NCBI RefSeq assembly: GCF_000143085.1
Contig: NC_014315.1
Coordinates: 1,704,001 to 1,768,000, forward strand
Length of the DNA: 64,000 nt
Direction of reading: 5' to 3'
Origin: Nitrosococcus watsonii C-113
GTDB taxonomy: Bacteria > Pseudomonadota > Gammaproteobacteria > Nitrosococcales > Nitrosococcaceae
Of this stretch, positions 1-64,000 are shown piece by piece (the first letter of the stretch is position 1; the number at the start of each line of letters is the position of its first letter). The notes under the pieces were generated by a model that was not told the origin of the DNA, did not search any database, and was given only the letters and a program-made list of their open reading frames with translations. A program made the position numbers and the translations under genes.

Positions 1-765
1 GAGGATTTGGCCCAGCAGTTCTTTGCCATGCGAGCCCGCAAGGGCGTGACCTTAGCCGAAGCCCGGCGCTATATGCTACGCCGCCATTACTATGCCCCCA
101 TGCTATTACTGCGAGGGGAAGTGGAAGCGGTGGTCTGTGGCGAAACCTACCATTACCCTGACTCCATCCGCCCTGCCCTGCAAATTCTCCCCCTGGCTAA
201 AGGAATTTCCCATGCCTCTGGACTCTACATGCTCTTGTTCAAAAACCGGCTTATTTTTTGCGCCGATACCACCGTCAATATTACCCCCGATGCGGAAACC
301 CTCGCCGAAATTGCCCTGTCGGCGGCGGACACAGCGCACCGCTTCGACATTGAACCACGAGTTGCCCTGCTCTCCTTTTCCAATTTCGGTTCGGTAAAAC
401 ATTCCCTGGTGGATTTAGTTCAAGCAGCGGTAAAAATTCTCCATCGCCGCCGCCCGGATTTGGTGGTGGATGGGGAAATGCAGGCCGACACCGCCACTAA
501 TGAAGACATTCTCTCTTCCACCTACCCTTTCAGTCGACTTAAGGAGGACGCTAACGTATTGATATTTCCTGATCTGACCTCAGGGAATATCGCCTATAAG
601 CTGCTAGTAGAACTAGGTGGCGCTGAGGCTATCGGGCCTATCCTAACGGGATTATCAAAACCCTACCATGTATTGCAGCGGGATGCCTCCGTGGACGCTA
701 TCGTAAACATTGCTGCTATTGCCGCGGTGCAGGCCCAGGAAATCGAGCTTTCCCAGCAAGCCTGA
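1..765 (+). CDS. maeB: Malic enzyme, C-terminal phosphotransacetylase-like domain (5' partial)
   Basis: The reading frame is open from the first base, so the true start lies left of the window and only the last 254 codons are visible. The visible part matches the phosphate acetyl/butyryltransferase-like domain that ends MaeB-type NADP-dependent malic enzymes, with the family blocks SFSNFGSV, VDGEMQADTA, FPDLTSGNIAYKL and the ending region QRDASVDAIVNIAA. In MaeB this domain is thought to be a regulatory acetyl-CoA-sensing module attached to the decarboxylating malate dehydrogenase part. A stand-alone Pta is less likely because the start of the domain runs straight in from upstream sequence typical of MaeB (FFAMRARKGVTLAEAR). 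The family is well recognised; the link to the catalytic half is inferred. Confidence 0.85.
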   Translation, partial: EDLAQQFFAMRARKGVTLAEARRYMLRRHYYAPMLLLRGEVEAVVCGETYHYPDSIRPALQILPLAKGISHASGLYMLLFKNRLIFCADTTVNITPDAETLAEIALSAADTAHRFDIEPRVALLSFSNFGSVKHSLVDLVQAAVKILHRRRPDLVVDGEMQADTATNEDILSSTYPFSRLKEDANVLIFPDLTSGNIAYKLLVELGGAEAIGPILTGLSKPYHVLQRDASVDAIVNIAAIAAVQAQEIELSQQA

Positions 766-818
766 TACTTGATAAGCCATCCTCTAGGCGCTGACCACCA
801 TCATCACCGGCGTAAAAT

Positions 819-956
819 CTAGAAACGTATCCCCGCCTGATGGCGCATCTCCCAGATTTTACGCTTATTCACCACGCGTTCCTTGGCGCTGTCGTTGATC
901 ATGTCATAAATCGCCTGGGTAGGACTTTGAACCTCAAGAGTCGTATCTGGCGCCAT
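819..956 (-). CDS. Possible 45-residue protein or gene remnant
   Basis: An ATG-started frame of 45 codons encodes a charged peptide beginning MAPDTTLEVQSPTQAIYDMI and ending in a Lys/Arg-rich stretch. It resembles the start of a longer protein cut short by a stop. I do not recognise the family. The rest of 766-1121 shows no other coding signal that I can support. It lies between maeB and the nuclease cassette, on the same strand as the latter. Confidence 0.25.
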   Translation of the reverse strand: MAPDTTLEVQSPTQAIYDMINDSAKERVVNKRKIWEMRHQAGIRF

Positions 957-1121
957 TCGATAGCAATTCCGATGTTTGAAGAGGCTTATAGTGCTTTTTC
1001 GTCCAATTGAGGTTCAAAGACCGTGGACATCCAAGCTTTGCTGAGCCAATGGCGGGATTGGTGGTGAAGCTTTAAGAAGTAGAGGGCTTTTGATAATCAC
1101 TAAGCTGCGGGGAGATCAGTG

Positions 1122-1700
1122 TCATGGACTAGATGCGCGGAGAGTCTGGCTCACAATAGGAGCGAATAATTCCCATGCTTGCTCAAATTCCTTGTCAAGC
1201 TGCGCTCTATAGGCATCCAAGTCTTTCCAAAATTCCTCATCACTAGGCGGGATGGATTTAAAGGCTGGCCACCAACGCTCAGAGCCAAAGCCATAACCTT
1301 GAGCACAATGTTGGCAGCTTTCCTGGAGTCTATCGTGGAGTATCCTGCTCCCTTGCAGGTTGGGATCAATCCGAACGCCGACATAAGGTGAACCGGTAGG
1401 AGACAGAAGATCCACGGAGGGCTTATACCATTCCAAACCAATGCTTACCCGGGGCAAAGTCCCTTCAGATTCACCCCATTCCGGTAGAAACCGCAAAATC
1501 CTTGGCCAAGAGTCGTTAAAATTCCGGTAAATCTTCCAGGAATCCGGGGCTGAATTTTGTTGATCTTTGGCAAAATATCCAAGCGTTTGAAGGAATTCAT
1601 TGATAACTTTCCGAGCTTCCGACTCAATCTCGGCCCACTGGCGAATCAGCTTATGGTGGCGGAGAAAAAATTGGATGCGTTCATCTTCGATTCGTTTCAT
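1122..1700 (-). CDS. Hypothetical companion of PD-(D/E)XK nuclease
   Basis: This 192-residue soluble protein has no signal peptide or membrane segment and I do not recognise its family. It opens with a charged helical region (MKRIEDERIQFFLRHHKLI) and has an aromatic-rich middle and end (RWWPAFKSIPPSDEEFWKDL). Its ATG overlaps the TGA of the upstream nuclease gene by four bases (ATGA at 1697-1700), which signals translational coupling and joint function. The pair stands alone between maeB and an ISAs1 element. Such two-gene nuclease plus unknown-partner cassettes often belong to defence or toxin-antitoxin loci, but a role here is inference only. Confidence 0.6.
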   Translation of the reverse strand: MKRIEDERIQFFLRHHKLIRQWAEIESEARKVINEFLQTLGYFAKDQQNSAPDSWKIYRNFNDSWPRILRFLPEWGESEGTLPRVSIGLEWYKPSVDLLSPTGSPYVGVRIDPNLQGSRILHDRLQESCQHCAQGYGFGSERWWPAFKSIPPSDEEFWKDLDAYRAQLDKEFEQAWELFAPIVSQTLRASSP

Positions 1701-2416
1701 AATACCTCTTTTTGAAGAGTGGCTAAGTAGCTACGCGCGGAAACTCTGCCTGGAGCGTCCGGATTACCTTGTGGACTGCTTTCTAGAGCTGCCATTAGCA
1801 ATCGCTGTATTTGGCGGTAACTTATGGGTCTAAAATGCGCCTGAACACAAGCGGGCGCTGATGAGGGCGTCCTACCATTGGAGGTCAAGAAGATAAACCA
1901 GGCATTTTCACGCCCGAATGCTTCGAACAGACGCTGGCATTGGTTATCCCCTTCCGGGGCATCTATCTTGTTCTCTATGATGATTAAACCGCTAGCGGTC
2001 GAAATGACGATATCCGCCCTCGCTTCCACACGGGCCACTTCGGTCTCAATAGAGAGGATATCCTCAGGTGCCAATTTAGTTATGAGCGGGGAGAGCTTCG
2101 CTGCTTGAAGAAATCCCCGGAGAAATTTAATCCCAAGCCCATGAGGCGATAGGGGATCGAGCAACCAGCGTAAAATAGCCGAATGATAAAGCTCTCTCCG
2201 GGCCTTGCCGATGACAGAAAGGATGTCTGCAGGCCCTCTCACCCACCGCCCCAAGTTGATAAGCCTCTTCTGCTCATCTTTTAGCTCAGAAAGGTGCGTT
2301 TCCCACTGAATCACTCTGGCATGAATGCGTTTATGGCGAGCCGCTTTATGCAGATCAAGCACATGGGACCATTCATCCTGGAGTGCTTCAAAAGTTTTTT
2401 CATCAAGGGGGCTCAT
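1697..2416 (-). CDS. PD-(D/E)XK nuclease superfamily protein (PDDEXK_4-like)
   Basis: This 239-residue protein carries a clear PD-(D/E)XK core. ARADIVIS (Asp about 135) is followed by a hydrophobic strand and IIIENKIDAPEG (Glu148, Lys150), then a Gln/Arg-containing helix (DNQCQRL). This is the arrangement of the PDDEXK_4 family, whose members are mostly uncharacterised. The first 70 residues are helical and charged. The next gene overlaps by ATGA, forming a two-gene operon. All core acidic and lysine positions are kept, so it is probably an active metal-dependent DNA-cleaving or DNA-processing enzyme. It could be a restriction or abortive-infection effector; nothing in the sequence decides this. 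Confidence 0.75.
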   Translation of the reverse strand: MSPLDEKTFEALQDEWSHVLDLHKAARHKRIHARVIQWETHLSELKDEQKRLINLGRWVRGPADILSVIGKARRELYHSAILRWLLDPLSPHGLGIKFLRGFLQAAKLSPLITKLAPEDILSIETEVARVEARADIVISTASGLIIIENKIDAPEGDNQCQRLFEAFGRENAWFIFLTSNGRTPSSAPACVQAHFRPISYRQIQRLLMAALESSPQGNPDAPGRVSARSYLATLQKEVL

Positions 2417-2574
2417 TGGGTAAAGAAAAAAATTAAGCGTGCAGTGAATGTTTTCTCTTTTTCGGCGTCAAACGGAATTCCTTCAGAATTTCTTTATTCA
2501 GCGCGGAATTCTTTCAACTGGGACCAGCGAGCACATTTGAACAGAAACCTATGGTTTTGAATTCCCAAGAAGCG

Positions 2575-2880
2575 CAGGGATAACGCAATGAAATTGGTTT
2601 AAAGAAGTTGGCGCATGTAATCGTTGTCCCAGGCTGCTTTTCTGCATCTGCCACCGCCAGCACCGTATGCAATCGCGGCCAGTCGTTCAACGTCTCCAAT
2701 AAGGCGGTCTGCGGGCTGGCAAACACCCGCCCGCGCACTAGTCGTCTATGGCTCCCCAGGCATCAAACACGGGTTTGACGGTGGCGCCTCGCCCAAAGCA
2801 GTGCTGTTCAAAATAACTCTACACGGCCGCATAATCATGGCCATGATTAGCCTTGAGCACGAGCATATTATCGTCAACGG
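2575..2880 (-). mobile_element. Deleted remnant of an ISAs1-family element
   Basis: The stretch starts with a terminal-repeat-like CAGGGATAACGCAATGAAAT at 2575 and continues with sequence nearly identical to the left end of the intact element at 2912. Near 2640 it jumps to sequence matching 3256-3480 of that element, so several hundred bases are missing inside and the other end is lost. The residual peptide (VFASPQTALLETLNDWPRLH) parallels the intact transposase. It is therefore an older, dead copy lying immediately beside the full-length one. Confidence 0.75.
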
Positions 2881-2911
2881 CATCTACGATTTTTCGAGCA
2901 CACGGCGCACC

Positions 2912-4141
2912 CAGGGCTAACGCATGAAATTGGCTTGGAGAAGTTGGCGCATGTAGTCGTTGTCCCAGGCTGCCTTTTTGCGTTTGCCACGCAGACTGGT
3001 TTTGGTGGAGCGGTCTTGACCCACCAGGTTAATGGCGATCTTGCGCAGCAGGGCGAAGTTGCGCACCGCTGTGGGATCGCGAACGCGGCTGTGGTCCTCT
3101 CGGAAGGTGACATCCAGCACCCAATGCACGTTATTCTCAATCGACCAATGCCGACGGATGGTCTGAGCCAGCACCTGTGGGTCACCGATGAAGCTAGACA
3201 GAAAGTAGCGAACCTCAGTTTGTACTTTGCCACTGCCGTTAACCCCTCGGATTGCCTCAACCGCCAGCACGGTATGCAACGCTGGCCAGTCGCTTAGGGT
3301 CTTCAACGAGGCGGCTTGAGGGTCAGCAAACACGCGCCGGCGCACCAGTTGGCCATGGCTCTCATCAAAGGCATCGAAAACGGGTTTAGCTGTGGCACCT
3401 CGCCCAAAACAATGTTGTTCGAAATGCTTCTGCACGGCCGCATAGTCATGGCCATGGTTGGCCTTGAGTACCCATAGATAGTCCGCCTGGCGATCGACAA
3501 TCCGCTGGGCAATGTCCTTCTGGCAGCCCATGGCATCCATCGTCACCAGGGTATTCTCTAGCGCCAGACTCTCCAGCAGTTCGGGAATGGCAGCGGTCTC
3601 GTTGGACTTTTCATCTACACAACGCTGACCAAGCACTACCCCCTGCTCGCTGGCCCAGGCACTTACCAGGTGCAGCGGGGACTGTTCCCGGCCCCGGTCG
3701 AAGGATCGGCGCACCGTCTTACCGTCGATGGCGACCACCTCCCGCTCGCCGGGCGTGGCAACGGTACCGACCCAGGCCGTCAAGCAGGCCTCAAAGGCCT
3801 GCGGGTCGATCAGCATAAACACCCGACGAAACGTATCGTGAGAAGGAATGCCATTGGGGAGGGCGAGAAACTGACGTAGCCAGGACAATTTGCTGCGCCC
3901 ATACAGCGCAATGTCCTCCCAACTCTCGGCGCAGGCGATCACAGCACAGATCGCAAGGACTAGAATATCAATCAGTCGGTGCTCGATCTTCCCTGCGCAG
4001 CGCGGGTCCTCAAGATCAGAAAATTGCTCGATCAGTTGCTCGATCATGGTGAGACCTCTTCACAGAAAAGTAAAAAGGCAGCTTACCTCAGCGGCGATTA
4101 GGCTTCAGATCACGACTCTGTAATTTCATGCGTTAACCCTG
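2912..4141 (-). mobile_element. ISAs1-family insertion sequence, full length
   Basis: The element is bounded by imperfect terminal inverted repeats, CAGGGCTAACGCATGAAAT at 2912 and the complement of CAGGGTTAACGCATGAAAT ending at 4141. It contains one transposase gene. The flanks carry a 9-bp direct repeat, CGGCGCACC, at 2903-2911 and 4143-4151, consistent with the 8-10 bp target duplication of this family. Base 4142 (G) is extra or a mismatch relative to the left flank. Intact gene, ends and target duplication point to a fairly recent insertion. Confidence 0.85.
2917..4047 (-). CDS. ISAs1-family transposase
   Basis: This is a DDE transposase of 376 residues, normal for the family. The N-terminal associated domain (residues 1-90, with DPRCAGKIEHRL and PSHDTFRRVF) precedes the catalytic core. 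The triad is visible as Asp108 in VVAIDGKTVR, Asp171 in LVTMDAMGCQ and Glu304 in RHWSIENNVHW. The gene fills the insertion sequence and its stop codon overlaps the left inverted repeat. No frameshift is seen, so it is probably functional. Confidence 0.92.
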   Translation of the reverse strand: MIEQLIEQFSDLEDPRCAGKIEHRLIDILVLAICAVIACAESWEDIALYGRSKLSWLRQFLALPNGIPSHDTFRRVFMLIDPQAFEACLTAWVGTVATPGEREVVAIDGKTVRRSFDRGREQSPLHLVSAWASEQGVVLGQRCVDEKSNETAAIPELLESLALENTLVTMDAMGCQKDIAQRIVDRQADYLWVLKANHGHDYAAVQKHFEQHCFGRGATAKPVFDAFDESHGQLVRRRVFADPQAASLKTLSDWPALHTVLAVEAIRGVNGSGKVQTEVRYFLSSFIGDPQVLAQTIRRHWSIENNVHWVLDVTFREDHSRVRDPTAVRNFALLRKIAINLVGQDRSTKTSLRGKRKKAAWDNDYMRQLLQANFMR

Positions 4142-4151
4142 GCGGCGCACC

Positions 4152-4462
4152 AAAGTCAGCAGATAAATTAGGCATATAATACCTTAACGATCCGTAGCTA
4201 TCTGGCGTATACCCTGAGAGGTACGCCGATCCCCTGTGCTTCATGGGTTATTCTAGCTCACCAGGCGGGCTTCGGGCTAATATGAGTTGAGTATAATGGC
4301 CACCACTCGAACCGAGTTAACCCAGGAGAAAGCCGCCATTGAGGGGCAATTTAAATAATGGCAGGGGTCCTTGTGAACGAGGGCAAAATCCACAAGCTGT
4401 TGCAACCCTTGCCCATCGGCGAGACCGGGGTAGTAAAGTACCGGTCAATAACTCATTGGCCA
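4152..4462. other. Non-coding stretch right of ISAs1
   Basis: I see no gene in these 311 bases. There are two very short ATG frames, one encoding about 20 residues (MATTRTELTQEKAAIEGQFK), with no recognisable family. The base composition shifts from mixed to GC-rich on entering the permease gene. The stretch looks like junction or remnant DNA. Confidence 0.4.
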
Positions 4463-5932
4463 TCACATCAGCCCCATCGACAGAGCCGAGAGCACCACTA
4501 ATATCAAACCATTGAGCGCCAAGACGATCGGCCAGACGTGGGATCGGGAGACGACCGCCTCGTCCGCCGTAACACCCGTCACAAATATCGTCTGTTGGGG
4601 TGGCGGTGCATCTTGTGCAATACGACAGGCCATCATTACGCGTGGTACTGCGGCCATAGTCGCCAACGACGCCGCAACGTTCTGAAACGCCACCAACGTC
4701 AGCACCGGGTAGCCAATCGCCTGCGCCGCTTGCGCCTGGCTAGCGGCAAACATGGCACTTGCCCCGGTGTTCGAGCCGGTCAGAAAGCCGCCGAGCGCGC
4801 CAATCCAGGGCGCAAGGGCCGGATAGGCGGGTCCTAGTCGTGCGCCAGCCTGGGCCAACACCGTGCTCATCCCGGTGCTGCTCAACAACGTGCCTAACGC
4901 TAGGAACAGCACCGTGGCCAGGGCGATCGGCCACCAGCCACCAAGCGTCTGGCGCAGCGCTCTCGGCTGGGCGTGCATGGATTGGCCAAGCAGTACGGGT
5001 GTCAACGCAGCGGTTACCAGCAACCAAGTCGCGGGACTGTGCAGCACCCTCAACCAGGCGGGTGCCTTGCCAGGCCACAGGGCTATCCATGCCGAGGTCA
5101 CGAGCAGTCCCGCAATCAGCATCGCGTAAGGTACCAGATCGCGGCGAACCGACGGTGGGATGACCAGCGACTGCCGCTCACGCAAACGCACCCGAATCAA
5201 TAAGGCGCTGATACTGGCCAAACTACCCAATACCCCGGCCAGCGGCGTTCCGAGAACGACGTTGACGCCCCAGACCGCAGCCCAGAGTACGCCAGCGGTC
5301 AGTACCACATCAGGCCAGGCGGCCGCGGCACGCCGCCCGCCGACACCCAGCATCAGAGCCCCCGCACCCATCAATATAAAGACTGGCCCCGACAGCAGCG
5401 CGGAGACAATGCCCAATGCCTGAAAATCAACACCAGTCAAGCGGGCCGCGACCAGCGTACCGGGTCCCAATGAGCCCCACGGGACGATGATCAGTCCCAA
5501 CAGCCCGAGTATGGCGGCGTGAACCCGAGAGAAGCCGAATTGGATCAGCAGCGGAATACCGACCACAACGCCGATCCCGAAACCCGTCATCGACTCCGCG
5601 AATGGCACCACGCCGAGTACGACCAGCAAGACCGCCCGAGCCGGATCGCGACACATACCCGTCAGCCAACCGGCCAGGCGTTGCTGCGCACCGGTCGCCG
5701 TCAATATCTGGCTCAGCCAAAGGCCACCGAACAAGATGGCTGCAACCTCGACAAACAGCGACGCCATCGCAGCCTGGGCGGATAAGATTGGGCCGATCTC
5801 GGCGGCAAACACTCCCATCGCTACACCCACGCCACAGGCCAGCGCGGTCGCGGCCGTCCCGATCGGTCCGACGCGGAACACGAGCATCCCAAGCGCGATC
5901 CCGATGGGCAACGCAGCCCAGACCGCCATCAT
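4463..5932 (-). CDS. LctP-family (L-lactate permease-like) transporter
   Basis: This 489-residue protein has about a dozen hydrophobic segments and the LctP signatures PFAESMTGFGIGVVVG and GGFLTGSNTGASAMFA. The family imports lactate, glycolate or related carboxylates by proton symport in the inner membrane. It is shorter than the roughly 550 residues usual for LctP and begins at paired ATG codons directly on the first hydrophobic segment. The gene is strikingly GC-rich compared with both flanks and has no metabolic partner beside it, suggesting acquisition by transfer next to the ISAs1 element. The family assignment is firm; the substrate is not. Confidence 0.8.
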   Translation of the reverse strand: MMAVWAALPIGIALGMLVFRVGPIGTAATALACGVGVAMGVFAAEIGPILSAQAAMASLFVEVAAILFGGLWLSQILTATGAQQRLAGWLTGMCRDPARAVLLVVLGVVPFAESMTGFGIGVVVGIPLLIQFGFSRVHAAILGLLGLIIVPWGSLGPGTLVAARLTGVDFQALGIVSALLSGPVFILMGAGALMLGVGGRRAAAAWPDVVLTAGVLWAAVWGVNVVLGTPLAGVLGSLASISALLIRVRLRERQSLVIPPSVRRDLVPYAMLIAGLLVTSAWIALWPGKAPAWLRVLHSPATWLLVTAALTPVLLGQSMHAQPRALRQTLGGWWPIALATVLFLALGTLLSSTGMSTVLAQAGARLGPAYPALAPWIGALGGFLTGSNTGASAMFAASQAQAAQAIGYPVLTLVAFQNVAASLATMAAVPRVMMACRIAQDAPPPQQTIFVTGVTADEAVVSRSHVWPIVLALNGLILVVLSALSMGLM

Positions 5933-6033
5933 GGCAGGCCCGCGCGATCAACCGCGCCTGGTCGCCCGAACCAAAATGCGCTATGTGCTCTCATGTTCAC
6001 TCTGAAATCGAATAATTAATAGTGCGTAGCGGG

Positions 6034-6096
6034 TTAGTCAAAGCCGGGATAGTCGGGCGCAACGACATGATAGCCGTCATTCAACGGAGCGGACAT
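6034..6096 (-). pseudogene. Alpha/beta-hydrolase fragment
   Basis: A 20-codon frame reads MSAPLNDGYHVVAPDYPGFD before a stop. The HVVAPDYPGF block is the conserved beta-strand/turn of alpha/beta-hydrolases that precedes the nucleophile elbow. Nothing else of such an enzyme follows, so this is a small remnant. The remaining bases from 5933 to 6403 show no supported gene. Confidence 0.4.
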
Positions 6097-6403
6097 AGAA
6101 CACCTCAACAACACTAAAGTCACAAGTTTATCGCATTATACCGTTGGTTCGATATAACGCGATATCGCAGCAATTTCCGATAGCTTCGACGACTAAAACC
6201 GTTATGTGGTCCACGAGCGACTTAGCGTACGATGTTTCCCGTTTCGTGAACCGATCCCTATACGTATTGAGAGGCATTAAGAGTTTTCCCGGTCTGACTT
6301 ATATATGTTCATTGATCTACGGTCAGATGGTGCTGATTCTAGAGCAACCGGAGGACAAGCAACGGTGGTGACAGCATCTAATTTCTGTGATCGCGGTTCC
6401 TAT

Positions 6404-6946
6404 TTAACCCTCGATATTTCCCGCTGGGTAGGTCACCCTCCCATTTTTATGAACGCACGCGCCTGCGGTCAGCTTCGCCGGTTCAGCCCTATCCCTGCCC
6501 ATTAAATGAATAACGCTCTCACCACGGGCAATGAGATGATCCGCGACAATCCGCCGATGGCAACGCCACCATACGGCTTCCGAGCACATCATCACGCATC
6601 GTCGTGCATGCCCCAGCGCGATTAGCTGATCCAGGCCAGTGCGGAATGAGACACTGAGAGCATAATCGGCATAATTGTGAAAGCTTCGGTTTTCCCAGAA
6701 GTTATTAACAGTCGGCTCTACAGACTTGGCCTTGCCACGCAATCCACCCAGCTCGGCGATGTGTTCGTAGCCAATTTGAAAGGCGGTCAGCGTATTTGGC
6801 AGTATATCCTTATTGTATTGCGGATTAGTTCTCGATTTTGGCACCGAGCGGATGTCGGCCACAACCGTCACCTGGGCTGCTCCCAGCAGATCGAGAAAGG
6901 CATCGAGCGTCCGCGCGGAATGGCCGATCGTGTAGAATGGAAGCAC
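6404..6946 (-). CDS. DUF488 family protein
   Basis: This 180-residue protein shows the DUF488 hallmarks: YTIGHSARTLDAFLDLL at the start, VVADIRSVPKSR (residues about 28-39), and the Cys/Trp/His motif CSEAVWWRCHRRIVADHLI near residue 120. The function of the family is not established; members are often found near stress or defence genes. The start is a GTG at 6946, chosen because the protein then begins exactly at the conserved TIGHS block. It is intact. Directly upstream lies a DUF2945 remnant, a family that I recall as a frequent neighbour of DUF488. Confidence 0.85.
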   Translation of the reverse strand: MLPFYTIGHSARTLDAFLDLLGAAQVTVVADIRSVPKSRTNPQYNKDILPNTLTAFQIGYEHIAELGGLRGKAKSVEPTVNNFWENRSFHNYADYALSVSFRTGLDQLIALGHARRCVMMCSEAVWWRCHRRIVADHLIARGESVIHLMGRDRAEPAKLTAGACVHKNGRVTYPAGNIEG

Positions 6947-6954
6947 CCTCTCAT

Positions 6955-7116
6955 CTATTTGCGTGCCGACTTCGTAAGCGCACTGCCTTTATGTGCTGCG
7001 ATATGATCAGTCTTATCGCTTTTAATTTCATATTGCGGCTCGTCGACGGAAGCGCGATGCGTGTGGCCCTTGTAGTCAAAGTCGCTGGTATGGACCTTCT
7101 GGGCAGTAGATGTTGG
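6955..7116 (-). pseudogene. DUF2945 (HVA1 TUDOR-like) fragment
   Basis: The minus strand encodes KVHTSDFDYKGHTHRASVDE followed by PQYEIKSDKTDHIAAHKGSA and a stop, which is the C-terminal part of the small DUF2945/HVA1 domain. The N-terminal third (with the usual GDxVxWxS block) is missing because an in-frame stop precedes it, so the gene is truncated. The remnant ends about 10 bases before the DUF488 start and overlaps, in antisense, the open frame leading into the reverse-transcriptase-like gene. Confidence 0.6.
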
Positions 7117-7186
7117 TGCTCACGGTGATAATGATACGCTTCCCTTTGATATTGATAATCGCTTCGTAGCCAATAACCAAGAATCC

Positions 7187-8476
7187 TTGGCAGAAATCGC
7201 ATTTAACTTCTTTTGTGAGCTAGAGGGTGGGAAGGCAGGGAAAGCTGCATCAGAAATCAATTCACTACCAATTTTCTCCGAAAGGCTACTTACACCAACT
7301 GGCTCAGCCGGTTTCCGCATTACTACCAAAATCCACCCATTCTGGAATATTTACTTTAATGGTCTTGGCATTGCAATAGCAGAGGCCCATGCGCCTAAGC
7401 GCAGTGATCGTGCGCACTCGTATAGGTTTCTCGAAAAGGGAGAACAATTATTCGATCGGACTGCATCGTGGCGCGCCTACCAAGAAGCCACTATTGCAGA
7501 TCAGGATTTGCAAAACGAAGGCGCTATAGTAGTGCAGACGGATATCTCGAGCTTCTATGAACACGTATATCATCATCGAATAGAAAACTGTGTTGCGGAC
7601 TTGTTTCCTCCAGATTCCACAGTTCCGACCCAAGTTGATCGATTAACGTTAAACAGAACGAAAACAACCATTCTGACGGCTAAGCATTATATGGATTATG
7701 TGCGTGCACAGCTGGGAACGCCCGAAGATGAGACCAGCAAGCTCCGAGAAATCGATCTGCACTTTGACCCTTATTCTAATACAGCAGAGGCTGACTATGA
7801 GGAACTTAGGGAAACTGTGGAAAAGCTTGAAGTCCAAGCGTTACTGAATTTGGAGCTACAGAAAGGACAACCCGATACCTTTTTGGTTGCCCAAATAGGA
7901 AGAACTTTGAAACTCCACACACCACGAACTGCGATACAACTGTGTGAGACCCTTTTAAATCCAAATAATCTGCATGCTTTTCGAGCATCTTGGTCGACGA
8001 TAATGCGAGGAATCACATCCGTGTGCGCCGATATAACCAAATCTGAGGTTTTTGATCGGCTTGACCGATTGCTCGATGCTGTTCCGAGACACTCGCCCCA
8101 CCTCTTGCTTCCCGAAACCAATTGTCTTCATTTCCTAAAGGCCGTCCGTTTCCAACGTACCCAAGCACGGGCTAGCTTTGTTTCTAGCTTATATAATTCA
8201 ACAGCATCCGAGACTGTGAAGCGTGCCTGCATCGACTGCCGGCGACACTGGAAGGATCGGCCAAGCTTTATCCAGCTACGAAACCGATGGAATTTACTTG
8301 GAACAGAGGAGCAACGAATGCTTTGGCTTGCGGCAGCAGAGTTCGGTGAAGAAGGGAAGCATTTTCGTAGTCAGGTTCGACGGAGCCTTGCTAATATGTG
8401 GCGGTTAAGTATAGAGCGAAAGGACAAAACCACTTTTGAATCCATTTACACAAAGTGGGTTGATAATGCCAATTGA
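7187..8476 (+). CDS. Abi/UG-type reverse transcriptase-like protein lacking the YxDD core
   Basis: The N-terminal 150 residues match prokaryotic defence-type reverse transcriptases: FWNIYFNGLGIAIA, SYRFL, and motif A as VQTDISSFYEHVYHHRIEN (Asp119). The sequence then passes from VPTQVDRL (residue 153) directly into TLNRTKTTILT, the block that normally follows the YxDD motif. Motifs B, C and D, roughly 100 residues, are missing without loss of frame. The remaining C-terminal part (about 170-429) is helical, like the alpha-repeat region of Abi/UG enzymes. The annotated start is TTG; the frame is open back to 7076 without an ATG, so the 5' end is uncertain or truncated. Polymerase activity is not expected. 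The next gene overlaps the 3' end. Confidence 0.7.
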   Translation: MAEIAFNFFCELEGGKAGKAASEINSLPIFSERLLTPTGSAGFRITTKIHPFWNIYFNGLGIAIAEAHAPKRSDRAHSYRFLEKGEQLFDRTASWRAYQEATIADQDLQNEGAIVVQTDISSFYEHVYHHRIENCVADLFPPDSTVPTQVDRLTLNRTKTTILTAKHYMDYVRAQLGTPEDETSKLREIDLHFDPYSNTAEADYEELRETVEKLEVQALLNLELQKGQPDTFLVAQIGRTLKLHTPRTAIQLCETLLNPNNLHAFRASWSTIMRGITSVCADITKSEVFDRLDRLLDAVPRHSPHLLLPETNCLHFLKAVRFQRTQARASFVSSLYNSTASETVKRACIDCRRHWKDRPSFIQLRNRWNLLGTEEQRMLWLAAAEFGEEGKHFRSQVRRSLANMWRLSIERKDKTTFESIYTKWVDNAN

Positions 8477-9239
8477 CCGACAACCAGCGAAGGACCCCCG
8501 GACGGTCGCAAGGGATATACCTGGTATCTTTGATACAATGTTTCCCCAATTAACCCCAAGCCTCGTTGCCCATTTCAACAGCAAAATCATATCATTCTCT
8601 GATTGTCAATCAGTTCCCGATGATTTAGTTCAGACCAGTGACCTGAACCGGGCCATGTTGTTTGAAGTTGCATTTGCTAGGGGGGAGCAGATTATTGCTG
8701 GCATTGAAAAAGCAGATTGGAATGCCTGCTTAAATACCGCACTGAAAAGGCAAAGAAAGTATTTCGATGCAAAGCTTCCGGAGACACTGCTAGAGGCCGA
8801 TAAAAAAGTAGCTGAGTGGGTGGCTAGGAATTTAGCCATAATGCTTACATACATACAAGAAAGAGCAAAAACCCGCTCGTTAATTCGATCACCCAAGATA
8901 CCTGGATATCAGTGGATTACATCGGGATATGGAGACTTCTCGCTTGGCACTAGAATTATCGAGGTAAAATGCACAAATAAAAAGTTTTCTGCCTCGGATT
9001 ATCGTCAGATAGTAATGTACTGGTTACTAAGCTATGCATCGTCAATTGAGAGTGATACCCCTGAGTGGACAAACGGAATATTAATTAATCCTCGATTAAA
9101 CTATATCTTTGAGTTTTTCTTCGATGATATGCTTGCCGTGATAGGAGCAGGAAGATCAAAATTAGAGTTATTGGAGTTGTTTTCCTCAATGGTCAGTGAA
9201 CACTCTTTAAGAATGCTTGCATCCCTCAACCAGCAGTAA
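8466..9239 (+). CDS. PD-(D/E)XK (RecB/Cas4-like) nuclease domain protein, RT-associated
   Basis: The protein has 257 residues from the ATG at 8466, which lies 11 bases inside the end of the reverse-transcriptase-like gene. This start is preferred over an upstream TTG. The C-terminal half holds a nuclease core: YGDFSLGTRIIEVKCTNK (Asp157, Glu166, Lys168) followed by SDYRQIVMYWLL, a QxxxY motif (Gln181, Tyr185) as in RecB and Cas4 nucleases. The N-terminal 140 residues are helical and unrecognised. The DNA is clearly AT-rich compared with the surrounding core genes. Overlap with the RT implies a coupled two-gene unit, most likely phage defence; this is inference. Confidence 0.65.
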   Translation: MPIDRQPAKDPRTVARDIPGIFDTMFPQLTPSLVAHFNSKIISFSDCQSVPDDLVQTSDLNRAMLFEVAFARGEQIIAGIEKADWNACLNTALKRQRKYFDAKLPETLLEADKKVAEWVARNLAIMLTYIQERAKTRSLIRSPKIPGYQWITSGYGDFSLGTRIIEVKCTNKKFSASDYRQIVMYWLLSYASSIESDTPEWTNGILINPRLNYIFEFFFDDMLAVIGAGRSKLELLELFSSMVSEHSLRMLASLNQQ

Positions 9240-9340
9240 ATTATGCAGAAGATAGATTGATTTCGACACCCCAGATGCCATGGGCTACCAAAAGGCTATT
9301 ACCCAGAGCATTACCGATAGCAAGGCGGACTAACTACATT

Positions 9341-9552
9341 TTATGCTCGCTCATAACGGTAGGCATCGGGATAATCCTCAACATCGCCCCTTAAAGCATC
9401 CATGTTGATGTTAGTCGCCGGTTTATTGCGCTCAGCCTTGGTTTAACCCAACGTGCAACACTGGCAATCCCAACCAAAACCGAGACGCCACCTCGGCTAT
9501 TGTAAGACCCTCCTTCTCACGAACAGACAGAACTTTACAGCAGAATAAGGCG
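9341..9552 (-). pseudogene. IS630-family transposase N-terminal fragment
   Basis: The minus strand encodes KVLSVREKEGLTIAEVASRF, the helix-turn-helix start typical of IS630-family transposases. After a frameshift it continues as NMDALRGDVEDYPDAYRYER and a stop. The catalytic part is absent. No terminal repeats were located. The remnant separates the RT/nuclease pair from an HsdS fragment. Confidence 0.6.
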
Positions 9553-9655
9553 AGGTTCCAGAGTGCTCACGGGGCGGGATAATGACCGATAGGCCCTTTC
9601 TCACCGCTTTCCATAGCAATCTGGTAAATCCCCTCGCCACGGGCTTCGGCTTCAT

Positions 9656-9964
9656 TCATGCCACCGCCTCGTGCTTGAGGACGGTGTCAGATTTTACGGT
9701 CAGTTCTCCAGTGAAGGCATTGTGCAGAAAGGATTGCTTCAGTTCAGCAAGGGCGGTGAGGCTTTGTTGGTAAACTTCAGATAAATCCTCACACTCATCC
9801 GAAATAAAATCAATTTTTTCTACCAAGCGCTTTTGAGTTTCTAGTGATGGTAATGAAAGCGTGAGCGCCTTCGAATCAGGCACGCGCATATGCTGAACTG
9901 TGGTGCCTGAAGCCAAATTTCTTATTTGGCTCTGAAAATCATTTGATCGGAGGGCATAAAGCAA
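9656..9964 (-). pseudogene. hsdS: Type I restriction specificity subunit (HsdS) C-terminal fragment
   Basis: The 102 visible residues correspond to the end of an HsdS target-recognition domain plus the distal conserved coiled-coil helix: QIRNLASGTTVQHMRVPDSK, LPSLETQKRLVEKIDFI, SLTALAELKQSFLHNAFTGE. A working HsdS has about 400 residues with two recognition domains, so this is a truncated remnant. No hsdM or hsdR is visible in the window. The upstream side is cut off near 9965. Confidence 0.75.
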
Positions 9965-10256
9965 AAATCAGCTTAACATCTTTCAATTTGGGCGGCCAGA
10001 ATGGCCTTAGCTTGCTCCACATCGGTGTTGGGATGCTCAAAGTCACAGAACACATGGCCACTACCGCACGCAATTCTGAAGCTTAGCCTGCAGAGGTGAG
10101 ATGCTTTTTTGTTTTAACTAAACCGAGTAATTTTCTGACTCTTTAGATGTTCACTAGATGTTGCACTTCGTGTAGCCTTCTTCACCTAGGAGCAAACTCA
10201 AAAACATATTTTAGCGCCATGAATATCCCCTTTAATTCCGCCCCTATCTCTACCCC
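9965..10256. other. Intergenic remnant DNA upstream of putP
   Basis: On the minus strand, bases about 9970-10080 can be read as a short peptide containing CDFEHPNTDVEQAKAILAAQ, which looks like a protein fragment but which I cannot assign. The right part (10090-10256) is AT-rich and likely carries the putP promoter. It includes a 13-codon ATG frame (10219-10260) ending just at the putP TTG. Confidence 0.35.
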
Positions 10257-11768
10257 TTGAGGTTAACTTTCCAAGCCGTGATGATAGCCACTTTTATCAT
10301 TTATCTCGCCGCCATGTTGCTCCTTGGTCTGCTGGCCTATGTCCGGACCCGGGACTTGTCTGACTATATCCTTGGGGGCCGCAAGCTCGGAAGCTGGACC
10401 ACTGCCTTGAGCGCAGGAGCTTCTGACATGAGTGGCTGGCTCCTTTTGGGATTGCCTGGTTACGCTTATCTTCATGGCTTGGAAGCCGGCTGGATTGCCC
10501 TCGGTTTATGGTTGGGCACCTATGGTAACTGGCGCCTAGTGGCCGCCCGATTGCGGGCCTATTCCACAGCTGCAGGGGATTCACTCACCTTGCCGGAATT
10601 TTTGGCTCAGCGCTTTGATGACCATCGTCATCTGCTACGCTGCGTTGCGGCAGCTTTTATCCTGATTTTTTTCTTGTTTTATACCAGCGCGGGCTTGGTA
10701 GCAGGAGGGAAACTGTTCAATGCCGTCTTCGGCCTACCTTACACATGGGCCGTGGCCACCGGTACCCTAGCCATCATGAGCTATACTTTCATTGGGGGAT
10801 TTCTCGCCGTCTCCTGGACTGATGTGGTACAGGGCCTGTTGATGCTGCTCGCCCTGCTCGCTGTTCCCATGGTTGCCATTCACCATGGGGGGGGCTGGCA
10901 GGCCACCTTGGCCGGCATCGATGCTGAACGGCTCCACCTGTTCGTAACGACGACCGGTGAACCCCTGGGGACTATCGCTATTCTCTCCCTACTGGGATGG
11001 GGGTTAGGGTATTTCGGCCAACCTCATATTCAGGCTCGTTTCATGGCCATTCATTCCCTTAAAGCCGTGCCCCAGGCGCGGCGAATCGCCATGGGTTGGG
11101 TGACCCTAACCTTAAGCGGCGCTCTGCTGGTAGGAATCACGGGAGCCTCCTTTCTAAGCCCACCCCTTTCCGTGGCTGACAGCGAAAAAGTATTCATTGA
11201 AATGGTCGGTGTCCTCTTTCATCCTTTGCCTGCCGGAATTTTATTAGCCGCTATCCTGGCGGCTATCATGAGTACCACCGATTCCCAGCTACTGGTTTGC
11301 TCGGCAGTCTTTACCGATGACTTTTACAAAGCCCTCCTGCGCCCTCAGGCAAGCGCTCGGGAACTAGTTTATGTGGGCCGAGCTACCGTCGTCGTCATTG
11401 CCTTCCTGGCATTATGGTTAGCCTTCGATCCGGACAGTCACGTTTTGGAGTTAGTAGCCTATGCCTGGGCCGGATTTGGCGCTGCCTTTGGACCTACCCT
11501 CCTGATAGCCCTTTACTGGAAACGAATGACGCGACAGGGCGCACTGGCCGGAATTATCGTAGGAGGCATAACGATTATAGTGTGGAAGCAACTGGAAGGG
11601 GGAATTTTTGACCTTTACGAACTGGTGCCCGGCTTTATTTTCTCAGCTATCGCCATTGTCGGCGTTAGTTGGCTAACTACCGCTCCTGGAATCAAGATCG
11701 AGCGGCAATTTAACGCGATTGCTAACAATACCACGCCTTTTAATACAAACAAAGATCGCCCAATCTAA
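10257..11768 (+). CDS. putP: Sodium/solute symporter, PutP-like (sodium/proline)
   Basis: This inner-membrane sodium:solute symporter has 503 residues and about 13 hydrophobic segments. Typical PutP blocks are present: YILGGRKLGSWTTALSAGAS with ASDMSGWLLLGLPG (residues about 37-70), SLTLPEFLAQRF, and AAILAAIMSTTDSQLL near residue 340. PutP imports proline, a nutrient and osmoprotectant, which suits the ectoine and proP genes nearby. The start is uncertain: TTG 10257 gives the full frame, GTG 10278 or ATG 10281 would begin directly on the first membrane helix as in known PutP. A GAGG at 10258 is too far from ATG to be convincing. Confidence 0.85.
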   Translation: MRLTFQAVMIATFIIYLAAMLLLGLLAYVRTRDLSDYILGGRKLGSWTTALSAGASDMSGWLLLGLPGYAYLHGLEAGWIALGLWLGTYGNWRLVAARLRAYSTAAGDSLTLPEFLAQRFDDHRHLLRCVAAAFILIFFLFYTSAGLVAGGKLFNAVFGLPYTWAVATGTLAIMSYTFIGGFLAVSWTDVVQGLLMLLALLAVPMVAIHHGGGWQATLAGIDAERLHLFVTTTGEPLGTIAILSLLGWGLGYFGQPHIQARFMAIHSLKAVPQARRIAMGWVTLTLSGALLVGITGASFLSPPLSVADSEKVFIEMVGVLFHPLPAGILLAAILAAIMSTTDSQLLVCSAVFTDDFYKALLRPQASARELVYVGRATVVVIAFLALWLAFDPDSHVLELVAYAWAGFGAAFGPTLLIALYWKRMTRQGALAGIIVGGITIIVWKQLEGGIFDLYELVPGFIFSAIAIVGVSWLTTAPGIKIERQFNAIANNTTPFNTNKDRPI

Positions 11769-11812
11769 GTTTAAGAAAAATAAATCAGCCCTCATCCAAA
11801 GACCCCCGTCGA

Positions 11813-12134
11813 TCATCCCGCTCCTGTAACAGCCAATACACGCTCCCAAGAGCAAGGGAAGACGATGAGTAACGTCATGAGATTACCAAACACTGCTTGA
11901 AAAACGGCATGGTCCAAGGGATCACGGGATTGAATGACAAACAAAGACCAGCGTGAGCTCATCAGCCGCCACAAAGCAATCAAGATGATGACCGCAATCA
12001 GCCGTTAACACCAACGCAACAGCATGCTCAAACCGTTCATAAAAGCTCATGAGTGACCAATAGCGCCGGGTGTCGCCCATAATTTCATCCGGCTTTGCTA
12101 CCATTTCTCTTGCCTCTCTTGCTGCCTTGGCCAT
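11813..12134 (-). pseudogene. PsiE-like membrane protein, frameshifted
   Basis: The gene starts at ATG 12134 (MAKAAREAREMVAKPDEIMG), runs through SFYERFEHAVALVLTA, then changes frame near 12000 and continues as LIAVIILIALWRLMSSRWSL, RDPLDHAVFQAVFGNLMTLL and a stop at 11813. The composite resembles small PsiE-like proteins (phosphate-starvation-inducible E family) with several membrane helices. One frameshift separates the halves, so the full product is not made unless the shift is a sequencing error. The region 11769-11812 holds nothing obvious. Confidence 0.55.
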
Positions 12135-12239
12135 GGTCCTTTCTTACCGCTATCCCAGCTATTCCGGTGATGTCTAAATTATATTTTCAAAACGGAGCCC
12201 AGCCTACGCCGGGCTCCCGCTATAAGCATAAAATGTTTA

Positions 12240-12758
12240 TTATTCAACCTTGATTTTATGCCGCTTTGATCTTTCTACCTTAGGAAGAATGAGCTCTAGG
12301 GTGCCTTCCTTGAAGGAGACTTTCGCCTTTTCGCCATCTACTTCTCTCGGCAGCATCACCGTGCGCGAAAAAGCACCTCGGGAAATTTCCCGGCGATAGT
12401 AATCGCCCGCATCTTCCTCTTTCTCGGCAGATCTATGGCCGTTGATGGTCACCGTATTCTCGGTCACCGAGACATCCAGATCCTTTTTATCCACGCCGGG
12501 TATCTCGGCGCGCACCACTACTTCCTCATCTCGATCAATGACGTCCACACGGGGCATCTGCACTTCAAAGGGCGTTATCAAATCATTTCTCATGGGCCAT
12601 TCACGGCGAAAGGGTTGCAGCCATCCTCGCGGGAAAAAGCGCTCAAAGAGCTGATCCATTTCCTCAAAGGGACTCAGCCCATGAGTGACGTTCCCAGGCC
12701 GCACTTCCTGCCGTGGTTCCGAATGGGCCACTTCCTTACTGCTTTTGTCTTTAGTCAT
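12240..12758 (-). CDS. Hsp20/alpha-crystallin family small heat-shock protein
   Basis: The start is ATG 12758, preceded by a good GAGGAG ribosome site, rather than the upstream TTG; this gives 172 residues. A disordered N-terminal arm leads into LSPFEEMDQLFERFFPRGW, then the alpha-crystallin domain (about residues 68-165) with PRVDVIDRDEEVVVRAEIPG and AFSRTVMLPREVDGEKAKVS, and the conserved GTLELILPK near the end. Small heat-shock proteins hold unfolding proteins in the cytoplasm for refolding. The gene is a single unit, divergent from the HtpX-like gene, and the AT-rich 12759-12985 would hold both promoters. Pairing with a membrane protease fits a heat or envelope stress setting. Confidence 0.93.
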   Translation of the reverse strand: MTKDKSSKEVAHSEPRQEVRPGNVTHGLSPFEEMDQLFERFFPRGWLQPFRREWPMRNDLITPFEVQMPRVDVIDRDEEVVVRAEIPGVDKKDLDVSVTENTVTINGHRSAEKEEDAGDYYRREISRGAFSRTVMLPREVDGEKAKVSFKEGTLELILPKVERSKRHKIKVE

Positions 12759-12985
12759 CGTTGCTCTCCTCAAATCTATCTAATTTCTATCCAATAACTA
12801 TTTCTCCTGTTATCAGGATATACACCAGGATTAACTTTTATATAGAATCGCAGGAATCGATTTTCAACCCATCAGCTTTTTTAAAATTAATGGGCGCCTC
12901 TAAAGCAAAAATATCGCTTGATTATCCTGCCCCAGTCCCCATTATCCAAAGATAAATCATAATCTTTTTATTTCAGGTCCTTTTC

Positions 12986-13896
12986 ATGCAGACAAGCTTC
13001 CTGCTGAAGCATAAAATAGCGAATTGGCTCCAGTCCGCGTTGTTGTTGCTAGGCATGATTCTATTGCTTGCCATACTCAGATGGTTTTTAGGAGGGGCCG
13101 TGTTTATTATGTTAGGGACTGTGGCGGGCAGTATATTTCTGCTAACGGTTGGACCCAGAATTCCACCCCACTTGCTCCTTGGCATGTACGGGGCCCACCG
13201 TCTGGCGCCCTACGATGCCCCTCAGCTTTATACACTCACGCGGGAATTGGCAAAGCGGGCTGGCCTATTACAGGTGCCCATTCTCTATTATGTGCCTAGC
13301 CAAATGATAAACGCATTTACAGTGGGGAAGCGCACCGACGCCGTCATTGCCATTACCGACGACCTACGTTACGGGAATTGGCGGGGGTACTGGCCCATGA
13401 AATCAGCCATATTCGCAACAATGATATATGGGTCATGACACTCGCCGATCTAACCAGCCGCATGACCCCTACCCTCTCCCTCATTGGACAGCTGTTAGTC
13501 GTGATTAATCTACCTTTATTTCTGTTAGCCGAAACGAGTCTTTCGTGGTTGGCGATCCTGCTGCTCATTCTTGCCCCCGCTATCAGCGCATTGCTCCAAC
13601 TCGCCCTCTCCAGAACTCGCGAATTCGACGCCGATTTAAGCGCCATTAACCTCACGGGAGAACCCCAAGGGCTTGCCTCGGCGCTAGTTAAATTAGAGCA
13701 GCAGCACAGGGGATTACTGGAACGCCTTCTGACACCAGATCGCCGCAGCCCGGAGCCTTCATTACTCCGCACCCACCCTCGAACTGAAGAGCGCATACAG
13801 CGGCTTTTATCATTAAGACCAAAACCTTCACCGAGTGCTTCCGCCATTCCTAGCCCAGAGGCTATCCTCCAACCCCCCCCCATTTTACTCGGGTAA
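12986..13896 (+). pseudogene. HtpX-like M48 zinc metalloprotease with a frameshift at the active site
   Basis: Two frames overlap to make one M48 protease. The first (12986-13438) has two N-terminal membrane helices and the stretch FTVGKRTDAVIAITDDL. The second carries LAGVLAHEISHIRNNDIWVM with the zinc-binding HEISH, two more hydrophobic segments, and the third ligand in SRTREFDADLSAI. The frame changes around 13365-13380, just before the HExxH motif, where a short stretch of bases seems lost. Without a correction only the N-terminal half is made. HtpX-type proteins degrade damaged membrane proteins. Sequencing error, pseudogene or slippage cannot be told apart here. Confidence 0.7.
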
Positions 13897-13970
13897 GAAG
13901 AAAACCCCATTGGCACATTACGGGTCTTTGGCATTAGCCGGTACTTAATTAGCCTGGCAATTAAACTTAG

Positions 13971-14132
13971 ACTATTTTTGCCAAGCTAGGTCAAGAATCA
14001 GAGATTATTAATCATCAACTTTATGCTAGCTTGGTGATCGTGATCGCCTTGACCACACTACTAGGCCCCCTCGCCCTGCAAAGGTTTTACGCCCGCCTAG
14101 GCAAACACTTGCCTTTAGGGAATAAAGATTAA
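13971..14132 (+). pseudogene. C-terminal scrap of a cation/proton antiporter-like protein
   Basis: A 53-residue tail reads AKLGQESEIINHQLYASLVI then VIALTTLLGPLALQRFYARL before a stop. The TTLLGP ending of a hydrophobic helix followed by a short basic tail is typical for the last helix of CPA2-type Na+/H+ or K+/H+ antiporters. A stop codon lies just upstream and the rest of the gene is missing. Confidence 0.5.
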
Positions 14133-14596
14133 AAAAGATTTATTGAGTAATAAGCGATACGGATTTTTATTTTAAGTAAAAGTTTAACACGCATAGACCA
14201 AGGCATTATTCATCTTTTAAATGACGATTACTTCAGTTGCTTGAATACCAACAGGCCCTTGCCAATAGGCTTAACCTTGCTATATTCCTTCCTATTCTAT
14301 AAACTATACTGCTAATCACTTACGCTATAACAGCAAAATAGCTGATAGAGTAGTCATTTTGCAATTCAATCTCATTAACCTGATAGAGGTATTTTTTCGA
14401 AACTATTAAGATCGACGAGATTCCCAGGAATATCGCTACTAAAAAACTTCTTCACCCTATACCAACGAATGAAGAAGGTTGGTATGAAATCCAGCCTTGA
14501 TCAAACTGCACTAACCGCCATGTCAAAATAGACACTGCACTATCTCATTTAGGTTAAGTTGATCACTCAGCCTTAACCTACATTAAGGAGCTATCC
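14133..14596 (+). promoter_or_regulatory. AT-rich leader of the ect genes with an inverted repeat
   Basis: This 464-base AT-rich region carries no gene and should hold the ect promoter. At 14459-14485 there is a perfect 8-bp inverted repeat ATACCAAC/GTTGGTAT with an 11-base spacer, about 110 bases ahead of ectA, a possible operator or leader hairpin. Osmotic control of ect genes is common in the family; no regulator gene such as ectR is visible nearby. Confidence 0.4.
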
Positions 14597-15088
14597 TTGT
14601 TTCGCCATCCAACCATTCAAGATGCACCCAAAATTTGGCAGTTAGTCAAAGATTCCGGCACGCTCGACTTAAATTCAACTTACTGCTACCTCATTTTATG
14701 TAAGCATTTTATGGATACCTGTTTAGTTGCCGGTAATAATGACGAAATACTTGCCTTCGTCACCGGTTACCGCCTGCCAGCAGCCCCGCATTCACTTTTT
14801 ATATGGCAGATAGCGGTCTCTCCGCAGGCGCGCGGTCAAGGGCTTGCCTTATCCATGCTTAAGGAACTTTTGCGGCGCAATGCGGACTACAACAAGATAA
14901 CATCTTTAGAAACCACGGTTAGCCCCTCCAACACTGCTTCGCGCGCCTTATTCGCCGCCTTGGCGCGGGAGCTAAACACGGAGTTGATTGAAACGCCAGG
15001 ATTTGAGGAGCCATTATTTCCAGCGGGAAATCATGAAGCAGAACCCTTTCTCCGTCTTGGTCCCTTTGAAGTAGAAAAACTTCTCTAA
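14597..15088 (+). CDS. ectA: L-2,4-diaminobutyrate acetyltransferase
   Basis: EctA transfers an acetyl group from acetyl-CoA to L-2,4-diaminobutyrate, giving N-gamma-acetyl-diaminobutyrate, the second step of ectoine synthesis. The 163-residue product has the EctA start region IWQLVKDSGTLDLNSTYCYL and a GNAT acetyl-CoA site around VSPQARGQGLALSMLKELL (residues about 74-92). Start is TTG 14597, six bases after AAGGAG, and it agrees with the usual protein start. ectB follows after 95 bases. Length and motifs are normal, so it should be active. Confidence 0.95.
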   Translation: MFRHPTIQDAPKIWQLVKDSGTLDLNSTYCYLILCKHFMDTCLVAGNNDEILAFVTGYRLPAAPHSLFIWQIAVSPQARGQGLALSMLKELLRRNADYNKITSLETTVSPSNTASRALFAALARELNTELIETPGFEEPLFPAGNHEAEPFLRLGPFEVEKLL

Positions 15089-15183
15089 TTGCTAATACTC
15101 CCCCTTTGTTAATGGATACATGTTCTAAACTTATTCATTATGTCTATTTATTTAAAGCTAATGACCAATAAGGACTAAATATT

Positions 15184-16485
15184 ATGAGAATTATTGAGCA
15201 ACTAGAATCAGAGGTGCGCGGCTATGTGCGCTCTTTTCCGGTCGTCTTTGACACGGCGAAAGGCTCTTATCTCTATGATGAGCAAGGAAATGAATATATT
15301 GATTTCTTTTCTGGCGCGGGCACCCTGAATTATGGCCATAACAACCCTATTATTTCCAAAGCCCTATTAAAATATATAGAACGGGACGGAATTATTCACG
15401 GACTAGACAAAGCTACCGTGGCCAAGGTGGCGTTTTTACAAAAATTCTATGACACAATTTTATCCCCGCGTAATCTGGAATATAAAGTACAGTTTACCGG
15501 GCCCACTGGAACCAATGCGACAGAAACGGCGTTAAAACTAGCCCGCATGATCAAACGGCGCTCTAATGTTATCGCCTTCACCAATGGCTACCACGGCCTG
15601 ACCATGGGTTCTCTGGCCGTTACTGGAAATACCTTTTATCGGGATGAATCCTACGGTGTCCGGAACAATTCAGCCTTCATGCCTTACGATGGTTATTTTG
15701 GGCCAGACGTGGATACCATTGAGTATTTTCGCCGTTTTCTGGAAGATTCCAGCAGCGGGGTGGATCTCCCCGCTGCGGTTATCCTGGAAACCGTTCAGGC
15801 CGAAGGTGGAATAAATGTAGCTAGCGATGAGTGGCTGCGTCGATTGGAACGGCTTTGCCGTGAGTTCGATATTCTCCTTATTGTGGATGATATCCAAGTG
15901 GGCAATGGCCGCACGGGCACTTTTTTCAGTTTTGAACGGGCTGGTATTACCCCTGATATGGTCACCCTGTCAAAATCCATCGGTGGCGGGCTCCCCTTAT
16001 CGTTGTTATTAATGCGTCCAGAACTAGACCAATGGAAACCAGGGGAACACACAGGAACCTTCCGTGGTAATAACCTGGCTTTTGTAGCCGCAGTCGAATC
16101 CCTTTCCGCTTACTGGGAAAATGACGATTTAACGGAAGCAGTAAAATATAAAGGCGAGATTATAGAAACTGAGTTAAAAGCAATTGCCGAAAAATACCCC
16201 GAATTGAATGGAAAAGTCCGGGGTGTGGGGATGGTTTGGGGGTTAGAAATGCCCCGCAACGGATTTACCAGCCAAGTCTCTAAAGAAGCCTTTGAAAATG
16301 GAGTCATCATCGAAATTGCGGGAGCCGATGATCAGGTACTGAAATTTTTACCTTCCCTGACAATTGAAGAAACGATTTTACGAGAAGGACTGGGTATTAT
16401 TGATAAGGCGATAGGCAATCTACTTGCCCGTAAACGGGAGATGCGCAGTGGTAATACCCAACCATTAGCTGCTGAGGCGGTTTAA
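15184..16485 (+). CDS. ectB: Diaminobutyrate--2-oxoglutarate transaminase
   Basis: EctB converts aspartate-4-semialdehyde and glutamate to L-2,4-diaminobutyrate, the first dedicated ectoine step. It is a class III PLP aminotransferase of 433 residues. The substrate and cofactor motifs are FTGPTGTNATETALKLAR, FTNGYHGLTMGSLAVTG, LIVDDIQVGNGRTGTFFSFE, and the PLP lysine (Lys264) in MVTLSKSIGGGLPLS. ATG 15184 has AAGGA a few bases ahead. In most ect clusters ectC follows directly; here the gene is followed by 228 non-coding bases with a palindrome and then ectD. Confidence 0.96.
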   Translation: MRIIEQLESEVRGYVRSFPVVFDTAKGSYLYDEQGNEYIDFFSGAGTLNYGHNNPIISKALLKYIERDGIIHGLDKATVAKVAFLQKFYDTILSPRNLEYKVQFTGPTGTNATETALKLARMIKRRSNVIAFTNGYHGLTMGSLAVTGNTFYRDESYGVRNNSAFMPYDGYFGPDVDTIEYFRRFLEDSSSGVDLPAAVILETVQAEGGINVASDEWLRRLERLCREFDILLIVDDIQVGNGRTGTFFSFERAGITPDMVTLSKSIGGGLPLSLLLMRPELDQWKPGEHTGTFRGNNLAFVAAVESLSAYWENDDLTEAVKYKGEIIETELKAIAEKYPELNGKVRGVGMVWGLEMPRNGFTSQVSKEAFENGVIIEIAGADDQVLKFLPSLTIEETILREGLGIIDKAIGNLLARKREMRSGNTQPLAAEAV

Positions 16486-16592
16486 GCCAGCAGAGCTGTT
16501 CAAAACTGTATGAGCATATACGGGCAGAAACCCGCAGGTGTTAGCCGAAGCGCTTAAACACATTTTACAGACGCTATACTGATAAACAAAAT

Positions 16593-16632
16593 ATGGCGAA
16601 TGCGGTGGCTGTACAGCCACCGCATTCGCCAT
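16593..16632. repeat. Perfect 40-bp palindrome between ectB and ectD
   Basis: The left arm ATGGCGAATGCGGTGGCTGT is followed at once by its exact reverse complement. No unpaired centre is needed in DNA, and an RNA copy would form a hairpin of about 18 pairs with a tetraloop. It is not followed by a T-run on the plus strand, while the minus side has ATATTTTG. It could be a terminator for ectAB, a REP-like element or a deletion scar. It lies exactly where ectC would be expected. Confidence 0.8.
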
Positions 16633-16713
16633 CATCTATTAATGTCCTATACTTTGATCTAAACCATCGCAATCCGCAAGGGAGAACCGATAAGGCAGAA
16701 GGAGGTTAACTGC

Positions 16714-17622
16714 ATGGCCTACAATCAAAATTTGCTTGATTACCATGAGGATTTGTACCCATCCCGCATTGGTAATACGCCGCATCTCTTTGAGCGTCGC
16801 GATCCCGTTTTTTACGGACAATCGTCAGACCCAGGCCCGCTAAACCAAGAGCAGATAGAGTTTTATAAAAAAAAGGGATATCTTTTTTTTCAGGATCTGT
16901 TCTCCCAAGAAGAAATACAACGCTATCGTGATGAGTTAAAGATACTTTCCGATACAGCAAGCGTCAAAAAGGCGCCACAAACTATCCTGGAACCTGAACG
17001 CCAAGAGGTGCGATCCATTTTTGATATCCATCGCACCAATGAACTGTTCAACCAGCTCTCCCGAGATAAACGCGTTACCAACATTATCACTCAGTTGCTT
17101 AATAGCCGGGTCTATATTCATCAATCCCGAATTAATTACAAACCCGGCTTTCAGGGAAAGGAATTTTATTGGCATTCTGATTTTGAAACTTGGCACCAGG
17201 AAGATGGCATGCCCCGTATGCGGGCACTTAGTTGCTCTATTACCCTGACCGAAAATAATTTCTATAATGGCCCCTTGATGCTCATTCCCCAATCTCATTG
17301 GTATTTCCTTTGCTGTATTGGAAAAACGCCCAAGGATCACTATAAATCTTCCCTAAGAAAGCAAGAATACGGGGTGCCCGATAATGAAAGTCTCCGCAAG
17401 CTCGTCGATACCGGCGGAATAGTGGCCCCCCATGGCCCCGCAGGCTCAGTCATATTTTTCGAATGTAACCTTATGCACGGTTCTAATTCAAACATTTCTC
17501 CCTGGCCACGGAGCAACATATTTTTTGTCTATAACAGTATCGAAAACACCTTGGTGCAGCCCTATTGTGGACTAGAACCGCGTCCGGAATATATTGCCAG
17601 CCGCGACTTCACTCCTCTTTAA
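16714..17622 (+). CDS. ectD: Ectoine hydroxylase
   Basis: EctD is an Fe(II)/2-oxoglutarate dioxygenase that turns ectoine into 5-hydroxyectoine. The 302-residue length is normal. The family signature FYWHSDFETWHQEDGMPRMR supplies His154 and Asp156 of the iron site, and His255 in ECNLMHGSNSN is the third ligand; the 2-oxoglutarate-binding Arg lies in the following SPWPRSN. ATG 16714 is preceded by AAGGAGGT. It has its own strong ribosome site and lies 228 bases after ectB, so it may be separately transcribed. Its substrate requires ectoine synthase, not found in this window. Confidence 0.95.
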   Translation: MAYNQNLLDYHEDLYPSRIGNTPHLFERRDPVFYGQSSDPGPLNQEQIEFYKKKGYLFFQDLFSQEEIQRYRDELKILSDTASVKKAPQTILEPERQEVRSIFDIHRTNELFNQLSRDKRVTNIITQLLNSRVYIHQSRINYKPGFQGKEFYWHSDFETWHQEDGMPRMRALSCSITLTENNFYNGPLMLIPQSHWYFLCCIGKTPKDHYKSSLRKQEYGVPDNESLRKLVDTGGIVAPHGPAGSVIFFECNLMHGSNSNISPWPRSNIFFVYNSIENTLVQPYCGLEPRPEYIASRDFTPL

Positions 17623-17782
17623 GCATAAAGCTGATATTCGGAAAACAGGAAAAAATAAGCGCCAGTGCATGTTAGTACAATTTTTTAGCGCTTTGGGGCA
17701 ACAATTGCCGAGGTTACGTGCGCCCTCCTATCAAAGTTGCTAGGGTGAAAAAACAATTTTCTAAAAACACAGGGAAGATACC

Positions 17783-19153
17783 ATGGATATTGAGGCTGCC
17801 GCAGACGAGACAGAAGCTCATATTGTTGACGAATCAGAGGTCAAACGCGCCGTCACCGCAGCCGCTATGGGTAATGCGTTGGAATGGTTTGATTTTAGCA
17901 TCTACAGCTACACAGCGGCCACAATAGGGCATGTGTTTTTTCCCTCTCACAGCAATACCGCCTCTCTGTTGGCATCCTTCGGCGTGTTCGCCCTTGCCTT
18001 CGTGGTAAGACCCTTAGGGGGCTTTTTCTTCGGCCCTTTGGGAGACAAGGTAGGCCGCAACAAAGTGCTGGCGCTAACTATCATCTTGATGTCGGTTGCC
18101 ACCTTCTGTATTGGGATCATTCCGAGTTACGCGTCGATCGGCATTTGGGCGCCCATTGGCCTAATCCTGGCAAGATTGGTACAGGGCTTCTCTACCGGCG
18201 GTGAATACGGCGGCGCCGCCACCTTTATTTGTGAATTCTCGCCTGATAACCGGCGTGGCTTTTTGGGAAGTTGGTTGGAGTTCGGTACGCTAGGCGGCTA
18301 CATACTAGGCGCCGTTCTGGTCACTGGCATCTCGGTAGTGCTTACCAGTGAGCAATTTCTCACCTGGGGCTGGCGTATTCCCTTTTTGATAGCGGGTCCC
18401 TTGGGGCTGTTTGGGCTCTACCTACGCCTGAAGCTCAAGGAAAGCCCGGCATTTGAACAGATGAAGGAAGATGTGGAGCAAAAGGATTCCTCCTTTCGGG
18501 AAATTCTTATCGTCAATCTACGTCTACAGGCACTCTGCATTGGCTTGGTATTGATACTCAACATTGCCTACTATACGGTGCTCAGTTACCTGCCAAGCTA
18601 CCTCACCGAGGTGCTACATATAGATGCCTCCCGCTCACTGGTATTTCTCGTGTTGACGATGCTAGCCATGATGTGCGTCATCAATATGGTGGGCAAACTA
18701 TCAGACCATGTAGGGCGTAAACGCGTGCTGGTAGGCACCTGTATCGGCTTTATCATTTTGTCATACCCAGCATTTTGGTTACTATCGCAACACAGTATCG
18801 CCACCACCGTCATCGGCTTAGCCATTTTAGGCATGCTTGTAGTAGCACTTGCGGGTGTCATGCCCGCCACTTTACCCGCTATTTTCCCAACACACATCCG
18901 GTACGGCGGCTTTGCCATTTCCTATAACATTTCCACCGCTCTGTTTGGCGGCACTGCCCCCTTGGTTATTACCTGGTTGATCGCACTCACCGGTGATAAC
19001 TTTGTGCCTGCCTACTATCTGATGCTGGCAGCAGCTATTGCCATAGTACCCATTCTTATTATTCCCGAAACCGCTGGTAAGCCGATGCCGGGATCGATGG
19101 TAGTACGCAGCAAGAGCCAGATGAACAGTTCAGACTCGAAAGCACGGGACTGA
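17783..19153 (+). CDS. proP: MFS osmoprotectant symporter, ProP-like
   Basis: This 456-residue member of the metabolite:H+ symporter branch of the MFS has twelve predicted helices. Typical blocks are AMGNALEWFDFSIYSYTA, RPLGGFFFGPLGDKVGRNK (loop 2-3 motif) and RLVQGFSTGGEYGGAATFI. ProP imports proline, glycine betaine and ectoine in response to osmotic upshift. The C-terminal coiled coil of E. coli ProP is lacking, as in many shorter homologues. It lies 160 bases downstream of ectD on the same strand, consistent with one osmoadaptation block: make ectoines and recover those that leak. The substrate is inferred from family and context. Confidence 0.85.
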   Translation: MDIEAAADETEAHIVDESEVKRAVTAAAMGNALEWFDFSIYSYTAATIGHVFFPSHSNTASLLASFGVFALAFVVRPLGGFFFGPLGDKVGRNKVLALTIILMSVATFCIGIIPSYASIGIWAPIGLILARLVQGFSTGGEYGGAATFICEFSPDNRRGFLGSWLEFGTLGGYILGAVLVTGISVVLTSEQFLTWGWRIPFLIAGPLGLFGLYLRLKLKESPAFEQMKEDVEQKDSSFREILIVNLRLQALCIGLVLILNIAYYTVLSYLPSYLTEVLHIDASRSLVFLVLTMLAMMCVINMVGKLSDHVGRKRVLVGTCIGFIILSYPAFWLLSQHSIATTVIGLAILGMLVVALAGVMPATLPAIFPTHIRYGGFAISYNISTALFGGTAPLVITWLIALTGDNFVPAYYLMLAAAIAIVPILIIPETAGKPMPGSMVVRSKSQMNSSDSKARD

Positions 19154-19198
19154 CCAGAGTCAAGCCCTGCCCAAACGTAAAGAGAAGACTATCTGAGC

Positions 19199-19219
19199 GC
19201 GGGCGGGCCATTTGCCCGC
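19199..19219 (+). terminator. GC-rich hairpin after proP
   Basis: GCGGGC and GCCCGC pair across a 9-base loop, about 45 bases after the proP stop. The hairpin is short and is followed by a T-containing stretch only about 15 bases later, so it is a weak intrinsic terminator candidate. Confidence 0.35.
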
Positions 19220-19392
19220 AGCACTCCCCGGAGAATTTTATTGGTTTCCAAGGATCGCGGCAGTCTCTCCGGAAGACACATACAAAAAGAACCCAGGAAT
19301 TTTTACGGACTATTCTCTAAACTAAATCGTAAGTAGTCAGCGAGAGCAACAGGATCACCCCTTAGAGTTAAACCCTTTATGGAGGTACAAGC

Positions 19393-19791
19393 ATGAAACG
19401 GGAGCTTTCAGGCCAACAGCGCCGAGAACTTAAGCAAAAGCTGCAACAGCAATTTAATGAACTCTCGGAAAAGATACGCCAGGAACTCCGGGAGAGCGAT
19501 AATCAATCCTATATCGAACTCGCGGGCAAGGTCCATGATCAAGAAGAAGCCTCCTTGGCCGATCTGCTAGTAGATATCAATCTTGCCATCGTGGACCTTC
19601 ATATTGAGGAAATTCGGGAGATTGAACAGGCGCTGATGCGCTTTCCCAAGGGTAGTTATGGCATCTGTACCGATTGCGGCGTCGACATAGACTACCAGCG
19701 TCTACAAATTAATCCGGCAGTAAAACGCTGTTTTGATTGCCAAGCTAGATATGAACGCACCTATCAGGAAAAGGCCCATCCTACTCTATAA
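19393..19791 (+). CDS. DksA/TraR-family C4 zinc-finger protein
   Basis: This 132-residue protein has a long charged coiled coil (residues 5-80, rich in Gln, Glu, Lys) followed by a four-cysteine zinc finger, YGICTDCGVDIDYQRLQINP then AVKRCFDCQARYER. This is the DksA/TraR layout; such proteins reach the RNA polymerase active site through the secondary channel and adjust promoters in stress. It is a paralogue type rather than canonical DksA, since the tip motif DxxDxA of DksA is not clearly present. ATG 19393 follows GGAGG. It stands alone, so its targets cannot be guessed. Confidence 0.88.
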   Translation: MKRELSGQQRRELKQKLQQQFNELSEKIRQELRESDNQSYIELAGKVHDQEEASLADLLVDINLAIVDLHIEEIREIEQALMRFPKGSYGICTDCGVDIDYQRLQINPAVKRCFDCQARYERTYQEKAHPTL

Positions 19792-19847
19792 ACGAAAACA
19801 GGCTCACCAATTCCAGGAACTAAGGGGCACCATGGGCACAGACAATA

Positions 19848-20393
19848 AGACCGCTGTTACCGCCGTTAGTTGTTAATGATCCTTTTATGGACCATTTTGC
19901 CGGTTTTGACTGGTTGCTGCGATTGGTGTTGGGGAGAGATAAGAAAATACGACTGTTTGGACCTCCTGGCTTGATTGACCGGCTAGAACACAAACTAACG
20001 GCCTATAGCCTGATGACACGCCCATCAAGATTTGGAAACAGGAAAACGGAAAAATTTTGAGAATTACCCCTGGGCTTCTTGTTAAGGCGACAGGTCGTGC
20101 GTGCCGCCCCAGGGCAAAAAATCAGTTACATCGTCAATATACGCTACTCAGATAGCAACTGCCAGAAGACGATAGAGTTGATTCAGGGCTCTCACCTCTT
20201 GTTCATCGAAACCACCTTTCTTCATGAGGATGTAAAAATAGCCGCGGAAAAATGCCATCTTACGGCCCGGCAGGCTGACTGGATTGCCCGGGAAGCCGGA
20301 GTCAAAAAGCTAGTGCCTATCCACTTTTCACCACGTTACTCAGATCGGCGACAGGCATTAATAACAGAGGCCCAAGAAGCTTTTAAAGGCTAA
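19848..20393 (+). pseudogene. MBL-fold RNase Z-like protein, decayed
   Basis: Pieces of a metallo-beta-lactamase-fold protein occur in order. RPLLPPLVVNDPF is joined directly to MDHFAGFDWLLRLVLGRDKK and LFGPPGLIDRLEHKLTAYSL; then, after a frame change and loss of the middle, LLFIETTFLHEDVKIAAEKC and LVPIHFSPRYSDRRQALITE complete the C-terminus. The part that should hold the first zinc histidines is deleted except for the Asp-His of MDHFAG. With at least one internal deletion and a frameshift the gene cannot be functional. Confidence 0.7.
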
Positions 20394-20489
20394 CCAGTAC
20401 CCTCGGGAGTAGCCAAACAAGCAGAAAGCCCTAAAGCTGACTCACTAGTAAAAACTTCAACGCCTACCTAGCAGGCTAGGAAGAGCATC

Positions 20490-21070
20490 ATGGCCAAAAC
20501 CCCTCTAGGAGAATTAGAACGCTTCTCGGAAGCCGATCGCCAACAAATTGAAGCGATCCAGGCAATACTTTCGTGAAAAGCCTATTTTGAGGTCGTTTTC
20601 GGGAGGCATTGCTCTTTCTCTTCCCGGCGGTAAGCGCAGAGAAATCCACCCGCTGCGATCAACTCCCTGCGGAATTAGATGCTTACCTGATAAACAAGCA
20701 CCTCGGCTATCGCCATCGATCAACGACAAGAAATCCCAGCGTGGGTAATCAAGCGTCTCTTCAATAGGGGAATCATGGGGATGATCGTCCCTAGAGAATA
20801 CGGTGGGGGCTTTGGAATTACCAGCTACAACCGGGTGCTATTCCGGATGGTCTCCGCCCACCAATCCATTGGTTGCGGCGCCATCATTCTATTTGGCACT
20901 GAAGCGCAAAAAAACGTTTTCTTCCCGCTATGACGCAGGATTATCTCAGCGCCTTTTGCCTCTCTGAACCCAACATGGACTCGGACGCTGGCGGTCAGGA
21001 AACCCGTTGCGAGGTCTCTGAAGACGCTCATTTATATTCTCAATGGGGAAAAAGGAAAGCTGGAAAACCA
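20490..21070 (+). pseudogene. Acyl-CoA dehydrogenase (FadE-like), decayed
   Basis: Scattered frames spell parts of a FadE-type acyl-CoA dehydrogenase: LPAELDAYL, GMIVPREYGGGFGITSYNRV, QSIGCGAIILFGTEAQKNVF and AFCLSEPNMDSDAGGQ, the last being the flavin-binding TEPxAGSD region with changes. Several frameshifts and stops break it and the C-terminal half is absent. Together with the preceding RNase Z-like remnant it marks a stretch of gene decay. The bases 21071-21316 show no gene. Confidence 0.6.
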
Positions 21071-21316
21071 CACCCAACAGCTCTTTAAGCGAGAAAGAAT
21101 AGTGCCTTTTCTCTCCTAAGGTAAAACACTACAGCATCTGCAATTAATAGGTAGGTAAGGGAAAGTCCTGATATTTTCTTCCTACAACGTGGCTACAATC
21201 TGTTTAGTGTGGTCTCTTTTTTCTGGTAACGGCCAATCATCCTTAGATCAGGTTAGGCCACACCCATTACATTAAATTAACGTTAACTCAATCTAAAACA
21301 CGACCCCGAGCTAGTC

Positions 21317-22366
21317 ATGAAAATTGCACAGATTGCCCCTCTTTATGAAAGGGTTCCCCCCAGATATTATGGCGGAACAGAGCGAATTGTCTCCTATCTG
21401 ACCGAAGAATTAGTAAACCAAGGCCATGACGTCACTCTCTTTGCCAGCGGCGATTCTCTTACTAAAGCCAAACTCCACCCCATTGGGGAATGTGCTTTAC
21501 GGCTTAACTCCCATTATTTAGATCCTTTGGCGCACCACATTCGCCTGCTAGGCGAGGTGTCTAACTTAGCGCCTACCTTTGATATCCTCCACTTTCATAT
21601 TGATTACCTGCACTTCCCCTTGAGCCGGATATTACGCGTTCCCCAACTTACCACCTTGCATGGACGGCTCGATCTTCCCGATTTAGCGCCTCTCTATCAG
21701 GCCTTCCCGGAAATGCCGGTAGTATCGATTTCCAATGCTCAACGGCATCCTTTACCGTTCGCCAATTGGCAAGCAACCATCTATCATGGCTTACCCGAGA
21801 ACCTTTACGATTTTCATCCTCAGCCTGGGGATTACCTGGCCTTTCTCGGCCGCATCTCACCAGAAAAACGACTCGACCGCGCTATCGAAATCGCTCTTCG
21901 TGCCGGCATGGAAATCCGGATTGCGGCAAAAGTCGATCCCGTTGATGAAGCCTATTTTCAAAAGCGTATTAAACCCCTGCTCACCCATCCCCTGGTCAGC
22001 TATATTGGAGAGATCGGCGAAAGGGAAAAGAATGATTTTCTTGGCCAAGCCTATGCATTGTTGTTTCCTATCGATTGGCCTGAGCCTTTTGGACTGGTCA
22101 TGATTGAAGCCATGGCCTGCGGCACGCCTGTTATCGCCTATCGGCAAGGCTCTGTCCCTGAAGTAATGCAAAACGGCAAAACGGGTTTTATCGTTGAAAG
22201 CCTAGAGCAGGCGGTAACAGCGGTAGAAAGAATAAGTCAGGTAAGCCGCCGGCATTGCCGTCAGGTATTTGAAGAGCAATTCTCCGCCAAATGCATGGCC
22301 AAAAATTACCTACGATTATATCAGGCCCTTACCCAACCCGCGATTAAGCCGCGGCTAGTAAGTTAA
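21317..22366 (+). CDS. Glycosyltransferase family 4 (GT-B fold)
   Basis: This 349-residue GT4 retaining glycosyltransferase has an N-terminal acceptor half containing MKIAQIAPLYERVPPRYYGG and HFHIDYLHFPLSR. The C-terminal nucleotide-sugar half contains LAFLGRISPEKRLDRAIE, then PIDWPEPFGLVMIEAMACGT with the EX7E pair, and PVIAYRQGSVPEVMQNGKTG. No membrane segment is present. It lies just upstream of a glucan debranching enzyme on the same strand, separated by a hairpin. Close relatives are often annotated as trehalose- or mannose-transferring enzymes; the acceptor and donor cannot be told from the sequence. Confidence 0.88.
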   Translation: MKIAQIAPLYERVPPRYYGGTERIVSYLTEELVNQGHDVTLFASGDSLTKAKLHPIGECALRLNSHYLDPLAHHIRLLGEVSNLAPTFDILHFHIDYLHFPLSRILRVPQLTTLHGRLDLPDLAPLYQAFPEMPVVSISNAQRHPLPFANWQATIYHGLPENLYDFHPQPGDYLAFLGRISPEKRLDRAIEIALRAGMEIRIAAKVDPVDEAYFQKRIKPLLTHPLVSYIGEIGEREKNDFLGQAYALLFPIDWPEPFGLVMIEAMACGTPVIAYRQGSVPEVMQNGKTGFIVESLEQAVTAVERISQVSRRHCRQVFEEQFSAKCMAKNYLRLYQALTQPAIKPRLVS

Positions 22367-22391
22367 CTATCCTCGGACAAAAATTAAGATT

Positions 22392-22424
22392 GTTTTCTGG
22401 CCCTTATCCCTGGGTCCAGAAAAC
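22392..22424 (+). terminator. Hairpin between glycosyltransferase and debranching enzyme
   Basis: GTTTTCTGG pairs perfectly with CCAGAAAAC and the stem can be extended inward by CCC/GGG with one bulge. It lies 25 bases after the glycosyltransferase stop. There is no strong T-run directly after it, so termination may be partial. Confidence 0.45.
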
Positions 22425-22573
22425 ACTCCCTTTACCAGATTTGATCACGATAGCCGCCCTGAATCTGTCACCCTCATGAGACTTAGGTATATAATTTAGA
22501 TTAAAGAGAAAAAGGCATAATGGACGTTTTTGAGTAACTTCCTAAACCACAATTATTAGCAGGTTGACCCTCT

Positions 22574-24745
22574 ATGGCGGTAGACGACGTTGTTCTCATT
22601 AATGATCAATGGTATGTACTGGCAACCTCCTCGCGCGCCGATGAGAGTACCCGCGTACTCAAACACAAGGATACCTTCGCGGTGTTCGACCGTTACGGCG
22701 ATATCCAGCGCTTAGGCATGGGTGAACAAGGGATTTACCATCAAGGTACGCGCTTTCTTTCTTATTTTGAACTGAGCATCAACCACCGCCGGCCACTTTT
22801 ACTCCATTCCACCGTCAAGGAAGATAACACCCTGTTGACTGCGGATATTACCACTCCAGATATCTACCAAGAAGGTCAGCTTGTTACTCGCAAGGGGATT
22901 GCGCATATCTTTCGCAGCAAGCTGCTCTGGGATGGCGTTCACTACGAGCATATCCGGCTTTTCAACTACGGAGATAAAGCGCTTAACCTTCACCTAGAGG
23001 TTCGGTTTGAGGCTGATTATGCAGATATCTTTGAAGTGCGAGGAGCTAAGCGCCGTAAGCGGGGTCAAGTTCTGCCAGTGCAGCACCAAGGTCGAGAGCT
23101 CGTGTTCAGCTACCGTGGTCTGGACAATAAGACGCGCCGTACTCGCATCCTTCTTAGCCAGCCACCCGATAACCAAAACGAGGGCCAGATCTATTTTGCT
23201 ATCGAGCTTTTACCCCAAGAAAAAAAGCAATTTTATTTTACTATTGCCTGTGAAATAGAGACGAGCAAGCCTGCAATTTTAACCTATCAGCAAGCCCTTG
23301 CTAACTCCAACCAGGCAGTTATAACCGCTCGCAAGGGAATAGGCCAGGTGCGCACGAGTAATGAGCAATTCAATGGTTGGCTTAACCGATCAGCGGCAGA
23401 CTTACAGATGCTGGCTACCCAGACCGAGCACGGCGACTACCCTTATGCGGGCGTCCCTTGGTTCAGTACCCCGTTCGGGCGCGATGGAATCATTACCGCG
23501 TTGCAGTATTTATGGCTTAATCCTCAATTGGCTCGAGGCGTATTAGGTTTTCTAGCAACCACTCAAGCCACGGAAGAAAATGCAGCCCAAGATGCCGAAC
23601 CTGGCAAAATACTCCATGAGACCCGCCAAGGGGAGATGGCGGCCTTACATGAGGTGCCCTTTTGGCGCTATTATGGCAGCGTGGATGCCACGCCCTTATT
23701 TATTGTGCTTGCGGGAGCTTATTATCACCGCACCGCTGATCGGATCTTTTTAGAGACCATTTGGCCTAATATCAAAGCCGCCCTCCATTGGATCAATCAT
23801 TACGGCGATTGCGATGGAGATGGTTTTGTGGAGTATGCTCGCCATAGCGCCGACGGCTTGATCCATCAAGGTTGGAAGGACTCTGACGATCCAATTTTTC
23901 ATCACGGGGGAAAACCGGCGGAAGGACCCCTTGCCTTATGTGAAGTGCAGGGCTATGTGTATGAGGCCAAGAAAATAGCGGCTAAATTGGCCGCTCTCTT
24001 TGGCGAGACGAGTTGCGCTGCGGAATTGGAACATCAGGCAACACTTCTCAAGGAGAAATTTAATCAAGCATTTTGGTGCGAGGAAATCGCCACCTTTGCT
24101 CTGGCCCTGGACGGCCACAAACGCCCTTGCCGGATCATCTCCTCTAATGCGGGCCATGCCCTTTTCAGCGGAATTGCCCATCCAGAACACGCGCGCTGCG
24201 TAGCGGAGACGCTGCTTAGCGAGGCTTCCTTTAGCGGCTGGGGCATCCGAACGCTTGCTACGACCCAGTCCCGTTTTAATCCTATGTCCTATCACAACGG
24301 CTCCATCTGGCCCCATGACAATGCCCTTGTTGCCATGGGGCTAGCACGCTATGGGTTCAAAGACCAGGTGCAACAGATCCTCGGCGGCCTTTTTGATGCC
24401 AGCATCATGATGGATTTGCACCGCCTGCCCGAGCTATTTTGTGGCTTTGATCGCCTTCCTGGCCAAGGACCGACTCTTTATCCGGTCGCCTGCTCGCCCC
24501 AAGCGTGGGCGAGTGGCACGGTATTTTATCTCCTTCAGGCCTGCCTTGGCTTAACTTTCTCGGAGGAAAAACCGCAAGTACGGTTTCATCATCCCCGTTT
24601 ACCTGAGTATCTCCAGCGCCTTGAAATCACAAACCTGCGCTTTGGCAATGCCGTGATTGACCTTACTCTCCGACGTCACTTACACGATGTCGGCGTCAAC
24701 GTGCTGCGCAAAGAGGGCGATATAGAAGTTGCCGTCATCGTGTAA
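22574..24745 (+). CDS. Amylo-alpha-1,6-glucosidase family protein (glycogen debranching-like)
   Basis: This 723-residue protein has an N-terminal beta-sandwich domain of the GDE_N type (residues about 15-230, with FDRYGDIQRLGMGEQGIYHQ and GTRFLSYFEL). A GH63/GH133-like (alpha/alpha)6 barrel follows, with AGVPWFSTPFGRDGIITALQ, GEMAALHEVPFWRYYGSVDA and SYHNGSIWPHDNALVAMGL. Such enzymes cut alpha-1,6 branches of glycogen or related glucans; many bacterial members are uncharacterised. Candidate catalytic acids lie in FGRDG and in the EVPF and SVDATPL regions. No signal peptide, so cytoplasmic. It lies downstream of a GT4 gene, suggesting a joint role in a storage or compatible-solute glucoside pathway. 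Confidence 0.88.
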   Translation: MAVDDVVLINDQWYVLATSSRADESTRVLKHKDTFAVFDRYGDIQRLGMGEQGIYHQGTRFLSYFELSINHRRPLLLHSTVKEDNTLLTADITTPDIYQEGQLVTRKGIAHIFRSKLLWDGVHYEHIRLFNYGDKALNLHLEVRFEADYADIFEVRGAKRRKRGQVLPVQHQGRELVFSYRGLDNKTRRTRILLSQPPDNQNEGQIYFAIELLPQEKKQFYFTIACEIETSKPAILTYQQALANSNQAVITARKGIGQVRTSNEQFNGWLNRSAADLQMLATQTEHGDYPYAGVPWFSTPFGRDGIITALQYLWLNPQLARGVLGFLATTQATEENAAQDAEPGKILHETRQGEMAALHEVPFWRYYGSVDATPLFIVLAGAYYHRTADRIFLETIWPNIKAALHWINHYGDCDGDGFVEYARHSADGLIHQGWKDSDDPIFHHGGKPAEGPLALCEVQGYVYEAKKIAAKLAALFGETSCAAELEHQATLLKEKFNQAFWCEEIATFALALDGHKRPCRIISSNAGHALFSGIAHPEHARCVAETLLSEASFSGWGIRTLATTQSRFNPMSYHNGSIWPHDNALVAMGLARYGFKDQVQQILGGLFDASIMMDLHRLPELFCGFDRLPGQGPTLYPVACSPQAWASGTVFYLLQACLGLTFSEEKPQVRFHHPRLPEYLQRLEITNLRFGNAVIDLTLRRHLHDVGVNVLRKEGDIEVAVIV

Positions 24746-24802
24746 ACGCCTACGCGCCTGCTTGAAAGAAGACTGTATTCATTATTGGGCTCCACCCCAC
24801 CA

Positions 24803-26389
24803 CTAAGGCTTCAATATTGGGTGATACTGGTAGAGCCAGGTTTCTGTTAGCACGGTATCGCCATCACGCAGATAGCAGCGCATTTCCACGGGCTCGTTAC
24901 CGTCAACGGTCAGATCGAACTGCGCGCGCCAATGGCCCGGTATATTGTTAGGTACCGCTTCGGTGTACACATAGGAGAAGGTTCCCCGCGAGGTGCTCAA
25001 GGCCGGTTCCGGTAGGGTGCCGTAGGGGAGTTCGGCTAAGGGGCCGCCGAGGAACTCCACCATAAACTTGCGCACGCCCTCCGGCCTCGGCCGGCCCGGT
25101 TGACCGCCTTTGCCAAGCCGGGTGGCGACACAACGCGCAAGCCTGCTTGGATAGGGCGACCCGGCCAGCCAGTGGAGGCGGTAGGCCATCTCGATATGAT
25201 TTCCAGCCCCGGGCGGGACTTCGGGAACCCACATGGCGCAGATGTTATCGTGGATCTCATCATGCGCCGGTATCTCAATTAGCTGCACCGCGCCACGTCC
25301 CCAGTCGCCTTGGGGCTCGACCCAAGCGGAGGGGCGCTTATGGTACCTAACGCCGTCCAGGTAATGGTCAAAGTTGCGGTCGCGCTGCATGAGACCAAAG
25401 CCGCGGGGATTGTTGTCCTGGAAACTCGAGATAGTAATTCGTGGTGGGTTGTTGAGTGGCCGCCAGATCCGCTCACCAGCTCCCGTCCACATCTCAAGGC
25501 CATCGGAATCATGCACCTCCGGGCGCCAGTCCACCATGGTGGGCTTAGCGGTCTCGGAGAACCAATACATGGAGGTCAAAGGAGCGATACCGAAACGCTC
25601 GATCGTACGGCGTGGATAGAAGTTAGCTTCAATATCCATGACAACGCCAGACGTCCGATGCAGCAGGAAGCGGTACGCTCCGGCTATCGAGGGTCCATCC
25701 AAAAGGGCGTAGACTGTGACTGGTGCCGCTTCATTCTCCGCCGGCTCGAACCAGTAGGCGGTGAAGTCAGGGAACTCCTCTGGGCCCGGAGCACCCGGTG
25801 CTAGCGCGATGCCCCGTGCCGACAGGCCAACCTGGCCGAGTTCACCGACACCCCGGAAATAGGACGCGCCAAGAAAGGTAGCCCAAGGCTCCACCTCATC
25901 AAGGCTGCCCCTGCGAACCGGCTCATGAACCCAGAAGCCGGCAAAGGCCGAGGGCTGCTCTTCCAGGCCCGTGGCAATGTGATTCTCGCCAATCGTGAAG
26001 TAGGATGGATCGTACAGGACTTCACGGGCCATCGTCCCGTCAACCGCATACATCCGCACAGTATGCGGAAAGAATTTGCCAACGTGCTGGAAAGAAATTG
26101 GGTAGGCGCTGTTCCTATAGAGCGAGAATTCCTTGCGATAACGCAATTTTCCATGCGCGTCGTAGTCGATCTTTGAAATGATTGAGGGGTCCGGTTGTGG
26201 TGGTGGCTGATACGGCTGCGCGGCACGTTCACGTACGTACTGCTTCAACCAACTATAAGAGAAAGGCTTAGGCGCGCTGAACTTAAGGCCCGTTGCCGCC
26301 AAGGCGGCCGGCGCAACCTTACCCATCAAGCGCGCGGCGCTTGTGGCAAAAAGAAGCCGCAAAAAGGCACGTCGATTAAAGGTTACCAT
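24803..26389 (-). CDS. opgD: Glucan biosynthesis protein D (OpgD/MdoD-like)
   Basis: OpgD belongs to the MdoG/OpgG family that shapes periplasmic beta-glucans, which respond to low osmolarity. The 528-residue protein starts at ATG 26389, chosen over the upstream TTG because it places a twin-arginine signal (FNRRAFLRLLFATSA) at the N-terminus. Two domains follow: a large beta-sandwich (about 40-400, with FSLYRNSAYPISFQHVGKFF, LGASYFRGVGELGQVGLSAR and SSFQDNNPRGFGLMQRDRNF) and a small Ig-like C-terminal domain. No opgH is visible next to it. The gene points towards the debranching enzyme gene (convergent). Confidence 0.92.
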   Translation of the reverse strand: MVTFNRRAFLRLLFATSAARLMGKVAPAALAATGLKFSAPKPFSYSWLKQYVRERAAQPYQPPPQPDPSIISKIDYDAHGKLRYRKEFSLYRNSAYPISFQHVGKFFPHTVRMYAVDGTMAREVLYDPSYFTIGENHIATGLEEQPSAFAGFWVHEPVRRGSLDEVEPWATFLGASYFRGVGELGQVGLSARGIALAPGAPGPEEFPDFTAYWFEPAENEAAPVTVYALLDGPSIAGAYRFLLHRTSGVVMDIEANFYPRRTIERFGIAPLTSMYWFSETAKPTMVDWRPEVHDSDGLEMWTGAGERIWRPLNNPPRITISSFQDNNPRGFGLMQRDRNFDHYLDGVRYHKRPSAWVEPQGDWGRGAVQLIEIPAHDEIHDNICAMWVPEVPPGAGNHIEMAYRLHWLAGSPYPSRLARCVATRLGKGGQPGRPRPEGVRKFMVEFLGGPLAELPYGTLPEPALSTSRGTFSYVYTEAVPNNIPGHWRAQFDLTVDGNEPVEMRCYLRDGDTVLTETWLYQYHPILKP

Positions 26390-26429
26390 CGTCCGTCGTT
26401 GAAGCAATACTTAGCCGCTTACAAAAGTT

Positions 26430-26618
26430 CATAAGATTCTCCAGACGCGGAGACTGCCCACTTTAGCTGGCAATCTCCAGAAGGGCTATCGTAACAAGTT
26501 TGCCTTAAAAGGGCATCGCTATGAACCAATAGTCATTGAGGATAGTTTAGCTACACCTCGCACCCATGCTCTCGTGCTTGGTCCGGAAGACGATTTCATT
26601 TTTGAAAAAACTGCTTAA
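26430..26618 (+). pseudogene. Unassigned C-terminal protein fragment
   Basis: An open frame without a start ends with KGYRNKFALKGHRYEPIVIE then DSLATPRTHALVLGPEDDFI and a stop at 26616-26618. It reads like the last third of a globular protein whose front part has been lost next to the opgD start. I do not recognise the family. The rest of 26390-26720 shows no gene. Confidence 0.3.
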
Positions 26619-26720
26619 CCCATTGGGCCCATCAATGCTTTAATCGGATAAGTATGACGGCTTTCTGGAAGCGTAGGCCCCTCAATTTTTCATGCTTCTC
26701 TATCAAAAGTATAGGATACT

Positions 26721-28301
26721 TTATGAATCAACTGTCCGGCAAAGCTTTGTGGCTACTTGCTCCTGGTGTCCGGTTTTATTTGCCTGGCTAAAGCAGGATG
26801 AACGATAGGTAGTAGAAAGTTTGCCAACTGCCCAGTGAAACCGTAGCGGATCGTTGATCGCCGCTGACCAGTATGACGGCGAGAAAAAGGAATTACGCCT
26901 TTGCTCAAGCCTTTTTCTATATTTGTATAACAGTCGCCGTAAGTAAGCTACAGCCTGCATTTGTAAAGTCCCAAGCAGATAATTTTTTGACACTTCCTTA
27001 ACAAAGTCGTGGTAATCCTGTACCGAGGCCGCGCCCATGCAGTTTGCACTGACCTTCTGAAGCCAGAAAGGTTGGGTAATGGCCCGTTTCTCCTTGGCAA
27101 AAGCCCATCGAGGGACCCCATATTCTTCCACTAGCCGCCTGGGAATGGGCCGGTCGTACTCACCTCCAATCCGCCAAGGGCGCATCTCATCGGAGGCCGA
27201 GATCTTTTGTATTTCTGCGTGACACGTGAAAGTAAGTAATGGGATCGGAATATGAACAAATCCTCTGTTTAACCGAAATTCTTGCAGACTACCGCCAGCG
27301 GGGAATCGAAACCGAAATTCCTTGCTTAATGCAGGATGCTGGCCATGCAGATTCCACAGTGTATCCCCCAACATTCCTGTGAAGAATAACGAACGTTGAA
27401 GGCGGCTACCAAGTACGTTCATCACGACATCATCTCCGCCATTTCCCGTGGCTAGAAACAACGCCTCCGGATAGTTTTCTTGCTTAAGATAATCATGCCG
27501 TGAGAAAATCTCAACCTCAAGATCAAGATAGCTAGCAATTTGCTCGCCACTGTCGTCTATACTTGCCATGCTTCGCGCAAAGTCGGTTCTTGCTTCCGCG
27601 AACGTTACTGCTTGACGGCAGCCGATATGCTTCGCAAGTACGGCGCAGGCCGGTGAATCGTACCCAGAAGATATCGTTGTGATGGGATCAGCAAATTTAA
27701 TCCGGCGATTGCTTGCATTTGCGTTTCGATGTAGTTGCGCTAGAGTTTCAAGCAGATAATCGATATAGGTTTGGTAAGACTCGAAACCAGGCGGCTCCGG
27801 AGGGCTAATGGGTTTGATCGCTAACTTACCATCGACAATGAAAGAGTTATGGTAATGAAGCTTCACTATTCTTCCGTTCATAAGGCGTAGCTGCTTAACC
27901 GCTCTTTTATAGCCGCGCAGGAATGTCATCAACTCCGATTCGTAAGCCCAGTTACGCATATTTAACTTTGAGCCGGTTGCCTGGAGAAGATAAACCAGAG
28001 AGTTAGAGACAAACAGGGTATCAGGCAACTTAAGCGTGTAGAGTCGCTCCATCGTGTGCGTGGTCGGCGTAAAAACAACACCGCCATCCAGAAGGGCGCC
28101 ACCGGAACCGAGCATTACCTCGGTTTTATTGAAACAGATCTCGCCAAAGTCCCCCTTCCAAGCACCTTCAACGAAGTAACCCCTACCCGTTTCTACCCAC
28201 GCTCCATGTTCAACAGTGACCACGGCTGCAGCGTGAACAATTTTAGCGCACCACGCCAGAGGAGGTAAGCTCGGGTTCTCATGGAAATAAAATTGATGCA
28301 T
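26721..28301 (-). CDS. Asparagine-synthase-like PP-loop (AANH) protein
   Basis: This 526-residue protein has a nucleotide-binding P-loop variant ITTISSGYDSPACAVLAKHI (about residues 208-227), where the usual SGGxDS reads SSGYDS. It is followed by the second half typical of asparagine synthetase folds (FTGMLGDTLWN). The first 190 residues take the place of the glutaminase domain but lack a starting Cys2 (the protein begins MHQFYF), so glutamine use is unlikely. It may adenylate and amidate a carboxylate of an unknown small molecule or surface polymer. It stands alone between opgD and a long intergenic region. The AANH fold is credible; function unknown. Confidence 0.65.
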   Translation of the reverse strand: MHQFYFHENPSLPPLAWCAKIVHAAAVVTVEHGAWVETGRGYFVEGAWKGDFGEICFNKTEVMLGSGGALLDGGVVFTPTTHTMERLYTLKLPDTLFVSNSLVYLLQATGSKLNMRNWAYESELMTFLRGYKRAVKQLRLMNGRIVKLHYHNSFIVDGKLAIKPISPPEPPGFESYQTYIDYLLETLAQLHRNANASNRRIKFADPITTISSGYDSPACAVLAKHIGCRQAVTFAEARTDFARSMASIDDSGEQIASYLDLEVEIFSRHDYLKQENYPEALFLATGNGGDDVVMNVLGSRLQRSLFFTGMLGDTLWNLHGQHPALSKEFRFRFPAGGSLQEFRLNRGFVHIPIPLLTFTCHAEIQKISASDEMRPWRIGGEYDRPIPRRLVEEYGVPRWAFAKEKRAITQPFWLQKVSANCMGAASVQDYHDFVKEVSKNYLLGTLQMQAVAYLRRLLYKYRKRLEQRRNSFFSPSYWSAAINDPLRFHWAVGKLSTTYRSSCFSQANKTGHQEQVATKLCRTVDS

Positions 28302-28721
28302 AAGTTAGTTTCCTAATAGGTATTCTGCTCTTGCTATGCCGGATGACAGGGGTAAACGAACGCGGTTAGGGCCTTTTCTATTGCGGCAGAATTTATAGGC
28401 TATGATAATTATTTAGTCTCTTTTAGAGACCTTTTTACCTGCTTCAATTATGCGGGAAATCCGGTTTTTGATACCCCTTGTCTGACCTGTTCTTAGGCTA
28501 ATTTCATGCCATTATTAGTAAGGTACTGTAATTAATACGATTTACGCAAAAACCCTATCCTAAATGAAAAATAAAGGAAACTTTAACTAACTTCTTTTTG
28601 CCTCATTGCTGTAACATTTCCTCAGATAGCGATGGAAAATAACTATTATTTTCTAGTAAATACAAAAAATTATGCTACTTTTACTCCACTGTAAACTTTG
28701 CGCTCACCAGGCTGATGCCAT

Positions 28722-28776
28722 AATAGGTCGGCGCGAAGCGCCGCCATAGGGACCGCGGGTTCAACTTTGACCTATT
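28722..28776 (+). ncRNA. Possible structured RNA or leader element
   Basis: Within a 635-base gene-free region, AATAGGTC (28722-28729) pairs with GACCTATT (28769-28776). Inside lies a compact hairpin CGGCGC-GAA-GCGCCG (28729-28743, a GNA-type triloop). The two-stem layout and GC-rich core in AT-rich surroundings suggest a folded RNA or a protein-binding site, about 200 bases ahead of the membrane protein gene. No known riboswitch class is recognised. The rest of 28302-28937 is AT-rich with no gene seen. Confidence 0.35.
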
Positions 28777-28976
28777 TAGTAGTTTGGGTTCTCAAGCGTC
28801 TATAACACAGCCCAGTTAGAGGAGTTTAAGGAAAAGAGAATTTAAAAAATGTAAAGTTCTAAATAGAGATGGACGGGTAACCTAAATGATAGAGGGGACA
28901 GCACACCAGTACCCTCAGAGTCCGTACTTCTCTATGCTTGAAATATGACTGGTACCCACTCTTTCAGGGGAGGATC

Positions 28977-29714
28977 ATGACTACTCAATACATTCACATC
29001 GTTATTGTTCCAATGCGCGTGGCGGCCACGCTATCTATTATACTTCTGGCACTCCTTATAGCGCATGTTATTGGGCTGGTGCTGGCCTACGGGTTCGGGC
29101 ACTCTTACGTTTTCGGTTTGGTGCCTCTGTTCAATATTGCTAGGGAAGGAAATATTCCAACCTTCTTTGCGAGCAGCCTCTTGCTCTTTAACGGATTATT
29201 GTTTCTCTTGCTGTGGCGCTTGAGCAACAGGGAAAAAAAAGAGAAAAAAATCTGGCTGCTCCTCTCACTAACATTTTCTTTTCTTGCCGTGGACGAATTT
29301 GCCATGATCCACGAGCTTCTGATCAGCCCCGTGCGGGAAACCTTAAATGTGGGAGGCTTATTATTTTTCGCCTGGGTAATACCTTACACGTTCATTGTGA
29401 TAGCTCTCGGCTTTATCGTTGCTCCCTTTATATGGCGTTTAGGTGCTCGTTATCGGGTGCTCTTCGGAAGCTCCGCCGCAGCATATCTCTCTGGCGCCAT
29501 TTTCGTCGAAATGCTCGGCGGCAAATATTACCAGTCCCTCAATGAGACGGTAAATTTAAACTACCGGCTATTCCAAACGGTAGAGGAATTACTGGAATTT
29601 ACCGGTTTGATCCTATTGGTCTATACTTTGCTTGAGCTAATCCGGACACGGGCTCCAGTAACCCAAATAAAAATCAAGTGCCAGCCTCATGCTGGTAACC
29701 GTGCCTCAGAGTAA
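28977..29714 (+). CDS. Multi-pass membrane protein of unknown function
   Basis: ATG 28977 follows GGGGAGG and is preferred over the upstream TTG at 28938; it gives 245 residues with about six hydrophobic helices. A charged motif SFLAVDEFAMIHELL sits at the boundary of helices three and four, and GAIFVEMLGGKYYQ and TVEELLEFTGLILLVY follow. Conserved-looking acids (Asp-Glu, His-Glu) inside membrane regions suggest a metal or proton site. I do not know the family name. The gene is convergent with ptsP. Confidence 0.7.
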   Translation: MTTQYIHIVIVPMRVAATLSIILLALLIAHVIGLVLAYGFGHSYVFGLVPLFNIAREGNIPTFFASSLLLFNGLLFLLLWRLSNREKKEKKIWLLLSLTFSFLAVDEFAMIHELLISPVRETLNVGGLLFFAWVIPYTFIVIALGFIVAPFIWRLGARYRVLFGSSAAAYLSGAIFVEMLGGKYYQSLNETVNLNYRLFQTVEELLEFTGLILLVYTLLELIRTRAPVTQIKIKCQPHAGNRASE

Positions 29715-29752
29715 AATATTATAAAAAAGTAGTATTCATTTGCTTCTTCCCC

Positions 29753-29793
29753 CTCCTGCTACTTACTCTCAAAGCAGGCAGGAGCTTATTTTA
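29753..29793. terminator. Hairpin between membrane protein gene and ptsP
   Basis: CTCCTGC (29753-29759) pairs with GCAGGAG (29778-29784), followed by CTTATTTTA. It lies 38 bases after the membrane protein stop and overlaps the ptsP stop region, so it may serve the plus-strand gene. Confidence 0.45.
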
Positions 29794-32161
29794 CCCCACG
29801 TATCAACCCCCCTAGCCCAAAGTTATCAAGCGCCTGACATAACATTCGATAGATGGGCTCGGGTTCCTCCTCCTGCAAAGCTCGAGCGAGCAAGTCCCTA
29901 GCATGCTGTTGGCTAAAATTTCTTATTATCCACTTAATCCGGGGTAAATCGCCAGCGGTCAAGCTGAGATTATCTATCCCCATACCGAGTAATAATATAG
30001 CTGCCGTGGCTTCTCCCGCCATCTCACCACACACGCTAACGGGCTTATGGTGTCGGCGAGCCGCCTTAACTACTGCGTGAATGGCCGCCAAAACAGCCGG
30101 ATGGAGGGAATGATATAATTCCGCCACCCGCTCATTACTGCGATCAACCGCCAGTAGATATTGAACCAGATCGTTAGTACCAATGGAAAAAAAATCTACC
30201 CGCCGTGCCAGCGCTTCCGCCTGATAGACTGCGGCAGGCACCTCAATCATGACTCCCACTCGAGGCCAAGTAACTCGAACACCTTCCTCTACCAGCTCTT
30301 CATAGGCCCGCCGTACTATATGGATGGCTTCTTCCAACTCGGAAACCGCGCTAATCATGGGAAACAGCAAATTCAGGTTACTTAACCCTTCGGCAGCCCG
30401 AAGTGCCGCTCGCACTTGAGTCAAAAATATTTCTGGATGGTCTAAAATAACGCGAATTCCTCGCCATCCTAAAAACGGATTGGCCTCCTCAATCGAGAAA
30501 TAGGGCAGAAATTTGTCGCCACCCACATCAAGCACGCGTAAAACAACAGGTAAAGGCGTAAAAGCCTGGAGGAGTTCTCGATACACGACATATTGTTCTT
30601 CTTCCGTGGGAAATTGGTCCCTCACCATAAAAAGCAACTCGGTCCGGTAAAGCCCCACGCCCTCAGTACCCGCAGCACGAGAAAGCTCGATATCCGCCAA
30701 CAGGCCGATGTTGGCATATAAATGAACTCGAAAACCATCGGGTGTTTTGGCAGGCAAATCCCGCAAGCCCTTGAGTTCTTCCGTAAGCTGCTGCTCCTGC
30801 CGGGCAAGGCGGGCAAACTCTCGGCGTACTAGCCTGCCTGGCTCCAAATGCACCCGACCTTGATAACCATCCAGGATCAACTCCCGCTGGTCGAATTGTC
30901 CAAGATTTGCTTTACTAATTCCCATAATGGCAGGAATACTCATAGCATGGGCTAGAATCGCCACATGGGAGAAACCTGAACCATGGGCCGATATCACCCC
31001 TGCCAGGCGCCCTATGGGTACTTCGGCAAGATCCATGGCACTCAAATTTTCACCTATCAAGATGGTATTTTCTGGATATTCCAAGCTAATAGGCGCTATA
31101 TTCTGAAGATAACCCAAAATACGCCGGCCAATCTCTCGCAGGTCATTTCCCCGTTCCCGCAAATAAGGATCTTCCTGGGCTTCAAGTCGCCGGGCTTGTT
31201 CCTTGATGACCGTACTTAAGGCGCTCGGTGCCCACTCACCGGCCCGGATACGTTCTACCGTGGCTTCCACCAGGCTTTGGCTTCCTGTAAGCATGGCATA
31301 AGCTTTAAACAGAGGCTGGTACTCATTCGCCAACGCTAGCTCTAGGTGATTACCTAGAGACTGAATTTCCTGGGAGACATGGTCTATGGCTAACCGGAAG
31401 ATTCTCTCCTCCTCCTCGATATTGGCTACCTGGCGCTCAGGCACCGTCTCTAAACCAGTAGCGGAATAAACTACCACCCCCTTTCCTAGGGCTACCCCGG
31501 GAGCTCCGATAATACCGGTAAGATAGCGCTCGGGCCCATTCTCATTCTGGCTATCCATAGGCTTTTGCAGGACACCACTGGCCCTGGCATGGGCAATGAC
31601 ACCACCCAGCTGAGCGGCTAGCGTGAATAAAAAAGAAACGTCAACTTCATCGAATTGACGGGCTATTTTCTGTTGCACCACCAACACACCTAATAGTTTT
31701 CGCTGGTGGAGAACAGGTACGCCTAAAAATGCCTGGAAGGGTTCTTCGCCCGAGCCGGGAATAAACTTAAAATGAGGATGGGCGGCAGCATTTTCCAAAT
31801 TGACCGGCTCAGCCCGTTCCGCTACCAAACCTACCAAGCCTTCTCTCGGAATAAGCCGTACCTTCCCCACCGCCTCCGGATGCAATCCTTGGGTCGCCAT
31901 CAACACATGACTACCGTTACTCTCGGTGAGATAAACAGAGCATACATCCACCGCCATTGTTTTACGGGTCTGCACCACAATGACCTGCAACACCTCTTCG
32001 AGGCTAGTGGCAAGGCTAACTTCCCGAACAATCCGGCTCAGGGAGTCTAGACTGCGGGAACTGATAGGTCCGGCGGGCAAATCCGATAACTTGGTTTGAG
32101 TTCCTGTCATATTGTTACCCTGATCCTGCTTCATCCATTTTCGCACGTGAATTCTCACCAT
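29786..32161 (-). CDS. ptsP: PEP--protein phosphotransferase PtsP (EI-Ntr)
   Basis: PtsP passes phosphate from phosphoenolpyruvate to NPr in the nitrogen-related PTS, a regulatory chain. From the longest start it has 791 residues: a GAF domain (about 40-190, EEVLQVIVVQTRKTMAVDVC, GLVGLVAERAEPVNLENAAA), a PEP-utilising N-terminal and swivelling domain with the phospho-histidine in SAHGSGFSHVAILAHAMSIP (His399), and the PEP-binding barrel with TEGVGLYRTELLFMVR and SVCGEMAGE. Internal starts at MKQDQG or MTGTQT (AGGG seven bases before ATG at about 32110) are more likely true starts. rppH, often the upstream neighbour, is not visible; TnpB debris lies there instead. Confidence 0.93.
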   Translation of the reverse strand: MVRIHVRKWMKQDQGNNMTGTQTKLSDLPAGPISSRSLDSLSRIVREVSLATSLEEVLQVIVVQTRKTMAVDVCSVYLTESNGSHVLMATQGLHPEAVGKVRLIPREGLVGLVAERAEPVNLENAAAHPHFKFIPGSGEEPFQAFLGVPVLHQRKLLGVLVVQQKIARQFDEVDVSFLFTLAAQLGGVIAHARASGVLQKPMDSQNENGPERYLTGIIGAPGVALGKGVVVYSATGLETVPERQVANIEEEERIFRLAIDHVSQEIQSLGNHLELALANEYQPLFKAYAMLTGSQSLVEATVERIRAGEWAPSALSTVIKEQARRLEAQEDPYLRERGNDLREIGRRILGYLQNIAPISLEYPENTILIGENLSAMDLAEVPIGRLAGVISAHGSGFSHVAILAHAMSIPAIMGISKANLGQFDQRELILDGYQGRVHLEPGRLVRREFARLARQEQQLTEELKGLRDLPAKTPDGFRVHLYANIGLLADIELSRAAGTEGVGLYRTELLFMVRDQFPTEEEQYVVYRELLQAFTPLPVVLRVLDVGGDKFLPYFSIEEANPFLGWRGIRVILDHPEIFLTQVRAALRAAEGLSNLNLLFPMISAVSELEEAIHIVRRAYEELVEEGVRVTWPRVGVMIEVPAAVYQAEALARRVDFFSIGTNDLVQYLLAVDRSNERVAELYHSLHPAVLAAIHAVVKAARRHHKPVSVCGEMAGEATAAILLLGMGIDNLSLTAGDLPRIKWIIRNFSQQHARDLLARALQEEEPEPIYRMLCQALDNFGLGGLIRGVK

Positions 32162-32495
32162 TCAGGGTAGGGAGGGAACGTTCGCGGTATAATGCGCTTG
32201 CACTTAGACACCCACCGAGTAAACCGTAAAATACTGGCATCTTTTAACATCTCCGGAAAACTAGACAGCATCGCAAAGTAACCTAGATGCTGCGTGAATA
32301 CGATGAGGCTGATCCGCTTCCGCAGCCTCTTGGTTAGACGCGCCAACCAACCTAACAGGTACGCGGTTAAGCCAGGAAACCCGCCCTTGATACCCACTGT
32401 AGTGTGCGTTGATTTCATAGGGATTGAGAGAGTACAGCTACAAGCTTCTTCCTTCAGAGAGAAGTGGTTGGCATAATTTATTATATACTGTGACC
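32162..32495. other. Gap upstream of ptsP
   Basis: No gene is supported here. A long minus-strand open frame (to 32634) crosses this region, but its upper half is antisense to a TnpB remnant and its sequence resembles no family I know. The segment 32300-32480 is AT-rich toward the right, probably the left end of the IS200/IS605-type remnant, and would also carry the ptsP promoter. Confidence 0.35.
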
Positions 32496-32918
32496 TATGA
32501 CAAAGCGCATCTATGGATACCTCTTTTATCCGACAACCGAGCAGGTACAGCTTCTGATACGGACGTTTGGATGTGTGCGTTTCGTCTATAATACCGTGCT
32601 GAGTTATCGCACAGATACGCTCTATCAGCGGCAAGAAAAATTAGCTACGTTGACGCAAATACCCGGCTGACTGCCATGAAGGAAGAAGCGGAAACCAAAT
32701 TCCTCTACGAGGTAGCTTGTGTACCGTTGCAGCAATGCCTTCGCCACCAACGGGCAGCATTCAAAAATTTCCTTGAAAGCCGCGCCAATTACCCGCGTTT
32801 CAGGTCCAAACACAAACACCAATCGGCGGAGTTTACCCGCTTGGCATTATTACACTTGCGGATGGGGCATTGGCGTGTGAGTGTGGCCTCATAATAGATC
32901 ATGATCTTAAATGCCACT
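32496..32918 (+). pseudogene. TnpB (IS200/IS605-type) remnant
   Basis: The plus strand spells a TnpB N-terminus, TKRIYGYLFYPTTEQVQLLI and RTFGCVRFVYNTVLSYRTDT, then an in-frame stop, then KFLYEVACVPLQQCLRHQRA and [20 protein letters not shown]. After loss of most of the protein it ends with the RuvC-III/zinc region [20 protein letters not shown]. The RNA-guided nuclease core is deleted. The final codons run nearly into the rimB-like gene start. Confidence 0.75.
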
Positions 32919-32929
32919 ATCAATTTAAA

Positions 32930-33424
32930 ATGACCACAAGAGAAGAATTAGATAAAAAAGATTTTTTGCTCGGTTGGAGAGAATGGGTGAAACTGCCAGA
33001 ACTTGGAGTCCCCGGCATTAAAGCCAAAATTGATACGGGCGCACGCACTTCAGTGTTACATGCTTTTTGGCTAGAACCCTTCCAGGAAAGATATCAAAAT
33101 AAAATCCGCTTTGGCCTTCACCCCCTTCAGCGCCGAGTCGATGTAGAATTGATCTGTGTCGCTGACATTCTTGATGAACGGGTAGTGACGGATTCTGGAG
33201 GGCACCGGGAAAATCGCTATGTCATCGAAACTCCCGTGCAAATCGGAAATAAATGCTGGCCTATCGAAATCACCCTGACTAACCGTGATACCATGCGCTT
33301 TCGCATGCTCTTGGGGCGCACTGCCCTCACGGCGGGGAAGACAAGGATAGTTCCAGATGCTTCCTATCTTGCAGGTCCCTCACTGGCGCGCCGTTATACA
33401 AAAAAAATCAAGGATAAGTCATAA
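32930..33424 (+). CDS. rimB: RimB-like ATP-dependent zinc protease family protein
   Basis: This small protein of 164 residues, from ATG 32930, has the family block [20 protein letters not shown], which resembles a retropepsin DTGA active site. Later blocks are [20 protein letters not shown] and [17 protein letters not shown]. Families of this kind (PF05618) sit next to rimK, and in Pseudomonas RimB is reported to act with RimK on ribosomal protein S6 glutamate tails. An upstream in-frame extension exists but belongs to the TnpB remnant and is not part of the gene. rimK follows after 16 bases, so the two are co-transcribed. Confidence 0.88.
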
Positions 33425-33440
33425 ATAAGGAGTCCCCATC

Positions 33441-34346
33441 ATGAAAATCGCGATCCTATCCCGCAATGCTAAACTATATTCGACTCGGCGGCTGGTGGAG
33501 GCAGCTAAAACGCGGGGACACGAGGTCCGCGTCCTGGATGTGCTGCGCTGTTATATGAATATTGCCTCCCATCGGCCTTCCATTCATTACAAGGGGGAAG
33601 ATTTAACTGGCTTTGATGCGGTGATTCCCCGGATTGGAGCGTCAGTCACCTTCTATGGTACGGCCGTGCTACGGCAATTTGAAATGATTGGGGTATATCC
33701 ACTCAGTGAATCCGTTGCCATCACCCGTTCCCGTGATAAATTACGTTCCTTACAACTGCTGGCGCGAAAAGGAATTGGCTTGCCAGTCACCGGGTTTGCC
33801 CACGCGCCTGATGAAATCGATGATCTCATCAAAATGGTAGGCGGCGCGCCAGTCGTTATCAAGCTCCTGGAAGGGACCCAGGGTATCGGGGTCGTGCTAG
33901 CCGAAAATAAAAAAGCAGCTCAAAGCGTTATCGAAGCCTTCATGGGGCTTAAAACACACATTTTAGTACAAGAGTTTATTAAAGAGACGGCAGGGTCTGA
34001 TATCCGCTGTTTTATTATTGGCGATAAGGTAGTCGCCGCCATGAAACGGCAAGCCCCGGAGGGCGAATTTCGCTCCAACCTCCACCGGGGGGGCAGCGCC
34101 AGCCTGGTTCGCATTACCCCCGAAGAGCGCTCCACGGCTATCCGGGCCGCCCAAACCATGGGGTTAAACGTAGCGGGAGTGGATATTCTGCGCTCCAATC
34201 ACGGCCCACTGGTCATGGAAGTGAATTCCTCCCCGGGCCTGGAAGGAATCGAATCCGCAACCGGCACGGATATAGCCACAAAAGTCATCGAGTTTATCGA
34301 AAAAAATGCGACCCGGGGCCGAACCCGGACCCGCGGTAAAGGTTGA
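33441..34346 (+). CDS. rimK: Ribosomal protein S6--L-glutamate ligase
   Basis: RimK adds glutamates to the C-terminus of ribosomal protein S6. The 301-residue ATP-grasp enzyme starts [20 protein letters not shown], has the pre-ATP-grasp region [20 protein letters not shown], the ATP-binding [20 protein letters not shown] and the metal site region [20 protein letters not shown]. Length and motifs are normal. ATG 33441 follows an AAGGAG site. It is second in a three-gene operon with the RimB-like protease and an AstE/AspA-like hydrolase, implying a reversible S6 modification module. Confidence 0.95.
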
Positions 34347-34349
34347 GCC

Positions 34350-35399
34350 ATGGGCGAGGCTTTTCAGATCGGCACTCACCAGATAGCTCCAGGAAAACGG
34401 ATTACCCTAGATTTCACCGTCCCTCAACTTTATACCCATACCGCTGTCTCCATGCCGGTTCAGGTCATTAATGGAAAACGCTCGGGACCCAAACTGTTTA
34501 TCAGCGCGGCTATTCATGGGGATGAGATTAATGGGATTGAAATCATCCGCCGTTTAGTGGGACTTCGCATTTTACAGCGACTTCGGGGAACCTTACTTGC
34601 CGTGCCCGTAGTCAATGTCTATGGCTTTGTCAACCAATCCCGCTATCTTCCCGATCGGCGGGATCTTAATCGCTCCTTTCCCGGTTCTAAAACCGGCTCC
34701 CTGGCCGCCCGCCTAGCCCATCTATTCATGGAAGAAATCGTTGCCCGCTGTACCCACGGAATCGATCTCCATACCGCCGCTATCCACCGGGACAATTTGC
34801 CCCAGATCCGCACCTTGGTGGATAATCCCGAGACCAAACGATTAGCTCATGCGTTTGGTTCCCCCGTCATTCTCAACTCTGATCTGCGAGACGGCTCGCT
34901 CCGCCACGCGGTGGCTGATTTTGGCATCCCCGTATTAGTATACGAAGCGGGCGAAGCGTTACGCTTTAACGAATTTGCTATCCGGGCCGGAGTCAGTGGG
35001 ATTATCTCAGTGATGCGGGAGCTGGGGATGCTCCCCCCGCGTCAAAGGAAAACACCGCGGGCCGAGCCCGTGGTGGCCCGTTCTTCAAATTGGGTCCGGG
35101 CGCCCCAAAGCGGTATCTTGCGCTCGCTTACCGCCCTTGGCAATCATGTCAAAAAAGGTGACACCATGGCCATGCTAGCCGATCCTTTTGGAGAGAAGAC
35201 CGAAGCAGTGATCGCTCCTTTCTCCGGCATTGTCGTGGGGCGCACTAATCTGCCCTTGGTACATGAAGGGGAAGCCCTCTATCACCTGGCTCGGTTTGGA
35301 CAACTCAAAACGGTCGCTGAAGCATTAGAAGCCTTTCAACAGAAATATAGCCCCGACAACGGCATGGCAGTCCATCCCGAAGAACCTCCCATTATTTGA
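34350..35399 (+). CDS. Succinylglutamate desuccinylase/aspartoacylase family protein
   Basis: This zinc-dependent M14-type deacylase has 349 residues. The zinc ligands appear as AAIHGDEINGIE (His and Glu, residues about 55-65) and GIDLHTAA (His near 137). The substrate Arg/Asn region is DRRDLNRSFPG and the catalytic Glu lies in VLVYEAGEALRF. A C-terminal beta domain (APQSGIL to GEALYHL) completes the fold. It starts three bases after the rimK stop. Members next to rimK are common; removal of an acyl or glutamyl group in the S6 pathway is plausible but unproved. Confidence 0.85.
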   Translation: MGEAFQIGTHQIAPGKRITLDFTVPQLYTHTAVSMPVQVINGKRSGPKLFISAAIHGDEINGIEIIRRLVGLRILQRLRGTLLAVPVVNVYGFVNQSRYLPDRRDLNRSFPGSKTGSLAARLAHLFMEEIVARCTHGIDLHTAAIHRDNLPQIRTLVDNPETKRLAHAFGSPVILNSDLRDGSLRHAVADFGIPVLVYEAGEALRFNEFAIRAGVSGIISVMRELGMLPPRQRKTPRAEPVVARSSNWVRAPQSGILRSLTALGNHVKKGDTMAMLADPFGEKTEAVIAPFSGIVVGRTNLPLVHEGEALYHLARFGQLKTVAEALEAFQQKYSPDNGMAVHPEEPPII

Positions 35400-35436
35400 A
35401 TTCCGGCCGCCAGTCCAAGGCAGGTTATTTTTTCCC

Positions 35437-36774
35437 TTACTCATAAGCCGGAGAGTTGGTTCCGCTCATTCCGGAAGAATCCGGCGGGGCTTCAATTTTT
35501 GCCTCTCCCGCAATATTTTCAGTACTCAACTCCAAGTCCAATTCTGGCTCCAGATCAGCCTCCGGGTACATTTCAAGAACAGCTTGAGAGGTTCGTACCA
35601 TGGGAACGAATTCCGCCTGTTCTTCAGCCGGCACGGGAGCACTCCGCTGGGTGCGGTAAAGGCCAAACAGTCCAAGCAATGCCAAAATAACCGCCAAATA
35701 CTCTAGTAAACTGGAGGGTCCCCAAACTGCCATGCAAACACCAGCCACCAGCGGCCCCAGGGCGGAACCAGCCCCATAAACTAATAAAATTCCCCGGGTC
35801 GCTTCCAATACTTCCCCAGGTTTAAGGTGATCGTTGAGGTGAGCTACAGCCAGCGCATAGACGGAAAAAGAAACACCTCCGTAAAGAAAAGCAAGCAACA
35901 ACAACACCAGCGTTGAGGCATCTGAAACAAGGGCAGCGCCCAGCACGCTAGCTGCACTGATAAAGCTAACCATGATGAGCACTCTGCGCCGATCCCAACG
36001 ATCTGACAAATAACCTACTGGCCATAACAGCAAGGCGCCGCCAAAGATAACGGTGCTCATAAACACCGAGGTGCTGGAGACCGAGAGACCCATATTCTGA
36101 GCAAATACCGCGCCCATCCCCCAAAAGGCGCCGCTAGCAAGGCCGGCCACCAAAGCACCCATAACCCCTAATGGCGAGGCCAAATAAAGTTCTTTAAGCT
36201 TCGAGCGCGGCGTGGGGATCGGTTTTGGTTCCACCATCTGGGTCAACGCAACTGGAATCAGAGCGAGGGAAAATAGCACGGCGGTCAAGGCGAAACGAAT
36301 AAAGCCATTATTATCTTCTATTAAGAGCAGAAACTGACTGGCCCCCAAGGCCATCAATGTAATGCTCATATAAATGGCAAACACCCGGCCCCGCTTATGA
36401 TGGGAAGCTTGCTCATTAAGCCAGCTTTCAACCACCATATAAAGCCCTACTACCGAGATTCCCAAAACCATCCGCAATAGAATCCACCAGAGAGGATGGA
36501 CCCAGAGGGCAAAGCCCATTGCAGTGGCTGACCCTAACGCCGCCATGGTGGCAAAAACACGGATATGCCCTACACGCTTGATGAGCAGGGGACAAAGGAA
36601 GGTTCCGAGCACATAGCCTAGAAAAAAGGCAGATTGGATAAAGCCAATCATCGTGGGGCTGAAGTGCTCCTGGTTGGCTTGCACCCCCACCAAGGTGCCT
36701 AATAGGCCCGAACCCAATAGGACAATGGCAATGCCAAAAAGCAATGAAGAAATAGACTGTAGCTCATGCCTCAT
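35437..36774 (-). CDS. MFS transporter, YcaD-like
   Basis: This 445-residue major facilitator has twelve predicted helices and YcaD-type features: MIGFIQSAFFLGYVLGTFLC, VGLYMVVESWLNEQASHHKR and PVGYLSDRWDRRRVLIM. The last 70 residues form an acidic, Pro/Glu-rich tail (for example EADLEPELDLELSTENIAGE) that is unusual for the family and probably disordered in the cytoplasm. The substrate is unknown. The gene is convergent with the rimK operon. Confidence 0.85.
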   Translation of the reverse strand: MRHELQSISSLLFGIAIVLLGSGLLGTLVGVQANQEHFSPTMIGFIQSAFFLGYVLGTFLCPLLIKRVGHIRVFATMAALGSATAMGFALWVHPLWWILLRMVLGISVVGLYMVVESWLNEQASHHKRGRVFAIYMSITLMALGASQFLLLIEDNNGFIRFALTAVLFSLALIPVALTQMVEPKPIPTPRSKLKELYLASPLGVMGALVAGLASGAFWGMGAVFAQNMGLSVSSTSVFMSTVIFGGALLLWPVGYLSDRWDRRRVLIMVSFISAASVLGAALVSDASTLVLLLLAFLYGGVSFSVYALAVAHLNDHLKPGEVLEATRGILLVYGAGSALGPLVAGVCMAVWGPSSLLEYLAVILALLGLFGLYRTQRSAPVPAEEQAEFVPMVRTSQAVLEMYPEADLEPELDLELSTENIAGEAKIEAPPDSSGMSGTNSPAYE

Positions 36775-36842
36775 GGAGCTTTAAAATTCCTCAACAATAA
36801 TTAATCTATGGCGATACTTCGATTCTCGAAGCCAGAAAAAAT

Positions 36843-37502
36843 TCAACGGCTGGAATGCTCTCCCGTTAAAGGCACAAAAGACACCCCAAGCACACGCTGG
36901 GTGTCAATTTCATTGTTTTCCTTTTTTGTTACCACCCTAAGCTCTTGCTGAAAGCCAGCTCCCAGAGGAAGCACTAGTCGCGCTTCTGGCTTGAGCTGTT
37001 CGATCAACGGCTCGGGAATCGAAGGCGCTGCCGCCGTCACCATGATCCCATCAAATGGCGCTTGTTCCGGCCAACCAAAATAACCATCGGCAGTTTGAAC
37101 CTCAACATTAGTGTAACCAAGCCGCTCCAACCGCGCCTCCGCTTGTTGCGCTAATTCCTCAATAACCTCAATGGTGTAAACTTTTTTTACCAATCTAGAA
37201 AGAATCGCTGCTTGGTATCCTGAACCTGTTCCCACCTCCAGGATGATATCCTCAGGTTTGGGATCCAACAGATCAGTCATCAAAGCAACGATATAAGGCT
37301 GGGAAATGGTCTGCCCACATCCGATAACCAGAGGAGCATTATCATACGCATAAGGGCGTTGTTCATCCGGCACAAATTCATGGCGCGGCACAGCCTTCAC
37401 GGCTTCCATAACCCGCCCACTGAGCGATTCTTTACCAATCCAGCGTCGAGTAATGCCAACTTCCCGCTGGATATCCCGCAACATTTCCCGATGAGATTTC
37501 AT
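36843..37502 (-). CDS. pcm: Protein-L-isoaspartate O-methyltransferase
   Basis: Pcm methylates isoaspartyl residues in damaged proteins using S-adenosylmethionine, starting their repair. The 219-residue product shows VPRHEFVPDEQRPYAYDNAP, the substrate loop GCGQTISQPYIVALMTDLL, SAM motif I as ILEVGTGSGYQAAILSRLV and motif III as FDGIMVTAAAPSIPEPLIEQ. ATG 37502 has GGAGGA just ahead, and a hairpin sits directly before that ribosome site. Unlike many genomes, surE and nlpD are not neighbours here. Confidence 0.94.
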   Translation of the reverse strand: MKSHREMLRDIQREVGITRRWIGKESLSGRVMEAVKAVPRHEFVPDEQRPYAYDNAPLVIGCGQTISQPYIVALMTDLLDPKPEDIILEVGTGSGYQAAILSRLVKKVYTIEVIEELAQQAEARLERLGYTNVEVQTADGYFGWPEQAPFDGIMVTAAAPSIPEPLIEQLKPEARLVLPLGAGFQQELRVVTKKENNEIDTQRVLGVSFVPLTGEHSSR

Positions 37503-37519
37503 AAATCCTCCGAAGGAAA

Positions 37520-37539
37520 CCCGCGATATGAATCGCGGG
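37520..37539 (-). promoter_or_regulatory. Hairpin directly upstream of the pcm ribosome site
   Basis: CCCGCGAT pairs with ATCGCGGG across a four-base loop, some eight bases before the Shine-Dalgarno sequence of pcm. It could be the hemH terminator or a 5' leader structure affecting pcm translation. There is only a short T stretch after it on the minus strand. Confidence 0.4.
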
Positions 37540-37699
37540 GGAATTAGGCTATAACTTTTTTGCCTAAAGGCATCCTCCAGGGTAAACAGTTCAGGACGAT
37601 TTTAGCAGTGCATAGAAGGATGATTCCAGCAGACAACACCCGCTGGGTAAAACCCTGAAGGTCTCCTATTAGTGTATCCCGCCCTAGTTAGTTACTCAC

Positions 37700-38809
37700 T
37701 TACTGCTTAGCGCCAAGCGCCAAAGCCCGTTGACGGCTTCTTTCAGCAGCTTGAACCGCCGTCTCCCGATCCCTCTCTGAATTGGTTTCAGACCACCCTT
37801 GAACATGTTGCTCAACCAGATCAGCCAAAGCACGGATATGGGCAGGTTCATCGTTAAGCGCGGGAATATAACGATATTCTTCTCCTCCTGCTTGCAAAAA
37901 TAGTTCCCTGTTACGCTGGGCCATCTCTTCTAGGGTTTCCAAACAATCGACAGCAAACCCAGGGCAAACCACATCCACCCGTTTTATTCCGGCTTCGGCC
38001 CACGCTTGCAAGAGATCATCAGCATAGGGCTTTAGCCATTCTTCACGGCCAAAACGGGACTGGAAGGCTATTTGCCATTCGTCTTCTTTTAATTCTAAAC
38101 GCTCTGCCAAGAGGCGGGCGGTTTTTTGGCACTGGCAATGATAAGGATCGCCGGCCAGTAAATACCGTTTTGGCAAGCCATGGAAAGACATAAGCAAGCG
38201 CTCTCCCCGCTCCGCCTCCTTCCAGCTACGCTGAATCGTCTCCGCCAATGCCTCAAGGTAGCCTGAATGATCATGGTAGTGGGTAATCATCCGCAACTCC
38301 GGTATCCAGCGCCAACTGGAAAGCACTTGAGCTACCGCATCAAAGGTAGAACCGGTAGTACTACCCGAGTACTGGGGATAAAGAGGAAAAACCAATAACC
38401 GCTGGGCTCCTGCCTGACGCAGTTCCTCCAGCGCCGTTTCGATGGAAGGCGAACCATGCCGCATTCCCAACCTGACTTCAATAGCTCCTCTTCCCCGGCT
38501 ATCCCATTCCGCTTGCAGGCTTTGTCCCACACGCCGGGCAAAACTCAGCAGTGGAGAGCCATCTTCCCGCCAGATACTTTGATAAAGACGAGCCACTGGG
38601 GACGGCCGAATACGCAAAATAATGCCGTGGAGAATAAGCCACCATAAAGGACGGGGCAACTCCACCACGCGCGGATCAGATAAGAAGCTAGCCAAAAAGC
38701 GCCGCACCGCAGATGCCGTAGGCGCTTCTGGTGTTCCTAAACTGGCCACCAAAACGCCGATACGGGCAACCGTATCATGGCGGTAATCCGAATAACCTTT
38801 AAAATTCAC
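37700..38809 (-). CDS. hemH: Ferrochelatase
   Basis: HemH inserts Fe(II) into protoporphyrin IX, the last step of protoheme synthesis. The 369 residues include SDPRVVELPRPLWW, MRHGSPSIETALEELRQAGA, the substrate region LFPLYPQYSGSTTGSTFDAV, the metal-site His in MSFHGLPKRYLLAGDPYHCQ and the conserved CPGFAVDCLETLEEMAQRN with its acidic residues. The C-terminus is extended by about 20 charged residues compared with E. coli HemH. A single gene on the minus strand; no regulatory site is clear. Confidence 0.95.
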   Translation of the reverse strand: MNFKGYSDYRHDTVARIGVLVASLGTPEAPTASAVRRFLASFLSDPRVVELPRPLWWLILHGIILRIRPSPVARLYQSIWREDGSPLLSFARRVGQSLQAEWDSRGRGAIEVRLGMRHGSPSIETALEELRQAGAQRLLVFPLYPQYSGSTTGSTFDAVAQVLSSWRWIPELRMITHYHDHSGYLEALAETIQRSWKEAERGERLLMSFHGLPKRYLLAGDPYHCQCQKTARLLAERLELKEDEWQIAFQSRFGREEWLKPYADDLLQAWAEAGIKRVDVVCPGFAVDCLETLEEMAQRNRELFLQAGGEEYRYIPALNDEPAHIRALADLVEQHVQGWSETNSERDRETAVQAAERSRQRALALGAKQ

Positions 38810-39066
38810 TGTAAGTTCCTAATCTCATCACCGCAAGGAAAAGCGACCTATAGACCTATATTATATAGTTAAGTGCTTTATTGTATCCTGCCATGAGTAG
38901 GGCTGTATAAAGCGAGGCAGGTGGACAGGCCGGAAAAAGTAAGGTTAGTAACTAAAGATAACATGGGGGTAAGTAACGATTCATCACCTATATCATCTAA
39001 AATATACAACAGAATTTTATTCTGTCCGTTCCACTGAAATCCTCTATAGAATACAGATTCCTCCTA

Positions 39067-39558
39067 ATGCGCCGTTCTAACCCACTGCTTCCTTGCTCTT
39101 TCTCCTCTATCGATAGGGGTGCCGCAATTTGGGCCGGCATCATTGCAGGTGTGTTAGCAACCCTGGCCCAGGGAGTGATGTGGTGGATCTTCATCGACGA
39201 CATTCTGAACTCCTTATTTCGAGACTCTCAATTAACGGCGGCCCTGGTGATGGGCGAAGCCGTTCTCCCCCCACCTATCCGCTTCAGTCCAGGAATTATG
39301 ATCGTAGCGGCAGGTATTCATTTTGTGCTATCCATTTTTTACGGCATCCTGCTAGCATGGGCCATTCATCGGCAGTCCTGGGAGATGAGTCTGCTAACGG
39401 GCGTCGTTTTCGGACTAGCGATTTATGCCCTCAACTTATATGGTTTGACCATCCTCTTTCCTTGGTTTACCGAAGTACGAGGCGGAATTACCCTCGCCGC
39501 TCACCTTGTGTTTGGTATCACCGCTGCCGGCGCTTATCAGCGGCTAGCGCGGAAATAA
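39067..39558 (+). CDS. Four-helix membrane protein of unknown function
   Basis: This 163-residue protein has four hydrophobic helices (about 18-40, 75-98, 103-125, 135-157) and a short basic N-terminus. Helices contain WAGIIAGVLATLAQGVMWWI and AHLVFGITAAGAYQRLARK. It resembles small DUF membrane proteins found near heme or stress genes, but I cannot name the family. No clear Shine-Dalgarno sequence precedes ATG 39067; a later start would remove the first helix. It is divergent from hemH. Confidence 0.6.
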   Translation: MRRSNPLLPCSFSSIDRGAAIWAGIIAGVLATLAQGVMWWIFIDDILNSLFRDSQLTAALVMGEAVLPPPIRFSPGIMIVAAGIHFVLSIFYGILLAWAIHRQSWEMSLLTGVVFGLAIYALNLYGLTILFPWFTEVRGGITLAAHLVFGITAAGAYQRLARK

Positions 39559-39666
39559 AAAGAGTTTCATTGAGAGAGGCGACTAGGGAAGAGACTGATG
39601 TTTTATAATGGACGGGGACGACTAGAGTATCTTAATCTGCCAGCTAACTGAGAAACGCCCTTACGG

Positions 39667-40446
39667 ATGTCCCGACAAAATCTTTTAATCTTCCTTTTTG
39701 CAGCATTTCTCCTTCCTGCCTTTACTTATGCAGAGGAAGAAGCGCCCAAATCCAGTAAGGCTCCTGTGGCTCAGCCTCGGCAAGAGAAAAGTTCTCCCCA
39801 CCTAACCAAAGCAGCGAAAGGAATTATCAGCCGCACCAACACCTTCCGCCAAGAAAAAGGGCGCCAAAAGCTGGCAGTCAACCCAAAGCTTAGGGAAGCC
39901 TCCCAGTATTTCGCAGGATTTATGGCCCGTACGGGCCAATATGGCCACCATGCGGATGGCAATCAACCAGCGGGACGCGCGAGTAGATACGGCTATCAGT
40001 ATTGCATCATTTCCGAAAATATCGCCTTTCAATTCAACTCAGCGGGCTTTACCACCGAGAAGTTGACCCAGGCGTTCTTCCAAGGATGGAAGTCCTCGCC
40101 AGGTCACCGCAAGAACATGCTCGATCCAGCGGTGACAGAAATTGGAGTGGCGGTAGCGCAAAGTAAACAGAGCGGCTATTACTATGCGGTGCAAATGTTT
40201 GGCCGCCCAAAGTCCCTGCGTATCGAATTTCAGGTCGCCAATAACACGGCTACCGCCATTCAGTACAAGCTCGGCAACCAGCTATTCCCCCTTCCGCCGC
40301 GGGCCATCCGAACCCACCAGCTGTGCCGCTCAGAAAATTTGCGCTTTCATTGGCCAGACCAGCAGGAAAATACCCTTGTACAGCCCAATAACGGGAATCG
40401 TTATACCATCAGACGGGAAGGGCAAAAATTCCGGGTATTTAACTGA
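39667..40446 (+). CDS. CAP/SCP-domain secreted protein
   Basis: The 259-residue product has an N-terminal signal peptide (LLIFLFAAFLLPAFTYA, cleavage near residue 23). A Pro/Lys-rich linker and a CAP domain (about 50-185) follow, with AKGIISRTNTFRQEKGRQKL, the His in FMARTGQYGHHADG, SENIAF and the second His in GWKSSPGHRKNMLDPAVTEI. The His/Glu set of the CAP cavity is present. A small extra beta domain of about 70 residues ends the protein. CAP proteins in bacteria are exported and of unclear function; some bind lipids. It is a single gene followed by the IS607-type element. Confidence 0.85.
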   Translation: MSRQNLLIFLFAAFLLPAFTYAEEEAPKSSKAPVAQPRQEKSSPHLTKAAKGIISRTNTFRQEKGRQKLAVNPKLREASQYFAGFMARTGQYGHHADGNQPAGRASRYGYQYCIISENIAFQFNSAGFTTEKLTQAFFQGWKSSPGHRKNMLDPAVTEIGVAVAQSKQSGYYYAVQMFGRPKSLRIEFQVANNTATAIQYKLGNQLFPLPPRAIRTHQLCRSENLRFHWPDQQENTLVQPNNGNRYTIRREGQKFRVFN

Positions 40447-40523
40447 GGGTTAAAATTTATACTAATCTCATCTAATCTATGAAAATGCACAAGAGATGAG
40501 TAAAAATCGGCGAAGCCGCCAAA

Positions 40524-41153
40524 TTGTTAGGCACCACCCCGGATACCTTTAGAAAATGGGAAGTAACAGGAGAGCTGCTACCTGCTAGAAAAACCCAAGG
40601 CGGGACTCGCTATGACGCTGTAGCGGATCTGGTAGGTCTGACTAATGAAAGCAGTCCAACGGTGTGTTATGCCCGTGTCAGTAGCCATGACCAAAAGGAA
40701 GATTTAGAACGCCAGCATGGTATGTTGGAGGCTTACTGCGCAGCCAAAGGCTGGAAGTCTGAGGTGATCAAGGGTCTCGGCTCAGGAATGAACGACCGGA
40801 AAAAGGATTTAAACAGGCTGCTTGAACTTATTCTACGGCGAAAGATGCGGCGGCTAGTGATTACCCACAAAGACCGGCTTTTAAGGTTGGGCGTGGAGTT
40901 GATTTTTACCCTCTGCGAAATTCAAGGTATTGAAATGGTGATTCTCCATAAAGGAGAGCAACCCAGCTTTGAGGAAGAGCTAGCCCAAGATGTTTTAGAG
41001 ATCATTACGATTTTCTCAGCTCGACTATACGGCAGCCGAAGCAGAAAGCACCAGCAAACCATAGAGGCTTTAAAAATTGAATTAAGACCCACCACCATCC
41101 AAGCCGAGTATCTAGACAAGGCGTGTGGGTCCAGGCGTCATTGCTATAACTAA
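40524..41153 (+). CDS. tnpA: IS607-family serine recombinase TnpA
   Basis: An N-terminal MerR-like DNA-binding helix-turn-helix (KIGEAAKLLGTTPDTFRKWE, starting 24 bases upstream of the TTG used here) is followed by a serine resolvase domain with the nucleophile in VCYARVSSHDQKEDLERQ, and VITHKDRLLRLG. The family normally starts at M/V-KIGEAAKLLG; here that first codon reads GTA (40500), so the native start seems mutated and only TTG 40524 remains, which loses part of the helix-turn-helix. The C-terminal 25 residues (IELRPTTIQAEYLDKACGSR) are the beginning of TnpB, joined in frame. Function is doubtful. Confidence 0.8.
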   Translation: MLGTTPDTFRKWEVTGELLPARKTQGGTRYDAVADLVGLTNESSPTVCYARVSSHDQKEDLERQHGMLEAYCAAKGWKSEVIKGLGSGMNDRKKDLNRLLELILRRKMRRLVITHKDRLLRLGVELIFTLCEIQGIEMVILHKGEQPSFEEELAQDVLEIITIFSARLYGSRSRKHQQTIEALKIELRPTTIQAEYLDKACGSRRHCYN

Positions 41154-42026
41154 CTACTGGAGCACTTCTCTAAGCCTGACAATAAGTGGAGCAAGGCGGC
41201 GGCCTACCAGCACTCTATAAAAGTTATCCGGCCGGAGTTTCCCTGGTATGGCGAGGTATCCAGCCGGGTGACCCGCAACGCCATTGACGATTTGGACAGC
41301 GCCTTCAACCATCTCTTTCGGCGGGTGAAAAAGGGAGAGAAGCCGGGTTTTCCCTGCTTCAAGAAAAAGGATATCAACGATAGCTTTGCCTTGCGAGAAA
41401 AGACTAAGTTTGAAGTTAAAGGCCGCAAGCTGAGGATTGAAAAACTGAAAACAAATATCCCCATGCGGCAGCGGTTGCGGTTTGAAGGAATGCCCAAGTA
41501 AGTCACTATCAGTAAGCGAGCAGGAAAATATTTTGCCTCCATTCTGGTGGACACCGAAGACTACAAGGACTATAGCCACAACAGAGCGCCTTCTGTGGGC
41601 GTTGATTTTAAAGCCGTACTCCATGAGCTGAGCCATCAGCTCACGGCCAGCTATGACCGGATTGCTATAGAAGACCTCAACGTCAAGGGCATGGTAAAAA
41701 ACCGAAAATTGGCCCGTTCCATCGCCGATGCGGGCTTCGGGATGCTGCGCCAGTTGATTGAGTACAAAGCCACTCTTCGTGGCTGCACGGTTGAGCTCGT
41801 GGATAGATTTTTCCCTTCTAGCCGGATGTGCTCGGGCTGCGGCCAACTCCACGACATCACGCTCGCGGATAGAGCATTGGCCTGTGATTGCGGGGTGACC
41901 ATTAACCGCGATCTCAATGCCACGATTAATTTAAATCGGTACCGTCGAGACACGCTCAAGCCAGACCTTAAACGCACGCAAGAGCCGCGTAAGACCGCGC
42001 TAGCGGCATGGGTGTGGTCGGCGTGA
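41074..42026 (+). pseudogene. tnpB: TnpB-like RNA-guided nuclease, defective
   Basis: TnpB homology runs from IELRPTTIQAEYLDKACGSR through EVSSRVTRNAIDDLDSAFNH and KKGEKPGFPCFKKKDINDSF to VTISKRAGKYFASILVDTED. Both TAA codons (after CYN at 41151, after MPK at 41499) stand where Gln (CAA) is expected. RuvC-I is kept as SVGVDF, then about 80-100 residues are missing before ELSHQLTASYDRIAIEDLNV (RuvC-II Glu). The zinc finger CSGCGQ...CDCG and RuvC-III INRDLNATINL follow. It cannot be active as it stands. Confidence 0.85.
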
Positions 42027-42028
42027 AT

Positions 42029-42064
42029 AAGTCTAGGTTTTCTACAGATTATCCTAGTCTTTTA
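42029..42064 (+). terminator. Hairpin at the 3' end of the IS607-type element
   Basis: AAGTCTAGG and CCTAGTCTT form a nine-pair stem with one mismatch across a 15-base loop and are followed by TTT. It begins two bases after the tnpB stop. In live elements the region overlapping the tnpB 3' end would give the guide RNA. Confidence 0.5.
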
Positions 42065-42157
42065 TGAGCGGTCAGAAAAGAATAATCTCCCTTGACGGGG
42101 GGTGGAGGGGATAACTTCCAGTCCCCAGGAAGCTATGAAAAATAGTCCACCCTTTAC

Positions 42158-43576
42158 TCATTTACGCCGGGCCACAGCCTCAAAGATTTCACCTGGCTGG
42201 ATAGCCTCCTCGCTATGCATCACCCGATCATAGAGATCCTCTGGAAGCACCCGCAGCACGGTCATCAGCCCTTTAACGCCCTCATGCCACTGCTTGCGCA
42301 TCCCCCGGGTCTCCCGCCGTCCATTAAGCTTGCGCATCGCCTCAGCGTTCATCTCCATGCCCTGCATTTTTTGCGGGTAGCCCGGAACCTCGAAAGCCGG
42401 TCGCGCTAGGGAAGGTTCCACCGGCGGCCGGTTAGGTAAATCCGCCAGGTAACGGGACACATCCACTTTTTTGCGGATACGGGGTCCCACCTGTTGGGTC
42501 ATATGATTCATCATGTGATGAGTCATATGGCAGTGAAAAATCCAATCCCCCGGATTAAAAGCGATAAACTCAAAATCCTGAGCCATGGCCACGCCTGTCA
42601 AGGTGGTATTTCTCGGGACCCAGGCGCTAACCGGGATACGCCCCGCCTCGGTGCCCGTCAACCAAAAAGTATGACCATGGAGATGAATAGGATGATGCTG
42701 CATGGGGCTAAAGTCCATCAGCCGTATCCGCACCCGCTCTCCGTGCTTGCACACCAATGGGGTCGTATAAGGACCGCTGCGCCCATTAATGGTGTGCCAA
42801 TTCCAATCCATGGCCATGGAATCAGGGGTAGCGGTATTTGGGAAGATAAAAAAATTCTGAAAAATCAGGCCAAAATCCCGGTCTACTGGAGGATCGTAGG
42901 CTATCCGGGGGTGAATGATAAAAAAGCCCGCCATTCCAAACGATTCCTGCATGGTGACATGGGAGTGATAGAAAAAGGTACCTGCCTGATGGAGATCGTA
43001 CTCATAAACATAGGTTTCTCCCGGCGGGATCAAATCTTGTGTCAGGCCAGGTACCCCGTCAAATTGCACGGGTAATTCCAACCCGTGCCAATGGACGGTG
43101 GTGGGCTCTGGCAATTCATTATGCACCACGAAACGGACCCGATCGCCTTGGAAAGCTTCGATGGTCGGTCCTGGCAGACTACCGTTATACCCCCAGACAT
43201 TCATAAACTGCCCTGGCAAAAACTCCCGCTTCACCGGGGTACAGCGAATCTCAAATTCTTTGACTCCGCCCACCATTCGCCAGGGAATCTTGCCCAAATC
43301 AGGCGCTTCGAACGGCACCGGCGGAAGACCCGATTGTCGCAATCCGGGCACTAACTTTCCCAAATAGTGATCCGATTCCGGCGGACCGCCGAAACTCGGA
43401 TGATAGCGCGAGTAACGGGAGAAAGAGGACTGAGCGGAGTCGGGACCGTTAGCCTGCTTCTGTCTCGATCCGGCTGTCGGCTCTTGCCCTTGGACATCTC
43501 TTCCGCCCAAAGCGCCCGCCGCTACCGCCGCGGTGCTGGTGGCCAGAAATCGCCTGCGGCTTAGGCCCTTTTTCAT
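42158..43576 (-). CDS. Multicopper oxidase, Tat-exported (copper resistance-like)
   Basis: The start ATG 43576, ten bases after AAGGAGG, gives 472 residues with a twin-arginine signal LSRRRFLATSTAAVAAGALG. The four copper motifs are present: TTVHWHGLELP and FFYHSHVTMQES in the first cupredoxin domain, HHPIHLHGHTFW and the type 1/3 site DWIFHCHMTHHMMNHM in the last. The Met/His-rich run around the HCH motif and the Met-containing tail suggest Cu(I) oxidation, as in CopA/PcoA-type or CueO-like enzymes of the periplasm. It has two to three cupredoxin domains rather than the PcoA size of 600. An OMF lipoprotein gene lies upstream, 53 bases away. Confidence 0.92.
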   Translation of the reverse strand: MKKGLSRRRFLATSTAAVAAGALGGRDVQGQEPTAGSRQKQANGPDSAQSSFSRYSRYHPSFGGPPESDHYLGKLVPGLRQSGLPPVPFEAPDLGKIPWRMVGGVKEFEIRCTPVKREFLPGQFMNVWGYNGSLPGPTIEAFQGDRVRFVVHNELPEPTTVHWHGLELPVQFDGVPGLTQDLIPPGETYVYEYDLHQAGTFFYHSHVTMQESFGMAGFFIIHPRIAYDPPVDRDFGLIFQNFFIFPNTATPDSMAMDWNWHTINGRSGPYTTPLVCKHGERVRIRLMDFSPMQHHPIHLHGHTFWLTGTEAGRIPVSAWVPRNTTLTGVAMAQDFEFIAFNPGDWIFHCHMTHHMMNHMTQQVGPRIRKKVDVSRYLADLPNRPPVEPSLARPAFEVPGYPQKMQGMEMNAEAMRKLNGRRETRGMRKQWHEGVKGLMTVLRVLPEDLYDRVMHSEEAIQPGEIFEAVARRK

Positions 43577-43629
43577 CAATGAACAACCTCCTTGAGAAAT
43601 TATGGGGAGCATGATGCCATGGCTCGCCC

Positions 43630-45090
43630 TTAACGGGGTTTAGGTACCGAATCAATGTGACCGGGAGGCACCACACCCGCTGGCGGCTCCAGCCCCCCTA
43701 CCAAGAGAAAGCCATCAATCGCCACCTGGGCTTGCCGCCAAGCTACCAACTGGTCAATATAAATCAGGCGACGATGAAAAAAGTCGTGCTGTGCCTCCAA
43801 CACCCCAGACCAGGTCTCCCGATCCGCCCGATAGCTTTTAAGGCGCGTGACATAGCGCTGCTCCGATTGGGGCAAAATGACATTTTGATACTCCGTGACC
43901 TTTTGCAGCGCGGTGCGAAAACGGCGGAACCAGTCGGCCAAGGATTGGCGCAAGCTGAGTTCCGTCCGGCGCACCTCATTGCGCTGGCGTCGCCAATCCG
44001 CTTTAGCCTGCCGGATGGTGCCTTGATTCCAGTCAAAAAGGGGTACTTCCACAAAGGCCCTCACCCCATAGACGGTCTCGGAAGCCTCGAAGTTTCGGCC
44101 GGCAGAGCCTTCAATAAACAGGTTGGGAATAGGTTCCACTTTTTCCCGCTGCACCATAATTTCATCGGCTTTAAGATTGGCATGGGCTGCGGCCAACTCC
44201 GGGCTCTCCGCCAATAGCCGCTCCAGGGCCTCTTCCCACACCAGGGGCTGCAAAGGAGCTTCCAACTTCCCCGTCACCTCCCCCAGGGGTTGCAACAAAC
44301 CAATAATCGCTCCCAGAGTCTCTCGCTCCATGGCCAAATCATTCTCCGCCTGCTGCACATTGAGTAGCTGTGCCTGGCGTAGAACCCGCGTCTGGTGAAG
44401 ATCGGCCCGATTGGCCTGTCCCACGTTGAACATCTCCTGCACCGTCACCTGCCTATCTTCCGCCGTCTCTAGCAACTCTTGTTGAACCTCAAGCTTACGC
44501 TCGGCGCCCAAGGTTCGGTAAAACTGCATACGCACCCCGTTGATCACCCGGTACATCTGGGCCAGGGCAAGAAGCTCCGCGGCAGAAGCGCGGGCTTGGT
44601 ATTTCTCACGGCTCAGGCGCAGCTTCCCCGCCGTGACAATTTCCTGGCGGATAAATCCCCCTTGAAATTCACCCGCGGTTCCCCGCACGTTGATTTGCTC
44701 ACCGATATATCCTATGACCGGATTGGGATAAAGCCCCGCTTCCAGGGCCTTGGCATGTTCTGACTGGATCTGGGCTTTGGCCTGGGCCAAAGTAGGGTTG
44801 TGCTGCCGCGCGAGGGCCTCTAACTTGCTCAAGGAAAGCGCTTCTCCCCCCGTTAGCACAGGCTCGAGGGATGAGACGCCGCCAAATAATGGCTTCCTTT
44901 CCCCTGTCCGCTGAGGCGAAGCGGCGGTAGTCCCGTTTTCAGGTTCAAAGGGCGCGCTTTGCCCTGGCTGTCCCCCCAGGGAAGGGAGGTTATGGCTTGC
45001 GCAACTGGTGAATATGAATAGCAAAGCAAGGGCTATTACTCCTACAACCGGTAGGCGATTACACGCTCTGGGGGAATGGCTTATTTTCAT
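43630..45090 (-). CDS. TolC-family outer-membrane efflux lipoprotein
   Basis: This 486-residue outer membrane factor has an N-terminal lipoprotein signal (VVGVIALALLFIFTSCASH, Cys as lipid anchor). Two TolC-repeat units follow with SLSKLEALARQHNPTLAQAK, QVTVQEMFNVGQANRADLHQ and TKSYRADRETWSGVLEAQ-like periplasmic helices. It would form the exit duct for an RND pump. ATG 45090 is chosen; the upstream GTG at 45099 is also possible. The leader lacks a Shine-Dalgarno sequence and carries CTCCTCC instead. It is co-directional with the multicopper oxidase, likely one operon, while CusCBA genes are divergent on its other side. Confidence 0.88.
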   Translation of the reverse strand: MKISHSPRACNRLPVVGVIALALLFIFTSCASHNLPSLGGQPGQSAPFEPENGTTAASPQRTGERKPLFGGVSSLEPVLTGGEALSLSKLEALARQHNPTLAQAKAQIQSEHAKALEAGLYPNPVIGYIGEQINVRGTAGEFQGGFIRQEIVTAGKLRLSREKYQARASAAELLALAQMYRVINGVRMQFYRTLGAERKLEVQQELLETAEDRQVTVQEMFNVGQANRADLHQTRVLRQAQLLNVQQAENDLAMERETLGAIIGLLQPLGEVTGKLEAPLQPLVWEEALERLLAESPELAAAHANLKADEIMVQREKVEPIPNLFIEGSAGRNFEASETVYGVRAFVEVPLFDWNQGTIRQAKADWRRQRNEVRRTELSLRQSLADWFRRFRTALQKVTEYQNVILPQSEQRYVTRLKSYRADRETWSGVLEAQHDFFHRRLIYIDQLVAWRQAQVAIDGFLLVGGLEPPAGVVPPGHIDSVPKPR

Positions 45091-45193
45091 TAAAAACACC
45101 GGAGGAGAGATTATTTTTTATATAGACGTGCCAAAACGCTTTTTCTAAATTTCTATTTCAAGGATAGACCATTGCAGTTTAAGATAAAGTTTT

Positions 45194-45381
45194 ATGCCTT
45201 GTCCGAAATGCCGCGGTATCGAAGCTATAAAAAACGGTGTATAGAACTTTATCTTGAAGGGATTGGTTTTCGTGGTATTAAATGCTTGAGCGGCGTTTCT
45301 AATGTCACTGTTAGGCGTTGGGTTAAAAAACGGGGTGATGATATTGAACGCCTCCGCCCGCAAGCGGGGGAGATTGATTGA
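45194..45381 (+). pseudogene. IS1 InsA-like fragment
   Basis: A zinc-finger start MPCPKCRGIEAIKNGV ends in a stop. In another frame it continues as IELYLEGIGFRGIKCLSGVS and NVTVRRWVKKRGD, the helix-turn-helix of IS1 InsA proteins. The middle (second cysteine pair) and the InsB part are missing, so it is a remnant. The surrounding 45091-45417 holds no other gene. Confidence 0.6.
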
Positions 45382-45417
45382 ACAAGTCAAACAGGATCTT
45401 GCAATGGAGACAATACA

Positions 45418-45798
45418 ATGAACAGAATCTATGGAGGACTCGTACCAAAAATGGTGCTGGCAATAGCCTTTATTCTTGCACCCATGTTTGCCCACAGCCA
45501 AGGTTCAGGGATAGAGGACATCGAACAGGCGGTCGTCAACGCCCAAACCAAAGCTGACCATGAGCGGTTAGCAGCCCACTATGAGGAAGAAGCCAAGCGC
45601 TTGGAAAAAAAATCGGAAGACAATCGAAAACTAGCCAAGGTATATGCAAAAGAGACTGACGTTTACCCCCTCAAGCGCAGTTATACGGTGCAACACTACC
45701 AAGACTTAGCTCGCCTTTATAAGGAAGCGGCAAAAATTAAGCAGGCGCTTGCAAAATTACAGCGCGAATTAGCAATGGAAGTAGAGCAAGAGGATTAA
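45418..45798 (+). CDS. Secreted coiled-coil protein of unknown function
   Basis: The 126-residue product has a signal peptide (MVLAIAFILAPMFAHSQ, cleavage near residue 28). A nearly all-helical, Lys/Glu/Ala-rich mature part follows (DHERLAAHYEEEAKRLEKKS, AKIKQALAKLQRELAMEVEQ). It is probably a small periplasmic protein. I do not recognise a named family. It lies in the same direction as, and ahead of, the copper efflux genes, but no metal ligands stand out. Confidence 0.65.
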   Translation: MNRIYGGLVPKMVLAIAFILAPMFAHSQGSGIEDIEQAVVNAQTKADHERLAAHYEEEAKRLEKKSEDNRKLAKVYAKETDVYPLKRSYTVQHYQDLARLYKEAAKIKQALAKLQRELAMEVEQED

Positions 45799-45889
45799 TC
45801 CAGCAACGGGAGACACTCAGTTGTAGAACTTAGTGCTGGGAATTATCGGCGCTTGCCTAGGAAGTATAATTACCCATAAACTTTAGCGC

Positions 45890-46333
45890 ATGAGGTTATT
45901 TCGTAATCTCCTGCTGCGGCAAATGATGACGGTGGGGCTTTTCCTGCTGACAAGCTTGGGCACCCCGTTCCAGGAAGTCTTTGCCTGCTCCCTTATGGAT
46001 GATAAGCCCCGCTTCGTCTGTTGCTGCGGCCAGCAGGTGACGGATGGCTGCGAAATGGAAAGCGGATGCGGCGCCTCCGAGAGCCGCACCGGGACGGATT
46101 GCTGCCAGGTCAGCGTGGCCCAATTAGCGGGCCTCCACGCCCCCTCGCCCACCTCCCCCCAGCTACTCGCGATGCTGTTGGACGGCCCTCAACCTCCCCC
46201 TGCCATTCTTCCCCCCGCCACCTTTGTGGTGGCGTTACCTAGGCCACTTCTCACCGCGCCCCCTATCCCCCCTTTCTCTTCTGGGTTCCCTGGAACTCGC
46301 ACTTACCTGTTTACCCACCGCTTGCGAAATTAA
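45890..46333 (+). CDS. Cys-rich exported protein at the head of the cus-like operon
   Basis: This 147-residue protein has an N-terminal signal or anchor (RQMMTVGLFLLTSLG). A cysteine-dense segment between residues 32 and 75 follows (ACSLMDD, VCCCGQQ, DGCEMESGCG, TDCCQVSV, nine or more Cys), then a Pro-rich tail with repeated PP. The cluster is a likely soft-metal ligand. It is followed by the outer-membrane gene after 88 bases, so it may be a metallochaperone, sensor or redox cap of the pump. The family is not known to me; similar Cys-rich leaders occur in other metal loci. Confidence 0.6.
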   Translation: MRLFRNLLLRQMMTVGLFLLTSLGTPFQEVFACSLMDDKPRFVCCCGQQVTDGCEMESGCGASESRTGTDCCQVSVAQLAGLHAPSPTSPQLLAMLLDGPQPPPAILPPATFVVALPRPLLTAPPIPPFSSGFPGTRTYLFTHRLRN

Positions 46334-46421
46334 ATAGACCTCCGGTCTTTGTACAGATTAAGCGCAGACTCATGCCAATGCAGGCTGTGCGCCGCTTTAT
46401 TTCTTTTCCCGGAGGTCTTTC

Positions 46422-47759
46422 ATGTTTTATAGCGCCCATTTGTCCTATGAACTCGGTTTGATCGCGGCACTGGTCATTGCAGGCACCCAGGTATTTGCGA
46501 GCGAACCGGACCCGATTGCGGGACAGCCACGGATTACGGTGACGCAATTGGTGGAATCGGTACTTAGCCACCATCCGGGCCTCAAAGCACGGCAGGCCGC
46601 GCTTGAGGCCGCAGAGTACCGCATCGCCCCGGCAGGCGCCCTGGACGATCCCACGCTGAGCTATTCCACCGCCCCCGACACACTCGACAGCTCCCGCAGG
46701 TTCAACCAACGGCTGGGACTCAGCCAAGCGTTACCTTGGCCGGGCAAGCTGGCGCTCCAGAAACAGGCGGCACAAGAGGAAGCCCGCGCTATCGCCGAGA
46801 ATGAAGGCGCCTTACGCCTGCAAGTCGCGGCAGCCGCCAAAACCCTCTTTGCTGAATGGTTCTACGTCCACCGGGCGTTGACCATTAATCAGGACCACCA
46901 AGCACTGCTACAAGAACTTCGACGCATCGCCGAGATCCAGTATGCGACCGGGCGCGCGGGGCAGCAGGACGCCTTGCAGGCTGAAGTGGCCCAGGCCCGC
47001 CTTGAGGTTGAGGCGGTCACCCTCGATCGCCGTCGCCGCGAAGTCCAGGCTCGTATCAATGCCCTACTCAACCGCCCGCCTCAAACCCGAGTGCCGCTAC
47101 CCGCCGGGCTTCCCCAATTGACCATCCCCCTCCCTCGGCTCGCCCAACTCCAAATGACCGCACTGGGCGCGCACCCTGAACTCGCGCGTATTCGCGCCCG
47201 TATTGCCGGAGCGAAGGCTCAGGTCGGGCTAGCCGAGAAGGACTTCTACCCAGATTTTCAAATCATGGCTGGTTACAACAGTTTCTGGGATGATCCGGCT
47301 AAGCGTTGGACTCTCGGCTTCTCCATCAATCTTCCCTTCGATTACAGCAACAAGCGGTCAGCGGCCCTAGACGCCGCTCGCGCCGATCTGCGCCAGGTCC
47401 GGTGGCGTTTCACCGACCGGGAGGCCCGACTCCTGGGGGAGCTGGAGGCCAGCCGCGCCGCGGTTGAAGAGAATGAAGCGGTGATCAAAGTCTATCTCCG
47501 CCGCCTGGCGCCCCTCGCCCAGGATAATCTGGAGGCCGCCCGGGCCGACTACCGGGCCGGCGCCGGTCCCTTTCTCAATGTTATTGATGCTGAGCGCCAG
47601 CAACTACGCACCGAGAACGGATTAGCGCGAGTACGGGCCGATTACTTGCGCCAGCTTGCCCAGCTAGAGCAGTGGATGGGCATCCCCCTAGACCAGCTGG
47701 CCGACTCTATTTCAGCGCCCCCGGCACCTCTCCCACCTGCCAAGGAGATCACGCCGTGA
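46422..47759 (+). CDS. cusC: CusC/CzcC-like outer-membrane efflux protein
   Basis: This 445-residue TolC-family protein carries a signal peptide (LGLIAALVIAGTQVFA) and two periplasmic helical repeats, with VTQLVESVLSHHPGLKARQA, QYATGRAGQQDALQAEVAQA, GFSINLPFDYSNKR and ARADYRAGAGPFLNVIDAER. It would form the outer-membrane channel of a heavy-metal RND pump. Its end overlaps the start of the adaptor gene by four bases (GTGA at 47756-47759). ATG 46422 follows a GGAGG. Confidence 0.88.
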   Translation: MFYSAHLSYELGLIAALVIAGTQVFASEPDPIAGQPRITVTQLVESVLSHHPGLKARQAALEAAEYRIAPAGALDDPTLSYSTAPDTLDSSRRFNQRLGLSQALPWPGKLALQKQAAQEEARAIAENEGALRLQVAAAAKTLFAEWFYVHRALTINQDHQALLQELRRIAEIQYATGRAGQQDALQAEVAQARLEVEAVTLDRRRREVQARINALLNRPPQTRVPLPAGLPQLTIPLPRLAQLQMTALGAHPELARIRARIAGAKAQVGLAEKDFYPDFQIMAGYNSFWDDPAKRWTLGFSINLPFDYSNKRSAALDAARADLRQVRWRFTDREARLLGELEASRAAVEENEAVIKVYLRRLAPLAQDNLEAARADYRAGAGPFLNVIDAERQQLRTENGLARVRADYLRQLAQLEQWMGIPLDQLADSISAPPAPLPPAKEITP

Positions 47760-49633
47760 CCCGATTCATCCTCCTCTTTATCGCTGGAGCGGCATTGCTA
47801 GCCCTAGGTATAGTCATCGGATGGCAACTCCCGCCTTCCGCATCGCCCGGCGTGACCGCACCCAAGCCCACGGGCCTTCATCCCACCTATCGCTCAGGCC
47901 CGTTCCGGGTGGGTGTGGCCCTACAACCGGCCACGCCACAGGTCGGAGAAAACCGGCTCCAAGTGGTACTCGAGGACCACAAAGGCAATCCTATCCGTGG
48001 TGCCCAAATCCATGCCGTGGCGGAGATGCCCGCCATGGGCTCCATGCCCGCCATGCAGGCCCCGGCGGAGATGCAAGCAATCAAACCAGGCTTGTACCAG
48101 GGTACCTTTGATCTCTCCATGGAAGGCAGTTGGCCATTAACGCTGCGCATTGCCAAGCCGCCGGCGGGTGAAACACGGCTAGTGTTCGATTTGGCAACCG
48201 GGCGCGAAGGGTTACAGCTGGCTTCCGGCGCACGGCCTCTAGAAACGGCACCCGAGGTGCCCACCGAGGCCGGCGCTCTGCCTTATGTGGCGGGTCCCTA
48301 TCGATTCGATGTGGCGCTAGAACCCAAAAAACCCGTCGTGGGCAAAAATATCGTGGTGATTTACCTCCAAAACAAACAGGGGCAGCCACTCCAGAATGCC
48401 CAAATTGAGGCGATGGCTGCAATGCCAGCGATGGGTTCCATGCCGGCCATGGAGGTACCCGCCGAGATAAAGGAGCTCAAACCCGGCATCTATGGCGGAT
48501 CACTCGAATTACCCATGGAAGGCAGTTGGCCGTTGACGCTGTGGTTCAATGGGGCCGGTACTCCGGAACACACGGTAATACTGGATATGACCACCGGCCG
48601 CAGGGGGTTGGAGGCAGCCTCCGGTGCTGTTCGTGCCGACGGCAGTGAGGAGTCCCTTGAAGCCGCGCCTACCGGCACGGTGACTGTGGATGCCCGCCGC
48701 CGGCAGCTCATCGGGGTGGAGACCGCACGGGCGCAAGTCACAGATCTGGAGCGCACAATTCGCGCTGTAGGGCAAGTAAGCTATGACGAGACGCGGCTTG
48801 AGGATATAAGCTTGAAATTCGATGCCTGGGTGGGCGAGTTGTATGCTGAGTATGTCGGCGCACCGGTGAAAAAAGACCAGCCCCTGTTTACGGTGTATGG
48901 CCCGGAACTGCTAGCAGCCCAGCAGGAATACCTTACGCTCAGACAGCGTAGCGCCTCATCCACTCTCCTTGATGCCGCCCGTAAACGTCTTGAACTGTGG
49001 GATATGACCAGCGGGGAGATCGCCGCCTTGGCGCGGCGGGGCGAGCCCCTCGATTACGTGCCCATCCACGCGCCGCTCAGCGGTACGGTAGTCATGAAGA
49101 ACGTGGTCGAGGGCACGGCGCGCCAGGCCGGAGAAACGCTCATGCGCATCGCCGATCTGTCCCGGGTCTGGGTGGAAGCCGAGGTTTACGAGGCGGAGTT
49201 GCCGCTAATGCGCGCGGGTATGTCGGCCGAGGTGCGCCTGCCTTATCTGCCGAATCAGGTTTTTCAAGGCGACATCGATTACGTTTATCCTTACCTAGAT
49301 GGGGATAGCCGCACGGGGCGCGTGCGCATTATCCTGGAGAATCCCGACGGCGTGCTCAAGCCCGAAATGTACGCCGAGGTGAAGCTCAAGGCCGATTTGG
49401 GTCAACGGCTTACCGTGCCCGAAGAGGCGGTGATCATCGCTGGCAAGACCCGCATCGTGTTCGAGGACTTGGGCCGTGGGCGACTGGCGCCGCACCGGGT
49501 CGAAACCGGTCAGCACGCGGGCGGGCGGATCGAGATATTAAGTGGCCTTAAGGCCGGAGATCAGGTGGTGACCTCCGGCAATTTTCTGATCGCCTCCGAA
49601 AGTCGGCTCAAGGCGGGGATAGAGCAATGGTAA
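47756..49633 (+). CDS. cusB: CusB-like RND adaptor with two tandem YtkA/FixH-like domains
   Basis: The true start is GTG 47756, overlapping the cusC stop, so that the protein opens with its membrane anchor TRFILLFIAGAALLALGIVI; the upstream ATG gives an unrelated extension. It has 625 residues. Two homologous beta domains follow (about 47-132 and 179-264), each with the motif MPAMGSMPAM (91-100 and 223-232) and the ending MEGSWPLTL. The adaptor proper (from about 330) has LEDISLKFDAWVGELYAEYV and PLSGTVVMKNVVEGTARQAG. Methionine clusters are typical Cu(I)/Ag(I) ligands. It links the inner-membrane pump to the outer-membrane channel. Confidence 0.88.
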   Translation: MTRFILLFIAGAALLALGIVIGWQLPPSASPGVTAPKPTGLHPTYRSGPFRVGVALQPATPQVGENRLQVVLEDHKGNPIRGAQIHAVAEMPAMGSMPAMQAPAEMQAIKPGLYQGTFDLSMEGSWPLTLRIAKPPAGETRLVFDLATGREGLQLASGARPLETAPEVPTEAGALPYVAGPYRFDVALEPKKPVVGKNIVVIYLQNKQGQPLQNAQIEAMAAMPAMGSMPAMEVPAEIKELKPGIYGGSLELPMEGSWPLTLWFNGAGTPEHTVILDMTTGRRGLEAASGAVRADGSEESLEAAPTGTVTVDARRRQLIGVETARAQVTDLERTIRAVGQVSYDETRLEDISLKFDAWVGELYAEYVGAPVKKDQPLFTVYGPELLAAQQEYLTLRQRSASSTLLDAARKRLELWDMTSGEIAALARRGEPLDYVPIHAPLSGTVVMKNVVEGTARQAGETLMRIADLSRVWVEAEVYEAELPLMRAGMSAEVRLPYLPNQVFQGDIDYVYPYLDGDSRTGRVRIILENPDGVLKPEMYAEVKLKADLGQRLTVPEEAVIIAGKTRIVFEDLGRGRLAPHRVETGQHAGGRIEILSGLKAGDQVVTSGNFLIASESRLKAGIEQW

Positions 49634-52600
49634 GTGAACACCAGGGCAAGGGGCATCCCCCCGCGGAAGGCACCAATCTTAGCGCGCTACAGCGCCTCAT
49701 CGGCTACTGCGCGCGCAACCGGCTGTTGACCTTGGTCGCCATTGCGGCACTGGCTTTCGGCGGCTATCGGGCGCTGATGCAAGCGCCGCTGGACGCCATT
49801 CCGGATCTCTCCGAGGTGCAAGTGATTCTCTTCACCGAGTGGCCGGGGCGCAGTCCAGACCTGGTGGAGGATCAAATTACCTATCCGCTGACAACGACCT
49901 TGCTGGCGGCGCCTGGCGTCAGCTACGTGCGCGGCCAAAGCTTCTTCGGCCTCTCCTTCGTCTACGTCATTTTCGAAGACGGGGTGGATATGTACTGGGC
50001 GCGCTCGCGGGTGCTGGAGTATTTGAACAGCGCCACGGCGGACCTACCTGAAAACGTCAATCCCACCCTGGGGCCGGACGCTACCGGGGTCGGCTGGGTG
50101 TACCAGTACGCGCTCAGGGATACCAGCGGTCGGCATAATCTGGCGGAGTTGCGCTCCTTGCAGGACTTCAACCTGCGTTATGCGCTGGAGGCCATCGAAG
50201 GCGTGGCCGAGGTAGCGTCCGTAGGCGGCTATAAGCGCGAATACCAGATCAGCCTCGATCCTAATAAGCTGGCTTCACTGGATATTCCGCTCAAGCGGGT
50301 AGTCGAGGCGGTGCGTGCTGCCAACAACGAGGTCGGCGGACGCCTCCTGGAGGTGGCCGGCTACGAGCACTTCATCCGCGGCCGAGGTTACGTGCAATCG
50401 GTTACTGCTCTGGAACAGGTCGTGCTGAAGACGACCACGGGCGGGGTCCCCGTCACCCTCAAGGAGGTCGGCACGGTAGCGCTCGGATCGGCCATGCAGC
50501 GCGGCCAGGCGGAATTGGATGGGGAGGGCGTCACCGTCGGCGGCATTGTGGTGATGCGCTATGGCGAAAACGCCCTATCGGTGATCAACCGCGTGAAGCA
50601 GCGGATGGCCGAGATCAAGCCGGGGCTACCCGAGGGTGTGGAGATCGTACCGGTTTATGACCGCTCCACCCTGATCAAGCAGGCTATTGATACCCTGCAA
50701 AAGACTCTGATCGAAGAGATGATCATCGTCTCACTGGTGATCCTGGCCTTTCTGCTGCACCTACGCTCCGCGCTGGTGGCGGTCATCACTTTACCGGTGG
50801 CGGTGCTTATCGCCTTCATTCCCATGGCTTATCAGGGACTGACCGCCAATATCATGTCGCTGGGCGGCATTGCGGTCGCCATCGGCGCCATGGTGGATGC
50901 GGCCATTGTCATCATCGACAACATCCACAAGCGGTTGCACCACTGGCAGGCTGGGGACACGCCGCCGGAGGAGAGGGCAAAATCGCGCATCGATGTGGTG
51001 ATCGAGGCCATGCAGGAGGTGGGGCCGAGCATTTTCTTCTCCCTGTTGATTATCACCGTCTCCTTCCTGCCGGTGTTCGCCCTGGAGGGCTCCGAGGGAC
51101 GGCTGTTCAAGCCGCTAGCCTACACCAAGACCTATTCCATGGCATTTGCCGCGCTGCTCTCCCTCACCTTGATTCCAGCCCTGGCCGTATGGCTCATCCG
51201 CGGGCGTATCCGCGCTGATCGCAGCAGGCTCAACCGCTGGCTGGTGGCGGCCTATCGGCCCCTGGTGCGGCTAGCCATCCAGCTGCGCTGGTGGGTGGTA
51301 GGGTTGGCCGTGATTGCCTTATTCGCCACAGTGATCCCGTTTCGATCACTTGGCACTGAGTTCATGCCGCCGCTCAACGAGGGATCAATTCTCTACATGC
51401 CTACCGCGCTGCCGGGCATGTCCATTACCGAGGCAACCCAAACCTTGCAGACCATGGATCGGATTATCGCCGGCATCCCGGAAGTGGAGCACGTATTCGG
51501 CAAGGTCGGCCGTGCCACTAGCGCCACCGATCCGGCCCCCCTATCCATGGTGGAAGCCGTAATCACCCTCAAGCCCAAGGAACAATGGCGTCAAGGGCTT
51601 GCCTGGGAGGATCTGATTCAGGAGCTGGACCAGAAGCTGCGTTTTCCCGGGATGCCCAACATTTTCTGGATGCCCATCCAGACCCGCACCGAGATGCTGG
51701 CTACCGGTATTCGCTCCGCCCTGGGGATTAAAGTCTTCGGGCCGGATCTGGCCACCATCGAAAAAACGGGGGTCGCCATTGAGAAAATCCTACAGAATGA
51801 TCCCCGCACCAATCCCCATACCCGCAGTGCGTTCGCCGAACGCACCACCGGCGGCTATTTTCTCGATTTTACTATCCACCGGGTCAGCGCCGCCCGCTTC
51901 GGTCTCAACGTCGAAGACGTCCAGCGCGTCATCATGGCGGCTATCGGCGGGACCGTCGTATCCCAGACCGTGGAGGGGCGCGAGCGCTACAATATCCTGG
52001 TGCGCTATGGGCGTAGCTACCGCGATAATATCGCCGCCTTGGAACGGGTGCTGGTGGCAACGCCAACCGGCGCCCAAATTCCCATTACCCAGGTAGCCGA
52101 TATTGCCTTTACCACCGGCCCGCCGGCGATCCGCAGCGAAGATGGCCAGCTCGTGGGTTTTGTGTTTGTAGATGTCAAGCCGAGCATTGGGATCGCTGAC
52201 TATGTGGCGTTAGCCAAGCAGGCAGTTGCTGATCGCGCCGCGATTCCCGCGGGCTACCGGCTCGAGTGGGCAGGACAGTTTCAATATTTCGAGCGGGCCA
52301 AGGCCAAGCTCCAGGTGCTCCTGCCGGCAACCCTGTTCCTGATCTTCTTCATGCTGTTTATGCACCGGGGCTCGCTTACGGAAACATTCATTGTCATGGT
52401 CAGCGTGCCATTTTCCCTGGTCGGTGCCGTATGGCTGCTGTGGTTCCTGAACTACAAGCTAAGCGTGGCCGTGTGGGTCGGTATGATTGCGGTGGCCGGC
52501 CTTGCGGTTGAACTGGGTCTGCTGATGATGGTCTATCTGGATCTGGCATACCGGGCGCGCCGGGCAGAGGGGCGCCTAAGAACGCGTGGTGACCTGCGCG

Positions 52601-52848
52601 AGGTTATTCAGCATGGCGCTAGCATGCGCATCCGCCCCATGCTCATGACCGGTATGACCCTGTTCGTAGGCCTAATGCCTATCCTATGGAGCGCCGGCAG
52701 CGGCGCGGATGTGATGCAGCGTATCGCCGCTCCGATGATTGGCGGGGTGATCTCAGCGCTCCCTATGGTGCTGATTGTTTTCCCGGCGATCTTTGCTATC
52801 TGGAAGGGACGGCCCCAGCGCGTAAACGGCGGTACGCCGATAACGTAA
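49627..52848 (+). CDS. cusA: CusA-type heavy-metal RND pump
   Basis: This 1073-residue inner-membrane RND transporter has twelve helices and two large periplasmic loops. Its TM4 motif is GAMVDAAIVIIDNIHKRLHH, the HME4 (Cu/Ag) type rather than the CzcA type. The three methionines of the CusA metal site are present: ILYMPTALPG, APLSMVEAVI and TEMLATGIRS. It expels Cu(I)/Ag(I) from periplasm or cytoplasm using protons. It begins inside the cusB end (overlap ATGGTAA), so cusCBA forms a translationally coupled operon. Length is normal. Confidence 0.94.
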   Translation: MVSEHQGKGHPPAEGTNLSALQRLIGYCARNRLLTLVAIAALAFGGYRALMQAPLDAIPDLSEVQVILFTEWPGRSPDLVEDQITYPLTTTLLAAPGVSYVRGQSFFGLSFVYVIFEDGVDMYWARSRVLEYLNSATADLPENVNPTLGPDATGVGWVYQYALRDTSGRHNLAELRSLQDFNLRYALEAIEGVAEVASVGGYKREYQISLDPNKLASLDIPLKRVVEAVRAANNEVGGRLLEVAGYEHFIRGRGYVQSVTALEQVVLKTTTGGVPVTLKEVGTVALGSAMQRGQAELDGEGVTVGGIVVMRYGENALSVINRVKQRMAEIKPGLPEGVEIVPVYDRSTLIKQAIDTLQKTLIEEMIIVSLVILAFLLHLRSALVAVITLPVAVLIAFIPMAYQGLTANIMSLGGIAVAIGAMVDAAIVIIDNIHKRLHHWQAGDTPPEERAKSRIDVVIEAMQEVGPSIFFSLLIITVSFLPVFALEGSEGRLFKPLAYTKTYSMAFAALLSLTLIPALAVWLIRGRIRADRSRLNRWLVAAYRPLVRLAIQLRWWVVGLAVIALFATVIPFRSLGTEFMPPLNEGSILYMPTALPGMSITEATQTLQTMDRIIAGIPEVEHVFGKVGRATSATDPAPLSMVEAVITLKPKEQWRQGLAWEDLIQELDQKLRFPGMPNIFWMPIQTRTEMLATGIRSALGIKVFGPDLATIEKTGVAIEKILQNDPRTNPHTRSAFAERTTGGYFLDFTIHRVSAARFGLNVEDVQRVIMAAIGGTVVSQTVEGRERYNILVRYGRSYRDNIAALERVLVATPTGAQIPITQVADIAFTTGPPAIRSEDGQLVGFVFVDVKPSIGIADYVALAKQAVADRAAIPAGYRLEWAGQFQYFERAKAKLQVLLPATLFLIFFMLFMHRGSLTETFIVMVSVPFSLVGAVWLLWFLNYKLSVAVWVGMIAVAGLAVELGLLMMVYLDLAYRARRAEGRLRTRGDLREVIQHGASMRIRPMLMTGMTLFVGLMPILWSAGSGADVMQRIAAPMIGGVISALPMVLIVFPAIFAIWKGRPQRVNGGTPIT

Positions 52849-52862
52849 AAAGCAACTATGAA

Positions 52863-53516
52863 TCAGCTTGCTGGGTGATTGGCGATGTTGATAAGACTCC
52901 ACTCAACGAGTTGGCGGCTGAGTTCATCCACGGCTTGGCCAAATGCCTCGACGACTGATTCCAGGCGCTCATCCTGACTTTCGACAGGCACCGAGAAACG
53001 CCGGCTGGCCAGCAAATCGCGACTAGTACTGTCAATCAACTGAACATCGAGACGAATGACCGCCCAGGGTTTCTTCCCCCGATATTCACTGTGAAAGGCG
53101 TGCAACTCGCTAAGCAATAAAAAATCGCTGTCGACTGGATTATTCTCGCCAATTACACCAGCTAGGCGGCCATTGCGCCGAAAAACATCCATGAGATGAT
53201 CGCGTAACAGGCTGGGTGCGTCCAAGCTCCAACGCGCCCCTTGATAGACATTTAATTGGTTCGATGTTGGCATCACCAGAATGCGCCGACCCTTCAATAT
53301 TTCGTTAGCCTGGGGAGTGGCAATCCGCAGGATAGCTTTAAGCGGTGCCGCATTTGAAGCATCGACGGGCTTGGAGGGAGGAAGGATAAATGTCTGGAGA
53401 GGTGCCGAACTAGGCAGTAGCGTACAGGCCGGGAGCGTCATCGACAGACTCGCGAACGCCAGGAACATCATCCGCGAAATTACCCGCTGCCTAGTGATCC
53501 CGCAGACCGTTTTCAT
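52863..53516 (-). CDS. ABC-type transport auxiliary lipoprotein (PqiC/MlaD-partner type)
   Basis: This 217-residue lipoprotein has signal LAFASLSMTLPACTLLPSS (lipid Cys about residue 31) and a PqiC-like body with ILRIATPQANEILKGRRILV, QGARWSLDAPSLLRDHLMD and LLASRRFSVPVESQDERLES. Such proteins sit in the outer membrane and pair with MlaD/PqiB-type proteins in lipid trafficking. It overlaps the MlaD-like gene by ATGA, last of a four-gene minus-strand operon. Confidence 0.85.
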   Translation of the reverse strand: MKTVCGITRQRVISRMMFLAFASLSMTLPACTLLPSSAPLQTFILPPSKPVDASNAAPLKAILRIATPQANEILKGRRILVMPTSNQLNVYQGARWSLDAPSLLRDHLMDVFRRNGRLAGVIGENNPVDSDFLLLSELHAFHSEYRGKKPWAVIRLDVQLIDSTSRDLLASRRFSVPVESQDERLESVVEAFGQAVDELSRQLVEWSLINIANHPAS

Positions 53517-54400
53517 GGGGTAAATCCCTCGATGGTGTCTCTATTAAACAGGTACTCGGAAGGATTTTCTTCGAGACGGCGGGTGAAGCGATTCAAATTG
53601 TTCAGTACACTGTTCAATTCACTCAAGGCAGGTCCCAGTTGGCCCAGCCCTCGGTTGACGGAAGCCGCGTTGGCCGCGAGCAGCGACTCGATCTGGCTGC
53701 TCGAGCGTTCCAGCGCCGCCATCGCGTGTTGTGCGCTATTAAAAGCCTTACTCCCTTGTTGCTCCAACAGGACGTTAGCCTGCTGGCCGGCCCGGTTGAA
53801 GTTCGTCATCGCTTGAGCAAGTTCATCCCGTTGCGCAGCTAGGGTCGTAGTGATCTGTTCAATATCCACTAAAATCCGCTCAATACGCCCGAGGTTTTCT
53901 GGCGAGAGTAACCGATTGGTGCTGTTCAGCAACCGATCAAGGCTAACCATCAAGGTTTCCCCACCCGCCAGAAAAGAACGCAATGGTGAGGGTTCGGCGA
54001 CGATCACCGCCGGCTGGTTAGGATCGCTGATAAGCCTTGGGCTTTGGAGCGTGCCGCCATGCAGCTGAATACTCATGCCACCGGTGATATTAGCCAGCAT
54101 CAGACTGGCGCGGGTGTCCTGTTTCACCGGTACGTCGCTGTAAACTCGAATCAGCGCCCGAACTTGGCTGGGATCTTCAGGGTCCAGGTACAAATCCATC
54201 ACGTCTCCCACCTTGATGCCGTTGTATAGCACCGCATTGCCAACGGCCAAGCCACTGACCGCCTGATCGAAGCGTATCTCATAATAGTCATAGTCGCGCT
54301 CGGCGCTGGACTTGCCCAACCACAGGGAAAAGAGCAAGATACCGCCAAGGGTAAGGAGGGCGAATAAGCCGATCAGCACATGATGGGCGCGAGGTTCCAT
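53513..54400 (-). CDS. MlaD-family (MCE) protein
   Basis: ATG 54400, with GGAGG ahead, gives 295 residues; longer versions would run into the ATPase gene. An N-terminal membrane helix (HHVLIGLFALLTLGGILLFS) is followed by one MCE domain (about 38-130, FDQAVSGLAVGNAVLYNGIK). A long helical coiled coil completes it (QRDELAQAMTNFNRAGQQAN). The MCE hexamer forms a lipid channel in the periplasm. It starts one base after the ATPase stop and overlaps the lipoprotein gene downstream. Confidence 0.88.
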   Translation of the reverse strand: MEPRAHHVLIGLFALLTLGGILLFSLWLGKSSAERDYDYYEIRFDQAVSGLAVGNAVLYNGIKVGDVMDLYLDPEDPSQVRALIRVYSDVPVKQDTRASLMLANITGGMSIQLHGGTLQSPRLISDPNQPAVIVAEPSPLRSFLAGGETLMVSLDRLLNSTNRLLSPENLGRIERILVDIEQITTTLAAQRDELAQAMTNFNRAGQQANVLLEQQGSKAFNSAQHAMAALERSSSQIESLLAANAASVNRGLGQLGPALSELNSVLNNLNRFTRRLEENPSEYLFNRDTIEGFTP

Positions 54401-54401
54401 G

Positions 54402-55190
54402 TCAATCCTCCTTCCATAAGCGATGGCGATTTCGCGCGGCGCGGGCGCGGGGGCCATGAAAATAGTCGCGCACCCAAGAATCATCAACGTTTTCGACCAC
54501 CTCCAGGCGATCCGCCACCAGCACCCGTCGCTTTGCCAATACGGCAATCCGATCACAGGTGCTGTACAGAGTATCCAAATCATGGGTAACTAGGAAAACA
54601 CTAAGCCCCAAGGCGTTTCTCAAGGTCAGCAGCAGTTGGTCGAAGCTCGCCGCGCCAATGGGGTCCAGGCCCGCGGTAGGCTCATCGAGAAACAGCACCT
54701 CCGGGTCCAGCGCCAGGGCACGAGCCAGGGCGGCGCGCTTGATCATCCCTCCAGAGAGCTCCGCAGGATACTGCAAGGCTGCACTCACTGGTAGCCCCAC
54801 CAACGCCAACTTGATCCTGGCTAGAAACTCCGCCGCGCGCCGCTTGAGCCTAGCGTGCTCAATCATCGGCAAGGCCACGTTCTCTTGCAGGTTCAGGGAA
54901 GAGAACAAGGCGCCGCGCTGGAACAGCACGCCGAAGCGCCGCTCCAGCTGGGAACGACGCTGGCCCGACAACCGCCGCAGATCCTCGCCAAATATCTCGA
55001 TACTGCCCGCATCGGGTCGGCGCAGGCCGATGATAGTACGCAGTAATACAGATTTGCCACTACCCGAACCACCCACAACGCCGAGAATTTCACCAGGATA
55101 CAGATCCAGATCGAGATGTTCATGGACGCTGTGATGGCCAAAACGATTGGCCAGGTCGCGTATCCGAATCAGGGCTTGTCCACCGTTCAC
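54402..55190 (-). CDS. MlaF-like ABC transporter ATP-binding protein
   Basis: The 262-residue ATPase shows Walker A GGSGSGKSVLLRTI, the Q-loop VLFQRGALFSSL, signature LSGGMIKRAALARALALDP, Walker B VLFLDEPTAGLDP and the switch His in VTHDLD. It energises an Mla-type phospholipid transporter with the MlaE-like permease, whose gene overlaps it by ATGA. The C-terminal 20 residues are basic. The substrate is probably a glycerophospholipid, by family. Confidence 0.92.
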   Translation of the reverse strand: MNGGQALIRIRDLANRFGHHSVHEHLDLDLYPGEILGVVGGSGSGKSVLLRTIIGLRRPDAGSIEIFGEDLRRLSGQRRSQLERRFGVLFQRGALFSSLNLQENVALPMIEHARLKRRAAEFLARIKLALVGLPVSAALQYPAELSGGMIKRAALARALALDPEVLFLDEPTAGLDPIGAASFDQLLLTLRNALGLSVFLVTHDLDTLYSTCDRIAVLAKRRVLVADRLEVVENVDDSWVRDYFHGPRARAARNRHRLWKED

Positions 55191-56329
55191 CAGCCCATCT
55201 CCATGAAGAATAAGGCGGCAATCGCATCCAGCAGAATCACCATGAAGATGGACTGCACCACGCTGGAGGTGGTGTGCTCCCCCACGGACTGGGCGCTGCC
55301 ACTGACCTTAAAACCTTCCAGGCAACCGATAGCCGCGATGAAAAAGGCGAAGATCGGCGCCTTGGACAGGCCGACGAGAAAATGTTTGAGGGATATCCCC
55401 TGCAAAATGGTAACAAACTGCAATGCCGAAATATCCAGCACCACAAGGCACACCAACCCGCCACCAAGCATGCCACTGAGCATGCCGATGAAGGTCAGGA
55501 TCGGCAAACTTAGCAGAAGCGCCAACACTCGGGGAAGCACCAGTAGCTCCGCAGTGCTCAACCCCAAAGTACGCAAGGCGTCGATTTCCTCGTTGGCCTT
55601 CATCGAGCCGATTTGAGCGGTGAAGGCACTGGCGGTGCGTCCCGCGAGCAAGATGGCCGCCAGTAGCACGCCGAACTCCCGCAGGAATGAAAAGGCGATG
55701 AGATCAACCGTGTAGATCGTAGCGCCAAAATTCTGTAGCACCGTGGCGCCAAGAAAGGCCACGACTGCGCCGACCAGGAAAGTTAGCAGGGCGACAATGC
55801 CAATGGCGTTCAAGCCAGTTTGCTGAATCTGCGCGACCAGGGCAGTCAGGCGCCAGCGGTTGGGGCGCCAGAAGGTGGCAGTTAGTGAACCTAGAATCAA
55901 GCCGATAAAGCCAAGCAACAGGAGCTGTTGCCGCCAGAACAACTCGATACGCTCACCGGTACCAGCCAACAAAGCGACAAGCGGTGACCTCGCTTGGCGT
56001 TGCGGTGCCAGCGGCATCGACATGGTCCGGACCACAGCGTCCAGTAACGCCCGACGGGCTGGCGTCAGGCCCGATCCCTCCTTCACAAACGCTGCCAGAC
56101 GCTCGGCACCTAGCAACTCGACCAGCAGGACGGCACCCGCGGTATCCAGCCTGTTTAATCCACTCAGTTCAACGGTTGCATTCAGAGTATTGTTTTTCTC
56201 AGCTTGCGCCTTGAAAACGTCAATCCGCGACTGGAGTTCAGCGTAGTACTCCAAGGTCCAGTCACCAATGACATGTAAGCCGTTAGATCGCTCGTCGAGA
56301 CGGCCGGCTTGAGCCATGCCCGGGTTCAT
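55187..56329 (-). CDS. MlaE-like permease with N-terminal STAS domain
   Basis: This 380-residue protein has a STAS-like domain (about 15-105, VELSGLNRLDTAGAVLLVEL), which in other systems is the separate MlaB protein. It is fused to a five- to six-helix MlaE permease with LVGAVVAFLGATVLQNFGAT, FGVLLAAILLAGRTASAFTA and IGSMKANEEIDALRTLGLS. The fusion explains why no mlaB gene is seen; mlaC is also absent. First gene of a four-gene operon. Confidence 0.9.
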   Translation of the reverse strand: MNPGMAQAGRLDERSNGLHVIGDWTLEYYAELQSRIDVFKAQAEKNNTLNATVELSGLNRLDTAGAVLLVELLGAERLAAFVKEGSGLTPARRALLDAVVRTMSMPLAPQRQARSPLVALLAGTGERIELFWRQQLLLLGFIGLILGSLTATFWRPNRWRLTALVAQIQQTGLNAIGIVALLTFLVGAVVAFLGATVLQNFGATIYTVDLIAFSFLREFGVLLAAILLAGRTASAFTAQIGSMKANEEIDALRTLGLSTAELLVLPRVLALLLSLPILTFIGMLSGMLGGGLVCLVVLDISALQFVTILQGISLKHFLVGLSKAPIFAFFIAAIGCLEGFKVSGSAQSVGEHTTSSVVQSIFMVILLDAIAALFFMEMGW

Positions 56330-56355
56330 ATACTTTTCGGCGATTTGCTTGGAGG

Positions 56356-56478
56356 CTATTCGAGGCGCCTCCCACGTTTTTTAGGGCGCAAGCCATTCCC
56401 CGTGCGCCAGCGATAGAGCTTATAGCGAGAAATTTTGAAAATGCGCATCGCCTCTCTCTGGCTTCTGTCTCATTCCGA
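56356..56478 (-). pseudogene. Helix-turn-helix remnant of an IS630-like transposase
   Basis: A short frame reads REAMRIFKISRYKLYRWRTG then NGLRPKKRGRRLE and a stop, a basic helix-turn-helix like the front of IS630-type transposases. Nothing of a catalytic domain follows. The rest of 56330-56555 shows no gene. Confidence 0.4.
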
Positions 56479-56555
56479 GGAAAGTTATAATAACGCATTC
56501 AGAAATCGATACAAAGCAACCATGAATGGCTATATAGAACAGGAAAAATCGTACG

Positions 56556-57227
56556 CTAAGCATTGTGCGATGTGTCGAATGGACGAATAGCTACCGATCC
56601 CGCGATTTCAGAATGGGGCGCGCGCAGCGATTGAATGGACTGCCGCAAAACGCTGAATGCAGATCTGAGAAATAGAGTCGCAATGAGACTTCCAACAAGA
56701 ATATCCGGCCAGCGTGAAGCAAGTAAATAGCTACCCGCAGCAGCCAGTAAGATACCGACGTTCGCTATTAAGTCATTTCTGGAACACAGCCATGTGGAAC
56801 GCATGTTGAGATTGTCGCTCCGGTGGCGGTAGAGCAGGAAAAAACAAACAAGATTTGCCGCAAGCGCCACCCCTCCGATAAGGCCCATCATCTCCACGCC
56901 CGGCATAATAGGATAGAACACTTTGTAGGCGGCTTCCCCCAGTACACCAAGGCCGAAGACAAGCATAAATCCCCCCTTTGCGAGAGCCGCCCCCGCCTGC
57001 CAGCGCACCGAACGGGCAAGCACAAAAAGGCTGAATCCATAGACCAAGGCATCGCCCAACATGTCGAGGGCATCCGCAAGAAGCGAGGTGGAGTGAGCCA
57101 ACAGACCCGCCCAGCCCTCTACGAAAAACATCACGAGATTGATAATCAGCACAATCCACAATACGCGTCCATGACGTTCCCGGAGGGCGGTAACCTCGCA
57201 GCTTTTGTCCTCACAACAATTTGCCAT
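56556..57227 (-). CDS. Cation diffusion facilitator (CDF) family transporter
   Basis: This 223-residue protein has six predicted helices. The N-terminus carries Cys residues (MANCCEDKSCEVTALRERHG), possibly metal ligands. HSTSLLADALDMLGDALVYG supplies the Asp pair of helix two, and SRNDLIANVGILLAA takes the place of the HD motif of helix five as ND, which may change metal preference. The usual cytoplasmic C-terminal domain is missing, as in short DmeF-like members. It lies 106 bases downstream of the copper ATPase gene in the same direction, so it likely exports a divalent metal as part of the efflux island. Confidence 0.85.
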   Translation of the reverse strand: MANCCEDKSCEVTALRERHGRVLWIVLIINLVMFFVEGWAGLLAHSTSLLADALDMLGDALVYGFSLFVLARSVRWQAGAALAKGGFMLVFGLGVLGEAAYKVFYPIMPGVEMMGLIGGVALAANLVCFFLLYRHRSDNLNMRSTWLCSRNDLIANVGILLAAAGSYLLASRWPDILVGSLIATLFLRSAFSVLRQSIQSLRAPHSEIAGSVAIRPFDTSHNA

Positions 57228-57333
57228 TCCTCATACTCCCATGCTCCACTGATTTTTTAACATATCGTCCTATTTTGATATTGGCGAGGCAGAGATTTTC
57301 TTTCAGCGATTGAGTGAATGTCCGCTTTGCTAT

Positions 57334-59508
57334 TTATACTTTCACCCAATTCAAACGCAGCGCATTCCCTACCACGCTGACGGAACTCAGTGACATGGCG
57401 GCGGCGGCAAAAATGGGAGACAGCAAAATGCCAAAAAAGGGAAATAGAACGCCCGCGGCTACCGGCACCCCCGCCGCATTGTAGATAAAGGCAAAGAAAA
57501 GGTTTTGGCGAATATTGCTCATAGTGGCTCTGGACAGGTGGATAGCTTTGGTAATACCGTTCAAATCGCCTTGCAGCAATGTCACACCGGCGCTTTCCAT
57601 AGCCACGTCGGCGCCGGTCCCCATGGCAATCCCCACCTGGGCTGCCGCCAGCGCCGGGGCATCATTGACCCCATCACCGGCCATGGCAACCACAGCACCT
57701 TTATCCCGCAATTCACCCACGATCCGGTTTTTATCCTGAGGCAGAACGTCGGCATACACTTCATCAATGCCGAGTTTTTCTGAAACTGCCCGAGCGGTAG
57801 TTTCATTGTCTCCCGTGAGCATGACAATTTTTAAACCCGCCTCATGCAGATCTTGAATAGCCCCATGGGTCGTTTCCTTGATGGGATCAGAGACCGCGAT
57901 GACCCCCGCCGATTTGCCATCAATGGCTACCAACATGGCGGTAGCGCCCTGGGCCCGCAACTCTTCGGCGCCTTTCTGAAGCGGCGCGGTATCAACCCCT
58001 AGATCGGCCATCAGCTTGCTGTTTCCCAGGGCGATTTCCCTGCCTTCTACCCGGCCTTTTACGCCTTTTCCAGTCACCGCCTCAAAACCCTCTGTCTGGG
58101 GCAACTTCAACTCCTTGTCATGGGCAGCCCGAACAATGGCCTCCGCTAGGGGGTGTTCGCTTCCCTGTTCCAGGGCGGCGGCCAGTCTGAGCAGTTCATC
58201 TTCTCTCCATCCCTCCGCGGTGATCATCGCCGTTAAGGCGGGACGGCCCTCGGTCAGGGTACCGGTTTTATCCACCACCAGGGTATCCACTTTTTCCATG
58301 ATCTCCAGAGCTTCAGCATTTTTAATCAGCACCCCAGCCTTGGCCCCCCGCCCTACCCCCACCATGATGGACATGGGGGTAGCGAGTCCCAAGGCGCAAG
58401 GGCAGGCAATAATCAAAACGCTGACCGAGACTACCAAAGCATGGCTCAGCGCGGGCGCTGGGCCCCACAGGGACCAGCAAACAAAGGCGATCACCGCAAC
58501 CAAAATGACCGCCGGCACAAACCAGCCAGCTACTTTATCAACCATTCTTTGAATGGGGGCCCGGCTTCTTTGGGCATCAGCCACCATTTTGACGATTTGA
58601 GCCAACATCGTTTCCCGGCCCACTTTTTCAGCGCGGATAATGAGAGAGCCATTGGCGTTCACGGTAGCGCCAATGACTTTTGAGCCCACTGTTTTTTCAA
58701 CCGGCATGGACTCTCCGGTAATCATGGACTCATCAAGATGGCTGCTACCCTCCGTCACTACCCCGTCTACCGGTATTTTCTCACCGGGGCGAATCCGTAA
58801 ATGATCGCCAACTTGAATCTCTTCAATGGGGATCTCAGTGGCCTGGCCCTTGTCATCGACCCGGTGGGCGGTTTTGGGCGCCAAGCCGAGCAGGGCTTTG
58901 ATCGCGCCGCCGGTCCGCTCCCGCGCCCGTAGTTCCAGCATTTGCCCTAACAGCACCAGTACGATAATGACTGCGGCGGCTTCAAAATAAACCGGAACAA
59001 TGCCGCTTTCGCCGCGAAAGGCCGCCGGGAAAATACCAGGGGCGATAGTGGCGACCACGCTATATATCCAGGCAACGCCCGTACCCATGGCAATCAAGGT
59101 AAACATATTTAAAGAACGCTTAACCAGAGAATAAGCGCCGCGCACGAAAAAAGGCCAACCCGCCCAGAGCACAACGGGCGTGGCCAGCACCAATTGAACC
59201 CAGTTTGAAATATTTTCGTCAATGAAATGGATATCGGTAAAATGCCCCCCCATGTCCAGTACCAGCAGGGGGAGACTCAACACCAAGCCAATCCAAAACC
59301 TGCGCTTGAAATCGGTCAGCTCTGGATTTTCCCCTTCCTCGCCAGTGATGGTTTCCGGCTCCAGGGCCATGCCGCAAATAGGGCAATTGCCGGGTCCTTG
59401 CTGGCGTATTTCCGGATGCATGGGGCAGGTGAAAACAGCACTAGATTCGCCATTCTGAACAGAAGCAGCCATGGTTTTATGGGTATGTTGGCGACTCTCC
59501 GTACGCAT
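57334..59508 (-). CDS. copA: Copper-translocating P-type ATPase
   Basis: This P1B-1 ATPase of 724 residues exports Cu(I) from the cytoplasm. In place of a CXXC heavy-metal-associated domain it has a [19 protein letters not shown] zinc-ribbon-like domain (Cys28, Cys42, Cys45), as in many environmental CopA-type proteins. The membrane metal site is [13 protein letters not shown] (CPC at 369-371), phosphorylation site [11 protein letters not shown] (Asp413), ATP-site motif [10 protein letters not shown] (His452-Pro453) and hinge [13 protein letters not shown]. The last helix has [10 protein letters not shown] at its end. ATG 59508 is the clear start. Divergent from the GDCCVxC gene. Confidence 0.95.
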
Positions 59509-59668
59509 GGGTTTAATCCTCGTTGGGTTTAAAAACAGGGCTTACAATCTTAAGCTTGGGAATACTTAACTCTAGCAGAGGAGGCGAAATTTTTCTTTCC
59601 ACAAAAATTATTGATGAGATGCTTACAATCATTTACCGCTCTACATTGGCATTACATAGGAGAAAGCC

Positions 59669-59899
59669 ATGGTTATTAAGTCCTGCTCAATTCTCACCTG
59701 TCCCCAGTGTGGCTATCAGAAGAAGGAAACCATGCCCAGGGACGCCTGCCAGTTTTTCTATGATTGCAAAGGCTGTGGCGCGGTGTTGCGCCCCAAACCA
59801 GGGGATTGCTGCGTATTCTGTAGTTATGGAGATATCCCCTGCCCGCCTATTCAGCAAGCCCATACCCATGGCGGCACAGCTAAAAATTGCTGCCCTTAA
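59669..59899 (+). CDS. GDCCVxC-domain protein
   Basis: This 76-residue protein is rich in Cys. It has a first pair LTCPQCGYQKKETMPRDACQ, a second CKGCGAVLRP, and the name-giving KPGDCCVFCSYGDIPCPP, with an ending THGGTAKNCCP. Some family members carry selenocysteine in this motif; here it is Cys. The function is unproved; members sit next to metal-resistance genes and are likely metal or thiol handling proteins in the cytoplasm. It is divergent from copA across 160 bases, which must hold both promoters. Confidence 0.88.
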   Translation: MVIKSCSILTCPQCGYQKKETMPRDACQFFYDCKGCGAVLRPKPGDCCVFCSYGDIPCPPIQQAHTHGGTAKNCCP

Positions 59900-60047
59900 A
59901 GGGCCTGCATGTAGAGAGGACCAGCACGGATTTTCCCGACAGTAATAAGCCAGAAACTCCCCATTCCAAGGCTAGTAATGATTTCGAGGCTGCGCTATCC
60001 TTCCCGATGGGAGTTATTTAAATACACCCATCAGAGGCAAAGGCATC

Positions 60048-60800
60048 ATGTTATTTAAACAACTTTTCGAATCTGACTCATCCACCTACACTTATTTACT
60101 GGCCTGCCCCGAAACCGGCCAGTGCGCCCTGATTGACCCAGTTATCGATACCGCTGAACGAGATTTGGAAATACTACAAGCGTTGGACTTGAAGCTAACC
60201 TATACCATTGATACCCATGTCCATGCGGATCATCTAACAGGCGCTCTTAAGCTCAAGCAGCTTGCCGGCAGCCAGATCTGCTATCCGGCCATGGATCAGA
60301 TTTCCTGCGTCGACATTGGCTTGCGAGAGGGTGAAGCTTTTTCCATTGGCAACATCGAACTGCATCCCCTGTTTACCCCTGGCCATACCGATACTCATCA
60401 TTGCTATATTGTGAACGACCAAACCCACACCCTACTCTTCTCTGGCGATGCGCTTTTAATCGATGCCTGCGGGCGCACAGACTTTCAGCAAGGCGATACG
60501 ACCCGTTTATACCATAGCATTCGCGACAAGCTCTTTATCCTACCCGACGAAACCCTGGTCTATCCGGCCCACAATTATGAAGGACGATTCATCTCAACCA
60601 TTGCCCAGGAGAAAAAGCGCAATCCCCGGATAAAGGAATCCACATCGCTAGAAGACTTCACAACCATCATGAACAATCTTGACCTGCCCTATCCCCAAAA
60701 AATCGATTTTGCCGTCCCCGGCAACCACATGTGCGGCCAATGCCCGCCTGAGGTGCCCGAAGAATTCCGGGCACCCTGTAGCCCCTATGATCAAGGCTAA
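60048..60800 (+). CDS. Persulfide dioxygenase-like MBL-fold protein (ETHE1-like)
   Basis: This 250-residue metallo-beta-lactamase-fold protein has the ETHE1-type iron motif THVHADHLTGALKLK, further ligands in TPGHTDTHHCYIV and FSGDALLIDACGRTDFQQGD, and YPAHNYEGRFIST. The GRTDFQ block is a good sign of persulfide dioxygenases, which oxidise glutathione persulfide to sulfite and glutathione. It ends with a Cys-containing tail (NHMCGQCPPEVPEEFRAPCS). Start ATG 60048. The DUF442 gene follows in the same direction. Confidence 0.9.
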   Translation: MLFKQLFESDSSTYTYLLACPETGQCALIDPVIDTAERDLEILQALDLKLTYTIDTHVHADHLTGALKLKQLAGSQICYPAMDQISCVDIGLREGEAFSIGNIELHPLFTPGHTDTHHCYIVNDQTHTLLFSGDALLIDACGRTDFQQGDTTRLYHSIRDKLFILPDETLVYPAHNYEGRFISTIAQEKKRNPRIKESTSLEDFTTIMNNLDLPYPQKIDFAVPGNHMCGQCPPEVPEEFRAPCSPYDQG

Positions 60801-60965
60801 GAAGGGGAGCGAAGTTACAGGCTGAGATCCACGAGGAATATCCCCTTGATGGGGAGTACAGCTAGAATTGAATAATCGAGCTATTGGCATAGTACCCCCT
60901 ATTGCCGTAGGCTTGAGATATATATTAATGAGGAATTAACCCAATATTTACTGGGAGAAAAAAGC

Positions 60966-61409
60966 ATGATGAATCTGAGCAAATTCAATGAAACAACTGC
61001 GGTGGGCGGCCAGCCTTTCAAGGAAGATTTGCAACAGCTGAAACAAGAGGGTTTCCAAACTGTCATTAACCTGCGTGCGACTGGCGAGAAGGATCAACCC
61101 TTGAGCCCGTCCGATGAAGGAGCGATTGTCAGCGAACTCGGTATGGAATATGCGCATCTTCCGGTATCCATGGATGCCTTAAATGAAACCCTGGTGGACC
61201 AGTTCCGGGAGCGGCTAGAGGCTGCCCCCAAACCAGTGTTTGTGCATTGCGCCAGTGGCAAGCGCGCTGGCGCTTTCGCCATGATGGCCACGGCGGTCGA
61301 GCAGGGAATGAATGGGGAAACCGCCCTGCAAAAAGCCCGGGAAATGGGATTCGAATGTGACGTCCCCCAGCTTGAACAATTCGTGAAAACCTATATTGAT
61401 AAAGCATAG
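60966..61409 (+). CDS. DUF442 phosphatase-like protein (Blh N-terminal type)
   Basis: This 147-residue protein has the tyrosine-phosphatase-like fold typical of DUF442. FQTVINLRATGEKDQPLSPS leads to the Cys-Arg loop FVHCASGKRAGAFAMMATAV. In some bacteria the domain is fused to an ETHE1-type persulfide dioxygenase (Blh); here the two are neighbouring genes 165 bases apart, supporting a joint role in sulfide response. The enzymatic activity is not established. Confidence 0.88.
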   Translation: MMNLSKFNETTAVGGQPFKEDLQQLKQEGFQTVINLRATGEKDQPLSPSDEGAIVSELGMEYAHLPVSMDALNETLVDQFRERLEAAPKPVFVHCASGKRAGAFAMMATAVEQGMNGETALQKAREMGFECDVPQLEQFVKTYIDKA

Positions 61410-61440
61410 GCAAAATCCAATAACAGGGAACGAAAAAAAT

Positions 61441-64000
61441 TCAGAGCCCATCTTTGAACTGTCCGCGAAACCTTTCCCGAACTTGCAAAATCATCCCATA
61501 AAACACGGGCAATACCAGTAAGTTGAGAATCATGACACTCACCAATCCCCCTACCATGGGGGCGGCGATTCGCTGCATAGTCTCAGCTCCCGTGCCCGAG
61601 CTCCACATAATAGGCAACAGGCCCGCAATGGTGGAAAAATCAGCCATGAAGACAGGACGTACCCGGCCCATCGTCCCCGCATAGGCCGCCGACATGATCT
61701 CCTTGGACGACAAGCGCAGAACCTTGGAGGAAGGAGGCGTATTTTCTCCCTCCTGGCGCTTTTTTAGCTTGGCTTGACGGCGCTGGGCCAGCTCCTGGTC
61801 GATAAAGGTCAATTTTAGCACCGCCGTTTCAGCCCCCATACCCGCCAAGGCAATGAATCCCACCGCTACTGCCACAGACAGATTGAAATCTAGCCAATAC
61901 AGCAACCAGAAACCACCGATGAGGTTGAAGGGAATAAAGGCCATCACGAGCAGCGGTTCGGTAATACTGCGGAAGTTAAGGTACAGCAGCAAAAAAATTA
62001 TCAACAGGGTCAACGGCACCACAATCTGCAACCGCTCGGCCGCCCGGGCCATGTACTCATACTGGCCCGACCAAGTCAAAGTATATCCTGGCGGAATCTC
62101 CACTTCCCGTTGCACCACCTCCTTGGCCTTGGCCACATAGCCCCCCACATCCGAGGATTTGATATCCACATACACCCAGGCATTGGGCCGGGAGTTCTCG
62201 CTCTTGATCACAGGCGGACCTCGATGTAACCGGAGATCAGCCACTTGAGACAAAGGGATTTGGGTGCCGGTGGGGGTGGGAATCAAAGTCCGTTTCAGTT
62301 GGGTCAGATTGTCGCGCAGCTCCCGGGGATAGCGCAGATTCACGGGATAGCGCTCTAGCCCTTCCACAGTTTCAGTCACCTTCATCCCACCAATGGCGGT
62401 CTGGATGACATCTTGTACATCTCCCACCGTTAGCCCATAGCGGGCCGCCTCCTCGCGAGAAATCTCGAAATCCAAGTAGTAGCCCCCGGCGGCCTTATCC
62501 CCGAAAGCTGATAAAGTCTCTGGAAGCGCCTTCAGCGTCCGTTCAATGTCGCCGGCCACCTGTTCCAACACCGCCAGATCCGGTCCGTTCACCTTGATCC
62601 CAATCGGCGTCTTGATACCGGTAGAGAGCATATCTATCCGTGTCTTGATGGGCATGGTCCAGGCGTTGGTAATCCCTGGAAACCGGATGGCGGCATCCAT
62701 TTCATCCATCAATTCTTTGGTCGTTTTGCTAGGATCCGGCCATTCCTCCTTGGGCTTGAGCTGCACTGTGGTCTCAAACATGGACAGGGGCGCCGGATCG
62801 GTGGCGGTCTCCGCCCGCCCCGCTTTACCAAAAACATGGTGGACCTCAGGAAAAGTGCGCAAGATCTTGTCGGTCTGCTGCAGCACCTCCTTGGCTTTGG
62901 TGATGGAGATGCCCGGATAGGCGCTAGGCATGTAAAGAATATCCCCTTCATCCAGGGGCGGCATAAACTCGCTGCCGGTTTTAGCTACTGGATAAAGGGT
63001 CGCTCCCAGCAAAGTAAAAGCGATAACCAATGTGGTTTTGCGAAAACGCAAAGCCTGACGGACCGCCGGCGCAAACAGGAAATGCAGGAGACGATTGGCG
63101 GGGTTCTTTTTCTCCGGCAGGATCTTGCCTCGGATAAAATACCCCATCAGCAAGGGAACCAGGGTAATGGCAAGCACCGCCCCGGCCGCCATGGTATAAG
63201 TTGCGGTGAAAGCCAGAGGCTTGAATAGCCTGCCTTCCTGGGCTTCCAGGGTGAAGATGGCCAAATAGGACACGGTCATGATGGCCAGGGAGAAAAATAG
63301 CGCCGGTCCCACCTCTTTGGCAGCGACTCCCACCGTCGCCCAGCGCTCATGGTGGGTCAGGGGACTGCCTTTCTCCCGGGCGGCGCGCTCCAGATGCTTG
63401 TGGGCATTCTCAATCATCACCACGGCGGCATCCACCATGGCCCCGATGGTAATGGCAATGCCCCCCAAGGACATGATGTTAGCGTTGAGTCCCTGCCCTT
63501 TCATGATGATAAAGGCGATGAGGACCGCCATGGGCAAAGCCAAAATGGCCACCAAGGAGGAACGGAGATGGAATAGAAAGAGCCCAAGGACGAGGCTGAC
63601 GATGATCATCTCTTGAAGAAGGGTTTCCTGGAGACTGTCCACCGCCCGCTCGATGAGCGCACCCCGGTCGTAGACCGGCACGATTTCCACCCCTTCCGGC
63701 AAGGACTGCTTTAGTTCCTCCAGCTTGGCCCGCACCCGCTGAATGGTGGCCAGGGCGTTCTCGTCATAGCGCATAACCACCACGCCGCCAGCCACTTCTC
63801 CTTCCCCATTGAGTTCGGCTAGGCCGCGGCGCAACTCAGGCCCCAAATGGACATGGGCCACATCCGCGATACGGATGGGCGTGCCTTGCCTATCCACCCC
63901 CACCGGGATATTGTTGATATCTTCAATGGACTGGATATAGCCGAGACCGCGAACCATATATTCGGTCTCGGCCATTTCCACCAGACGCCCGCCCACATCC
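61441..64000 (-). CDS. CusA-like heavy-metal RND pump (5' end beyond the window)
   Basis: The frame is open to the right edge; at least 853 codons are visible and the first roughly 190 residues lie outside. The Cu/Ag-type TM4 motif is GAMVDAAVVMIENAHKHLER and the CusA methionine triad is again present (ILYMPSAYPG, PLSMFETTVQ, IDMLSTGIKT). It is thus a second Cu(I)/Ag(I) pump, of a different subtype from the 49.6-kb gene (about half identical by eye). Its adaptor and outer-membrane partners would lie to the right or be those of the cus operon. Confidence 0.93.
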   Translation of the reverse strand, partial: DVGGRLVEMAETEYMVRGLGYIQSIEDINNIPVGVDRQGTPIRIADVAHVHLGPELRRGLAELNGEGEVAGGVVVMRYDENALATIQRVRAKLEELKQSLPEGVEIVPVYDRGALIERAVDSLQETLLQEMIIVSLVLGLFLFHLRSSLVAILALPMAVLIAFIIMKGQGLNANIMSLGGIAITIGAMVDAAVVMIENAHKHLERAAREKGSPLTHHERWATVGVAAKEVGPALFFSLAIMTVSYLAIFTLEAQEGRLFKPLAFTATYTMAAGAVLAITLVPLLMGYFIRGKILPEKKNPANRLLHFLFAPAVRQALRFRKTTLVIAFTLLGATLYPVAKTGSEFMPPLDEGDILYMPSAYPGISITKAKEVLQQTDKILRTFPEVHHVFGKAGRAETATDPAPLSMFETTVQLKPKEEWPDPSKTTKELMDEMDAAIRFPGITNAWTMPIKTRIDMLSTGIKTPIGIKVNGPDLAVLEQVAGDIERTLKALPETLSAFGDKAAGGYYLDFEISREEAARYGLTVGDVQDVIQTAIGGMKVTETVEGLERYPVNLRYPRELRDNLTQLKRTLIPTPTGTQIPLSQVADLRLHRGPPVIKSENSRPNAWVYVDIKSSDVGGYVAKAKEVVQREVEIPPGYTLTWSGQYEYMARAAERLQIVVPLTLLIIFLLLYLNFRSITEPLLVMAFIPFNLIGGFWLLYWLDFNLSVAVAVGFIALAGMGAETAVLKLTFIDQELAQRRQAKLKKRQEGENTPPSSKVLRLSSKEIMSAAYAGTMGRVRPVFMADFSTIAGLLPIMWSSGTGAETMQRIAAPMVGGLVSVMILNLLVLPVFYGMILQVRERFRGQFKDGL

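Follow-up and report, generated by a model that had tools for sequence, protein, structure and literature searches.

The pairing of a reverse transcriptase (RT) with a PD-(D/E)XK nuclease has already been described, under the name DRT8, a system defined by Mestre et al. 2022. A passage in PMC12596737 states that DRT8 contains a PD-(D/E)XK domain, while a passage in PMC10952713 places a Cap17 (SLOG/PNP) effector under the name 'DRT8', which is at odds with PD-(D/E)XK as the sole partner. According to excerpts of two reviews (PMC13213688 and PMC13314766), protection against phages has been reported for DRT8 and its mechanism is not established.

The locus considered here is located in a stretch of 64,000 nucleotides from Nitrosococcus watsonii C-113, the whole of which is referred to as the window. 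It comprises an RT gene of the UG/Abi type and an overlapping PD-(D/E)XK nuclease gene, and is very probably a DRT8 operon that was acquired and subsequently inactivated. The RT gene lost its 5' end, start codon included, in a rearrangement; an in-frame deletion removed 74 codons including those of the YxDD motif, and the nuclease frame remains whole. The two lesions of the RT gene are independent of each other. The features concerned are listed below, with G060 denoting another genome of the same genus.

6955-7102, minus strand: remnant of an Hva1_TUDOR (PF11160) gene, N-terminal part lost at the left breakpoint; G060 has the gene whole, at 72 aa
7102/7103, no strand: left breakpoint, where synteny with G060 (94%) stops and Drt8 homology starts; the RT gene is cut some 12 codons in, the Hva1_TUDOR gene within its 5' part
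7076-8476, plus strand: open frame of the Drt8 RT remnant; Drt8 homology from about 7103, with 7076-7102 coding for residues from other DNA
7538-7564, plus strand: RT motif A region TDISSFYEH, kept
7642-7646, plus strand: join left by an in-frame deletion of 74 codons (222 nt), the YVDD block among them; the Leu codon 7643-7645 fits either side
7643-8476, plus strand: RT part past the deletion, with the LTLNRTKT block and a C-terminal helical domain; the sole large part predicted with fair confidence
8466-9239, plus strand: intact PD-(D/E)XK nuclease gene (RTasPDDEXK), 257 aa, with D157, E166-V-K168 and Q181xxxY185 kept
9610-10600, no strand: right flank, where synteny with G060 (94%) is back; about 508 bp in G060 replace window positions 7103-9609

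The assignment to DRT8 is derived from the profile matches of the two proteins. The best PADLOC profile of the RT remnant is Drt8, with an E-value of 3.7e-108 as against 1.2e-07 for the runner-up profile, and that of the nuclease is RTasPDDEXK, at 1.8e-74; judged as sequence matches, both appear well beyond chance. Searches of Pfam with both proteins up to an E-value of 1 and of Rfam at gathering scores over 6000-10600 returned nothing, and in NCBIfam the RT matches Drt5 alone, far under the cut-off (19.3 of 550 bits). The nuclease likewise finds nothing in the PDB in a sequence search up to an E-value of 1. The first-pass annotation had suggested either the decay of an Abi/UG-type system with survival of its nuclease or a new two-gene system with a non-polymerising RT as its scaffold. 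It is the former that finds support, in the profile matches, in the loss of the start codon and in the retention of Y/FxDD in 20 of 21 other loci, and the family can now be given as DRT8.

The RT remnant consists of 466 codons read through with neither a stop nor a frameshift, and the description that it retains motif A (Asp119 in TDISSFYEH, a numbering counted from TTG 7187) and the TLNRTKT block was borne out in this frame. Alignment with relatives showed that the YxDD motif is absent between motif A and LTLNRTKT, and comparison with full-length proteins gave an exact count of 74 codons (222 nt) missing in frame, the offset in an alignment of 10 sequences standing at 12 up to Q177 of the remnant and at 86 from L183. 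The segment lost with YVDD is what we take to be motifs B-D by the usual naming. The join proposed earlier, near 7643-7650, is thus only a few bases from that established here, and the absence of the YxDD segment without loss of frame was likewise correctly recognized. The proteins of the nearest relatives are about 65% identical to those of the window, and the GC contents of the RT gene (46%) and the nuclease gene (42%) are both below the window average of 52%.

Relocation of the missing core to another site in the genome was considered and ruled out. With the 74-aa core of the intact relative L004 as query, the missing piece was not found elsewhere in the genome at an E-value of up to 10, the single match lying at 25% identity inside a Drt9-like RT. 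This second RT, at G000 C1:3153600-3156200 (L034), has Drt9 as its best PADLOC profile (1.4e-95) and is apparently split into two overlapping frames of 117 and 349 aa near a DDE_3 transposase fragment, so that the other DRT of this genome may be broken too.

The second lesion, absent from the first-pass annotation, is the loss of the start codon and of the first 12 or so codons at 7102/7103. In relatives, the RT begins with an ATG about 12 codons upstream of the point at which homology in the window begins (about 7103), and because this native start and the codons following it are missing, the first in-frame ATG, GTG or TTG of the remnant is TTG 7187, which lies within the conserved protein. 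Over 6082-7102 and over 9610-10600, the identity between the window and the genome G060 is 94%, and since the synteny breaks at 7102/7103 and the TUDOR gene of G060 is whole, the left edge can be recognized as a rearrangement that cut both the RT and the TUDOR genes; the TUDOR remnant matches its profile from position 19 on. Neither an RT match nor a DNA match to 7103-9239 was found in three other genomes of the genus, G060 among them.

Several further genes in the vicinity were recorded. A DUF488 gene with a full domain (6404-6946, minus strand) corresponds to a syntenic stretch of G060 that contains short frames only, and the gene may be broken in that genome. A gene matching PDDEXK_4 and the PADLOC candidate PDC-S26 (1122-2416, minus strand) covers approximately the first half of the profile and is followed by a 192-aa frame with no match, so that it is possibly a split gene. 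A C-terminal fragment of a type I restriction specificity subunit is located at 9656-9964 (minus strand), its best PADLOC match covering profile positions 315-397 of 398, and a DDE transposase (DDE_Tnp_1 with DDE_Tnp_1_assoc; 2917-4047, minus strand) lies close to the defence remnants.

A survey of relatives brought together 21 other loci, comprising 12 from genome contigs (L002-L013, obtained by a pattern-based scan), four from plasmids (L017-L020) and five (L049-L053) from a nuclease profile search of two orders (399 and 397 genomes). L048 was left out as the same stretch as L011, and two weak nuclease matches, L054 and L055, were set aside too, their retrieved stretches containing no Drt8 RT. 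The Y/FxDD motif is kept in all 12 genome loci, in three of the four plasmid loci and in all five of L049-L053, among which L053 lies near a contig edge, its alignment beginning at residue 69; the 74-codon deletion of the window recurs in none of the 21. The single locus without YxDD is L017, whose RT is truncated by the presence of an IS3 element at its edge. The pattern that had been associated earlier with a simple pseudogene, an intact YxDD in every homologue and a deletion shared with no other genome, is therefore what was observed, save that L017 lost its YxDD, in its case at the IS3 element and not by the deletion seen in the window.

An RT search of 63 genomes of the order matched the window's own genome alone, and that of 369 genomes of the class yielded three genomes with a match, namely the window's own and two with distant RTs of 28-30% identity; the nuclease search of 398 genomes of the phylum again returned only the window's own. 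No relative was found in phages or in viral contigs, where three pattern matches proved not to be relatives, and a phage or prophage origin was rejected on this ground. No DNA match was found in E. coli.

Damage to DRT8 loci was observed in several other cases. L017, the Comamonas testosteroni plasmid pNFYY023-1 (NZ_MT011984), carries a Drt8 RT that starts at about residue 249 of L004, is annotated as a 300-aa protein and is followed by a whole nuclease gene; its remnant lies upstream of annotated TnsA-like endonuclease and transposase genes. In L010, an insertion of about 2.5 kb (1420-3885) with an IS1595-type transposase interrupts the RT near residue 370, and the nuclease frame is whole. 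L017 and L010 are independent instances of RT loss or interruption beside a whole nuclease frame. In L012 the frame is broken in the RT gene and in the nuclease gene alike, and L013 shows the opposite damage, its nuclease gene (from 7598) containing an in-frame stop and its RT frame being unbroken.

The age of the damage in the window was approached through branch lengths and changes at otherwise invariant sites, which were used in place of dN/dS on a fixed tree of 13 sequences, a count that omits L010, L012, L013 and L017, in which one or both genes are broken, as well as L049-L053. The ratio dN/dS was set aside because synonymous sites should be saturated at the distance of these relatives. 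The terminal branches of RT and nuclease measure 0.266 and 0.319 in the window, 0.271 and 0.349 in L004, and 0.273 and 0.320 in L009, the RT branch of the window being no longer than those of L004 and L009, its two nearest intact relatives. RT sites changed in one sequence and invariant in the rest number 8 of 123 in the window, 4 of 119 in L004 and 1 of 116 in L009, and, among further RT-intact loci, 7 of 122 in L019, 9 of 124 in L008 and 16 of 131 in L003; since the value of the window lies within the range of RT-intact loci, these counts do not decide between decay and retention. The corresponding nuclease counts are 1 of 50 in the window, 0 of 49 in L004, 1 of 50 in L009, 1 of 50 in L019, 2 of 51 in L008 and 13 of 62 in L003. 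The remnant bears no clear mark of long neutral drift, which suggests that DRT8 was probably inactivated recently in the window.

Some points can be raised against inactivation. The remaining RT frame contains no stop or frameshift and its branch is not long, which also fits continued selection, and damage of the reverse kind exists, as in L013. An in-frame deletion arises by chance in one case out of three, however, and the open frame is therefore weak evidence for selection.

The nuclease gene itself begins at ATG 8466 and overlaps the RT stop codon (8474-8476) by 11 bases, the extent of overlap given in the first-pass annotation. Its assignment to the D...ExK...QxxxY nucleases was also confirmed, and each of the 15 rows in the nuclease alignment keeps D157, E166-V-K168 and Q181xxxY185. 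To judge from its sequence, the gene is whole and its product could be active if expressed. In a first alternative, the nuclease alone has been kept functional, as an orphan or co-opted restriction-type enzyme, and the RT remnant is a mere leader. The whole frame, the retained motif residues and the single change at otherwise invariant sites would agree with such a role, as would the intact nuclease frames that outlast the RT in L017 and L010; yet a recent inactivation would leave an intact-looking nuclease anyway, and the operon has lost its native 5' end, so that the promoter has probably gone with it. Additionally, each of the nine strong nuclease matches (E-values below 1e-50) of the two order-wide searches adjoins a Drt8 RT stretch, and no free-standing close relative of the nuclease was found there. 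This alternative is considered very unlikely.

Structure models of the window remnant and of L004, computed with the same ten sequences as the alignment, bear on the fate of the RT fold. The model of L004 has a mean pLDDT of 77.0 and gives 129 PDB matches at E-values of up to 0.001, with DRT6, DRT4, UG15 and AbiP2 at the top and AbiA, DRT9 and AbiK also present, the TM-scores of these being below 0.5. The model of the remnant has a mean pLDDT of 60.9 and no PDB match at the same threshold. Values per block of ten residues are 30-58 over residues 1-220, which form the N-terminal and palm part, and mostly 59-87 in the helical C-terminal part, with 46-54 in the last 30 residues; the deleted segment covers the strands around YVDD in L004 (233-237 and 240-245). 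The RT fold of the remnant is thus predicted to be lost, and its helical domain may survive. Confidence in both predictions is moderate, given the shallow alignment and the poor matches that any poor model yields.

The second alternative, and the other reading offered by the first-pass annotation, is a derived two-gene system in which the C-terminal helical domain of the RT, kept for this purpose, serves the nuclease as a scaffold or restraint, with no polymerisation. What mainly keeps it alive is the remnant's evolution, not accelerated relative to the nearest relatives, since the same rates would be expected of a retained remnant. The intact nuclease residues and the mostly 59-87 pLDDT of the helical domain are compatible with it, and the Comamonas plasmid also combines a C-terminal RT part alone (300 aa) with a whole nuclease gene, but the latter is a truncation at an IS3 element. 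Other observations oppose it: the remnant has no proper start codon, TTG 7187 being internal; its N-terminal and palm part is poorly predicted; Y/FxDD prevails in the other loci; and the three other genomes of the genus have no match to the RT or to the DNA of 7103-9239. It was rejected as a main reading on two grounds, a deletion confined to the window among the loci examined and a missing start codon, and the pairing that it presented as new is the one known as DRT8; we regard it as very unlikely. The broader proposition that the helical domain of Drt8 RTs can be kept without the polymerase as a nuclease partner or restraint, forming a minimal non-polymerising defence pair that arose at least twice (in the window and on the Comamonas plasmid), is highly improbable.

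That the deletion is an assembly or sequencing error is barely credible: it was seen in a single genome, but the assembly of this genome, in 3 contigs with a completeness of 100, is nearly complete, the removed piece is absent from the rest of it, and a second lesion of the gene, independent of the first, lies at a junction whose flanks show real synteny.

Under acquisition followed by inactivation, a DRT8 operon would first have been acquired, and its RT would then have been inactivated by the 5' rearrangement and the 74-codon deletion. In intact relatives, the RT would make DNA during infection and would thereby control the nuclease, the presumed effector. In the window copy, no DNA could be made and the system would be off, leaving the nuclease as a probable leftover whose decay has not yet begun to show. 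The window, L017 and L010 are natural cases of a nuclease frame outlasting a whole RT, and they would bear on the question of whether a nuclease without its RT does harm.

In comparison with known systems, the solved structures of other DRT and Abi RTs (DRT6, DRT4, UG15, AbiP2, AbiA and AbiK) match the model of the intact relative over most of its length, whereas the window remnant matches no RT structure; we know of no PD-(D/E)XK partner for any of these six. The IS3-truncated DRT8 of L017 resembles the window in that the RT core is gone and the C-terminal part and nuclease gene are retained, but differs in having lost the whole N-terminal half at the IS3 element, the window having suffered an internal deletion. 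The closest likeness is to DRT8 itself (PADLOC PDLC03783 and PDLC03797), whose profiles are the best matches of both window proteins and whose gene order is the same, the nuclease gene overlapping the RT gene or following it immediately, as it does in full-length relatives. The window RT departs from DRT8 in the missing start codon, the missing 12 or so N-terminal codons and the 74 missing codons with YxDD. A Drt8-like RT and an adjoining RTasPDDEXK nuclease are thus present, and a complete palm with YxDD and a complete N-terminus are absent, making the locus a member of DRT8 by ancestry and not a working one, whose main value lies in its clean annotation.
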